Assembly (NCBI GenBank): GCA_030037735.1 | Contig: JASHQC010000034.1 | Span: forward strand, 1-40,273 | Source: Thermoplasmata archaeon | GTDB lineage: Archaea; Thermoplasmatota; Thermoplasmata; Lutacidiplasmatales; UBA184 | Direction of reading: 5' to 3' | DNA length: 40,273 nucleotides | In this document: positions 1 to 40,273 of the stretch, piece after piece | Layout: each line of letters begins with the position of its first letter | How positions within the stretch are numbered: position 1 is the stretch's first letter | Translations under genes and position numbers: made by a program | Notes under the pieces: generated by a model | Database searches by the model: none | Seen by the model: only the letters and a program-made list of their open reading frames with translations | What the model was told of the DNA's origin: nothing

Positions 1-69
1 GCCCCTCGTAGGCTGGTATAGGCGGTTTTCAGCCGCCCTCCTTTTACCCCCGTGAGACTGCCGCCCACG

Positions 70-1209
70 ATGCGGGTCGACGAGATCGGAGAATCTCCAA
101 TCCTCTCGCTCATCGACCGCATCTTCGAGCTGCGCCGAAGCGGCGCCACGATTCTCGGCCTTCACATCGGGGAACCGGACTTCGAGACGCCCGCCGGCAT
201 CCGGGCCGCGGCGGCCCAGGCGATGGACAAAGGACTGACCCATTACGGTCCGGCCCAGGGCATGCTTGACCTCCGCGAGGCGATCGCGGAAAGGCTCCAC
301 CGCTTGCACGCTATCCCCGCGGAGGCAGGCGACGTCGTGGTGATGCCGGGAAAACTCGCCATCTACGCGAGCCTCCTCTCCAGCACGAACCCCGGGGACG
401 ATGTACTGCTCCCCGACCCGACGTATCTCTTCGAGCAGCCGGTGCAGCTTGTGGGCGCCCGGCCGGTCTACTTCCCGCTTCGCGAAGATTACTCGTTTGA
501 CCCCGCGGAGCTAGAGAAAGCGATCACCCCGCGAAGCCGCGTGCTGATTCTGACGTCGCCTTCCAACCCGACCGGCCGACTGCTCTCGCGAGATGAAGTC
601 CAAGCTGCATTGAGGATTGCCCGCGATCACAACCTCACCGTACTGAGCGACGAAACGTACGAATCGCTGGTCTACGAGGGTCCCCACGTCGCGCCGGCCA
701 GCCTGTCCGAGGCCGCGGACCGAGTCGTGACCATCGGAAGTTTCTCCAAGATGTTCGCGATGACCGGATGGCGGGTCGGCTGGGCCATCGCGCCTCCCGC
801 GATGCGGGCACGGCTGGTGAAGGTCATCGAACACACCCTGACGTGCGTCGCGCCGTTCATACAGCGAGCATGCCTCTGGGGGCTCCAGAACGCCGAACCG
901 GATGTGGCAAGATTCCGGGAAGAGTTCAGACGCCGACGTGACGGCCTGTTCGGACTGCTCCAGGAGATCCCGGGTTTAGACGTGGTTCGACCGGCCGGGG
1001 CCTTCTACATGTTCCCCCGGTACCACTTGCCGATCTCCTCGATCGAATTCTGTAACCGGGTGCTCGACGAAGAACATCTCGCGCTCGTCCCGGGCATCTC
1101 CTTTGGACCACGGGGCGAGGGGCACTTCCGGATCTCGTTCACCTCCCCGATGGCCTCCTTGGAGGACGGGGCGAAGCGCCTCCGTCACTTCCTCGAGAAG
1201 GAGAGCTGA
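70..1209 (+). CDS. Class I/II pyridoxal-phosphate aminotransferase (AspC-like)
   Basis: ORF 52..1209; PLP motif SFSKMFAMTGWRVGW, TSPSNPTG, GISFGPRGEGHFRISF. ATG at 70 preferred: TTTTA at 42-46 is about 26 nt upstream. GTG at 52 is the alternative. Confidence 0.9.
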   Translation: MRVDEIGESPILSLIDRIFELRRSGATILGLHIGEPDFETPAGIRAAAAQAMDKGLTHYGPAQGMLDLREAIAERLHRLHAIPAEAGDVVVMPGKLAIYASLLSSTNPGDDVLLPDPTYLFEQPVQLVGARPVYFPLREDYSFDPAELEKAITPRSRVLILTSPSNPTGRLLSRDEVQAALRIARDHNLTVLSDETYESLVYEGPHVAPASLSEAADRVVTIGSFSKMFAMTGWRVGWAIAPPAMRARLVKVIEHTLTCVAPFIQRACLWGLQNAEPDVARFREEFRRRRDGLFGLLQEIPGLDVVRPAGAFYMFPRYHLPISSIEFCNRVLDEEHLALVPGISFGPRGEGHFRISFTSPMASLEDGAKRLRHFLEKES

Positions 1210-1255
1210 GGCGGCCCTAGACGACTTATTGTATCGAAACGTCTCGCCGCGCGCG

Positions 1256-1915
1256 ATGTCGACGCCGCACAAGGTCCACGACCTCACGGCCACCTTCCGA
1301 ACCCACATGCCCGTCTGGCCGACCTCGCCGCTGCCCGTCTTGGAACCGATCGGGGTGGTGGCCCGCGACGGGTACGCCGTGGAACGGCTCACCGCCCTGA
1401 CGCACAGCGGAACCCACCTCGACGCGCCCTACCACTTCATTGAGTCGGGAAAATCCGTAGACCAGATCGCTCCCGCCGACTTGACAGGTGTGGGGGCGGT
1501 TCTCGACCTCCGCAATGAGATCGATGGCGACGTGATCCCCCACGAGGCGATCGAGCGCCACTGGCCGAAGGCGTTCCAACCCGAAATCGTGCTGCTCGAG
1601 ACCGGCTGGAGTCACCGCCGGTCGGCCACCAGGAAGTATCTCTACGACTTTCCCGGAATCGCGCCGCCCTCCGCCGAGTGGCTGGTCCGGAAGAAGATCA
1701 AGGGCGTCGGCACCGACACGCTGGGGATTGACCCGTTCTCCAATAGCAAATTCGAGGCCCACAAAGTGCTGCTCGGCAGGGACATCTGGATTCTCGAAGC
1801 GCTGGACCACTTGGACACGCTCAAGGAAGGAACCCGCTACACGATTGTCGCGGCCCCCCTCAAACTGGAGGGGGCCAGCGGAGCGATGAGCCGGGTCTTC
1901 GCCATCGAGTCGTAG
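1256..1915 (+). CDS. Cyclase family protein (kynurenine formamidase-like)
   Basis: Motif HSGTHLDAPYHF typical of the cyclase/KynB family; in-frame ATG at 1256 inside ORF 1103..1915. Confidence 0.88.
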   Translation: MSTPHKVHDLTATFRTHMPVWPTSPLPVLEPIGVVARDGYAVERLTALTHSGTHLDAPYHFIESGKSVDQIAPADLTGVGAVLDLRNEIDGDVIPHEAIERHWPKAFQPEIVLLETGWSHRRSATRKYLYDFPGIAPPSAEWLVRKKIKGVGTDTLGIDPFSNSKFEAHKVLLGRDIWILEALDHLDTLKEGTRYTIVAAPLKLEGASGAMSRVFAIES

Positions 1916-1928
1916 GAGCGCGAGGTCC

Positions 1929-2723
1929 ATGCCGCTTGCGTCGGGGCTCTCGGGACAACGCGTCCTCGTGACGGCGGCGAGCCAGGGAATCGGCTTCGCG
2001 GCGGCCCGCGCCTTCCTCGAAGAAGGAGCCCGGGTCGTGGTTAACGGGTCACACGCGGCTCGACTCGACAGAGCGGTAGAGGCTCTCCGGTCCCGGGGAG
2101 AGGTCCGCGGCATTGTAGCGAACCTTGCCCTCCACGCCGACCTGGACCGGCTCGTCGACGAGAGCCGGGTCGCACTGGGAGGGATTGACACGTTGGTCTA
2201 TGTCACCGGCTCGCCGGCTCCGGGGACCTTCATGGAGCAGAGTTTCGACAGTTGGCAGGCCGCGGCGAACTTACTCACGGTGGGTCCGGCCTACCTCGCC
2301 CAAAAGGTGGCCGACGTGATGTTGGCCTCGCGCACGCCCGGCCGGATGGTGTTCTCCGCGTCCACCGCAATCCGCGAGCCCATCCCGAACATCGCTACCT
2401 CCAACGTCTGCCGGATTGCGATCGCGGGATTGGTGCGTACCCTGGCGCGAGAGCTGGGGCCCAAAGGGATCCGGGTGAATGGGGTCCTACCCGGGTTCAT
2501 CGCCACCGACCGGCTCACGCACGTCTTCGAGGATTCGGCCCGCCGGCGCGGCATCACGTCCGACCAGGCACGAGAGCTGTCGATGAGGGACATCCCGCTG
2601 GGCCGTGCCGGAGAACCAGAGGAGCTCGCCCGGGTGTTCGTGTTTCTGGGCAGCGATATGTCGTCCTACGTCACGGGGGCCTTGGTCCCGGTGGACGGGG
2701 GCATGCTGCGCTCCGTGGGCTGA
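1929..2723 (+). CDS. SDR family oxidoreductase
   Basis: TAASQGIGFAAARAFLEEGARVV Rossmann motif; GPKGIRVNGVLPGFIATDRL; C-terminal GALVPVDGGMLRSVG. Confidence 0.9.
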   Translation: MPLASGLSGQRVLVTAASQGIGFAAARAFLEEGARVVVNGSHAARLDRAVEALRSRGEVRGIVANLALHADLDRLVDESRVALGGIDTLVYVTGSPAPGTFMEQSFDSWQAAANLLTVGPAYLAQKVADVMLASRTPGRMVFSASTAIREPIPNIATSNVCRIAIAGLVRTLARELGPKGIRVNGVLPGFIATDRLTHVFEDSARRRGITSDQARELSMRDIPLGRAGEPEELARVFVFLGSDMSSYVTGALVPVDGGMLRSVG

Positions 2724-2736
2724 CCATCGGACCCGG

Positions 2737-3093
2737 TCACGGCTCGTCGGGCGGAACGGTCTCGTTCAGGAAGTCCTCTCGCTCCGGCGCAAACACGTCG
2801 AGGACGACCGTGGGCGCCGAGTTGTCGGCCCGGAGCTCATGGGGGACATTGGGCGGTACGTAGTAGGCGTCCCCGACGCCCATCTTCCACGAGACACCGC
2901 CCACCTGAAACATTCCGCCCCCTTCGAGGACCGTGCCGTACTGAGCGTGGGGGTGCGTATGCTTCGGGAAGACTTTCCCCGGCTCGATCCGGTACAGGAC
3001 CATCATGGCCGACGGCGCGTGGGCCAGGATGCGTCGTCGAACCCCGGGCATGATCTCGTGCCACGCGGCATTGGTGTCGTGCCAAAGCGGCAT
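2737..3093 (-). CDS. Cupin domain protein
   Basis: PKHTHPHAQYGTVLEGGGMFQVGG...GDAYYVPPNVPHEL cupin motifs. Confidence 0.85.
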   Translation of the reverse strand: MPLWHDTNAAWHEIMPGVRRRILAHAPSAMMVLYRIEPGKVFPKHTHPHAQYGTVLEGGGMFQVGGVSWKMGVGDAYYVPPNVPHELRADNSAPTVVLDVFAPEREDFLNETVPPDEP

Positions 3094-3140
3094 GAATGAG
3101 CCGACCGGCCCCGGTTATTTCGTCCTATGCCTCAAAGGGG

Positions 3141-4280
3141 CTAACCGAGCGCTTGACGCAGGTCATCGACCAGGTCGTCGCCGTCCTCGATCCCAACCGA
3201 GAACCGCAGTAGGCCCCCGGAGATTCCCTTTTGTTTCTGCTCCGCCGGCGGCATCGCGCGGTGCGTCATCATCGCCGGGTGGTTGACCAGCGACTCGACT
3301 CCGCCCAGGCTCTCGCCGAGCGTGAAGATCTTGAGCCGCCGGGCGACCCGGATCGCCGCGGGTCGCCCGCCGGCCACCTCGGCCGAGACCATGCCGCCGT
3401 ACCCGTCCATCTGGCGAGCTGCGATGGCGTGGCCGGGATGTTCGGGAAGCCCCGGGTAGAGCGTGCGAACGATCTTGGGATGGCTCTTCAGGAAGTCCGC
3501 CACCTTCCGGGCGTTCTCCGCGTGTTGCCGGACCCGGACGCCGAGCGTCCGAATCCCCCGGATCATGAGATAGCAGTCGAACGGGCTGGGGACGCCCCCG
3601 GCCGAGTTCTGGTACCAGTAGAGCTTCTCCAGCAAGGGCCGTGAGCGTACGACCAGGGCCCCGCCCATCACGTCGCTGTGGCCCCCGATGTACTTCGTCG
3701 TCGAGTGGACCACGATGTCCGCCCCCATTTCGAGCGGGCGCTGGAAGACCGGTGAAGCGAAGGTGTTGTCCACGGCGACCTTCGAGTGCCCCTTTCTCGC
3801 GATCGCGACCGCCCCCTTGAGGTCGGTGATCTTGAGGAGAGGGTTAGTCGGAGTCTCCAGGTAAAGCAAATCGACAGGCGGGCCCTCGGCAAATGCGCGC
3901 CGGATGTTCGCTAGGTTCGTGGTATCAATGAAATCCACCCGCACGCCGTGGGTCCGCGAGAGCTCGAGAAGGCGTTGAGCGCCGTGATACAGGTCGTCCC
4001 CCGCCACGATCCGGCTGCCCGAGGGATAGCCCATGAACAGCGCCGAGATTGCGGCCATGCCCGACCCGAAGGCAAGGGCACCCGACCCTCCCTCCAGTTT
4101 CGCTAAGATTCGTTCCAGGGCTGCCCGGGTCGGATTCCCGGTCCGTGAGTAAACGAACCCTTTCGAAACACCCGGCGAAGACTGCTGGAACGTTGTAGAC
4201 AGGTAAACCGGAACGTTCACGGCCCCGGTAAGCGGGTCGGGGGACTGGCCCTCATGGATGAGCCGGGTGTCCCACTCCAT
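3141..4280 (-). CDS. Trans-sulfuration family PLP enzyme (cystathionine gamma-synthase/lyase-like)
   Basis: MEWDTRLIHEGQSPDPLTGAVNVPVYLSTTFQQ; STTKYIGGHSDVMGG (PLP Lys); SLGGVESLVNHPAMMTH. Confidence 0.92.
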   Translation of the reverse strand: MEWDTRLIHEGQSPDPLTGAVNVPVYLSTTFQQSSPGVSKGFVYSRTGNPTRAALERILAKLEGGSGALAFGSGMAAISALFMGYPSGSRIVAGDDLYHGAQRLLELSRTHGVRVDFIDTTNLANIRRAFAEGPPVDLLYLETPTNPLLKITDLKGAVAIARKGHSKVAVDNTFASPVFQRPLEMGADIVVHSTTKYIGGHSDVMGGALVVRSRPLLEKLYWYQNSAGGVPSPFDCYLMIRGIRTLGVRVRQHAENARKVADFLKSHPKIVRTLYPGLPEHPGHAIAARQMDGYGGMVSAEVAGGRPAAIRVARRLKIFTLGESLGGVESLVNHPAMMTHRAMPPAEQKQKGISGGLLRFSVGIEDGDDLVDDLRQALG

Positions 4281-4452
4281 TGCCGTGGGTCAAGGCAGGT
4301 CCTCACTTCAACCGTTCGGCTCCCGTGCCCGATACTTGCGCGCACCGAAGGAAACCTTCCGGAAGTGCAATTCCAAATGTATTTAGAGCCCCCCTGCTTG
4401 CGCGTGCTAGACCGCGTCGTCCTGCCGAGAGGCGGCCCGGGGGAACACGGAG

Positions 4453-6153
4453 ATGACGGCTGCGCTAGGCGCCGAGACGCCGGGCTTTACGGTTCAAACA
4501 CCCGCCGCGACCGCGACGCAGCCGGGGCTGTACGTGCGTCAGACCTCCGGCCTCGTCCGTACCGTCGGACCTCGAACGGCCCTCTTCGCGAACCTCGTCG
4601 GCATGGGCATCATCGTCAACTTCTTCTGGGTCGTCTTTGCCTCTGAAGGCTACCCGAATGCGAACCTGACCGAGACCGTCGCGGTTGGAGTGGTGTTCAA
4701 CCTGGGTGTCGCGTTCGTCTACTGGATGCTGGCGAGCGCCATGCCGCGTTCGGGAGGGGATTACGTCTTCGTCGGCCGAATCTTCCACCCCAGCCTGGGC
4801 TTCGCCACGAATCTGACGTTCAGTTTCATCTTCATTTCCTGGGCCGGCCTCTTTGCGAACTACTTCGCCGCCTTCGGCGTGCCGATGATTCTGGGCGGCT
4901 ACGGGGTGACGGCCAACAACGCCTCGGCCATCAGCATGGCGGCCACGATTTCCAGCAGCACAACGGACATCTTCGTGATCGGGGCGGTCATCCTCATCGC
5001 CGTCATTCTGATCAGCCTCCTGCCGACGAAGTGGATCTTCCGCACCGCCGTCGGCATCTTCGTGATCTCGGGCGTCATCTTCCTGGTCATGGTGGGAATC
5101 CTCTTCTCCACTCCCTACTCGACCTTCGTCGCGGACTGGAATTCGAATCCCCTGAACCTTGCCCAGAGTTGCACGGTGACGGGACTCACCACCTCCAACA
5201 CCGTGCAGTGCGTCATCCAGACCTTCTACACGACGGCCATGACGACCCCGGCCGGTATCGCCTTCACGAACTCGGGCCTGTTCATCGGGGTCGTCTACAC
5301 GATGCTGAGCTTCATCGGCTACGCGAACACGGCCTACTTCGGGAGCGAGATCCGGGGAGCTCCCACGCGGACCCAGGGACTCGCCATCTTCGGTGCTCCG
5401 CTCCTGTTCGCGGCCCTCATCGCGATCCTGTATGCGGGGACCTACTACACCTTCGGCCATCCGTTCCTGGTTGCCGCCAGCTCAGACTGGGGCAACGGAT
5501 GGGGCAATGCGTTCCCGGCCATCCCGTCCCCATTGTTCCTCGTTTCGTATATCGTCCGCAATTCGACCCTGTCGGCCTTCCTGGCCTTCGGCGTCGCTCT
5601 GACGTTCTTCGGCTTCGTACTGATCTACTTCATCGTTCCGACCCGGAACCTGTTCGCCTGGTCCTTCGACCGGATCCTGCCGACCTTCGTGGCGCGCGTC
5701 ACGAGGAGCGGCGTTCCGTTCGTCACCGTGCTCATTCTCGGATTCTTCGCGTTCGTCTGCCTGTGGCTGACGACCTACACCAAGCTGTTCGATTTCCTAA
5801 CCTACGCCAACTTCGGCTTCTGGCTGGCCGTCGGCATCGTTGGCCTCGCCGGGGCGTTCTTCCCCTTCCTGCGGCCGGAACTGTATCGGGCCGCGCCCCG
5901 GATCGTGCGCACGAGCCTCGGACGCCTCCCGTTGATCACCCTGGTTGGGGTCCTTTCGGCAGGAGCCTCATTCTGGATCGTCTACGCCTCGTCTGTCCCC
6001 TCCTACACGCTCGAGACGGTCCAGTGGACCCAGCTCGCGATCTTCCCGATCGTGTTCGTCCTCGGTCTGGTGATCTACGTCATCTCCCACGCGATCCAAC
6101 GCAGCCGCGGACTTCCGATCGACCTCATCAACAAGGAGCTCCCGCCCGAGTAA
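4453..6153 (+). CDS. APC family amino acid permease
   Basis: Multiple hydrophobic segments; MPRSGGDYVFVGRIFHPSLGF motif; paralogous to 20102..21751. Confidence 0.88.
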   Translation: MTAALGAETPGFTVQTPAATATQPGLYVRQTSGLVRTVGPRTALFANLVGMGIIVNFFWVVFASEGYPNANLTETVAVGVVFNLGVAFVYWMLASAMPRSGGDYVFVGRIFHPSLGFATNLTFSFIFISWAGLFANYFAAFGVPMILGGYGVTANNASAISMAATISSSTTDIFVIGAVILIAVILISLLPTKWIFRTAVGIFVISGVIFLVMVGILFSTPYSTFVADWNSNPLNLAQSCTVTGLTTSNTVQCVIQTFYTTAMTTPAGIAFTNSGLFIGVVYTMLSFIGYANTAYFGSEIRGAPTRTQGLAIFGAPLLFAALIAILYAGTYYTFGHPFLVAASSDWGNGWGNAFPAIPSPLFLVSYIVRNSTLSAFLAFGVALTFFGFVLIYFIVPTRNLFAWSFDRILPTFVARVTRSGVPFVTVLILGFFAFVCLWLTTYTKLFDFLTYANFGFWLAVGIVGLAGAFFPFLRPELYRAAPRIVRTSLGRLPLITLVGVLSAGASFWIVYASSVPSYTLETVQWTQLAIFPIVFVLGLVIYVISHAIQRSRGLPIDLINKELPPE

Positions 6154-6174
6154 CCTTCCGGGGGACTCCGAGGG

Positions 6175-6190
6175 CGAGCTTTTGAGCTCG
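6175..6190. repeat. Hairpin CGAGCT-TTTG-AGCTCG
   Basis: Perfect 6-bp inverted repeat between the permease stop (6153) and the GTG at 6211; overlaps the -27 region of the downstream gene. Confidence 0.6.
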
Positions 6191-6210
6191 GGCTTTCCTC
6201 CAGAGTATCC

Positions 6211-7245
6211 GTGGACGAGGTCGTAGAGGTCGTCGTCGATCCCTTCACGCAGGAGAAGCTCCCCCTCCATCCTCCCCTCGTTTTCCGGACCGATCCGGGC
6301 GAGGCCCGGCGGGCCCTGGGTCTGCCGGACTATGTCGACACCTCCGACCCGGTCATAGCTCACGGCGTCGGCCTGCTGCACGCCCTCTCGCTGGAGCTGC
6401 CCGGCCACGCGGTCGCCCTCCTGGGCGGCGTCGCCTATCGGCTTCGTTCGCCGTCGAGCAACTCCCCCACCTCGGGGCTTCGCCGGTCGCTGCACGACAT
6501 CGACCTGTGCTGCCACCACTCCGACGCGAAGAAGCTGCACAGCGCCCTGCTGAAGATCGGGGAACGGCAAGGGAGCGCGCTGACCGTAGTCGAAACCCAC
6601 GCCGACCGGATGTTCAACGCGCTGATGGGCGGGCGCCGCCTCCGGCTGCACAACGTCAACCAGGTGGTGGACGGACGCTGCGTGCTGGGGACGATCGACG
6701 TGCTCGCGGATGAGTTTCGGTTCTGCCACAACCTCGACCTCAAGGAGGACATCTCTCAGGCGCCGACGAACGGGCACACCCTTCCCCTGTCCACCCTCCT
6801 CCTCACGAAGCTGCAGTACATCCAGAGCATCCCCGCCGAACACCAGGCGCAGGTCCCCGGTCGTGTGCTAGGGCCGTTCGGCAAGAAGGAGGTCCTCATC
6901 GGGCCCGAAGACAAGGACGTGCGGGACATCCTAGCGCTACTGATCGACCGCCCCTTGGGGGAGAGTCTGGGCGAGATCTCCTCGACCCGGTTCGTTCAGC
7001 CGTTGACATCGGACTGGGGCTTTTGGACCACGGTGCGGCTCAATCTGGACCATCTCACGCAAACCCCCCTCTTTGCCGCCTTGCCGGCCGAGGTCCGGCC
7101 GACCGTGCAGAAGAAGGCCGAGGCGCTGCGGGCGGCGACGGACCGGGTCCAGCCGAAGCGCCGCTTCGGTTTCCTGCAGCGGGAATGGTGGGAGCCGGTC
7201 GAAACGCTCGGTACGCCGGCACCACCGGCGACTCCGTCCAGCTGA
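6211..7245 (+). CDS. Nucleotidyltransferase-fold protein (AbiEii-like), paralogue 1
   Basis: LLGGVAYRL..(x)..HDIDLCC plus third acidic residue TIDVLAD; LLLTKLQYIQ; DVRDILALL; SDWGFW. Matches 18345..19133 segment by segment. Confidence 0.7.
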   Translation: MDEVVEVVVDPFTQEKLPLHPPLVFRTDPGEARRALGLPDYVDTSDPVIAHGVGLLHALSLELPGHAVALLGGVAYRLRSPSSNSPTSGLRRSLHDIDLCCHHSDAKKLHSALLKIGERQGSALTVVETHADRMFNALMGGRRLRLHNVNQVVDGRCVLGTIDVLADEFRFCHNLDLKEDISQAPTNGHTLPLSTLLLTKLQYIQSIPAEHQAQVPGRVLGPFGKKEVLIGPEDKDVRDILALLIDRPLGESLGEISSTRFVQPLTSDWGFWTTVRLNLDHLTQTPLFAALPAEVRPTVQKKAEALRAATDRVQPKRRFGFLQREWWEPVETLGTPAPPATPSS

Positions 7246-7251
7246 ACCGGT

Positions 7252-8208
7252 TCAGCCGGTCGTGAGCACGAGCGCCTTGACCCGGTTCGGTTCTAGGTCG
7301 ACGATCAACCCTTGGAGTACCCCCTCGGTGTAAACGCTGCCGGGGTTGGCGCACACCGTCCGACCGAGCTCGGAGAACCCCTTCGATTCGTGGATGTGAC
7401 CGTGGAGGCCCAGGAGCGGCTGGTATTGCTCCACGGCGGCCCGTACCGCCGAGCTACCGACGTGGACCATCTCGGGCTCCCCGCCGGGACCCATGACCTT
7501 CGTCAGGTCCGCGGTCAGTCGGGGCGCGATGTCGAGATGCGTACCTTGGGGGGGGACATGAATGTTGAAGACGGCCCGCTCGGGGTGGTCAAGCTCCTCC
7601 GCCGCGGCACGGATCCGTTCCGTGATCTGCGGCTCCGCGAGTTCCCGGTTCGTGTGCCACGGGGTGATGTTGCTGTACGGGACCGTCAGAAGCTCGTGCG
7701 TGTCGTCGAGACGAAGGATCTTTCCGTCCGTGAGCTCAATGTAGTCGCTCGACGCCAACACACCCTCCATCTCGTCCAGGTCGTCGTTCCCAAGCCCAAT
7801 GAGCGTCCGGATACCGGTCCCCTTGAGTCGGCTCTCCGCGATCGCCATCCAACGGCGCAGCACGTCCAGGGCCAGCGTCCGGAACAGCGCGTCGGCCGTC
7901 CGTCGGTCTGCCGACACGTCTTGCCACTCCTTCGGGGTCGTCCGGTACGGGATTGTCCCCGAGGCCCGCAGGTCTTCTTCGAATCTCGCCAGATCCGAGT
8001 CGGTCTGGACCCATCGACGGCTTCCGAGGTAGAGGCCCGTCCAGCCCCCGTTCTCGGGCCAGAGCGGGGTGATCGTCTTCCCGGCGATGTCTCCCCCGAT
8101 CAGCAGGACTCGGGCGTCGTAGACCTTCCCCGCATTGACGAATTTGCGGAAGCAGCGCTCCGACCCGTGCAGGTCGGAAACGAAGAAGACCCGAGTCGGT
8201 TTCGCCAT
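7252..8208 (-). CDS. Calcineurin-like metallophosphoesterase, paralogue 1
   Basis: FFVSDLHGS, GGDIAGK, GLGNDD, NIHVPPQGTHLD, LHGHIHES metal-binding motifs. Confidence 0.9.
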   Translation of the reverse strand: MAKPTRVFFVSDLHGSERCFRKFVNAGKVYDARVLLIGGDIAGKTITPLWPENGGWTGLYLGSRRWVQTDSDLARFEEDLRASGTIPYRTTPKEWQDVSADRRTADALFRTLALDVLRRWMAIAESRLKGTGIRTLIGLGNDDLDEMEGVLASSDYIELTDGKILRLDDTHELLTVPYSNITPWHTNRELAEPQITERIRAAAEELDHPERAVFNIHVPPQGTHLDIAPRLTADLTKVMGPGGEPEMVHVGSSAVRAAVEQYQPLLGLHGHIHESKGFSELGRTVCANPGSVYTEGVLQGLIVDLEPNRVKALVLTTG

Positions 8209-8338
8209 CCGTTCCGCCGTCTCGAAGACGAAACCGGTCCGGCTAAAAGGGTTCCGGCGGTCCGAGCCCGATAGGGAATTTGCGGTCCGGCCATTCCGTG
8301 CACAAACTCTTAAGGAACGGCCGTGAACTGGGCCGCCG

Positions 8339-8794
8339 ATGGAGGAAGAGCTCTACCCCATCATCATCCAGGTCACCATCCCCCTCCCCACCCACATGAT
8401 CTTCGCCGCCCTCACGGAGCCGACTGGCTTGATCGGCTGGCTCTGCGCCGAAGCCCACGTGGAGCCGCGAGTCGGCGGAGAGTGCCGTCTCCGGTTCGAA
8501 GGAGAGACCTCGTTCGAGACCCACGGCCCGGTGACTCACTTCACGCCGGATGTTGACTTCGGATTCGGATGGAGAGCCCCGAAGACCTTCGCTCCGTTCA
8601 TGAACGAGCCGTCGCCCGCCACTCGCGTCTACTTCCGGCTCGCCGATTCTCCAGAGGGGATCGACGTGACGTTGGAGCACATCGGCTGGGGGTCCGGCGA
8701 GAACTGGGAAGCGGCCCGGTCCTGGCACTTCCACCTCTGGGACGAAAAGATGCAGCAGCTGAAGGCGTACCTGATCAAGGCCGCCTACGGCTGA
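8339..8794 (+). CDS. SRPBCC / AHSA1-like domain protein
   Basis: IIIQVTIPLPTHMIFAALTEPTGLIGWLCAEAHVEPRVGGECRLRFEGE; CTTAAG box about 27 nt upstream of ATG. Confidence 0.82.
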   Translation: MEEELYPIIIQVTIPLPTHMIFAALTEPTGLIGWLCAEAHVEPRVGGECRLRFEGETSFETHGPVTHFTPDVDFGFGWRAPKTFAPFMNEPSPATRVYFRLADSPEGIDVTLEHIGWGSGENWEAARSWHFHLWDEKMQQLKAYLIKAAYG

Positions 8795-8811
8795 CGACGC
8801 CCGATCCCACG

Positions 8812-8976
8812 TCAGCCGACGGGATGATACTTCGGGCAGACGAGCGCCCCGCAGACGGAGCAGAACCCTTCGGGGGAATTGTGGAATCCCCCCATCCTGC
8901 CGGGGGCGTCGGGGACGATGATCATGTGTTGTGTCGGGAAGTGACCACATCGGCAGCGGGCCCGTCCCGCCGGCAC
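8812..8976 (-). CDS. Small Cys-rich (zinc-ribbon-like) protein
   Basis: CRCGHFPTQHMIIV...FCSVCGALVCPKYH; GTG at 8976 is a better start than ORF start 9108, having an AT-rich GATACC about 27 nt upstream. Confidence 0.55.
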   Translation of the reverse strand: MPAGRARCRCGHFPTQHMIIVPDAPGRMGGFHNSPEGFCSVCGALVCPKYHPVG

Positions 8977-9113
8977 GGACTGCGCGACGATGCCGGTATC
9001 CCCCCGGCGAGCGAGGGGGACGCGAACCCAAAAAGGCTCGCCTGCCGCCGGCGAGCAGGCCCGGTTCGGAGCCCTGAGCGAACCGATAAACGCCCGTCGG
9101 CTTCGCACCGACC

Positions 9114-9833
9114 ATGGAGGTCCTCGGCTGTCCTCTGCCGGACGATTGCTGGGTGGACATCGAGAACGATTCCTGGAGCCGCGCCGAGCCGGATGGGGTA
9201 ACGTTCTCCGCCGGTGTGCTCGCCTCGCAGGCGGCGTTTGCCGGCCGGTACACGTCGGTGCGGTTCCGGGCCGTGGAGGGGGTCGTCGAGCAAGGCCACA
9301 ACGTCGCGTTGCTCGAGAGCCTGCGGTCCACGGCTCCGTTCCGGATGCCCGTGACGGGACGGGTCGTCGTGCGCAACGAAGCGCTCACGACGCGCCCCAA
9401 GTTGCTCAATGACTCCCCCTACGACAAGGGGTGGGTCGTGCACTTCGTCCCCGCCAACCCCTCGGACATCGCCGGGAATCTGGCTCGTCCGGAAGCGGTG
9501 CGGAGCACGCTCGAGTCTCGTATCACCGAACGGCGTATCCATTGCTACCCTGCAGCGCCGGACCTTGAGATGTACGAGATCGGCTTGGAGTGCTCCGCGG
9601 CCCTCGCCCAGCTCGACGAGGAGCTGGCTCGCCGAGCACCCGATGACGTCGTGCTGCTGGTCACCGACGACCCGACCAGCCCGATCGAATTGGTCCGCTG
9701 GTCGGACCGGACCGGCCACACCCTCCTCCACCATCGGGTGGACGGGACCCTGCATCAGTTCCTGATCCGAAAGGAAGCATCCCCCGTGCCGCGCGTGCGT
9801 CGCGCCGGGTCGGGGAGGGTGGACGGCGCCTAA
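9114..9833 (+). CDS. GcvH-like (degenerate lipoyl site) - TusA-like fusion protein
   Basis: N-terminal ALLESLRSTAPFRMPVTGRVVVRNEALTTRPKLLNDSPYDKGW aligns with GcvH ESVKAASD..PVSGEVVEVNEAL..PELVN..PYG.GW; C-terminal EIGLECSAALAQLDEEL..VVLLVTDDPTSPIELVRWSDRTGHTLLHH aligns with TusA. ATG at 9114; GATAAA about 27 nt upstream. Confidence 0.78.
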   Translation: MEVLGCPLPDDCWVDIENDSWSRAEPDGVTFSAGVLASQAAFAGRYTSVRFRAVEGVVEQGHNVALLESLRSTAPFRMPVTGRVVVRNEALTTRPKLLNDSPYDKGWVVHFVPANPSDIAGNLARPEAVRSTLESRITERRIHCYPAAPDLEMYEIGLECSAALAQLDEELARRAPDDVVLLVTDDPTSPIELVRWSDRTGHTLLHHRVDGTLHQFLIRKEASPVPRVRRAGSGRVDGA

Positions 9834-10696
9834 GCGGTCTTTTCGACCGGTACGCGCACCCGGTTACCCCACTCGGACCACGAGCCGTCGTAGTTCCGCA
9901 CGTCCGGGTAGCCGAGGAGATACTTCAGCACGAACCACGTGTGGCTCGAGCGTTCGCCGATTCGGCAGTAGGTGATCACCGGTCTTTCTGGCGTGACCCC
10001 TTTCGGAGAATAGAGCGCCTCGATCTCCTCGCGGGTCTTGAACGTCCCGTCGTCCTTGACGGTCTGGGCCCACGGGATGTTCGCGGCGCCGGGGATGTGG
10101 CCCCCGCGCTGAGCCGCTTCGTTGGGGTACTCGGGGGGCGCTGTGATCTCGCCCGAGAACTCCTTCGGTCCCCGGACATCCACGAGGGCGAGGTTTCCCT
10201 TCTGGACCTCGGGGAGCTGGCTGAACACGTCGTCGAAGTAGACGCGGATCTTCGTGTCGGGCGGGCTCTTCACCGTAAAGTTGGTGGGCGAGCGGGTCGG
10301 AACGTCCTTGGTCAGCGGTTTGTCCTCCTCGATCCACTTCTTGCGGCCCCCGTTGAGGATCCGGACGTCGTTGACGTGGTGGTACTTGAACACCCACAAG
10401 GCATAGGCGGCGAACCAATTGTTGAAGTCCCCATAGAGCACCAGGGTGGTGTCCGGATTGATCCCCTTCGCCCGGAACAACGCCTGAAGCTGGGCGGAGT
10501 CGATGATGTCCCGCTTGACCGGGTCGTTGATGTCCTTCTTCCAATCGAACAGAATGGCGCCCGGAATGTGGCCCTGGTGATAGTTCGCTTGAGGGTCGTA
10601 GTCGACCTCCGCCACGACCACCTTCGGATCTTTGGCGTGTTCGGTCAGCCAGGCGGAATCGACCAGCACTTCGGGGTGGGCATACGACTTCGACAT
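9830..10696 (-). CDS. Two-domain sulfurtransferase (rhodanese, SseA-like)
   Basis: Active-site loop TYCRIGERSSHTWFVLKYLLG; VLVDSAWLTEH, VALVDVRGPKEFSGE. Confidence 0.92.
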   Translation of the reverse strand: MSKSYAHPEVLVDSAWLTEHAKDPKVVVAEVDYDPQANYHQGHIPGAILFDWKKDINDPVKRDIIDSAQLQALFRAKGINPDTTLVLYGDFNNWFAAYALWVFKYHHVNDVRILNGGRKKWIEEDKPLTKDVPTRSPTNFTVKSPPDTKIRVYFDDVFSQLPEVQKGNLALVDVRGPKEFSGEITAPPEYPNEAAQRGGHIPGAANIPWAQTVKDDGTFKTREEIEALYSPKGVTPERPVITYCRIGERSSHTWFVLKYLLGYPDVRNYDGSWSEWGNRVRVPVEKTA

Positions 10697-10809
10697 GGTA
10701 ACTCACTCGGGACGGGCCCGTGGCCCCCCTCGGGGAACCCTGGGTAAAAGGGGGCTTGGTTACGGCTAGGTAACCGGGCTCCGGACTGGGAGCGGGAGGA
10801 AGATCCGGT

Positions 10810-11127
10810 TCAGTCTCGCCGCCCGCGCCGGGGCAGTTCGTCGGTTGAGACTTCGATCGTTTCGGGGTCGAAGCCCAGCCGCTCCAACTCCACGCGGATG
10901 CGGGCCCGGTGGTCGCCCTGAAGGTAGACCTCTCCTTCGACCACGGAGCCGCCGGTCGCGAGGCGGTTCTTGAGCGTCCGCGTCGTCTCGGCCAGGTCGG
11001 TTCCCGTCGGGAATCCGGAGATGACCGTGGCGGGCTTGTTGTACCGCCGGGGCTCGACGCGAACCCGGATGCGGGCGGTCTCTCGATCGAGCGCTGACAG
11101 TATCTCGTCGAACTCGTTGCTGCCCAT
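10810..11127 (-). CDS. Translation initiation factor aIF1 (SUI1 family)
   Basis: RIRVRVEPRRYNKPATVISGFPTGTDLAETTRTLKNRLATGGSVVEGEVYLQGDHRARI. Confidence 0.88.
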   Translation of the reverse strand: MGSNEFDEILSALDRETARIRVRVEPRRYNKPATVISGFPTGTDLAETTRTLKNRLATGGSVVEGEVYLQGDHRARIRVELERLGFDPETIEVSTDELPRRGRRD

Positions 11128-11323
11128 GATTCAGGTGGTTCCTCTGGCTCCGGCGTCCGCTCTCCGGGCCCCCCTTCGGTACGCCTGGCCGGAATCCTGG
11201 CCCAGAGCAGGTAGGTCGTGGTGGGGGGTTTCTATTCGGAGCAGCACCGGTTTCGAAGGGTCGATGCGACGGGGGATTATGAATTCTAGTACCGCGCGGT
11301 CGGTGAGCTCCTGCAATCTCCCC

Positions 11324-12100
11324 CTAATGCTCCCCCCACCGGTACAGACTCAGCGCAATAGCGGTACCGAGCACGGCGGCCCCGGCGAGGAGGACCACGT
11401 CGAGCACCGACCCGAATCCGACCGAAACGCCCTTCGGGAGCAGTCCCACGCTAGACTGGACAATAACGGCCGCGTAGGTACCGGGCAGGAAGTACGCGAC
11501 CGCCTGCCAGACGCGGGGGAGCAGCCAAATCGGGAGATACAGCGGGCTCAGCATGCCCAGCGACGTGAACAGCAGGTTTCCCACGGGCCAGATCTCCCGC
11601 TGGCTCCGCAGCCGGCTGGAGATCGCGATCCCGATGGCAGAAAAGAGGATCCACAGCAGCCCAATCGAGCCGACGAGAGCGAGCCAGGCGAACCACGGCA
11701 CATGAACGACCGAGGCCAGTAGCAGGCCCAGCACCACGTACGCCGGCAGCGCGCTGATCATGTTGGCGATCGCGATACCGAAAAGGTACCCGACCTTACC
11801 AAGCGGGGAGACGATGAACAGGTCCTGCAGGGACGACTCGAGTCGCCAGTAGGCGGAGTCCCCGAGCACCCAGTTCCCGATGTTCTGCGTCGTGAACAGC
11901 ATCGCCCCGATGATCTCGAGAGGGAACAGGCCGGGCGGCGAGATCAGTTTCAGGAAGTAGAGGAAGATGAACGGCAACAGGACCGGCGCGATCGTGGCCG
12001 CCGGGTTTCGGCTAATCCACCGCCAGCCGATCAACGCGAAGGCCGGGAAGACGCGCCCGTGGCGGGGGAGCTCACCGGCCGAGGGGGTCGCCGTCGCCAC
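11324..12100 (-). CDS. ABC-2 type transporter permease
   Basis: Hydrophobic ABC-2 permease-like protein; GTG at 12100 abuts the upstream gene stop at 12103. Confidence 0.78.
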   Translation of the reverse strand: MATATPSAGELPRHGRVFPAFALIGWRWISRNPAATIAPVLLPFIFLYFLKLISPPGLFPLEIIGAMLFTTQNIGNWVLGDSAYWRLESSLQDLFIVSPLGKVGYLFGIAIANMISALPAYVVLGLLLASVVHVPWFAWLALVGSIGLLWILFSAIGIAISSRLRSQREIWPVGNLLFTSLGMLSPLYLPIWLLPRVWQAVAYFLPGTYAAVIVQSSVGLLPKGVSVGFGSVLDVVLLAGAAVLGTAIALSLYRWGEH

Positions 12101-12102
12101 GG

Positions 12103-12873
12103 TCAGCGCTCCCGGGAAATTCGGCGGGCCCAGTAGACCGCGCCCACGAAGGCCAGGATCGCCGCGACCACGAGGGCCACGGCGGCGAGCACTACCCACG
12201 CCGTCGGAAGGGAGAGGAGTCCTCGGGCCTCCTCGACCAAAGCGGTCCCGCCGGCTGTCGGAAGGAGGAGAACCCAGGGTTGGAGCGCCTGCGGGAACAG
12301 GTAGAGCGGGTAGAACACCGGCGGGAGAACGCCGAAGAAATTGAAGAAGAGCGTCGAGTACGGCCAGATGCTGCGCATGTTCTGGAACCAGGTCGAGATC
12401 ATGTACCCCACTGACGCGGTGAACACGAACTCCGCGCCGAGGACGGCGACCAAGACGAGGGCCGCCGGGACCGTGAGCGGTACGAGGATCGCCGAAGCCG
12501 TGAACAGCACCACGATCGGGAGACAGTAGGCCAGTAGGATCCCCACCGACATCCCGAGGAAGTACGCTTCCGGGGTCATCGGGGAGGCGTGGTACAGCTG
12601 GTGCAGCTTGTGATCGATCCGGATCCAGGCCGACTCGTTCTGGACCCGCTGGCCGATCTGGAACGTCGAGAAGACCACCGCTCCGAGCAGGGTGTACGAA
12701 AGGTACTCGCGGGCCAAAACGGCCACGAAGACGAGGAAGACGGCCTGTACGATGACCGAGGTGGCGATCGAGAGGACCTCATGGAGCTGCACCCGGAGCT
12801 CGGTCCCGATGAAGGCCCCGAGTCCGGTCCATCTCGACCGGGACACGGCCGGGAGGGCCAGGTCAGAATTCAT
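12103..12873 (-). CDS. ABC-2 type transporter permease
   Basis: Six-TM-like hydrophobic pattern; co-oriented between the ATPase and a second permease. Confidence 0.8.
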   Translation of the reverse strand: MNSDLALPAVSRSRWTGLGAFIGTELRVQLHEVLSIATSVIVQAVFLVFVAVLAREYLSYTLLGAVVFSTFQIGQRVQNESAWIRIDHKLHQLYHASPMTPEAYFLGMSVGILLAYCLPIVVLFTASAILVPLTVPAALVLVAVLGAEFVFTASVGYMISTWFQNMRSIWPYSTLFFNFFGVLPPVFYPLYLFPQALQPWVLLLPTAGGTALVEEARGLLSLPTAWVVLAAVALVVAAILAFVGAVYWARRISRER

Positions 12874-13792
12874 CGTGGATCGACCTTCCCACGACGCGGA
12901 GGAACGCTTCTTCGAGCGTGACCGGACCGACGGTCGTCGTCAGGTTCGAATGGGCCGCGAGGGCCAGGATCTCTTTCAGGTCGCCCGGCCCCGTGATCAC
13001 GTGCACGGTGTCGCCGTCGCGGACGATCGGCCCGAACGTCGCGAGCTGCTGGGAAATTCCGTCTCCGGAGACTACCGACACCCGGAGCGTTCCACCGACC
13101 CGGTGCTTCAGTTGGTCCGCGGTGCCCTCCGCCAGCAGTCGACCCTGGTCGACGATGTACAGCCGTTGGGAGAGCGCCTCCGCCTCGTCGAGGTAGTGCG
13201 TCGTGAGCAGGATCGTCGACCCCTTGGTCGTCAATTCCTTGAAGGACTCCCATACGCCGCGACGGGCGAACGGGTCCATCCCGATCGTGGGCTCGTCCAG
13301 GAACAGGAGCGGTGCCTCCGTCGCGATGACGGTGGCCACCATGGTCCGCTGACGTTGTCCGCCGGACAACGTGATCGAGAGTCGGTCCGCGACCTCGGTG
13401 AGGCCCATTTGCTCCAGTGCGTGGTCCGCACGGCTTTGAGCCGTCTCTTTCGAGAATCCCCGGGCGCGGAGATAGGAGTAGGCCTGCTCCCGCGGAGTGA
13501 GATGCATGAACGGCTTGCCCTCCTGCGGCACGACGGCAAGGTAGGGCCGGACCGATTCCGGATCGGCGATCGCATCGCGGCCGAAGATTTCGACCGAACC
13601 CGACGTCGGCGCGAGCAGCGTGGAGGCAATCCGGAGGAACGTGGTCTTTCCGGCCCCGTTCCGGCCGAGCAGAGAGATCCGCTCCCCGCGGCTGATCCGC
13701 AGCGATACGCCCGACAGCGCTTCGATGTCGGGGCCGTTCCGCCCGCGGTAGATCTTCCGGACGGAGTCGGCGCGAAGCGCGTCAGAATTCAT
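12863..13792 (-). CDS. ABC transporter ATP-binding protein
   Basis: Walker A LLGRNGAGKTTFLR; signature LSGGQRQR; Walker B PLLFLDEPTIGMDP; LLTTHYLDEAE. Confidence 0.95.
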   Translation of the reverse strand: MNSDALRADSVRKIYRGRNGPDIEALSGVSLRISRGERISLLGRNGAGKTTFLRIASTLLAPTSGSVEIFGRDAIADPESVRPYLAVVPQEGKPFMHLTPREQAYSYLRARGFSKETAQSRADHALEQMGLTEVADRLSITLSGGQRQRTMVATVIATEAPLLFLDEPTIGMDPFARRGVWESFKELTTKGSTILLTTHYLDEAEALSQRLYIVDQGRLLAEGTADQLKHRVGGTLRVSVVSGDGISQQLATFGPIVRDGDTVHVITGPGDLKEILALAAHSNLTTTVGPVTLEEAFLRVVGRSIHDEF

Positions 13793-13973
13793 GGCGGGGG
13801 TCCAGTCAGAGGCTCCATTTCAGTCGTGACCGCGATCGGAGTCTCGAAGCGAGAACCCGGGCGCCGGGACAGCAGCCGCGAGAGCCCGCCCGGCAGACGC
13901 CGGTGTCGCGGACCCGCGTTACTACAACGAACTCCCGGTGGAAGTGCAAGGCGCGGAGGACGAGCGGTTTCGC

Positions 13974-14366
13974 TCAGCCGCCGCAGCCGCAGCCCCCGCC
14001 GTTCGCTGAATTGCTGCCGCAGGACGTGCACCCGCCCGCGAGGCCAGCCTCGTCGGGCTCGGGGAGTGTCGGATTGGTGATCTTGAAGCCGGACTCCTGG
14101 AGGGTCTCGACGTAGTCGACCACCGCGCCATCGACGAACTTCTGGCTGCTCGGGTCGACAAGTAGGGAGAATCCATCCACCTTGACGACGGCGTCGTCGG
14201 CCCGGGGCTTCGAGAAGGCCATGCCAAACGCCACGGCCGACCCTCCGCCGCAGCACCCGCCTCCGCCCGGCTGGGCGTAGATGCGGACCCCGACCTCTCC
14301 CTTCTGGCCCTGGATGAGGCGGCGTATTTGCTCTTGGGCGGTAGCCTTGAACTCGACTGCGATCAT
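13974..14366 (-). CDS. IscA/HesB-like Fe-S assembly protein with Cys-rich C-terminal tail
   Basis: MIAVEFKATAQEQIRRLIQGQKGEVGVRIYAQPGGGGCCGGG..FSLLVDPSSQKFVDGAVVDYVETLQESGFKITNP; tail CTSCGSNSANGGGCGCGG. Confidence 0.85.
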   Translation of the reverse strand: MIAVEFKATAQEQIRRLIQGQKGEVGVRIYAQPGGGGCCGGGSAVAFGMAFSKPRADDAVVKVDGFSLLVDPSSQKFVDGAVVDYVETLQESGFKITNPTLPEPDEAGLAGGCTSCGSNSANGGGCGCGG

Positions 14367-14511
14367 AGTCGACCTCGTCACTGCGATGAGTGCGCTCCCT
14401 TTGATAAGCATTAGCCCATCCAGTTGCACCTGGTTTCCTGTCGCTCATCACGCGACGAACCCGCCTCCGCCTGGGAAAGGCGGGGCGTCGGTCTCGCGGA
14501 AGCGCGAAGCG

Positions 14512-16224
14512 CTACGGCTTGGGAGGCTTAGCTGCATTCCTATTCGATGCGACGACCGGGTCAGAAATCTCCCGCCAGCAGATCCGCGCGAGCTGGTTGC
14601 CCCATCGTTCGGGGAGGCCAAGAGCGCTCGCGTAAACCCGGACATCTTGACGCGAGAGCTCACCGACCGCGATGAGGACGCTCACGTAGACGACCAACGC
14701 GAGGGCCCCGATGGCCACGAGCTGGTACCACCGGTTCACGTCAAAATATGCGTTGATGCTCGCGAGCGCGTTAAGCCGGGACATCACCAGAAACTCGGCG
14801 ACCGCGGCGAGAGGAATGGTCCAGAGAGGCCTCCAGCGGAACGGGACCTTCATGTTCGTGTAGAGAAAGTAAGTGTTCAGCGCCAGCGCCGCGATCGACG
14901 AGAGAAGCGCCGCGAACGCAATCGCCGCGAGACCGGTGAATCCGAAGGCCCAGACCCCCCCTTTGATGAAGGCGAAGATCCCCACGAACAGCACCACGAC
15001 CTGGAGCGACGTGAGGTAGAACTCCAGGCGCTGGAGCCCGGTCGAGTTGAGCGCGGTTCCGATGATCTGGCTCAGCGCGAGGGGAATGGCCGAGACCGCC
15101 AGAATCGCGAGAGGAGTGGCGCCGCCCCCCGCGCCCGGCAACGGCCCGAGGTAGGATTTCTGGTAGAGGATGAGTAGCAAATTGACCCGGTAGACGACGA
15201 ACAGGACCGCGCCGGGGACGACCATCATGCCCGTGTACCGGAGGGCACGCCAGATTCGGTCGCGGAGCAGCTCCATCTCCTTCCGCTCGTGAAGGCCCGC
15301 GAGGTGGGGGAACAACGGGACGATCACGGCGGTCGGCAGGGCCAACAGCAGCACGCGGAACCCATTCGCTGCGTTGAAGATGGCCACGGCCGCGGTATCA
15401 TAGAAGGCCCGGGTGAGAATCGGCATCGCGTTCGTGACGAGGTACAGGAGTCCCATGCTGCCGAGCAGTGGCCACGAGTAAGCCAGGAGGTGCCGGAACT
15501 CGACCCAGCGCGGTCGAGCGACGTGTTTCCACACCACCGGCACCGCGATCGCCGACGACGCGATGGCGCCGAGGACATACCCGCCCGTGAGACCCCAGAT
15601 CGCGTGGGCATTCACAGCTCCGGCCACCGTGGGAAACGTGAGGGCGACGACCACGAGCGCGCTCGTCCGAACCAACGACTCTACGAGGGTTGGCAGCTGA
15701 CCACGAATCGAGTTTCCCAATCCAATGTAGAGCTGCCCGTAGACCACGCCGGGCGTCCACAGGAGGGGGAGCAGCATGAACACCGCCAGGCAGAGGTACA
15801 AGCTCGAGGAAGCGACCGTCAGCCCGCCCGTCATCGACACGATGCCGATGTACGGAGCGATCGCCAGAAGGGCGGTGCCAAAGAGCGCGACGAAGACGAT
15901 GCGCGACGTGAAGTAGGTGCCCGCGAATCGCTTGCTCGCCGGATCCCGAGCGACGTAGTAAACGAACGCCGAGCCGATCCGTAACTCTCCGAGCATGTTG
16001 ATCGAGGAGGCGAGCAGCAGGTTGAACTGGACGAATCCAACGAGGGCGAGTCCTGCGCCCGGGGAGGCGATCTGCCGAGCGATGAAGAACGAACTGATGT
16101 AGCCGACCAGCTGGGTGATGAACGTCACGGCGTAGACGAAGCTGGAACTGATTCCGAGCGGACGCTCTTGTGAAGCGGCGCCCGCCGCGGCCGTCGGCTG
16201 CTGCGAGGAAATCGGGCCCGCCAC
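14512..16224 (-). CDS. Polysaccharide flippase (MATE/MOP superfamily)
   Basis: SFVYAVTFITQLVGYISSFFIARQIASPGAGLALVGFVQFN; about 12-14 hydrophobic segments; revcomp TATAAGAA at about 16257-16264. Confidence 0.82.
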   Translation of the reverse strand: MAGPISSQQPTAAAGAASQERPLGISSSFVYAVTFITQLVGYISSFFIARQIASPGAGLALVGFVQFNLLLASSINMLGELRIGSAFVYYVARDPASKRFAGTYFTSRIVFVALFGTALLAIAPYIGIVSMTGGLTVASSSLYLCLAVFMLLPLLWTPGVVYGQLYIGLGNSIRGQLPTLVESLVRTSALVVVALTFPTVAGAVNAHAIWGLTGGYVLGAIASSAIAVPVVWKHVARPRWVEFRHLLAYSWPLLGSMGLLYLVTNAMPILTRAFYDTAAVAIFNAANGFRVLLLALPTAVIVPLFPHLAGLHERKEMELLRDRIWRALRYTGMMVVPGAVLFVVYRVNLLLILYQKSYLGPLPGAGGGATPLAILAVSAIPLALSQIIGTALNSTGLQRLEFYLTSLQVVVLFVGIFAFIKGGVWAFGFTGLAAIAFAALLSSIAALALNTYFLYTNMKVPFRWRPLWTIPLAAVAEFLVMSRLNALASINAYFDVNRWYQLVAIGALALVVYVSVLIAVGELSRQDVRVYASALGLPERWGNQLARICWREISDPVVASNRNAAKPPKP

Positions 16225-16330
16225 CGGAACTCTCTTCGCCGACGGTTCCCCGTGTTCTTATACCCCTGCGCCGAACGGTGCTCATCGCTCGGCGCCGACA
16301 ACGGCACGAGGGGCCGGAAATCGTGATGAG

Positions 16331-16831
16331 GTGAGCGCGCCCTCTCTTCCCCCGCTTCCGCCTCCGCACACGCGGCTCGGAGTCGGCGGGGTTCTGTTGC
16401 GCAACGGCCGGGTGCTGGTCAACCGGGCCGTCTATCGCACCCGGTTCACCATACCTAGCGGCTACGTCGAACCCGGAGAAGGAATCGAGGCAGGGCTGCG
16501 CCGAGAATTCGAGGAAGAAACGGGCGTACGCGTGTTAGTAGGCCCGCTGCTGCTAACGCGGCACAAGGTTATCACCCCGGGCGAGAGCGACATCTACTTC
16601 GCGTTCCTTCTGGATTATCAGGGCGGATCCGCGGAGGCGCGGCCCCCCGAAATCGCCGAAGTCCGGGAACCGACGCTGGAGGAAGCTCTCGCGGCGCCCT
16701 GGATTTCCGAATTGTCCCGACTGGCCATCCGGCTCGCGGGCGAGAAGGCGCTCGGCTGGCCCCGGTCCCGCTGGCCTGGAGGCGAGGTCCCCGGCCTGCT
16801 TTCGGAAACGTTTCACCCGCTTGAAGAATAG
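16331..16831 (+). CDS. NUDIX hydrolase
   Basis: Complete Nudix box GYVEPGEGIEAGLRREFEEETGV. Confidence 0.93.
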   Translation: MSAPSLPPLPPPHTRLGVGGVLLRNGRVLVNRAVYRTRFTIPSGYVEPGEGIEAGLRREFEEETGVRVLVGPLLLTRHKVITPGESDIYFAFLLDYQGGSAEARPPEIAEVREPTLEEALAAPWISELSRLAIRLAGEKALGWPRSRWPGGEVPGLLSETFHPLEE

Positions 16832-16861
16832 AGGCCGCACTTCAACCCCCTCCAAAGGAAG

Positions 16862-17263
16862 CTAGTCGCCGCCCCGCGAGGCGGGGGGTTCGTCGGGAGC
16901 TTCGGCCTCCCACAGCTCGACCCAGACTCCGTCGGGGTCCGAGAGGAACACCAGCCTCTCGTTTCCTTCGCGGAAGGCAGGGATTCGGACCTTGCCTCCC
17001 AGCGCCTTGAGGCGTTCGACGGTCGCCTCGAGGCCTTCGACCCGGAAACCGAGGTGATCCAACTCGTCGCCCTCCCGGTAGGGTGGCGCATCCGGGTAGA
17101 AATTGAGCTCGAGCTGCGCCTTGGTGATGGGATCCTCCAAGGTTTCCCAGATCCCCCCGGCCGCCATCCGGCCGGAACTGTGGCGACGGAGACCCAACCC
17201 GTCGCAGTAGAACCGCCGCGACCGGTCGAGGTCACGGACCCGGATCCCGACGTACTCCAGCAC
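16862..17263 (-). CDS. VOC family (glyoxalase/dioxygenase superfamily) protein
   Basis: MLEYVGIRVRDLDRSRRFYCDGLGL...LDHLGFRVEGLEATVERLKALGG..RLVFLSDPDGVWVELWE. Confidence 0.9.
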   Translation of the reverse strand: MLEYVGIRVRDLDRSRRFYCDGLGLRRHSSGRMAAGGIWETLEDPITKAQLELNFYPDAPPYREGDELDHLGFRVEGLEATVERLKALGGKVRIPAFREGNERLVFLSDPDGVWVELWEAEAPDEPPASRGGD

Positions 17264-17355
17264 GGGGACGCGCAGTCGAATCTCCGCTAAATCGGTTAGG
17301 GAAGAGGCCGGCGGCGCGAGAAGCCCCTCGAGCGGCCGGGCGGCGGTGGTCTGTG

Positions 17356-17361
17356 TTATAT
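17356..17361 (+). promoter_or_regulatory. TATA-like box of the MPE-NTase operon
   Basis: TTATAT centred about 26 nt upstream of the GTG at 17385. Confidence 0.5.
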
Positions 17362-17384
17362 CTCGCCCTCGATTTTGGCCCGCA

Positions 17385-18341
17385 GTGGGGCGCTTCCGGG
17401 TCTATTTCGTCAGTGACCTGCATGGCTCTGAGGTCTGTTTCCGAAAATTCCTCAACTCCGCGCCCGTCTATTCCCCCGACCTCTTGATCTACGGTGGGGA
17501 CATCCTTGGCAAGACCCTCGTTCCGATCTTCCACGACGAGAACGGCGGGTACCGCTGGTATCCGACGGGCCACGGTGCTCAGCACGTACCGAAGGACGAC
17601 CTCCCCGGCGTTCAGCGGAAGGTCGCCGATTCCGGCCGATACACCCTCGTCACGACTCCCGAAGAGTGGGCCCGATTACAGAAGGCTCCCGAGGAGATGG
17701 AAGCGCTCTTCGGGCGCCTGGCCCTGGAGCGCCTGCGCCACTGGCTCAACCTGGTCGAGGAGCGGCTCACGCCCACGAAAATCCCGGTCGTAATGAACGT
17801 AGGGAACGACGACACCAACGAAGCGCTGGAACTCATCCGGAACGAGGGGCCCGCGAACATGCTGGTCCCCGAGGGACGGGTGGTCCAGGCCGGCCCGTAC
17901 GAGTTCTTCGGCTGCGGGTACGCGAACATGACCCCGTGGCACTGCCCAAGGGACCTCGAGGAAAAGGACCTCGAGCAGGTACTCGATCGCACGCGCGGGC
18001 AGATTGGGAATCCGCGCCGAACGATCCTCGACGTCCATGCTCCCCCGTACGGAACCTCGCTCGACATGGCGGCCGAGCTGGACGCGGAGTTCAAGCCGCA
18101 GGTCGTAGCAGGGCACTTGTTGATGCACCACGTGGGGTCGACCTCGGTCCGAGAGTTGGTCGAGTCGGTTCGGCCGGTGGCCGGCCTCTTCGGGCACATT
18201 CACGAATCGCGGGCCGTGGACACCGTCGAGGGGGTCCCGGTCTTCAACCCCGGCAGCGCCTATTTCAGCGGCCAACTCCAGGGCCTGCTCCTCGACCTCG
18301 ACGGCGACCACGTGCTTTCCCATCTGTTCGTCCTGGGGTAG
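17385..18341 (+). CDS. Calcineurin-like metallophosphoesterase, paralogue 2
   Basis: VYFVSDLHGSEVCFRKF, GGDILGK, NVGNDD, DVHAPPYGTSLD, LFGHIHES. GTG at 17385 has TTATAT at 17356-17361, so it is favoured over ORF start 17346. Confidence 0.88.
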   Translation: MGRFRVYFVSDLHGSEVCFRKFLNSAPVYSPDLLIYGGDILGKTLVPIFHDENGGYRWYPTGHGAQHVPKDDLPGVQRKVADSGRYTLVTTPEEWARLQKAPEEMEALFGRLALERLRHWLNLVEERLTPTKIPVVMNVGNDDTNEALELIRNEGPANMLVPEGRVVQAGPYEFFGCGYANMTPWHCPRDLEEKDLEQVLDRTRGQIGNPRRTILDVHAPPYGTSLDMAAELDAEFKPQVVAGHLLMHHVGSTSVRELVESVRPVAGLFGHIHESRAVDTVEGVPVFNPGSAYFSGQLQGLLLDLDGDHVLSHLFVLG

Positions 18342-18344
18342 CGG

Positions 18345-19133
18345 GTGCCGGACACGGTTCGCCTCGAGGAAGCTCCCTTCATCGGGGAGATCGAGCGGAT
18401 CGTCCGACTGGCCGAGGAACGCGGAATCGTGCTGAGGGCCTGCGGGTCCGTGGGCCTGTACTACCGCCTGCGCCATGACCCGGGCGCTCGCGCCGTCTAC
18501 CTGCTGCGGGATGGAACCTCCCGCGTCACCCCACTCTTCAAGGACCTGGACTTGGCGAGCCAGGAGAAGCACTCCAGCAAGATCTACAAGCTCCTCGTCC
18601 AGGAGCTCGGCTACACGGAGGACCGGGAGACCAACGCGCTCTTCGGGATGTACAGGAACGTCTTCTTCCATCCTGCCTTCTCCATCGACATCTTTTACGA
18701 TGTGCTGCATTTCAGCCATGATATCCCTCTCAAGGACCGGTTCCCGCCGGGAGTGACGCTCACCCCCGAAGACCTGGTGCTCGGGAAACTGCAGATCCAC
18801 AAGACGACGACCCGGGACCTGATGGACCTCGGCGCGGCGGCGATGGCCTTTCACGTTGCCGGGCTGGACCGAGACTACCTCTCCACGATCGTGGGCGACG
18901 ACTGGGGGTTCTGGTACGACTCCGATCAGAACCTCCGACGGAGCAAGGAGCTAGTCTCGAGGCTGCCGACCGATGGGGACCCGGCAAAGCTCGAGATCGC
19001 CTCTCGTGCGGAGCGTCACCTCCAGGAGTACATCGACTTCCTCGCCAACGTGCCGAAGACGCGCCGGTGGGAGAAGCGGAGGGCCAAGGGGACCTCCGAG
19101 CCCTGGTACGAGGACGTGGACGAACTCCACTAG
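18345..19133 (+). CDS. Nucleotidyltransferase-fold protein (AbiEii-like), paralogue 2
   Basis: ACGSVGLYYRL..FKDLDLA, SIDIFYD, LVLGKLQIHK, RDLMDLGAA, DWGFW; starts 3 nt after the MPE stop. Confidence 0.7.
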   Translation: MPDTVRLEEAPFIGEIERIVRLAEERGIVLRACGSVGLYYRLRHDPGARAVYLLRDGTSRVTPLFKDLDLASQEKHSSKIYKLLVQELGYTEDRETNALFGMYRNVFFHPAFSIDIFYDVLHFSHDIPLKDRFPPGVTLTPEDLVLGKLQIHKTTTRDLMDLGAAAMAFHVAGLDRDYLSTIVGDDWGFWYDSDQNLRRSKELVSRLPTDGDPAKLEIASRAERHLQEYIDFLANVPKTRRWEKRRAKGTSEPWYEDVDELH

Positions 19134-20083
19134 CCGTTCCCGGAACGGCGCCGTGCGACGGCGGACATCGCTTCGAAGAGGGCGTTGGCGGCGGTGAGGG
19201 CCGTCACCTGGCCCATGTGGTCGTACTGCGGAGCCACCTCCACCACGTCGAACCCGACCACATGAAGCCGGTGCAGCGCTCGCAGGAAATGAATTAGCTC
19301 CCGGCTGGTGAGCCCGCCCGGCTCGGGAGTGCCGGTGCCCGGGGCGAACGCGGGGTCCAGGACGTCGATGTCGAGCGACACGTAGACGGGCTGGTCCCGG
19401 ATCTCCGCCACAATCTCGTCCATAATCGGGGCGTACCCGCGAACGTCCACATCCTCGGTCGTATACGTGCGATGGACGATTGCCGCATTGTTCGGCACGT
19501 CCTCGGCGCTGTACAGCGGGCTCCGGATCCCGACCTGGAACACGTTGCTCTTCGTGACGAGTCCTTCTTCGTACGCCCGCTTCACCCACGTGCCGTGGGT
19601 GAACCGTTTCGTCCCCCAGTAGGCCTCCCACGTGTCGAAGTGGGCGTCGAAATGGAGCAGGCTCACCGGTGTCCCAGCGGCCGCGCGCTGGGCCCTGAGG
19701 ATGGGAAGCGTGATGGAGTGGTCCCCGCCCGCAGTGAAAGGTACGACGCCGGCCTGGAAGATCGGCCGCAGGCCTTCCTCGATCCGCTGGAACGTGTCCT
19801 CGAGGAAACCGGGCACCGGGTCGATGTCCCCGAAGTCCACGACATCGAGCACCCGGAACGGGTAGACCTGGGCGAACATGTTGTACGAACGAACCAGCCT
19901 CGAATTGTTCCGGATCGCCGACGGCCCTTCGCGGGCGCCGCTCCGGAAACTCGTCGCATCGTCCCACGGTATCCCCAGGAAAACGCCCTTCGCCGTCCGA
20001 AGGTCTTGGGATTGGGGTAGCCGGGCGAACGACGCGATCTGAGCGAATCGTGGGGACCGGCCCAGGCCCTGCGGGTCGGTCAT
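19130..20083 (-). CDS. Agmatinase / ureohydrolase family
   Basis: GGDHSITLPILRA, HFDAHFDTWE, SLDIDVLDPAFAPGTGTPEPGGLTSREL manganese-binding motifs. Confidence 0.93.
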   Translation of the reverse strand: MTDPQGLGRSPRFAQIASFARLPQSQDLRTAKGVFLGIPWDDATSFRSGAREGPSAIRNNSRLVRSYNMFAQVYPFRVLDVVDFGDIDPVPGFLEDTFQRIEEGLRPIFQAGVVPFTAGGDHSITLPILRAQRAAAGTPVSLLHFDAHFDTWEAYWGTKRFTHGTWVKRAYEEGLVTKSNVFQVGIRSPLYSAEDVPNNAAIVHRTYTTEDVDVRGYAPIMDEIVAEIRDQPVYVSLDIDVLDPAFAPGTGTPEPGGLTSRELIHFLRALHRLHVVGFDVVEVAPQYDHMGQVTALTAANALFEAMSAVARRRSGNG

Positions 20084-20101
20084 CGCGACGAACCGGCCGG
20101 A

Positions 20102-21751
20102 TTAGTCCGGAGGGAGTTCCTTGAAGGCGAGCCCGATGTCAATCCCACGGGTCCGCTGGTTGTACCAGCGCGACGCGAGGAAGAGAATCGCCGCGCCGAT
20201 GAAAACGGCCACGATGATGATCGCCCCCGTCTCTTTGTTGGACGGGGTGAACGCGGCCGCGGCGCCTAGGAGCGGCAACGTGGCCACCAGATAGGCCGAG
20301 ACCAACGTCACCACGAACGAGAGACCCCCCGCGATGACGCTGAGCGGCTTGTGGTTCTTGAGACCCAGCCGCGCGAGCGACAGCGACGTGAGCATGACGG
20401 TGAGCATCGGAAGGAAGAACAACAGGAAAACGAACGGCGTGTACAGGGCCGTGTAATAATAGGTGAGGAACGGTAGCAGTATGATCCCCGCGACGCCGAT
20501 GAAGAGAATGCCCACCCACGGCTGGTGCGTCGACCGGGTAACGTTCCCCATCCACTTCGGAACGATGCGGTCCAGCGACATCGAGAGCATGAACCGGGAG
20601 AAAATGTAGAATCCCAGGATCAGCCACAACAGGTACCACGACGCGGAGCCGAGGAAGATAATTCCCAGCCAGATCGAGTTTCCGTGGGCGGCAAACGCCG
20701 GCGCCGACGTGAGTCCCATGGCAAAGGGCAACGTGGCCGTTACGCCGGTGGGACCGGGAATTCCGTAATCCGTGATCGCCACGGATCCGTTGAGGAAATT
20801 CATCCCGACCACGACTTCGAAGGTCCGTACGATGAGCACGGCGAAGGCGACCGACAGGAGGAACGAGATCGCCATCCCGGTGGTGATACTCCGGGAGGAG
20901 CGCTTGAACTCCCCCGCGATGTAGCTCGGCGCCGTGCCGAACATGTAGTAGAAGGCGAACAGTAACGGAACGAACAGGATCGTATTCGTAAGGCTCGACC
21001 CGTAGGCTCCAAAGTTCGCCGCGCCGTAGGCAGAGATGGCCTGGTAGTACGTCGGATCACCGGTATAGTTGTTCACGGCGTTGACGAAACCGGTGTGGCC
21101 CATCGCGAGCAGCAGGCCCACCGATACCAGGATTCCGAAGAGCTCGAGGATGAGGAGGGCTGAAAAGATCTGAAAGGCGACCTTAGGCTTCATGACGATC
21201 CAGAGGGCCATCGCGACGAGCGTCACGAGGATTCCAATAATGGTGATGTAGAGCGGATTACCGATGACGAGACTGATGCTGTTCCCCTCGGTGAGCAGGT
21301 GGGCATTGCTGGTGAACGCCCCCCACACGGCGAGGCTGGGCCCGACGCTCAGCGTCGAGAACCAGTACGGGAGCACCGCAGCGTAGATGATGACGTTGAG
21401 GAGGCGACCGAAGGCCGACAGGATGCCGAAGTAGGGGTGGAGCTGCCGGGACGAGTACACGTACTCCCCCCCCGACCGGGGCATCTCGATTCCGATCAAC
21501 GTGTACGTGACGATAATCGGGATGGCGATGAGGGCGGCCAGCGCCGTGGCCTGCATCAAGTTCGCCCCGGTGACGAACAGCAGGATGATCAGGAACAGAC
21601 CGAAGGCGGGGCCGGGTCCGAGCGAAATGAGGTTGATCGAGAAGGACTCGAAGGCCCCCAAGTCCTTGACCAGTCCACTGGTCTTTCGCGCGAAGACAGT
21701 CCTCTCAACTTCCGCGGTCGCGGCGGCCGTGGCGTCCGCTGTTGCAGCCAT
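20102..21751 (-). CDS. APC family amino acid permease
   Basis: MPRSGGEYVYSSRQLHPYFG; about 12 hydrophobic segments; paralogue of 4453..6153. Confidence 0.9.
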   Translation of the reverse strand: MAATADATAAATAEVERTVFARKTSGLVKDLGAFESFSINLISLGPGPAFGLFLIILLFVTGANLMQATALAALIAIPIIVTYTLIGIEMPRSGGEYVYSSRQLHPYFGILSAFGRLLNVIIYAAVLPYWFSTLSVGPSLAVWGAFTSNAHLLTEGNSISLVIGNPLYITIIGILVTLVAMALWIVMKPKVAFQIFSALLILELFGILVSVGLLLAMGHTGFVNAVNNYTGDPTYYQAISAYGAANFGAYGSSLTNTILFVPLLFAFYYMFGTAPSYIAGEFKRSSRSITTGMAISFLLSVAFAVLIVRTFEVVVGMNFLNGSVAITDYGIPGPTGVTATLPFAMGLTSAPAFAAHGNSIWLGIIFLGSASWYLLWLILGFYIFSRFMLSMSLDRIVPKWMGNVTRSTHQPWVGILFIGVAGIILLPFLTYYYTALYTPFVFLLFFLPMLTVMLTSLSLARLGLKNHKPLSVIAGGLSFVVTLVSAYLVATLPLLGAAAAFTPSNKETGAIIIVAVFIGAAILFLASRWYNQRTRGIDIGLAFKELPPD

Positions 21752-21960
21752 GGTTCGTTTTCAGTGGCCAAGGAGTCGATTCGGAAAACCTGAGGGTCTC
21801 TGTCCCCGGGTCAACACCGATCGAACCGGTCCCCCGCGCACGAGGTCAGCAGCAAGTTTTGCTATCTAAATCCACCGATTTTGCCGGGTCGCCTTTTCGC
21901 TCACGCACTGCGCTGGGCCCGGTTACCGCCCTTTTCTACCCGACGAGATTCCCTCGGACG

Positions 21961-22809
21961 ATGCGCGTCGCCCTGAATCAGTTCGCCCCCGAGTTTCCCG
22001 GACGGGATCGGAACTGGGAGCGGATCCGGGGGGCCGCGGAAGCGACCGAGGCGGATGTAGTGGTGTTCCCGGAGCTCACCTCGACTGGGTACATGTACCA
22101 GAACCGCGCCGAGATCGCGCCGTACAGCGACTCGCGGGAGGCGCTGCGTTCCCTCGGACCGATCGCACGCCAGCATGGCCGGCTGATCGTGGGCGGCTTC
22201 GCCGAGCGCGTCGGCGGAAAACTGTTCAACAGCGCCTACGCGGTCGGCCCGGACCGGACTTGGGTGTACCGTAAGATCCATCTGTGGAACATGGAGAACG
22301 AGATCTTCGGGACCGGCAACCAGGAGCTTACGTTCGAGTTCCAAGGCCACCGCATCGGGATCATCGTCTGCTACGACCTCCAGTTCCCCGAGCTGGCCAG
22401 TTACTATGCTGCCAAAGGAGTCGAGCTGTTACTCGTCCCCATGGCGTGGGCGGAAGAGCCGGTGCCGCTCGGTTCTCCGTTGCAGATTTACAATCACCTC
22501 GCTATCTCCACGGCATTCTCCCACGGGATCTATGTCGGAGTTTCCAACCGGGTGGGAACGGAACGGGGAGCGGTCTTTCCAGGACAATCGAGCCTGACCG
22601 ACCCGTTCGGCCGGATCCAATACCTCGATTCTGCGGAAGGCACCCTCCTCGCGACACTCGATTTCTCCCTGCTCGGAAAGGCCAAGCAGCCCAATCCACG
22701 GAACAATCTCGACACGGATCCGCGTCTCCGGATATCGCTCCCGAAGCCGGCGCCGGCCCGCCGAACGCGTCGGGCGAAGTATCGGCGCGGCCGCTCCTCT
22801 CGGCGCTAA
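21961..22809 (+). CDS. Carbon-nitrogen hydrolase (nitrilase superfamily)
   Basis: Glu/Lys/Cys triad FPELTSTGY, YRKIHLW, IVCYDLQFPE; ATG at 21961 with TTTTCTAC about 27 nt upstream. Confidence 0.92.
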   Translation: MRVALNQFAPEFPGRDRNWERIRGAAEATEADVVVFPELTSTGYMYQNRAEIAPYSDSREALRSLGPIARQHGRLIVGGFAERVGGKLFNSAYAVGPDRTWVYRKIHLWNMENEIFGTGNQELTFEFQGHRIGIIVCYDLQFPELASYYAAKGVELLLVPMAWAEEPVPLGSPLQIYNHLAISTAFSHGIYVGVSNRVGTERGAVFPGQSSLTDPFGRIQYLDSAEGTLLATLDFSLLGKAKQPNPRNNLDTDPRLRISLPKPAPARRTRRAKYRRGRSSRR

Positions 22810-22813
22810 CCCG

Positions 22814-23284
22814 TTAGCTGCCCGAGGTCGGCGGCGTCGCCGGTGGACTGGCAGGGGTATCCGGGGGCGGCAGTTGGGACGTACAGAAACCGCACCGGGT
22901 GGCCGCGACCGGAATGGTCTCATGACAGAAAGGGCACTCCTTCGTCGTGGGAGGGGTCGCAGCCTTCTTCGCGTCTTGGTGCTGTTGATATCGTAACAGC
23001 GGGTAGACGATCAGGAAAAACAGCACGGCGGCGACGATCAGGAAGTTAATCACGTCCGCCAGAAAAGCGCCCCAATGGAACGTGGCATGACCCACCTGGG
23101 AGGTTTGGTTCGCGAGGTTCCCGGTTCCCCCGGCCTCCCCGATCAGGGGGGAGATGATGCCGGTCGTAAAGCCCGTCACGACGGACGCAAAGGCCACCCC
23201 CATCACGAAGGCGATCGCCAGCTGGACGACGTTGCCCTTCATGATGAAGTCCCGGAACTCTTGGACGATCTTCGGCTGTTTCAT
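22814..23284 (-). CDS. mscL: Large-conductance mechanosensitive channel MscL with C-terminal zinc ribbon
   Basis: FRDFIMKGNVVQLAIAFVMGVAFASVVTGFTTGIISPLIG; C-terminal CPFCHETIPVAATRCGFC. Confidence 0.93.
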   Translation of the reverse strand: MKQPKIVQEFRDFIMKGNVVQLAIAFVMGVAFASVVTGFTTGIISPLIGEAGGTGNLANQTSQVGHATFHWGAFLADVINFLIVAAVLFFLIVYPLLRYQQHQDAKKAATPPTTKECPFCHETIPVAATRCGFCTSQLPPPDTPASPPATPPTSGS

Positions 23285-23422
23285 TCGTGACCCTCGCTGG
23301 TCGAAGGCTCGGAGAAAGCGGCCGGTTCAAAAGCTTGCGTAAAGGGGGAATCTGACCGACGGATCGATGCATATTCTGAGGAGTCCCAGTTTGGACCGCT
23401 AGCTTGCCCGAGAACCCGGACC

Positions 23423-26002
23423 GTGCGGGGGCGGAGGGAGAGCAGAAAAGGGAGGCCGACCTTCACAGGGTGCTCTGCTGACCACGGAGCTACGTCCTTG
23501 AGCGGCACTCACAACGATAGAGGACCAACCCGAGTCGCTTGGCGCTGGCGAGCGGCGTGGAAGCGCCACACCCGACGCGAGGCGGGGACCATCAGCGTGA
23601 TTCTGATCACGCTTCTCCTTCTCACCACGGGTCTCCCGTCCTTCCGCTCTGGAGTATCACTTCCCGGTGGAGGTCTGGGCGCTCCCGCGCTAAGGACGAC
23701 TCCGGAGTCGGCGGAGCCGACTTCACACCCCAGCCTTACCCCAGTATCCAAGGCGTCCATCTCTGATGCGGCCACCTTGGCTTCCGCTCAGTTTGCCTGG
23801 AGCAGCGCCCAGCCACCGCCCGTCGGCAATCTCACGGGAGCCGGCTTCGCCTCCGACCCGCTCCGCGAGGAATCGATCTTGTTTGGCGGCGCGAGCGCAA
23901 CGACTCTCCTGAATAGAACCTGGACGTACTGGGAATCCAACAACTCCTGGTCGACGGTTCCGACTCCCGCCGGACTTACGCCTCGTAGCGACTTCGGCTT
24001 TGCTGCGGATTCCCTGTCTCAGGTCGGTGTGCTGTTTGGAGGCCTCGCGAACGCCACAAGCGACCAGGTGGTCTCGGACACGTGGACCTTCAACTTCACG
24101 AACGGCACCTGGACCAACGTCACCCAGGGCGTCGCGCCAGCCGCCCGCCAGGATCCGGCCTTTGCCGTGGCCCCCACGCTGGGAAAGGCGCTGCTGTTCG
24201 GAGGATGGAACCGCAACCTGTCCGGGACCGGCGCGCTCCTCTACAGTGACACGTGGATCCTCAACCTGACCACCTACGTCTGGAGCCACGTCTCCACGAG
24301 CGGCGCGAATCAACCTCCCCCGCTCGAGGGTGCGGGTCTCAGCTGGGACCCGGTTCTCGGACAGTTCGAGCTGTTCGGCGGGTGTTTCCCTTGCAGCTCC
24401 GACGTCTGGCGCTTCACCCCGGCGACCGGACTCTGGTCCGAGGTCACAGTCGGTGGCACGATTCCCCCGCCCCGGAGCTCGCCGGCCTGGGCATACGACC
24501 CCGCGCAGGGGCAGGACGTGTTGTTCGGAGGGATCGGCAACGGGGGCCCGCTCAATGATACCTACGTCTGGAACCCGGCCACCGGAAACTGGACCGCCCA
24601 GACCTTTGGATCACATCCGACGGCCCGGTCCGCCGCCGCGGCGACGTGGATGGACGTCCCCGACAACGAGACGCTGTTACTCACCGAGGGAGCGGCCCAC
24701 ACCGCGACCGCCGACCTTTGGCGGCTCGCACCCATGGCCAACCTTTCGATCCGGGTGTACAACCTCACGAGCCACCTCCCGGTGGTCAGTGCGTCGGTCA
24801 CGCTCGATGGGACGGACGCGGCGCTCACAAATGCCCTCGGCTATCGGAACATCAGCCAAGTCACTCCCGTAGAACATGTCGTCGGGGCGATTGCGCCCGG
24901 GTATGCCCCGTCCTCGTTTCCGCTATGGGTAGACCCTGGGCTCCTCTCGCATGTCGCCGTGAATCTGACCCCGATCCCGCCCGCCGACCTCACAGTCCTC
25001 GTGACGAGCGATACGGGAAATCCGATCTCCGGGGCACAAGTGGCTGTCCGCATCCAGGGTGTTCTCGTCCAGAGTCCTCCCTTGATCACGAACAGCTCGG
25101 GGTACGTGAGCTACACCGGCATCCCGACGTATACCGTGGAGGTGACGGCCTCTGCGGTGTACTTCCACAACAACTCGACGGTCGTGAACCTCGTGTCCGG
25201 GCAGGACACGCTCGTCAAGATCCAGCTGATACCTTACCCCGTGGCCTGGGTCCATGTCCTCGGGTATCTGCCACCGCTAGGGTTTAGCCAGCCGTTGTAC
25301 CGCGCCTACGTCAGTGTGGACGAGAGCTCGGAAGGGTACACCGATCTCTCAGGGGAGGCTTTCGTACAGCTCGACGTCGACGGGGTTATCACAGTCTCGG
25401 TGTCCGCTCCGGGATTCTCCCCCAACCAGATGACCGAGGATGCCCCGTTCACCGGGCTCTTCTCGGTGAACATCACCCTGACCTCGCTGCCGTTCGGTGC
25501 GGTCCACGTGCTTGTCCTCGAAGCGGGGACCCATTTCCCGATCGCGGAGGCGGGAGTCAATTTCACGACCGTGCCGGGCTCTCCGCTCAATGCCCTGCTG
25601 CTGACCGGCGAGACCGGGGCCAACGGATACTCGAACAACAGCTACCCCCCGACCAACTATTCGATCACGGTACAGCACCCGGGATTTCTCGAGAACACGT
25701 CGATCACGGACCTCCACGTCTCCCCCTCCAGCGTGCAGAGGATCACGGTCAATCTCACGCCGCTGCCCGCCACCGGAACCCCGGGGGGGAACGGCACCTT
25801 CTACCTCATCCCGCCCGGGCAGCCGGTCGCCTGGGTGTTCCTGATCGTTCCCCTCCTCCTCCTGCTGGCCGGAGGCACCTATCTGGGACTGACGCGGGGC
25901 GAACCGACCCGGTCACGGACGTTCCGGCCGACTCCGCGGCTCCGGAAGCCGCCACCCTCACCGAGTCCGAGGCGTCCTCCTATGCCACCTCCCTCGGAGT
26001 GA
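23423..26002 (+). CDS. Secreted/membrane-anchored kelch-repeat protein with carboxypeptidase regulatory-like domains
   Basis: Repeated FGG..DTW kelch blades; Ig-like/regulatory segments (VLVTSDTGNPISGAQVAVRI); N-terminal hydrophobic signal and C-terminal TM (AWVFLIVPLLLLLAGGTYLGL). Start codon uncertain. Confidence 0.8.
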   Translation: MRGRRESRKGRPTFTGCSADHGATSLSGTHNDRGPTRVAWRWRAAWKRHTRREAGTISVILITLLLLTTGLPSFRSGVSLPGGGLGAPALRTTPESAEPTSHPSLTPVSKASISDAATLASAQFAWSSAQPPPVGNLTGAGFASDPLREESILFGGASATTLLNRTWTYWESNNSWSTVPTPAGLTPRSDFGFAADSLSQVGVLFGGLANATSDQVVSDTWTFNFTNGTWTNVTQGVAPAARQDPAFAVAPTLGKALLFGGWNRNLSGTGALLYSDTWILNLTTYVWSHVSTSGANQPPPLEGAGLSWDPVLGQFELFGGCFPCSSDVWRFTPATGLWSEVTVGGTIPPPRSSPAWAYDPAQGQDVLFGGIGNGGPLNDTYVWNPATGNWTAQTFGSHPTARSAAAATWMDVPDNETLLLTEGAAHTATADLWRLAPMANLSIRVYNLTSHLPVVSASVTLDGTDAALTNALGYRNISQVTPVEHVVGAIAPGYAPSSFPLWVDPGLLSHVAVNLTPIPPADLTVLVTSDTGNPISGAQVAVRIQGVLVQSPPLITNSSGYVSYTGIPTYTVEVTASAVYFHNNSTVVNLVSGQDTLVKIQLIPYPVAWVHVLGYLPPLGFSQPLYRAYVSVDESSEGYTDLSGEAFVQLDVDGVITVSVSAPGFSPNQMTEDAPFTGLFSVNITLTSLPFGAVHVLVLEAGTHFPIAEAGVNFTTVPGSPLNALLLTGETGANGYSNNSYPPTNYSITVQHPGFLENTSITDLHVSPSSVQRITVNLTPLPATGTPGGNGTFYLIPPGQPVAWVFLIVPLLLLLAGGTYLGLTRGEPTRSRTFRPTPRLRKPPPSPSPRRPPMPPPSE

Positions 26003-26030
26003 GGAGGCCCCGGCTGCGACCCTCGTTCCG

Positions 26031-26924
26031 CTATGGATGGGCGGGTAGCGTGCGCCGCATTACGGCGATCGTGAACCCGAGGGCCGCCACGACCCCGGTG
26101 GCGATCAGTAACAAGGTGACTCCCGGACTCACGAAGGCCGCGGCGATGGCCAGCACCGCCGCCAGACAGCCGCCCAACAGCCCGGGCACGCCGGGCGGAA
26201 TGCCGCTGGCCGGTTCTGGGGCGGAGCGGCCCTCCAAGGTGCTTGTGAGATCGGGGCCGAGGTCCACGGGGGCCTCCTCCATCGCGAGAAACGAGGTCAT
26301 CGCTCCGGCCGACGGTAGGAGGTCCCCCCAGGCCGTCTGCGGGCGGAGCGAGGTGAACAGAAGCCCGGCCCCCGCAATGGCGGCGAGCACGATGAAGTCC
26401 GGGTCGAAGAAATCGCGCAGCGGAATCACGCCGCCGGTGGAAGCGAGCAAGCCGTACAGCCCCAGGGCTTGGGTGATGTTGAGAGAGATGAATTCGCGGA
26501 TGAGCTCGCCCGCGGAAACGACGACTCCGGAGCTCGTGAGCCCTTGGTCGGCGGCCAGCAGTCCCAGCCCGATGGCGAGCGCGAACGCGAATGCGAACAG
26601 GCGCCACCCTAAGGGACCCGGCCGTACTGAATAGCCCACCAGCAGGGCCGGCGCAGCGAGTAGACTGCCCGCCAGGAGTTGGACACCAAATCCCAGCGCG
26701 AAGTAGAGCGCGCCGAGAATGAACGCTGTCGCGAAGAGTTGAGCCCCCGCTGCCCAGAGCAGGACTCGCTCGTACGGGAAGGCCGAAAGGATGGCGAGGA
26801 TCAGCATCACGACAAACATGCCCGCGAACCCCGCTTGGGAGGCGGGGGCCGACCCCAGGACCTTCGCCCCCGCGTAGATCGCCACAGGAAAGGCGAGGAC
26901 CATTGACGGCCAGACTTCCCTCAT
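26031..26924 (-). CDS. Polytopic membrane protein of unknown function
   Basis: Multiple TM segments; ATGA overlap with the upstream DUF58 gene. Confidence 0.75.
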   Translation of the reverse strand: MREVWPSMVLAFPVAIYAGAKVLGSAPASQAGFAGMFVVMLILAILSAFPYERVLLWAAGAQLFATAFILGALYFALGFGVQLLAGSLLAAPALLVGYSVRPGPLGWRLFAFAFALAIGLGLLAADQGLTSSGVVVSAGELIREFISLNITQALGLYGLLASTGGVIPLRDFFDPDFIVLAAIAGAGLLFTSLRPQTAWGDLLPSAGAMTSFLAMEEAPVDLGPDLTSTLEGRSAPEPASGIPPGVPGLLGGCLAAVLAIAAAFVSPGVTLLLIATGVVAALGFTIAVMRRTLPAHP

Positions 26925-28249
26925 GCTACCCCTCGGAACGCTCGAAGGTGTTCCGAGAGCTCGACCATCGCCTCGGTGGGACCGGTCCGGTCATAGCTGA
27001 ACACCGGGGCCCCGAGCGCCGCCAGGGCCGCTACCACTTGATTCCGGCGAGACTTCTCGGGGGCGTCCACGAGCGCCGCGACCCGGCGGGAGGTCTCCTC
27101 CCCGAGCTCGGGATACATTTCTGGGAGGTCCGGGAGGAAGAAGTAGAGAAGGTGGCCCTTCCGTGAGAGCGTCGAATAGCCCTCGGACTCCCGGGCCGCC
27201 CAATGGCCGGGCGCGGCGAAAACGAGCAGGTGGGCCGGCTTCTTGAGGTTCTGGTCCAGGAACTCAAAGGCGCCGCCGGCCTCGAAGGCACCCGGTCCCA
27301 CGCTTGATTCCGTGAGGCCCCGCCGGATGGCGGCCGCAAGGTCAGTCCCCCGGCCGACGGGCACCCACAGGTCCGCTTGATTCGACCAAAGAAGGAGCCC
27401 GACCCGGTCGCCACGCAGCAGGGCGTATCGGACGACGAGCGCGGAAGTTTCTACGGCCCGATCGAGCGCAGTGCTTCCCACTCCTCCGGCTCCCATTCGC
27501 CAGCCGGTGTCGACGACCAGCACGATATCCTGGGGAGTCTCGCGCTCGAACTCTCGAACATAGAGACGACCCATCGCCGACCGCTTCCACGCCACCGCCC
27601 GGATGTCGTCCGATGGCTGGTACTCTCTCAGAGACCGGAACTCGGTCCCCATCCCCCGAATCGGGAGATTTATCCCTCCCTCGATGCGACGGTCGTGGTC
27701 GAAGGTCGAGGGCCCGGCCGCCAACAACGGCACTCGCAACGCGGCATCCACCGTCCACGGATTTTCGACGGTGGTGACCCGAAACGCGAAGCCGAACGGT
27801 TCGTGCGCGACGACCACCGTGGGACCGAGTAGGAATTCTCCTCGTCGAACTGCCCGAAACGCGTAGACGAGCCGCTTCTCCGATTGCGGGGGCCACCACG
27901 TGACCAAGCGCGGTTCCCCCGCCACGATGTCGAGCGAATCGGGGTGGGAGTCGAAGATCTCGGCGTAGAATCCTGTCCTCCCTTGGTTCACCAGACGAAG
28001 ACCCATCGAGCCGATGTCGCCGACGATCACCTCGGACGAGTTCTGGTACCGCTCGTAGGCGAAATTCGCGGGGCTGAATCCACGGGTGGTGAGGGAGAAC
28101 CATATCAGCGCCGCGAGAACGAAGCCGGTAAAGGCCGTCCCGACGACAAGGATCAGCACGTTGAGCGAGTAGAATCCCAGTACGAGGATTCCGAGCCCCC
28201 CTCCTAGAGCCCCGGAACCCCGGGGCGACAGCATCGCGGACGTTCGCAT
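26921..28249 (-). CDS. DUF58 domain protein
   Basis: GMGTEFRSLREYQPSDDIRAVAWKRSAMGRLYVREFERETPQDIVLVVDTGWRMG; ATG at 28249 overlaps the upstream stop (ATGA). Confidence 0.9.
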   Translation of the reverse strand: MRTSAMLSPRGSGALGGGLGILVLGFYSLNVLILVVGTAFTGFVLAALIWFSLTTRGFSPANFAYERYQNSSEVIVGDIGSMGLRLVNQGRTGFYAEIFDSHPDSLDIVAGEPRLVTWWPPQSEKRLVYAFRAVRRGEFLLGPTVVVAHEPFGFAFRVTTVENPWTVDAALRVPLLAAGPSTFDHDRRIEGGINLPIRGMGTEFRSLREYQPSDDIRAVAWKRSAMGRLYVREFERETPQDIVLVVDTGWRMGAGGVGSTALDRAVETSALVVRYALLRGDRVGLLLWSNQADLWVPVGRGTDLAAAIRRGLTESSVGPGAFEAGGAFEFLDQNLKKPAHLLVFAAPGHWAARESEGYSTLSRKGHLLYFFLPDLPEMYPELGEETSRRVAALVDAPEKSRRNQVVAALAALGAPVFSYDRTGPTEAMVELSEHLRAFRGVA

Positions 28250-29373
28250 CAGGGAAAACCCCAGGTCTCGGCCCGGGCCGCCCGGGGAACTGGGACCGAT
28301 GCCACCTCCGCCTGGATGGTCTCGGAGATCCGGCTCAGCGACCCGCCCCACCGGTCGCGCGACGAACCGGAGGTCAGGGCGCTGGGACGAAGAACCAGTC
28401 GGTGGTTCAACAACGCGACCACCAGGTCGCGGGCGTCGTCCGGAACCATGTAGTTCCGGCCCGCGAACAGGGCGGAGGCTTGGCCAGCGTGCAGCAGGTG
28501 GATCCCTGCCCGCGGCGAAGCGCCGACCTGGACCGAGGAGTCCTCTCGCGTCGCCCGGATGATCGCCGCGATGTACTGCACGAGGTCCTCCGATACGTAG
28601 ACCCCGGGAACCTGGGCCCGAAGGGTGTCGATCTCCTCCCGGGAAACCAACCCGATCGGGGACTGCGGCTCCACGCCGGACCGGCTCCGGAGGATCTGTC
28701 GCTCGTCCTCTTCATTGGGATAGTCGAGGATCCAGCGGAAGAGGAACCGGTCGAGCTCCGCCTCGGGAAGGGGATACGTCCCCTCCTGCTCGATCGGATT
28801 CTCCGTCGCGATGACGAGAAAGGGCCGAGGGAGTGGGTAGCTTTTCCCGTCGATCGTGACCTGTCGCTCCTGCATGGCCTCCAAGAAGGCCGATTGCACC
28901 TTGGGCGGCGCTCGGTTGATTTCGTCCGCCAGGATGACGTTGGTGAAGATCGGACCCGGACGAAACTCGAATTGCTGCTCCCGGGGGTTCAGCACGACCG
29001 TTCCGAGGATGTCCGCCGGCAGCATGTCCGGCGTGAACTGGATGCGTCGAAACTCGAGGGCCAGCGCGCGCGCGAAAGACCTAGCCAGGTACGTCTTCGC
29101 GAGACCCGGAACTCCCTCCACGAGAACATGCCCCTCGGTCACGAGAGCGATAGCGAGGACCCGAGCGGCGTCCTCGTACCCGACGACCACCGTGGCGATC
29201 GCCTTCTGCATTCGGTCGAGGACATCGACGGCGAGCAGCCGTCCCGCCAGGCTGGTACTACCTGCGGAGGAGCCGCTGGAACCGGGCCCCGTTCGAGCGG
29301 CCGACGTGGTCGAGCCCGCCGGAGGGCGGGTCGCGGGGGGAGCGGCCGCGGAAGGGTCCGACGGTGACGTCAG
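28249..29373 (-). CDS. MoxR family AAA ATPase
   Basis: GHVLVEGVPGLAKTYLARSFA, IQFTPDMLPADILGT, VILADEINRAPPKVQSAFLEAMQE. Start uncertain: CTG 29373 (overlapping upstream stop) or ATG 29211. Confidence 0.88.
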   Translation of the reverse strand: MTSPSDPSAAAPPATRPPAGSTTSAARTGPGSSGSSAGSTSLAGRLLAVDVLDRMQKAIATVVVGYEDAARVLAIALVTEGHVLVEGVPGLAKTYLARSFARALALEFRRIQFTPDMLPADILGTVVLNPREQQFEFRPGPIFTNVILADEINRAPPKVQSAFLEAMQERQVTIDGKSYPLPRPFLVIATENPIEQEGTYPLPEAELDRFLFRWILDYPNEEDERQILRSRSGVEPQSPIGLVSREEIDTLRAQVPGVYVSEDLVQYIAAIIRATREDSSVQVGASPRAGIHLLHAGQASALFAGRNYMVPDDARDLVVALLNHRLVLRPSALTSGSSRDRWGGSLSRISETIQAEVASVPVPRAARAETWGFP

Positions 29374-29903
29374 GCTCCCGCCCCCCGCGGCCGACCGGAA
29401 AGCTGAACGCCCAGGTCCTCCAAGTAGGGAAGGGCGCTCGTGAATTTGCGCAGGGCCCGCGCTCTCGCCCGGGGGCGACGCCACTGGCCGAACCAGCTCT
29501 CGCTCTTCGTGTCTTCTGCATACAGCGCGTCCAGAAACGCCGATTGAAGGATCCGTACCGTGCGGACAAACTCTGGTCGGTCGGGAATCTGATTCCGACG
29601 GAAATATCCCCAAGGGCTCACGAAACGCGAGATGGGGACCCCGTATCGCCGGAAGAACTCTCGAGACAGCCACGTGAACGTCGCCTGGATCGTCGGTCCG
29701 ATCAGTTCCGCGGTCAACGCCTCATGGAGAAGGCGAACGGAGTCCAACATCCAGTACGGGCGGATCGCGTACGGAGCGGGCTTCGGCGGGAGGAGGCGAG
29801 ATTCCCACGCCCACCATACCACGATACCGGCCACGATGAGGAGAAGGGGAATGCCGTATTCGGGCTGGACGAACAGCGCGAAGAACGGGTCACCCGCGCT
29901 CAC
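29370..29903 (-). CDS. Single-TM protein of the MoxR operon
   Basis: FVQPEYGIPLLLIVAGIVVWWAWESRLLPPKP; GTG at 29903 overlaps the upstream stop (GTGA). Confidence 0.7.
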   Translation of the reverse strand: MSAGDPFFALFVQPEYGIPLLLIVAGIVVWWAWESRLLPPKPAPYAIRPYWMLDSVRLLHEALTAELIGPTIQATFTWLSREFFRRYGVPISRFVSPWGYFRRNQIPDRPEFVRTVRILQSAFLDALYAEDTKSESWFGQWRRPRARARALRKFTSALPYLEDLGVQLSGRPRGAGA

Positions 29904-30367
29904 GGGGACTTCCTCGGGAACGACGCGTTCGATTCCGGCGACTGCAAGGACGTTGCCCGTGGGGACCAGACCCCGTACGGGAGATGGGGCTCGAGCGTCG
30001 GATTGCGCCGGAGGGCGGGTTGTTCGTAGAACTGACGAAGTGTATCGAGGAGTTCGGTGGATGGCACGCTCCGAACCCGCCCGTAACGGACGGGTTCGTA
30101 GAGGCGATACAGCCGAGCCAGGAGCACCGGGGCATACCCCATGTCGGTCCGGACTCCGAGCCGGAAGATGTCGGAGTACGTCCAGAACGGCGGGGGACTG
30201 AACCCGAACGCCGTCTGGAAATCGCGCATCGCGGTTTCGAACCCGAGGAGGATGGCCCCGGCGGAATCTCCTGACTTCAATCGCTGGCGGACCTCGGATA
30301 CCACGGGGAGCTCCGGGGGAGGAGGGGGCATCAGGTCGTCGTTCACGGAAAGACCTCCGCGGAACAT
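29900..30367 (-). CDS. DUF4129-like protein of the MoxR operon
   Basis: PPPFWTYSDIFRLGVRTDMGYAPVLLARLYRLYEPVRYGR; position in a MoxR/DUF58 operon. Confidence 0.65.
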   Translation of the reverse strand: MFRGGLSVNDDLMPPPPPELPVVSEVRQRLKSGDSAGAILLGFETAMRDFQTAFGFSPPPFWTYSDIFRLGVRTDMGYAPVLLARLYRLYEPVRYGRVRSVPSTELLDTLRQFYEQPALRRNPTLEPHLPYGVWSPRATSLQSPESNASFPRKSP

Positions 30368-30764
30368 GACCGACCCCGAGCTGAGCAGAATTCCGGCATC
30401 TGGTACCTAGGTGGGGTCCCACACATCTCGAAACTAGTATTTTGCGTGGCCGACGTGGACTATCCAGAGTTCTAGGCCCCGGACGGGCCCCACTGCTCCC
30501 CGGGACAGTTGCCCGGCGCCTCGCACGCGCCGTTGCCCAAGTGCCCCAGGTGCCAGCCCCAATCGCTTCAAGATGGACCGTTGTGAAGCCCCTGGCAAGC
30601 TAGGGAACCACTTTTCGCTAACGTGGATCTGCTGCCGGCCAAGCCGGGAAGCGGCTTTCACATCGAGGAAATGCGCCCTACCCTGGGCACCACCCATCAT
30701 TGCACCTTGCCTTGGGAGCGCGAGTGCGCACGGTGCACCTGGAGGGGATGTGGGCGCGGTCGGG

Positions 30765-31796
30765 TCAGCTTGTCTGATGCTTCAATAGCCGCGTCACGCG
30801 GGGGGGCTTCGCCTCCCCTTCCATCGCCTTCGTGAGGCCCAGGCGAGCGAGGTCGTGCCGCATTTCTTCGCGTTCTGCGGGAGTCAACGGAAGGACCGGG
30901 GCTCGAACCGGCCCTCCGGCCATTCCCATCAGCTCCCCCCAGAACTTCACCATTTGGACGGGCAGCGCTCCCCCGGTGCGTCCGGCCAGCCGACCCCACC
31001 ACTTGCGAGACACGGCCTTGATGGGCCGGATCTTCGAATACAACTGACGCGCCTCGTCCCACTTTCCTTGGGTTGCCAGGTCGATGAATCGAACGTAGTG
31101 GTTCGAAGATACGGTGTCGAATCGCCAGTCGCTCGTGTTCGCAAACATCACTTGCTGGTGGATGCCGTACGGTTCCCCGACGAAGAAGATCTCCTCGTCC
31201 GGCATGCTGACCACCGCCTTCGCGCCCGCCTCGAGGTGGGTGTCGATGGAAAGCTGGAGGTTGAAGCTCGCTTCCTTGATGGCGATCAGCGTCCCGAGGT
31301 CGGCCATCCGCGCCATCGCCTTCGCGGAAAGGATGATGCCGAACTGCGGAGAGTTGTAGAAGGCGATGCCGATGTCGACCCGCTCCGCGACTCGGGCGAC
31401 CCAATCCACCACCTGCTCCTCCGTCTTCGTCACGAGGTAGGGCGGGGCAAGAATGACAAAGTCGAATCCCAGCTCCTCGGCCCGATGGGCCATCGCGACG
31501 ACGTCCTTGAGACAGGTGTCCGTGACCTGGAACGCCACAAGGGCCCGACCCCGGACGAGGTGCGAGGCGAGCTCCATCAACCGGTAACGTTCGTCCTGGG
31601 TCAGACTCCAGAACTCCCCCATGTTCCACGAAAAGCCGAGCCCCCTGGTCCCGAGGCGAAGGACATGCTCGATATTGGCGGCGAGTCCTTTTTCGTCGAG
31701 CTCATCCTCGGCCGTGAATGGAGTGATCATCGTCGTCCATTGCCCGACGAGCTTCTCCTTGGCCCACGCCTTCGCCTCCGAGCGTGCGTACTGCAT
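30765..31796 (-). CDS. Dihydrodipicolinate synthase family aldolase (DapA-like)
   Basis: TMITPFTAEDELDEKGLAANIEHVLRLGTRGLGF..; Schiff-base motif LIAIKEAS; FYNSPQFGI. Confidence 0.88.
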   Translation of the reverse strand: MQYARSEAKAWAKEKLVGQWTTMITPFTAEDELDEKGLAANIEHVLRLGTRGLGFSWNMGEFWSLTQDERYRLMELASHLVRGRALVAFQVTDTCLKDVVAMAHRAEELGFDFVILAPPYLVTKTEEQVVDWVARVAERVDIGIAFYNSPQFGIILSAKAMARMADLGTLIAIKEASFNLQLSIDTHLEAGAKAVVSMPDEEIFFVGEPYGIHQQVMFANTSDWRFDTVSSNHYVRFIDLATQGKWDEARQLYSKIRPIKAVSRKWWGRLAGRTGGALPVQMVKFWGELMGMAGGPVRAPVLPLTPAEREEMRHDLARLGLTKAMEGEAKPPRVTRLLKHQTS

Positions 31797-31835
31797 GAAC
31801 CCTCTTCCTTCCGTGCTCTGTATCGCATTGCGGAC

Positions 31836-32120
31836 TCAGTGCGCGCTCCCCACGGCCCCCGCGCGCGTCGGGCTCACAAGGGGCCCCTCCTTCGCGATGA
31901 AGAGCTCGAACTTCTCGTCTCGGTGCACCTCGTCCACGATTCGATGCCCCTTTCGGTCAGCCCAGGCCCGCACATCGATCCGGTTCGGGACTTCATTCAC
32001 CACTACCCGGACCAGGCTGCCCGACGGGAGGTCGGTGAACTCTCGCTCGAGCCGAGCGATGACTCCCTTGCATGTCAGGAGCGTTCCGTCGACTGTGAAG
32101 GCGACCGGCCGGGACATCAC
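31836..32120 (-). CDS. TusA/SirA-like sulfur carrier family protein
   Basis: FTVDGTLLTCKGVIARLEREFTDLPSGSLVRVVVNEVPNRIDVRAWADRKGHRIVDEV; conserved Cys, but CPxP is CKGV. Confidence 0.72.
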   Translation of the reverse strand: MMSRPVAFTVDGTLLTCKGVIARLEREFTDLPSGSLVRVVVNEVPNRIDVRAWADRKGHRIVDEVHRDEKFELFIAKEGPLVSPTRAGAVGSAH

Positions 32121-32881
32121 GACGGAATCCGAGGCGCCGTAGGTCCGACTTCGGCAAACACATCGATCTTCCCGGTGAGCCGTTGCCGGAGCTCCTCCCG
32201 AAGCGCCGCCACTGCCGAGGCGACGACGTTTCCGCTCTCCCGGTCACCGTGCGTGCACACCGCTCCCCGAACCCCGACGATGTCGGGGTTGATCCGAACG
32301 AGGGTGTGAAGGTTCGCCACCTTCAGAGCCCCGGAGAGCGCCGTGCTCATTCCTGCCTCCTTCGCCTCGAGGACGAGCTCCTTCAAGGGACGCTCTCCGA
32401 GGAAATCGAAGAGATTACGACCATCCTTGACGAGCGTGTCGATGAGCATCCCGTCGCTCTGACTTTCCTTGCCGAGTTTCACGACAAGGGTGGGGTCCAG
32501 TCCCTGATACAGGTGGCTGTCGGCGAACGTCGCGGCAATGAGCTTTGTGTCGAACCCATCCAATGCGCGCCGACTCTCTCGAAGGATCCGCAGCGCGGTC
32601 TCGTAGTCGCTCTGGACGAACCCGACCTTTACGGAGGTGGCGCCTAGCGCCGCGGCACCATACACCGCCATGGCGACCGTCCCGGCTTGATTCGGCACCA
32701 CTCCGAGAGTGACGCTCACGTGAATCTGCTTGGGAAAGGCATTCCGAACCTCCCGTACGACGGGCGGGAAGTTCGACCCTACCATCATTTCGCGAAGGTT
32801 TTTCACGTCCACGATATCGGCACCCCCGGCGACCGCCTCGCGGGCCTCATCGAGATTCTGGACACTGACCATGAGCATCAT
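32117..32881 (-). CDS. mfnB: (5-formylfuran-3-yl)methyl phosphate synthase family (MfnB)
   Basis: SVQNLDEAREAVAGGADIVDVKN (D25/K27), SVKVG (K85), LIDTLVKDGRNLFDFL; methanofuran-biosynthesis family. Confidence 0.85.
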   Translation of the reverse strand: MMLMVSVQNLDEAREAVAGGADIVDVKNLREMMVGSNFPPVVREVRNAFPKQIHVSVTLGVVPNQAGTVAMAVYGAAALGATSVKVGFVQSDYETALRILRESRRALDGFDTKLIAATFADSHLYQGLDPTLVVKLGKESQSDGMLIDTLVKDGRNLFDFLGERPLKELVLEAKEAGMSTALSGALKVANLHTLVRINPDIVGVRGAVCTHGDRESGNVVASAVAALREELRQRLTGKIDVFAEVGPTAPRIPS

Positions 32882-32998
32882 CGCGTGCCTTTCCTCAGGT
32901 GCCGTCGGCTCCGTGCACCGCTGCCGATGCAGCGCGGCCCAGTAGATTAAATTCGCTCACAGGCCGATTTTCACCAGGGGAGGCTGTAAAGCCTTCCT

Positions 32999-33014
32999 GT
33001 CAAACGGGTTTGAC
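32999..33014. promoter_or_regulatory. Inverted repeat GTCAAAC-GG-GTTTGAC
   Basis: Perfect 7-bp arms, 2-bp spacer, 118 bp upstream of the mfnB start. Confidence 0.5.
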
Positions 33015-33447
33015 TTTCACGGGGTACGGTGACACTCGGTACGGTGGGGTCGAGACCATCGGAAAATCCCCCAAATCCCCCATCGGATGCGGTCAAGGGG
33101 CGAACGGTGGCATCTACCGTGGACTGTAGTTAGCCCAGGGTGTAATCTCCGCTGACCTACATCGCCGGCGCCATGGGACCGCCCCGTTGAAAAAGACCCC
33201 ACCGTCTGGCAAACGGCTTGGTTCCCATGACGCAGTGAACCGGTGGACATGTCCCTGTGATGACCCGCGTCAGTGCACGCTATTGGGTCGGAGGTATCGT
33301 CCGCCCGGGCCGGCGTGATGTGGGTCTTCCGGAGCCGGCGTGGAGGCGTGTTAGCCACTTCGGTGCGCTCCGTTCCCTTCCTCACCGCCGAGAGGCAGGA
33401 CACCACGGCCCCGCGACGGAAAGGCCGGCGCCGTCGTTGCGTCCGAG

Positions 33448-33467
33448 TCCCCCTTGTCGAAGGGGGA
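33448..33467. repeat. Hairpin TCCCCCTT-GTCG-AAGGGGGA
   Basis: Perfect 8-bp inverted repeat in a non-coding region. Confidence 0.6.
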
Positions 33468-33557
33468 GGTTCGATGCAGTTTTGTGCTCGCCCGAGACGT
33501 TCGGAGAGCCAAACCGAAGAGCTGCGGCGGGCAGTCCAACCGGCTTGACGGAACGTA

Positions 33558-33577
33558 TTACCTCAGCGCTGCGGTAA
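33558..33577. promoter_or_regulatory. Near-perfect palindrome TTACCTCAGC|GCTGCGGTAA
   Basis: 9 of 10 paired positions; overlaps the -27 region of the CBS-domain gene at 33603. Confidence 0.5.
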
Positions 33578-33602
33578 AACGACGCCGGGCCAGAGCGAGG
33601 CG

Positions 33603-34163
33603 ATGAACGACGCGTCCACCGTATCTCGGGTAATGACCCCATTCGTGATGAGGACCGGGCCCGACGCCCGTCTTGATCAAACCGCCCGCCTACTTCGAGA
33701 GTTCCACATCTCCGGCCTACCCGTAGTCGACGAGAAAGAACAGCTCGTGGGGGTGATCAGCGAGAGAGATTTGGTCCGGGAACTTCACCAGGCCGCCGGG
33801 GTCGCTTCCCCGCGAGGACTCCTCGATCTCCTCTTGGAGTCCGCGCCCACGAAGGGAGCTAGCGTCTTGGAGATCTGCCGCCATCGACTTCACAACGCCC
33901 GAGTGCGGGACGTGATGACTCAGTCGGTAGTGAGCGTCAGGCCCGAGGCCTCGCTCATCGAGGCCGCTCGCCTCATGAAGCAGAACGGGGTAAGCCGTCT
34001 CCCGGTGGTGGACAATGAGAAGCGCCTTGTGGGAATCGTCGCGAAATGCGACATCGTGGACGACCTTTCGACGCACCCATCTCGGGTCCGGGGTGCTCTT
34101 CACCCCAGACTTCGTAGGATCCCGACACAAACCAGACAAAGTGATCCGTACCTGGATATCTGA
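33603..34163 (+). CDS. Two-CBS-domain protein
   Basis: VMTPFVMRTGPDARLDQTARLLREFHISGLPVVDEKEQLVGVISERDLV and VMTQSVVSVRPEASLIEAARLMKQNGVSRLPVVDNEKRLVGIVAKCDIV. Confidence 0.95.
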   Translation: MNDASTVSRVMTPFVMRTGPDARLDQTARLLREFHISGLPVVDEKEQLVGVISERDLVRELHQAAGVASPRGLLDLLLESAPTKGASVLEICRHRLHNARVRDVMTQSVVSVRPEASLIEAARLMKQNGVSRLPVVDNEKRLVGIVAKCDIVDDLSTHPSRVRGALHPRLRRIPTQTRQSDPYLDI

Positions 34164-34419
34164 GGAACCTTCGGGGGCAGGTTAACCAACCTCCGAGGAG
34201 CCCGTCGGTTCTATCAGCCATCTTCTCAGCGACGGGTTTTCTAAGGTCTACCTCGGAACGCGATTCGCCGGACCAAGAACAGGTGCAATCTCCTTGCGCA
34301 CAACGGCCGGAGCATCGGTCGCGAACTGGTTGACCAGACGAGAGAATATCAGTTCCAGGTTCTAGCCCCAGGGCGGCCACCGGCCCCAGACGGCTTTCTG
34401 AGCGGGCCGGAGTCTTCAG

Positions 34420-34761
34420 CTACTCAACCCTAAGCAACATCCCAATCCCTTTGGCAAGATACCCCAGGTGTGGAAGATACAGGTCCATGTTCACGACCAC
34501 GTCACGACCCTCCAACACCTCTTCGAGCGAGCTGCCTACGAGTCGCGGGCGGAGAACAAGGCGGCCCCCCCGCAGGGATTCGTCCTGAACATTCACAAGA
34601 TCCACTTCAACGCGCTCCGGGGTGCTGGAAGGGGAAGGGGTCCCACTGCCGCTCGATACGTGGATGACCTTTCCCCGAAGGTTCGCCTTGGCCCGGCGGA
34701 GTGCTCCGTCTCCCTCCTCGACCTGCACGAGAACCTGACGTCCAATCAGGTCTTGGAGCAT
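34420..34761 (-). CDS. Hypothetical protein
   Basis: MLQDLIGRQVLVQVEEGDGALRRAKANLRGKVIHV.. beta-rich composition without GC-antisense artefact look; ATG at 34761. Confidence 0.45.
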   Translation of the reverse strand: MLQDLIGRQVLVQVEEGDGALRRAKANLRGKVIHVSSGSGTPSPSSTPERVEVDLVNVQDESLRGGRLVLRPRLVGSSLEEVLEGRDVVVNMDLYLPHLGYLAKGIGMLLRVE

Positions 34762-34971
34762 ACACCCCGAAATGGGCGGCCCTAGGATATGTACGCGGCG
34801 CCTGGAGGATCCTGACTGGACTGCGTGCGAAGTTGATTGCGCACAATCGATGGAAGCGGAAGGAAGTAGATGGAAGTGCAATCTCCGGGCATCCGCCCAA
34901 GGCGGCGGGACCATGATCTTTGACCCACCTTACACCTCCCTTGTTCGATGGATGCAATGGGGAACGTCTTA

Positions 34972-34983
34972 AGTATCGATACT
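34972..34983. promoter_or_regulatory. Palindrome AGTATCGATACT upstream of vapB
   Basis: Perfect 12-bp palindrome ending 26 nt before the vapB-like ATG (35010). Confidence 0.55.
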
Positions 34984-35009
34984 GGCTTAGGACCACGAGG
35001 GCAACATCG

Positions 35010-35225
35010 ATGGAGACCGTGACGGTTTCGCCCAAGTATCAGGTGGTCATCCCTGCGAGTGTCCGAAAGGAGCGACACATTCGTCCCGGCGATCGGATGG
35101 CGGTGATCGTGAAGCACGGAGTCGTCCACTTAGTTCCCATTCGACCGTTCGCAGCCTCAAAAGGGATGCTTCGAGGGGCGAAACCGGATCTCACCGAACT
35201 CCGCGACCACACGGATCGAAACTAG
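35010..35225 (+). CDS. AbrB/MazE/SpoVT-type antitoxin (VapB-like)
   Basis: METVTVSPKYQVVIPASVRKERHIRPGDRMAVIVKHGVVHLVPI swapped-hairpin motif; followed immediately by a PIN gene. Confidence 0.9.
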   Translation: METVTVSPKYQVVIPASVRKERHIRPGDRMAVIVKHGVVHLVPIRPFAASKGMLRGAKPDLTELRDHTDRN

Positions 35226-35606
35226 GTGATTCGATTGATCTGCGTGGACACGTACGGCTGGCTGGAACGCATCCTGGAGGGGCCGCGCGCCGCCGAGTAC
35301 AACAGGGTTCTATCGAGCGTCCGGCCCGAAGAGATTGTAACTTCAGTCGTAACGGTCTACGAACTCTATCGGAAGCTTCGCCCCATCCGAGGGGAGGCGG
35401 CTGCTCTCGAGGCGGTGGTTCACTTGAAGGCCACTCATCTGGTCCCGGTGGATGACCAGCTCGCTCTCGAGGCCGCCGATTACTCGTTGGCGCATTCTCT
35501 ACATTTTTCCGATGCGTTAGTCTTCGCGACGGCTCGGAGATTCGAAGCACCCTTACACACAAGCGATCCGGATCTCAAGAATATCCCCGGCGTAGTCTTT
35601 CACTAG
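35226..35606 (+). CDS. vapC: PIN-domain ribonuclease toxin (VapC-like)
   Basis: LICVDTYGWLERI, TSVVTVYELYRKL, SLHFSDALVFATARRF, TSDPDLKNIPGV acidic PIN motifs. Confidence 0.92.
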   Translation: MIRLICVDTYGWLERILEGPRAAEYNRVLSSVRPEEIVTSVVTVYELYRKLRPIRGEAAALEAVVHLKATHLVPVDDQLALEAADYSLAHSLHFSDALVFATARRFEAPLHTSDPDLKNIPGVVFH

Positions 35607-35763
35607 GCAAATTGGAGTCGATCCCCGGGGACGCGCCAAGAAACTCACTCAAGAGTGCCGGACCCAACGCGTGCACGCAGTCCGGCGAAATGCGGGTATA
35701 CTCTTGCCGCGCTGCACCTAATTGACCCGGCCTTCGCGAGTCGTGGCCATGCCACGGGTGGAG

Positions 35764-37191
35764 CTACGGGGTCCAGGTGGGGGTCTCGTATCCCGGAGGC
35801 AGGGTGGGCACTTCGGAGCCGCCGAACGGGTCCGGACGGGGCTCGGGAGCGCGTCCGTGCTTCTTCGCCAGGTACGCATCGATCCCGGCCGCGGCTCGCT
35901 CCCCGGCAGCCATCGCGTGAACGACCGAGCGGCCCCCGGTCGCGAACACCCCCTCGACATCCGTCATACAGTCGTCGTGCTTGCCTTCGGGCCAGCCCAT
36001 GGAGGCGATCTTGAACCCGTACTCCTTCTCGAAGCCTTCGAGGTCGGCGACCTCGCCGACGGCGATGATCACCGTATCGCAGGGGATCGTCTCCTCGGAG
36101 TTCGGGACGACGACGAGCGTCCGTCGACCCTTCGCGTCCGGCGGGCCGTGCTCGGTCCGTTCGACCACCAGTCCCTCTACGCGCTCCGTACCGAGGATTC
36201 GTTTCGGCGACCGATAGAAGACGAACTGGATCCCCTCCAGCTGGCCGCCTTCCTTCTCCTCGACGGTGGCCTTCATGTCCTCTGGCCCACGCCGGTAGAC
36301 GAGCTGGACGTCGCCGCCGCCCGTGAGTCGGCGGGCGGACCGGGCCGCATCGAGGGCCACATCGCCGGCGCCGATGACCACGACGCGTCGGTCCGTGCGG
36401 CCGAAGACGCCGGGCGGACCCATGTTGATTCGCAGGAGGAACGGCAGGGCATGGTAGACGCCCGGCAGATGCTCGCCAGGAACCGCGAGCTCTCGAGCTT
36501 TGGAGGCGCCGACGGAGACGAGGACCGCCTCATATCCTTCTTTCAGGAGGTCTTTCGGGGTGAAGTCCGCACCGGCGCGCCGTCCGACGACGAACTTGAT
36601 GTCCAGGTTCTTCCAGCGGGCAAGGTCGGTGTTGAGGTCCTCCGCCTCCAGGTGGTACCTCGGGATCGTGTTGACCTGCCCGCCGAGGTTCGGCTCCGTC
36701 TCGAAGACGGTCACCGGGTGGCCACGGACCGCAAGATCCCAGGCGGCCATCAGGCCCGCCGGACCCGCGCCGACGACCGCGATCCGCTCCTCCTTCCGCT
36801 TCGTGGGGATGTAGAGCAGGTCGGACTTCCCGTAGTCGAGGGCCGCCCGCTTCAGGTGACGGATGGCGATCGGCACGCCCTTCCCACCCATGATGCAGTC
36901 GTCCTCGCAGAAGTGATAGCAGGTCTTGCACAGGACCGTGGAGAGCGGGTTGTCTCGAAGGGTCAGACGGGCCGCGCCGTCAAAATCCTCCTGCGAGATT
37001 AGGATGTTGTACCCTCGGGCGTCCTGAGAGATCGGACAGCCCTGGACACAGTACGGCATCGCGCATTGGAGACAGCGTTGCGCTTCGAGCACGGCTTCCT
37101 GCTTCGAGTAGGCGTCGTCGATGAGGGCGAACTTCTCGACCCGCTCCTCCCGGGTCTGTTCCTGGATTGGCACCCGATCGTAACGTCCCAT
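35764..37191 (-). CDS. NAD(P)-dependent glutamate synthase small subunit-like (GltD/SudA-type) flavoprotein
   Basis: EAQRCLQCAMPYCVQGCPI..CYHFCEDDCIMG Fe-S Cys pattern; VVGAGPAGLMAAWDLA; VIGAGDVALDAARSARR. Confidence 0.93.
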   Translation of the reverse strand: MGRYDRVPIQEQTREERVEKFALIDDAYSKQEAVLEAQRCLQCAMPYCVQGCPISQDARGYNILISQEDFDGAARLTLRDNPLSTVLCKTCYHFCEDDCIMGGKGVPIAIRHLKRAALDYGKSDLLYIPTKRKEERIAVVGAGPAGLMAAWDLAVRGHPVTVFETEPNLGGQVNTIPRYHLEAEDLNTDLARWKNLDIKFVVGRRAGADFTPKDLLKEGYEAVLVSVGASKARELAVPGEHLPGVYHALPFLLRINMGPPGVFGRTDRRVVVIGAGDVALDAARSARRLTGGGDVQLVYRRGPEDMKATVEEKEGGQLEGIQFVFYRSPKRILGTERVEGLVVERTEHGPPDAKGRRTLVVVPNSEETIPCDTVIIAVGEVADLEGFEKEYGFKIASMGWPEGKHDDCMTDVEGVFATGGRSVVHAMAAGERAAAGIDAYLAKKHGRAPEPRPDPFGGSEVPTLPPGYETPTWTP

Positions 37192-37622
37192 CGTTGAACG
37201 GCCCCCGATTGCGGTTGTACCCGGTTATGCAACCGAGGGGGGTCTTTTAGTCTTGTACGTAGTGTGCGAAAACCTGACACGGCCTGCTCCTCGGGAGACA
37301 AAAAGCGTCATCGAGACGGGGCGTTGTCGGGGCATCGAGCGAAACCGGCGAGTTCACTTCTCGTCCTCTGGGTCTAACGTTTTGTACCGACGCGCGGTGG
37401 ACTGTGGTAGGGCGCGACCCCTGCTGCTCGTTGGGCCTCTTTGCTCGGGATCTGTGTTCCTGTCTGCACCTCAGGTCCCGCGAATATGTCTCGCAAACTG
37501 CAAGGGGCTTGTAAGCCACAACGACTGATCACAGGACGTCTGGGCAAGTGACGTCGCTGACTTGTGGGGCAGGGTTACTGCGGCGACCCCTCCTCGCACA
37601 GTCAGGATGGGAGGTCCGAACC

Positions 37623-37934
37623 TCAGACTCTCTTCCGATGCAACTCGAAGTCTTGGTAGGTCCGTTCCATTCGACGGAGTATGGCTTCGACCACCGGGCG
37701 GCCGTGTCGGACCTGATAGATCGCGCGGTAGCCCGCCACCTTGAGCCGCCACCGCTTGGGATCGTTCCGGATAGGGCATACGTCGAGGGTCGCCGAGGGC
37801 CTTTGGGGGAATCTGGAGAACTCCGGGAAGACCTCGGCGAATGCCTCGATGACCGCCGGTGACAGAGACCAAAACTGCAACCGCGCTGTCCGCGTGAAAT
37901 CGGGCCAGTCGTCAGCCGACCGTTCCCTTGCCAC
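37623..37934 (-). CDS. RelE/ParE-type toxin
   Basis: RLQFWSLSPAVIEAFAEVFPEFSRFPQRPSATLDVCPIRNDPKRWRLKVAGYRAIYQV; overlaps the upstream small gene by 23 nt. Confidence 0.8.
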   Translation of the reverse strand: MARERSADDWPDFTRTARLQFWSLSPAVIEAFAEVFPEFSRFPQRPSATLDVCPIRNDPKRWRLKVAGYRAIYQVRHGRPVVEAILRRMERTYQDFELHRKRV

Positions 37935-38160
37935 GCTGGCGCCTCCACTTCGCGAATTCGCGCTTCATGGTGGCTCCCGGAACGATCTCCTCGGTGGCAA
38001 GTCGTCGATCCAGCTCTCGTCTCAAGGCCGGTGAGAGGTAGTCATCCGCCAGTGCGAGAAGGAAATCATCCCAAGTCTGGTCGGCTGTCTTGACTCCTCG
38101 TAGAGCCTGCAGGGTCGCGTGATGAATGGGGATACTCGTGAAGCTGTTATCGCTGGCCAT
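37912..38160 (-). CDS. Cognate antitoxin of the RelE-type toxin
   Basis: MASDNSFTSIPIHHATLQALRGVKTADQTWDDFLLALADDY; archaeal antitoxin pattern, overlapping the toxin gene. Confidence 0.75.
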   Translation of the reverse strand: MASDNSFTSIPIHHATLQALRGVKTADQTWDDFLLALADDYLSPALRRELDRRLATEEIVPGATMKREFAKWRRQRGKGTVG

Positions 38161-38173
38161 CATGACCATGATG
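38158..38173. promoter_or_regulatory. Operator-like palindrome CATCATG-AC-CATGATG
   Basis: Perfect 7-bp arms with 2-bp spacer directly over the antitoxin start codons. Confidence 0.55.
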
Positions 38174-38250
38174 ATAGTAATGGTACATACCCCTTCCCAT
38201 CCGCTCGGAAAGTGAACAGTGACGGGGAGCATGGGGGCTGCACTAAGTGT

Positions 38251-38296
38251 CGCGACCACCTTCGGTGGAAAGGATATTCCACCTACGGTGGTCGCG
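38251..38296. repeat. 46-nt nested inverted repeat
   Basis: CGCGACCACCTTCGGTGGAA-AGGATA-TTCCACCTACGGTGGTCGCG: 20-bp arms with 18 of 20 pairs; each arm also folds as CCACC-NNN-GGTGG. Confidence 0.75.
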
Positions 38297-38330
38297 GGCG
38301 GGAAACGTGCTCGACGAGCCCTACGAGATG

Positions 38331-39266
38331 CTATCCGGCCGCTTTTACAGGCAGAAGACCGAGGTCCTGGAGCATCCGATGGGCGGCGTCTTCCACCTTG
38401 GGGACCGGCCCGAAGAGCTCCCCTTGCAATCGAGTGTCGGCAACGTATTTGCCCGTCTGGAAGAACCGGGTCATCTCTAGCATTCCCCGGATGCCGGGAC
38501 TGAAGAGGGCCGCGAGCCTCATGCCTCCGCCGCTCATCGTGCGCAGCCTCATCGGGCGATGGAGGAGGCGACTCGCGAGTTCCGTCAGTTCTTCGCCGGA
38601 GAGGGGACGGTCGGAGCCTAAGTCGATTCGCAGACCTAGTGCGCGGGGCTCATCCACGGCCATGGCCAATGCCCGAGCCACCTCGTCGGGAGCGATGTAC
38701 GTCATGCGCACACCGCCTTGGGTCATGCCCATGACTTGGCCCTTCTGGAGACCCGCTAGCATCCACTCGCGGTAGCGCCCCGAAGGAGCGCCGAGAAATG
38801 CCCCGGGACGTAGGGACACAAAGGGGACACCCTGTTGTTGAAGGAAATCCTCGGTCACCTTCTTCGCCCAGAAGTGCGGGACGTTCGGCGCCTGATCGCA
38901 CGCAAGGATGCTTAGAAAGACGAACCGGGGCACCGCGGACCTCTTTGCCGCGTCCACGAGGTTGCGGTTGCCATCGAAGTCGGTTTTGAGCGAATCGCCC
39001 TTTCTCCGCCGAGAGTATCCGATGGCCGAACTGACGACTGCGCTAACGCCGGACATCGCGTTCGTCAGCGAAGGAGGATCGAGCATGTCCCCTCGAACAA
39101 TCTCGACTCCCTCTTTCGGAAGACCGCTTGCGTCGCTGCCGGGGCGAACTAAAGCCCGAACGACCTTGCCGCGTGCCCGAAGGGCGCGCACTGTCCGTCC
39201 TCCGAGGTCCCCCGTCGCACCGACAACTAGGACAGGACCGTCCTTCGTTAGTGAGCTTGCGGCCAT
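38331..39266 (-). CDS. NAD(P)-binding NmrA/atypical SDR family protein
   Basis: VLVVGATGDLGGRTVRALRARGKVVRALVRPGSDA Rossmann motif. Confidence 0.9.
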   Translation of the reverse strand: MAASSLTKDGPVLVVGATGDLGGRTVRALRARGKVVRALVRPGSDASGLPKEGVEIVRGDMLDPPSLTNAMSGVSAVVSSAIGYSRRRKGDSLKTDFDGNRNLVDAAKRSAVPRFVFLSILACDQAPNVPHFWAKKVTEDFLQQQGVPFVSLRPGAFLGAPSGRYREWMLAGLQKGQVMGMTQGGVRMTYIAPDEVARALAMAVDEPRALGLRIDLGSDRPLSGEELTELASRLLHRPMRLRTMSGGGMRLAALFSPGIRGMLEMTRFFQTGKYVADTRLQGELFGPVPKVEDAAHRMLQDLGLLPVKAAG

Positions 39267-39606
39267 GAGGCGGGCACTTCTCCCCCCATTATAGTGACTA
39301 GTGGCCGCGTCGCCCAGTCACCCAGGTAGCCTCGAGGGACTCCGGGTTCAGATCCGCGGTAACCCAAGAGCGCAAGGGCCATTGTACCTACGTGCTCCAG
39401 GGCTACCGCCTCCCCTTCTCTGTGAAGGCATTGTAGACGATCAAGAGGTGGGAGGATCTAGTTTCTCATCCAACGTGTCCTTCTGAGCGCAATGGCGACC
39501 CGCTCTCTCGGCCCTCAGGTTCTTAGGATTCCAGGTCACCGCGTGAATGGGTCCGGTCGTTGGATGGCTGTCCCTGGCAGCTCGGACCGGGTCATGCGGG
39601 GCCTGA

Positions 39607-40074
39607 CTATGCCAGTTCTCGTTCGAGAGCAGGCGCCATCCGACGCCGCCACAGGCCCGAATCCCCCTGGCGCTCGATTTCCGTCAACCGGGCAATCTCG
39701 GCAGTTTTGAGGGGTTTAGAGCTCTTGACGAGCCGCATCCCCCTGAACTCGAGATGCGATCGGCGCGGTCCATCGGAAACAATTTGGTACCAATACTGAG
39801 AATGCCGGAAAGGACCATTCAAGTGGGTGTTCGACCAGGCGAGTTTCGACGGATTCAGGCGCACCAATCTCTGGATCCGTCGGGCTCGGCCATTGGGAAA
39901 GGTCGTGTCCGTTAGAATGAGAGCGTCCTCGGAGAGCCATCGCACCGTGCGCCGCCACGGCACCTCGAACAGTCCCCCATCGCTCGCGCGAAAGTCGGTG
40001 CACCAGCGGTACGCTGCCTGGGCCGGTACTCGGAAAGGTTGACGGAACTGGTACCTAAGTGAGTTCAATGGCAT
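39607..40074 (-). CDS. SRPBCC-like protein
   Basis: FRQPFRVPAQAAYRWCTDFRASDGGLFEVPWRRTVRW..RIQRLVRLNPSKLAW resembles polyketide-cyclase/SRPBCC pattern. Confidence 0.65.
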   Translation of the reverse strand: MPLNSLRYQFRQPFRVPAQAAYRWCTDFRASDGGLFEVPWRRTVRWLSEDALILTDTTFPNGRARRIQRLVRLNPSKLAWSNTHLNGPFRHSQYWYQIVSDGPRRSHLEFRGMRLVKSSKPLKTAEIARLTEIERQGDSGLWRRRMAPALERELA

Positions 40075-40138
40075 CGAACTTCGACCTCGCGCGGCTGAAC
40101 ACGCGCGCGTGAATTTAACTTAGAACGCCGGGGTTTCT

Positions 40139-40157
40139 CTTGCCCTCGCGGGGCAAG
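40139..40157. repeat. Hairpin CTTGCCC-TCGCG-GGGCAAG
   Basis: Perfect 7-bp inverted repeat in the terminal intergenic region. Confidence 0.55.
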
Positions 40158-40273
40158 CAGCATTGCACCACGATTCGGGTAGCACCCTGATCTGTTGGAA
40201 AGAGATCTCATACGAGAGGGCCTCGCGCTCAGAGCCTATTTGGATAACCGGCCCGAGGGCGTGACGGCCGGGA

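Follow-up and report, generated by a model that had tools for sequence, protein, structure and literature searches.

A three-gene module

Our analysis strongly supports the view that the pairing of a Pol-beta-type nucleotidyltransferase (NTase) with a calcineurin-like metallophosphoesterase (MPE) in a Thermoplasmata archaeon is not due to chance, and that the two enzymes belong to a three-part module with one clade of APC-type permeases. By analogy with known enzymes, the module may be a reversible nucleotidylation switch for uptake, in which the permease, or a target close to it, would be modified by the NTase and reset by the MPE; we hold this reading tentatively, as somewhat short of probable. 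Two copies of the module are found in the window, by which we mean the whole stretch of 40,273 nucleotides that was analyzed. Its relevant features are as follows:

4453..6153, + strand: APC-type permease P1 (AA_permease_2), copy 1; PF13520 E 2.7e-17; N-terminal motif YVRQTSGL at 4531-4554, C-terminal KELPPE at 6133-6150
6211..7245, + strand: NTase1, Pol-beta-type nucleotidyltransferase, copy 1; ORF with GTG start, 344 aa
7252..8208, − strand: MPE1, calcineurin-like phosphoesterase with GNDD, copy 1; ORF, 318 aa
17385..18341, + strand: MPE2, copy 2; ORF; PF00149 E 8.6e-06
18345..19133, + strand: NTase2, copy 2; ORF, 3 nt after MPE2
19130..20083, − strand: arginase-family hydrolase, between the copy 2 enzyme pair and P2; PF00491 E 1.1e-89
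20102..21751, − strand: APC-type permease P2, copy 2; N-terminal FARKTSGL, C-terminal KELPPD
21955-22806, + strand: nitrilase-type hydrolase

In copy 1, P1 ends 57 nt upstream of NTase1, and NTase1 and MPE1 are convergent, their ORFs ending tail-to-tail with a 6 nt gap, as the first-pass annotation had described. In copy 2, the MPE2 ORF opens at a GTG at 17346, with a start near 17385 favored by the homologues, and P2 lies ≈1 kb beyond NTase2. The arginase-family hydrolase that intervenes is context and not a constant member of the module. The two pairs had been called homologous in both partners, and they are: MPE1 and MPE2 share 37% identity over their length, while NTase1 and NTase2 share only about 22–23%, their families aligning by hhalign with a probability of 99.9 across 260 columns. 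Every motif named in the first-pass annotation was found in the window's NTases and MPEs. What it overlooked was the third constant member, the APC-type permease.

Co-occurrence and gene order

Separate profile searches of 390 genomes in the phylum found NTase, MPE and permease in the same seven genomes (G000, G031, G033, G071, G285, G401 and G444, from four families), with thresholds of E ≤ 1e-25 for the MPE and E ≤ 1e-60 for the permease that were set after seeing the family scores. The only extra NTase match was a short fragment interrupted by two stop codons (G065:C104:10879-11007), possibly a decayed copy. Although related genomes are not independent, the distribution is patchy over the four families, which argues that the three genes travel together. 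The window's own genome has four full clade permeases that adjoin four MPEs one to one, and three of these have an NTase.

More widely, an MPE-based scan of species genomes, biased towards MPE-bearing loci, yielded 80 MPE loci, and their neighbors were clustered. A permease was present at 74 of them, an NTase at 63 and both at 61; in 42 of the 80, no more than 100 bp separate the permease from the MPE open frame, and both are on the same strand. By their record titles, the archaeal loci come from Thermoplasmata, Nitrososphaeria, Bathyarchaeota, Baldrarchaeota and Sifarchaeum MAGs, and the bacterial loci from Chloroflexota, Dormibacterota, Actinomycetota, Bacillota, Spirochaetaceae and Proteobacteria. 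The 24 whole genomes behind the loci all encode all three families. Of their 40 MPEs, 37 have a clade permease within 5 kb and 29 have an NTase within the same distance. Since these 24 genomes were themselves picked through the MPE, it is the 390-genome test that is least affected by selection: its separate profiles correct the bias of the MPE scan within the phylum, and it is likewise for the window's own phylum that genomes lacking the MPE were shown to lack the permease clade. Among 101 genomes weighted to the genus and family, 16 had true family members, and in each of these an NTase adjoins at least one MPE. The distance matrices of the three proteins correlate with r of 0.54–0.76, uncorrected for species phylogeny.

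The functional partnership suggested in the first-pass annotation is thus borne out in other genomes, far beyond the archaea and into many bacterial phyla. None of the outcomes that had been named beforehand as speaking against it occurred: other genomes have the families together, structure prediction gives an NTase fold, and the catalytic residues have not been lost.

Both the tail-to-tail order of copy 1 and the co-directional order of copy 2 are kept across species, and in three genomes (L038, L040 and L042) the NTase and MPE of a third paralogous pair flank the permease. In the cultured haloarchaeon Halobellus limi, all three genes are side by side, with the NTase annotated only as "hypothetical protein", and ≈10 bp separate the permease from the MPE in Thermomicrobium roseum. 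A fourth MPE paralogue clade in this genus (L044–L050; for example L047, G000:C3:33637-36438) has a clade permease adjacent and no NTase nearby, as do 8 of the 40 MPEs in the 24 genomes. These pairs raise the alternative that the MPE is the true partner of the permease, in some lipid, nucleotide or phosphate chemistry, while the NTase, as an accessory, serves some other target, such as tRNA. We consider this rather unlikely, as all 24 MPE genomes also encode an NTase somewhere, and the MPE and NTase families share one distribution in the phylum.

The permease clade and its termini

Of the 71 module permeases, 69 matched AA_permease_2 (PF13520) across the transporter core, a profile that they have in common with other APC permeases. 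Judged by profile scores, however, they are one sharply separated clade: in a 145-genome sample of the phylum, clade members scored at least 217 bits and the next-best APC permeases at most 106 bits. At a loose threshold, many genomes of the phylum carry other APC permeases.

The clade also has its own terminal motifs. An N-terminal motif, [FY]xRx[AST][ST]G[LM], precedes the first membrane helix in 70 of the 71, and the exact C-terminal end reads [EQP][ILVM]P[PVA]x, typically E-[IL]-P-P-E, in 70 of the 71 as well; both motifs were absent from all 29 other APC permeases of the phylum. A stricter first C-terminal pattern had matched 45 of the 71, and the relaxed one was drawn up after inspecting the exceptions, so that the informative part of the tail result is the comparison with the 29 other permeases. 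Serine or threonine occupies the position equivalent to P1 residue 32 in 70 of the 71, where it could have a structural role. From the usual topology of APC transporters, both termini are probably cytosolic.

The nucleotidyltransferase

An AlphaFold2 model of NTase1, made with 81 sequences, had a pLDDT of 94.1 and a pTM of 0.91. The leading Foldseek matches in the PDB were Pol-beta-type NTases, consistent with the NTase fold proposed earlier, although they were weak (best E 1.7e-3, TM about 0.25–0.34). The AbiEii-family toxin MenT3/TglT (Rv1045) came first, and FAM46A, a fungal NTase-like protein, Pol lambda, Pol mu and ANT(2'')-Ia were also among them. Searching solved structures by sequence with the NTase profile gave no credible match. 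Across the 81 sequences, G72, D96, D98, R143, H173, K200, Q202, D236 and D239 are invariant and the third acidic residue, D163, is always D or E; in NTase1, the motifs thus fall at 96/98 (DxD), K200/Q202 and D236/D239. The uncharacterized nucleotidyltransferase family NTP_transf_5 (PF14907) showed a weak profile likeness, matching 5 of 25 NTase family members (best E 4e-5), with NTase1 at 12.2 bits, below the gathering score of 31.2.

The description "AbiEii-like" holds for the fold and for the order of the DxD, K and D motifs, which is comparable to that in the AbiEii/MenT toxins (DUF1814, PF08843), but fails at the level of the family profile, as none of the 25 family members matched PF08843 at E ≤ 1. 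The NTase differs from these toxins also in its transporter context and its partners: no antitoxin-like neighbor was seen at the module loci, where the constant partners are the MPE and the permease. A defense system was among the earlier suggestions. A toxin–antitoxin or anti-phage role, with the MPE neutralizing an AbiEii/MenT-like toxin, has the closest NTase fold in its favor, but we regard it as very improbable. Permease and metabolic genes are constantly linked to the pair, and synteny is conserved across the genus. There were no matches in 50,697 phage records and only three in plasmid records, two of them near full-length, while the matches on viral contigs were only to distant generic MPEs. 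A PADLOC match of the MPE to the defense candidate PDC-S10 was weak (about 31 bits), covered only part of the profile and was discarded, the context being one of transport.

The metallophosphoesterase

The MPE1 model had a pLDDT of 97.0 and matched the calcineurin-like phosphoesterases Aq_1956 (E 2.7e-11), TT1561, SbcD, Mre11 and Rv0805, in agreement with the fold first assigned to it. The metal ligands (DxH, the D of GD, GNDD, H and GHxH) do not vary among 83 sequences, and MPE2 scored above the PF00149 cut-off, placing the family in the calcineurin-like superfamily by metal ligands and fold. YfcE, Rv0805, Aq_1956 and TT1561 share this fold and these metal-ligand motifs, but the MPE differs from them in GNDD, an extra region between GD and GN, a length of about 318 aa and its fixed permease partner.

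GNDD replaces GNHD/E in all 83 MPEs. The GNH[E/D] signature of class III phosphodiesterases of subclass A, the Rv0805/CpdA type (PMC4320098), is therefore absent from the family. YfcE, a GNCD enzyme, cleaves linear phosphodiesters, but neither phosphomonoesters nor cyclic NMPs (PMC4320098). By this analogy, the MPE is likelier to be a phosphodiesterase than a monoesterase.

These properties bear on the possibility that the NTase makes a nucleotide signal that the MPE degrades and that controls the permease. The NTase fold is also that of signal-making enzymes, and Rv0805, a cyclic nucleotide phosphodiesterase, is one of the class III MPEs. However, the inactivity of YfcE on cyclic NMPs speaks against such a second messenger, and Pfam showed no signal-binding domain on the permease. 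Permeases also tend to have an MPE of their own, as would be expected of a local target more than of a diffusible signal. We therefore think a second messenger quite improbable.

A possible nucleotidylation switch

For a transporter associated with both an NTase and a phosphodiesterase, the simplest arrangement is addition and removal of a nucleotidyl group, and the idea that one partner adds what the other removes is, we infer, still the best reading of the pair. The transfer, its target and the direction of its effect are all putative. The NTase would move an NMP from an NTP onto a hydroxyl of the permease or of a target bound to it. The Ser/Thr of the N-terminal [FY]xRx[AST][ST]GL, just before the first membrane helix, is a candidate acceptor, and the fixed C-terminal ...E-[IL]-P-P-E tail might be a docking site. 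Cleavage of the linear phosphodiester by the MPE would then reset the permease. The most specific form of this proposal, a widespread class of APC permeases nucleotidylated directly and reversibly at the cytosolic N-terminus by a dedicated NTase and phosphodiesterase with EIPPE docking, is possible but more doubtful than not.

Such a switch would work in a manner like that of GlnD, with unrelated hydrolase and transporter families. GlnD combines NTase and phosphodiesterase activities that modify and unmodify PII (GlnK), which gates the transporter AmtB (PMC4274968). There, as in the module as proposed, opposing nucleotidylyl-transferring and -removing activities set the state of a transporter-gating protein. 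However, GlnD is one bifunctional protein, while the module has a separate NTase and calcineurin-like MPE, and Pfam gave no match to a GlnD-type hydrolase domain. The transporter of the GlnD system belongs to the Amt family and that of the module to the APC family, and no PII protein was seen.

The main difficulty for a nucleotidylation switch is the permease–MPE pairs that lack a local NTase. With 11 of the 40 MPEs and the whole L044–L050 clade having no NTase nearby, the MPE may have a separate role. Alternatively, an NTase encoded elsewhere would act in trans at these loci, which is possible because every one of the 24 MPE genomes has one. A Nitrososphaerales MAG (G465, behind locus L095) encodes ten clade permeases, two MPEs and three NTases, numbers that suggest action in trans on several permeases.

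No paper joining the NTase, MPE and permease families was found in the open-access literature searched. The three-gene module is apparently undescribed as a system, although each part comes from a known superfamily, and public records give generic names ("APC family permease", "metallophosphoesterase", "hypothetical protein"). With the module, two orphan enzyme families acquire a specific partner, the permease. That the module is conserved in several phyla of archaea and bacteria implies a general means of controlling transporters, one that current annotation leaves unnamed. If the NTase does modify the permease, transporters would have a new form of post-translational control, and if nucleotidylation occurs at the N-terminus, it would amount to a previously unknown gating of nutrient uptake, common to archaea and bacteria.

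Neighboring genes

The genes around the module are diverse: 63 neighboring ORFs matched 59 Pfam families, none of which occurred in more than seven. The catabolic ones include FGGY kinases, BtpA, acetamidase/formamidase, SDR, cyclase, nitrilase and aminotransferase genes, and the window has an arginase-family enzyme, a nitrilase-type enzyme and PLP enzymes. This setting would suit a chemistry of the substrate itself, in which the NTase nucleotidylates an imported amine, amino acid or sugar-like compound, trapping or activating it, and the MPE cuts the conjugate. Aminoglycoside and lincosamide NTases nucleotidylate small molecules; ANT(2'')-Ia was among the fold matches, and Lnu(D) was a very weak profile match. 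The MPE profile matches included LpxH and Rv0805, whose substrates are nucleotide-linked compounds or cyclic nucleotides. However, the catabolic genes change between loci while permease, MPE and NTase remain constant, which is why we favor permease control over one-substrate chemistry. The surplus of clade permeases over both enzymes in G465 is also at odds with substrate chemistry, and the conserved permease termini would be superfluous to it. We judge it unlikely, if still worth considering.

In two Thermogemmatispora loci (L101:2545-5000 and L107:2542-4997), BtpA-family and FGGY-kinase genes lie between the permease and the MPE. In the window, the arginase-family hydrolase, P2 and the nitrilase-type hydrolase are grouped at 19130-22806, a cluster that suggests the use of a guanidino or amide compound. 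Upstream of P1, at 52-4280, are genes for an aminotransferase, a cyclase-family hydrolase, an SDR, a cupin and a Cys/Met PLP enzyme; cyclase and SDR genes recur near the module in other phyla too.

Follow-up and report, generated by a model that had tools for sequence, protein, structure and literature searches.

A tailed APC permease, a metallophosphoesterase and a Pol β-type nucleotidyltransferase make up a three-gene system in archaea

Two described systems stand closest to the locus presented here. In the GlnD-PII(GlnK)-AmtB system, a Pol β-type nucleotidyltransferase (NTase) controls a nitrogen-nutrient transporter by way of PII, and the nucleotide is removed by the HD domain of GlnD. The transporter and regulator genes are paired, and in archaea co-precipitation shows GlnK bound to the AmtB with which its gene is paired (PMC3831643). 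In HEPN-MNT pairs (HepT/MntA, type VII toxin-antitoxin), a small Pol β NTase with a GS...DxD motif and its protein target have neighbouring genes; MntA adenylylates Tyr104 of HepT, the protein encoded next door (PMC7641770). The trio that we describe resembles both in this pairing, yet belongs to neither. Unlike in GlnD-PII-AmtB, the transporter is an APC permease, the hydrolase is a separate metallophosphoesterase (MPE), and direct action on the permease is a proposal of ours; neither PII nor Amt was noticed among the module genes read. Unlike in HEPN-MNT, the partners are an MPE and a permease rather than a HEPN RNase, there is no toxin, and the glycine lies ~33 residues ahead of DxD in our protein, NTase2, as against ~10. 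No HEPN-domain gene is adjacent: the neighbours in the window are an MPE, an arginase-family gene and an APC, and across 80 loci they are recurrently MPE and APC. Little is known about post-translational control of amino-acid import in archaea, and our searches of the open-access literature for descriptions of an APC-MPE-NTase trio found none.

The window, the whole 40,273-nucleotide stretch of Thermoplasmata DNA that was analysed, holds two copies of the trio, the second of which (block 2) is the subject of this study. Their features are as follows.

4453..6153, + strand: APC1, the block 1 permease, with RQTSGLVR and KELPPE tails (PF13520, 63 bits, over cut-off)
6211..7245, + strand: NTase1, the diverged block 1 nucleotidyltransferase (catalytic residues align; weak profile matches)
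7252..8208, - strand: MPE1, the block 1 metallophosphoesterase (37% identical to MPE2 over its full length)
17356..17361, + strand: TTATAT, putative TATA box of the MPE2-NTase2 operon (TATA invariant in eight orthologous upstream regions)
17385..18341, + strand: MPE2, calcineurin-like metallophosphoesterase, 318 aa (Pfam PF00149, invariants of 55 sequences, AlphaFold)
18345..19133, + strand: NTase2, Pol β-superfamily nucleotidyltransferase, 262 aa (invariants of 60 sequences, AlphaFold, fold matches)
19130..20083, - strand: agmatinase/arginase-family gene between NTase2 and APC2, a pathway neighbour (PF00491, E 1e-89)
20102..21751, - strand: APC2, the block 2 amino-acid permease (PF00324, 26.7 bits, over cut-off)
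20105..20146, - strand: C-terminal motif of APC2, GIDIGLAFKELPPD (P547 invariant, G536, E545 and P548 at least 90% conserved in the alignment)
21665..21688, - strand: N-terminal cytosolic motif of APC2, RKTSGLVK, residues 22-29, with Ser25 as candidate modified residue (tail conservation)
21961..22809, + strand: carbon-nitrogen hydrolase, a pathway neighbour, start inferred (PF00795, E 1e-34)

The permease was absent from the initial annotation, which had described an MPE-NTase pair. It adjoins both copies, APC1 lying by NTase1 and APC2 past the agmatinase-family gene, and both proteins match amino-acid permease Pfam models, as expected of the APC superfamily. Within block 2, the TAG of MPE2 ends at 18341 and the GTG of NTase2 starts at 18345, leaving a gap of 3 nt as first reported; across orthologues this gap measures 3-10 nt. 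The TTATAT hexamer is unique in the window on both strands, at 64% GC, and stands ~28 nt 5′ of the MPE2 GTG, the expected archaeal distance. Since the TATA is conserved in all eight orthologues at that distance, a leaderless transcription start at or near the GTG at 17385, as previously proposed, is well supported as a prediction. A longer MPE2 frame starting at 17346 would run over the TATA box, and the MPE2 orthologues begin at the residue equivalent to the 17385 start.

MPE2 has a complete set of metal ligands (D11, H13, D39, N141, H218, H271 and H273), and the D-x-H, G-D, G-N-D, H and G-H-x-H motifs of the calcineurin-like superfamily are conserved over 55 sequences. Against PF00149 it scores 27.0 bits (cut-off 21.5); MPE1 on its own falls under this cut-off. 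The nearest folds to the AlphaFold model (pLDDT 94.6) are aq_1956, TT1561, MPPED2 and SbcD/Mre11. With the Icc/CpdA-like enzymes (aq_1956, TT1561, MPPED2, Rv0805), MPE2 has in common the calcineurin-like fold and the full ligand set, but identity is ~15%, and MPE2 alone has the permease-subfamily partnership and a family-specific helical segment at residues ~55-127, with invariant residues of its own, Y86 and W120. Both MPE1 and MPE2 weakly match the PADLOC candidate family PDC-S10 (2-3e-8), which may thus include non-defence phosphoesterases.

The catalytic residues of NTase2 are G34-S35, D67-x-D69 and D115. G34, D67, D69 and D115 are invariant in 60 family sequences, in the G-[GSA]...DxD...third Asp arrangement of the Pol β superfamily. 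For the AlphaFold model (pLDDT 94.4), the best PDB folds, all weak, are of the AbiEii/MenT and ANT(2'')-Ia kind: MenT1, ANT(2'')-Ia and CCA-adding enzymes, but at only ~10-13% identity, with TM ~0.35-0.4 on the query and E no better than 1.6e-3. From the invariant residues and the fold matches we assign NTase2 to the Pol β superfamily as a member of an unnamed family whose active site, judged by sequence, is apparently intact. It passes no Pfam or NCBIfam model, and few of the 60 family members give weak Pfam matches: PF14907 (NTP_transf_5) is matched at E ≤ 0.01 by seven and reaches 24.6 bits at best, under its curated cut-off of 31.2, and PF08843 (AbiEii) is matched by one, at E 0.008 only. 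Searched against PDB sequences, the NTase profile returned nothing credible.

The fold of MenT1, together with the weak PDC-S10 match of the MPE (2e-8), would suit a toxin-antitoxin or defence system made of an MNT/AbiEii-like NTase and an MPE partner. We consider this very improbable and the reading is not supported, as neither HEPN nor AbiEi, the partner expected of a type IV AbiEii system, was seen beside the window copies, PADLOC has no match to the NTase, and searches of phage, viral-contig and PHROGs collections gave no NTase relatives. The blocks are moreover syntenic within the genus and constantly linked to a nutrient permease, a context ill-suited to the PDC-S10 match. CBASS or another cyclic-oligonucleotide system finds no sign either, PADLOC giving no NTase match and no CD-NTase appearing among the fold matches listed. 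Since no phage or viral relatives of the NTase were found, there is no support for a mobile or viral origin; in plasmid searches the NTase occurred on one record only, a 398 kb haloarchaeal replicon.

Block 1 is an old paralogue of block 2. MPE1 and MPE2 align over their full length, and NTase1 and NTase2 are ~22-25% identical with catalytic residues kept in both; NTase1 also gave weak but independent profile matches in five genomes of the genus. In copy 1, NTase1 (+) and MPE1 (-) are convergent, and copy 2 is co-directional, a difference that was noted from the start. The three NTase-bearing blocks of the genome sit in different old clades, so the window copies are ancient, co-diverged paralogous blocks and no recent tandem duplication, again in agreement with the initial annotation. 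That annotation had also remarked on a basic, Trp-containing C-terminus common to the two NTases. In the NTase2 family it holds, as a near-invariant K-x-R-x-W-E-K-R...W-Y (K238..W242-E-K-R..W254 in NTase2), but the NTase1 version is degenerate. The suggestion that this end contacts nucleic acid is not supported: the motif is conserved, yet neither a partner nor the context points that way, the neighbouring genes serving uptake and catabolism of amino acids and amines and including no RNA or DNA genes in common.

Beyond the window, a genome-collection scan with a profile from nine closer NTase sequences returned 80 NTase loci, which span Thermoplasmata, Thermoproteota, Bathyarchaeota, Asgard-related archaea and a few thermophilic bacteria. 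An MPE of the same family lies within ~6 kb in 75 of the 80, and four of the other five have little flanking sequence. In 41 of the 80, MPE is followed by NTase co-directionally at 150 bp or less; the remaining linked loci are arranged differently, some with NTase first, some convergent and some divergent. By profile search, an APC is found within 3 kb in 71 of the 80 loci, among them every one of the 42 that extend over 12 kb or more. The source genome encodes four MPEs and five APCs, and all four MPEs lie less than 2 kb from four of the five APCs, an adjacency with a chance probability of ~1e-7. Its C77 block has the order MPE-APC-NTase. In some loci (L071, L091, L094, L096, L102, L115 and L117, from Wolframiiraptor, Geocrenenecus and relatives) the MPE and APC stand ~5.6 kb from a divergent NTase; an amine-metabolism insert (a glutamine-synthetase-like ligase, an aminotransferase and another gene) separates them in the two that were read.

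Presence of the NTase is less regular: some 15 of 85 MPEs lack an NTase within 7 kb. The C3 block of the source genome (G000 C3:33637-36432, L008) is an APC-MPE pair without a nearby NTase, and likewise in G001, G003 and G004; such pairs suggest that the NTase is locally dispensable or acts in trans. MPE and permease, by contrast with the NTase, strictly co-occur in the two genome samples searched. Among 61 Thermoplasmata-side genomes, strong APC matches and MPEs occur together in 11 and neither occurs in the other 50, except for one MPE fragment (G046). In 200 Thermoproteota genomes, an unselected sample drawn evenly from the phylum, 42 have a tailed APC and all 42 have an MPE; one further genome has a weak MPE (G230), and four have an APC match but no MPE, those permeases being without tails. 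The raw Fisher values, which ignore shared ancestry, are 2e-12 and 1e-42, respectively.

Copy numbers and trees follow the same course. In 47 genomes, 36 of which were reached via the NTase scan and are hence conditioned on having an NTase, we counted 85 MPEs, 95 tailed APCs and 80 NTases; the numbers of MPEs and tailed APCs are equal in 39 of the 47 (Spearman 0.93, shared ancestry ignored). Patristic distances over 53-54 trios, computed without the long-branch NTase1 and likewise ignoring shared ancestry, correlate at 0.87 for APC-MPE, 0.66 for MPE-NTase and 0.54 for APC-NTase. For these pairs, respectively, 16, 16 and 12 of 25 representatives have the same nearest neighbour in both trees, where chance would give ~1. 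The three trees are therefore congruent, in keeping with parallel duplication, and the unrelated histories of MPE and NTase that would have told against the pairing named in the initial annotation were not found; the claim that the two form a functional module stands on this congruence and on the linkage above. Neighbourhood inertia, by which conserved genes would stay adjacent without joint function, could draw on the synteny of some blocks within the genus (G002-G005). We give it hardly any credence, since the genes stay linked across phyla in widely varying orders and orientations, paralogous blocks sit at different places of one genome, and the genes are jointly present or absent in 200 genomes.

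The linked permeases share two features outside the PF13520/PF00324 core common to the APC superfamily. Ahead of the first membrane helix runs R-x-x-[S/T]-G-L-x-[R/K], in which R22 and G26 (APC2 numbering) are invariant in the alignment; at the C-terminus stands G-I-x...E-[I/V/L]-P-P, with the PP present in 126 of 138. Using a pattern that left the fourth position of the N-terminal motif free, we counted Ser in 106 and Thr in 16 of 122 full-length linked permeases, and saw nothing else. The unlinked APC of the source genome (C1) has neither tail, nor do four APCs of MPE-free genomes. Alternation between Ser and Thr is the pattern of a hydroxyl modification site and could point to one; a helix cap is also conceivable. 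The Ser/Thr is also kept where no NTase is nearby (the C3 block of the source genome and several Sulfolobales-like loci), and so it may serve something besides the NTase. The tails could also be just structural marks of the APC subfamily that travels with MPE.

The functional link among the trio is strongly supported; the chemistry we infer. MPE and NTase probably have as their target either the permease or a signal directed to it, and we lean, with some reserve, towards seeing them as cytosolic regulatory enzymes dedicated to the tailed permease subfamily. Most likely, and in the most economical chemistry, two soluble, cytosolic enzymes would control uptake through an opposed nucleotidyl cycle: NTase would put a nucleotide on the Ser/Thr of R-x-x-[S/T]-G-L-x-[R/K], the most plausible acceptor, MPE would cleave the resulting phosphodiester, and the modification state would set transport on or off. 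That the tailed permeases are switched in this covalent way and reset by an obligate MPE partner is a tentative proposal, and the N-terminal Ser/Thr as the acceptor is put forward just as tentatively. We prefer direct tail modification because each permease has one enzyme set and the tails are near-invariant.

The main rival to direct tail modification is a diffusible nucleotide. NTase would make a small, perhaps cyclic or oligomeric, nucleotide, MPE would degrade it, and the permease tails would bind it. A Pol β NTase and a phosphodiesterase-type MPE form a natural make-and-break pair, and in its fold the MPE resembles phosphodiesterases that act on cyclic nucleotides and oligonucleotides, for instance MPPED2 and Mre11/SbcD. 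A precedent is c-di-AMP, which controls potassium and glutamate homeostasis (PMC7857571). Tailed permeases outnumber MPEs in several complete genomes, some of them unlinked, so that action of the MPE in trans is probable; that many unlinked permeases there depend on a single MPE or a few suits a diffusible signal. We nevertheless judge a messenger unlikely. A diffusible signal would have no need of the MPE that usually adjoins each permease, the fold matches listed for the NTase (MenT1, ANT(2'')-Ia, CCA enzymes) include no signal synthase, and the conserved tails resemble contact or modification sites rather than a ligand-binding domain.

Uneven numbers were seen in G086, with six tailed permeases and two MPEs, and in four complete, tentatively Sulfolobales-like genomes (G219, G264, G184 and G146; L251-L256, L262 and L267-L269), with 5-6 tailed permeases and 2-4 MPEs. 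Several MPEs of these four are unlinked to permeases and have no nearby NTase, and their N-terminal tail often reads R-[E/Q]-[S/A]-[S/T]-G-L, not R-[K/R]-A-S-G-L.

The pathway neighbours raise another reading, in which NTase and MPE would nucleotidylate and release the imported compound itself as steps of amino-acid or amine catabolism. The NTase fold is near that of ANT(2'')-Ia, an enzyme that transfers a nucleotide to a small molecule, and agmatinase, carbon-nitrogen hydrolase, class III aminotransferase and glutamine-synthetase-like ligase genes lie close by. These catabolic neighbours vary by locus, however, with APC and MPE constant, and substrate chemistry leaves both the invariant permease tails and the three or four diverged blocks of one genome unexplained; we hold it to be quite doubtful. 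Such amine-catabolic genes, among them glutamine-synthetase-like ligases and class III aminotransferases, flank the trio in L071, L094, L105 and L092, which suggests that permease substrates differ by block.

Direct control of the permease, if true, would mean reversible nucleotidylation of a membrane transporter itself, a widespread and undescribed form of regulation, and functional names would follow for three families now generically annotated. The link as such suggests uncharacterised control of nutrient uptake in archaea and some heat-loving bacteria, and it ties the NTase family to one permease subfamily through co-occurrence in 261 genomes and linkage across several phyla. In the one named record examined for its annotation, the Halobellus limi plasmid NZ_CP031312.1, a metallophosphoesterase, a 'hypothetical protein' (the NTase) and an APC family permease are consecutive, and the permease has REATGLVR. 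Thermomicrobium roseum, like H. limi a cultured organism, has APC, MPE and a carbon-nitrogen hydrolase in this order, the permease tails being RQSSGLVR and YREVPAE; a separate MNT-HEPN pair lies ~2 kb from its APC-MPE pair (L276 8323-9058). Lastly, the MPE frame is split in two pieces in L067 and L097, and one NTase (G047:C33:1989-2810) has a single in-frame TGA; these are probably assembly errors or pseudogenes.
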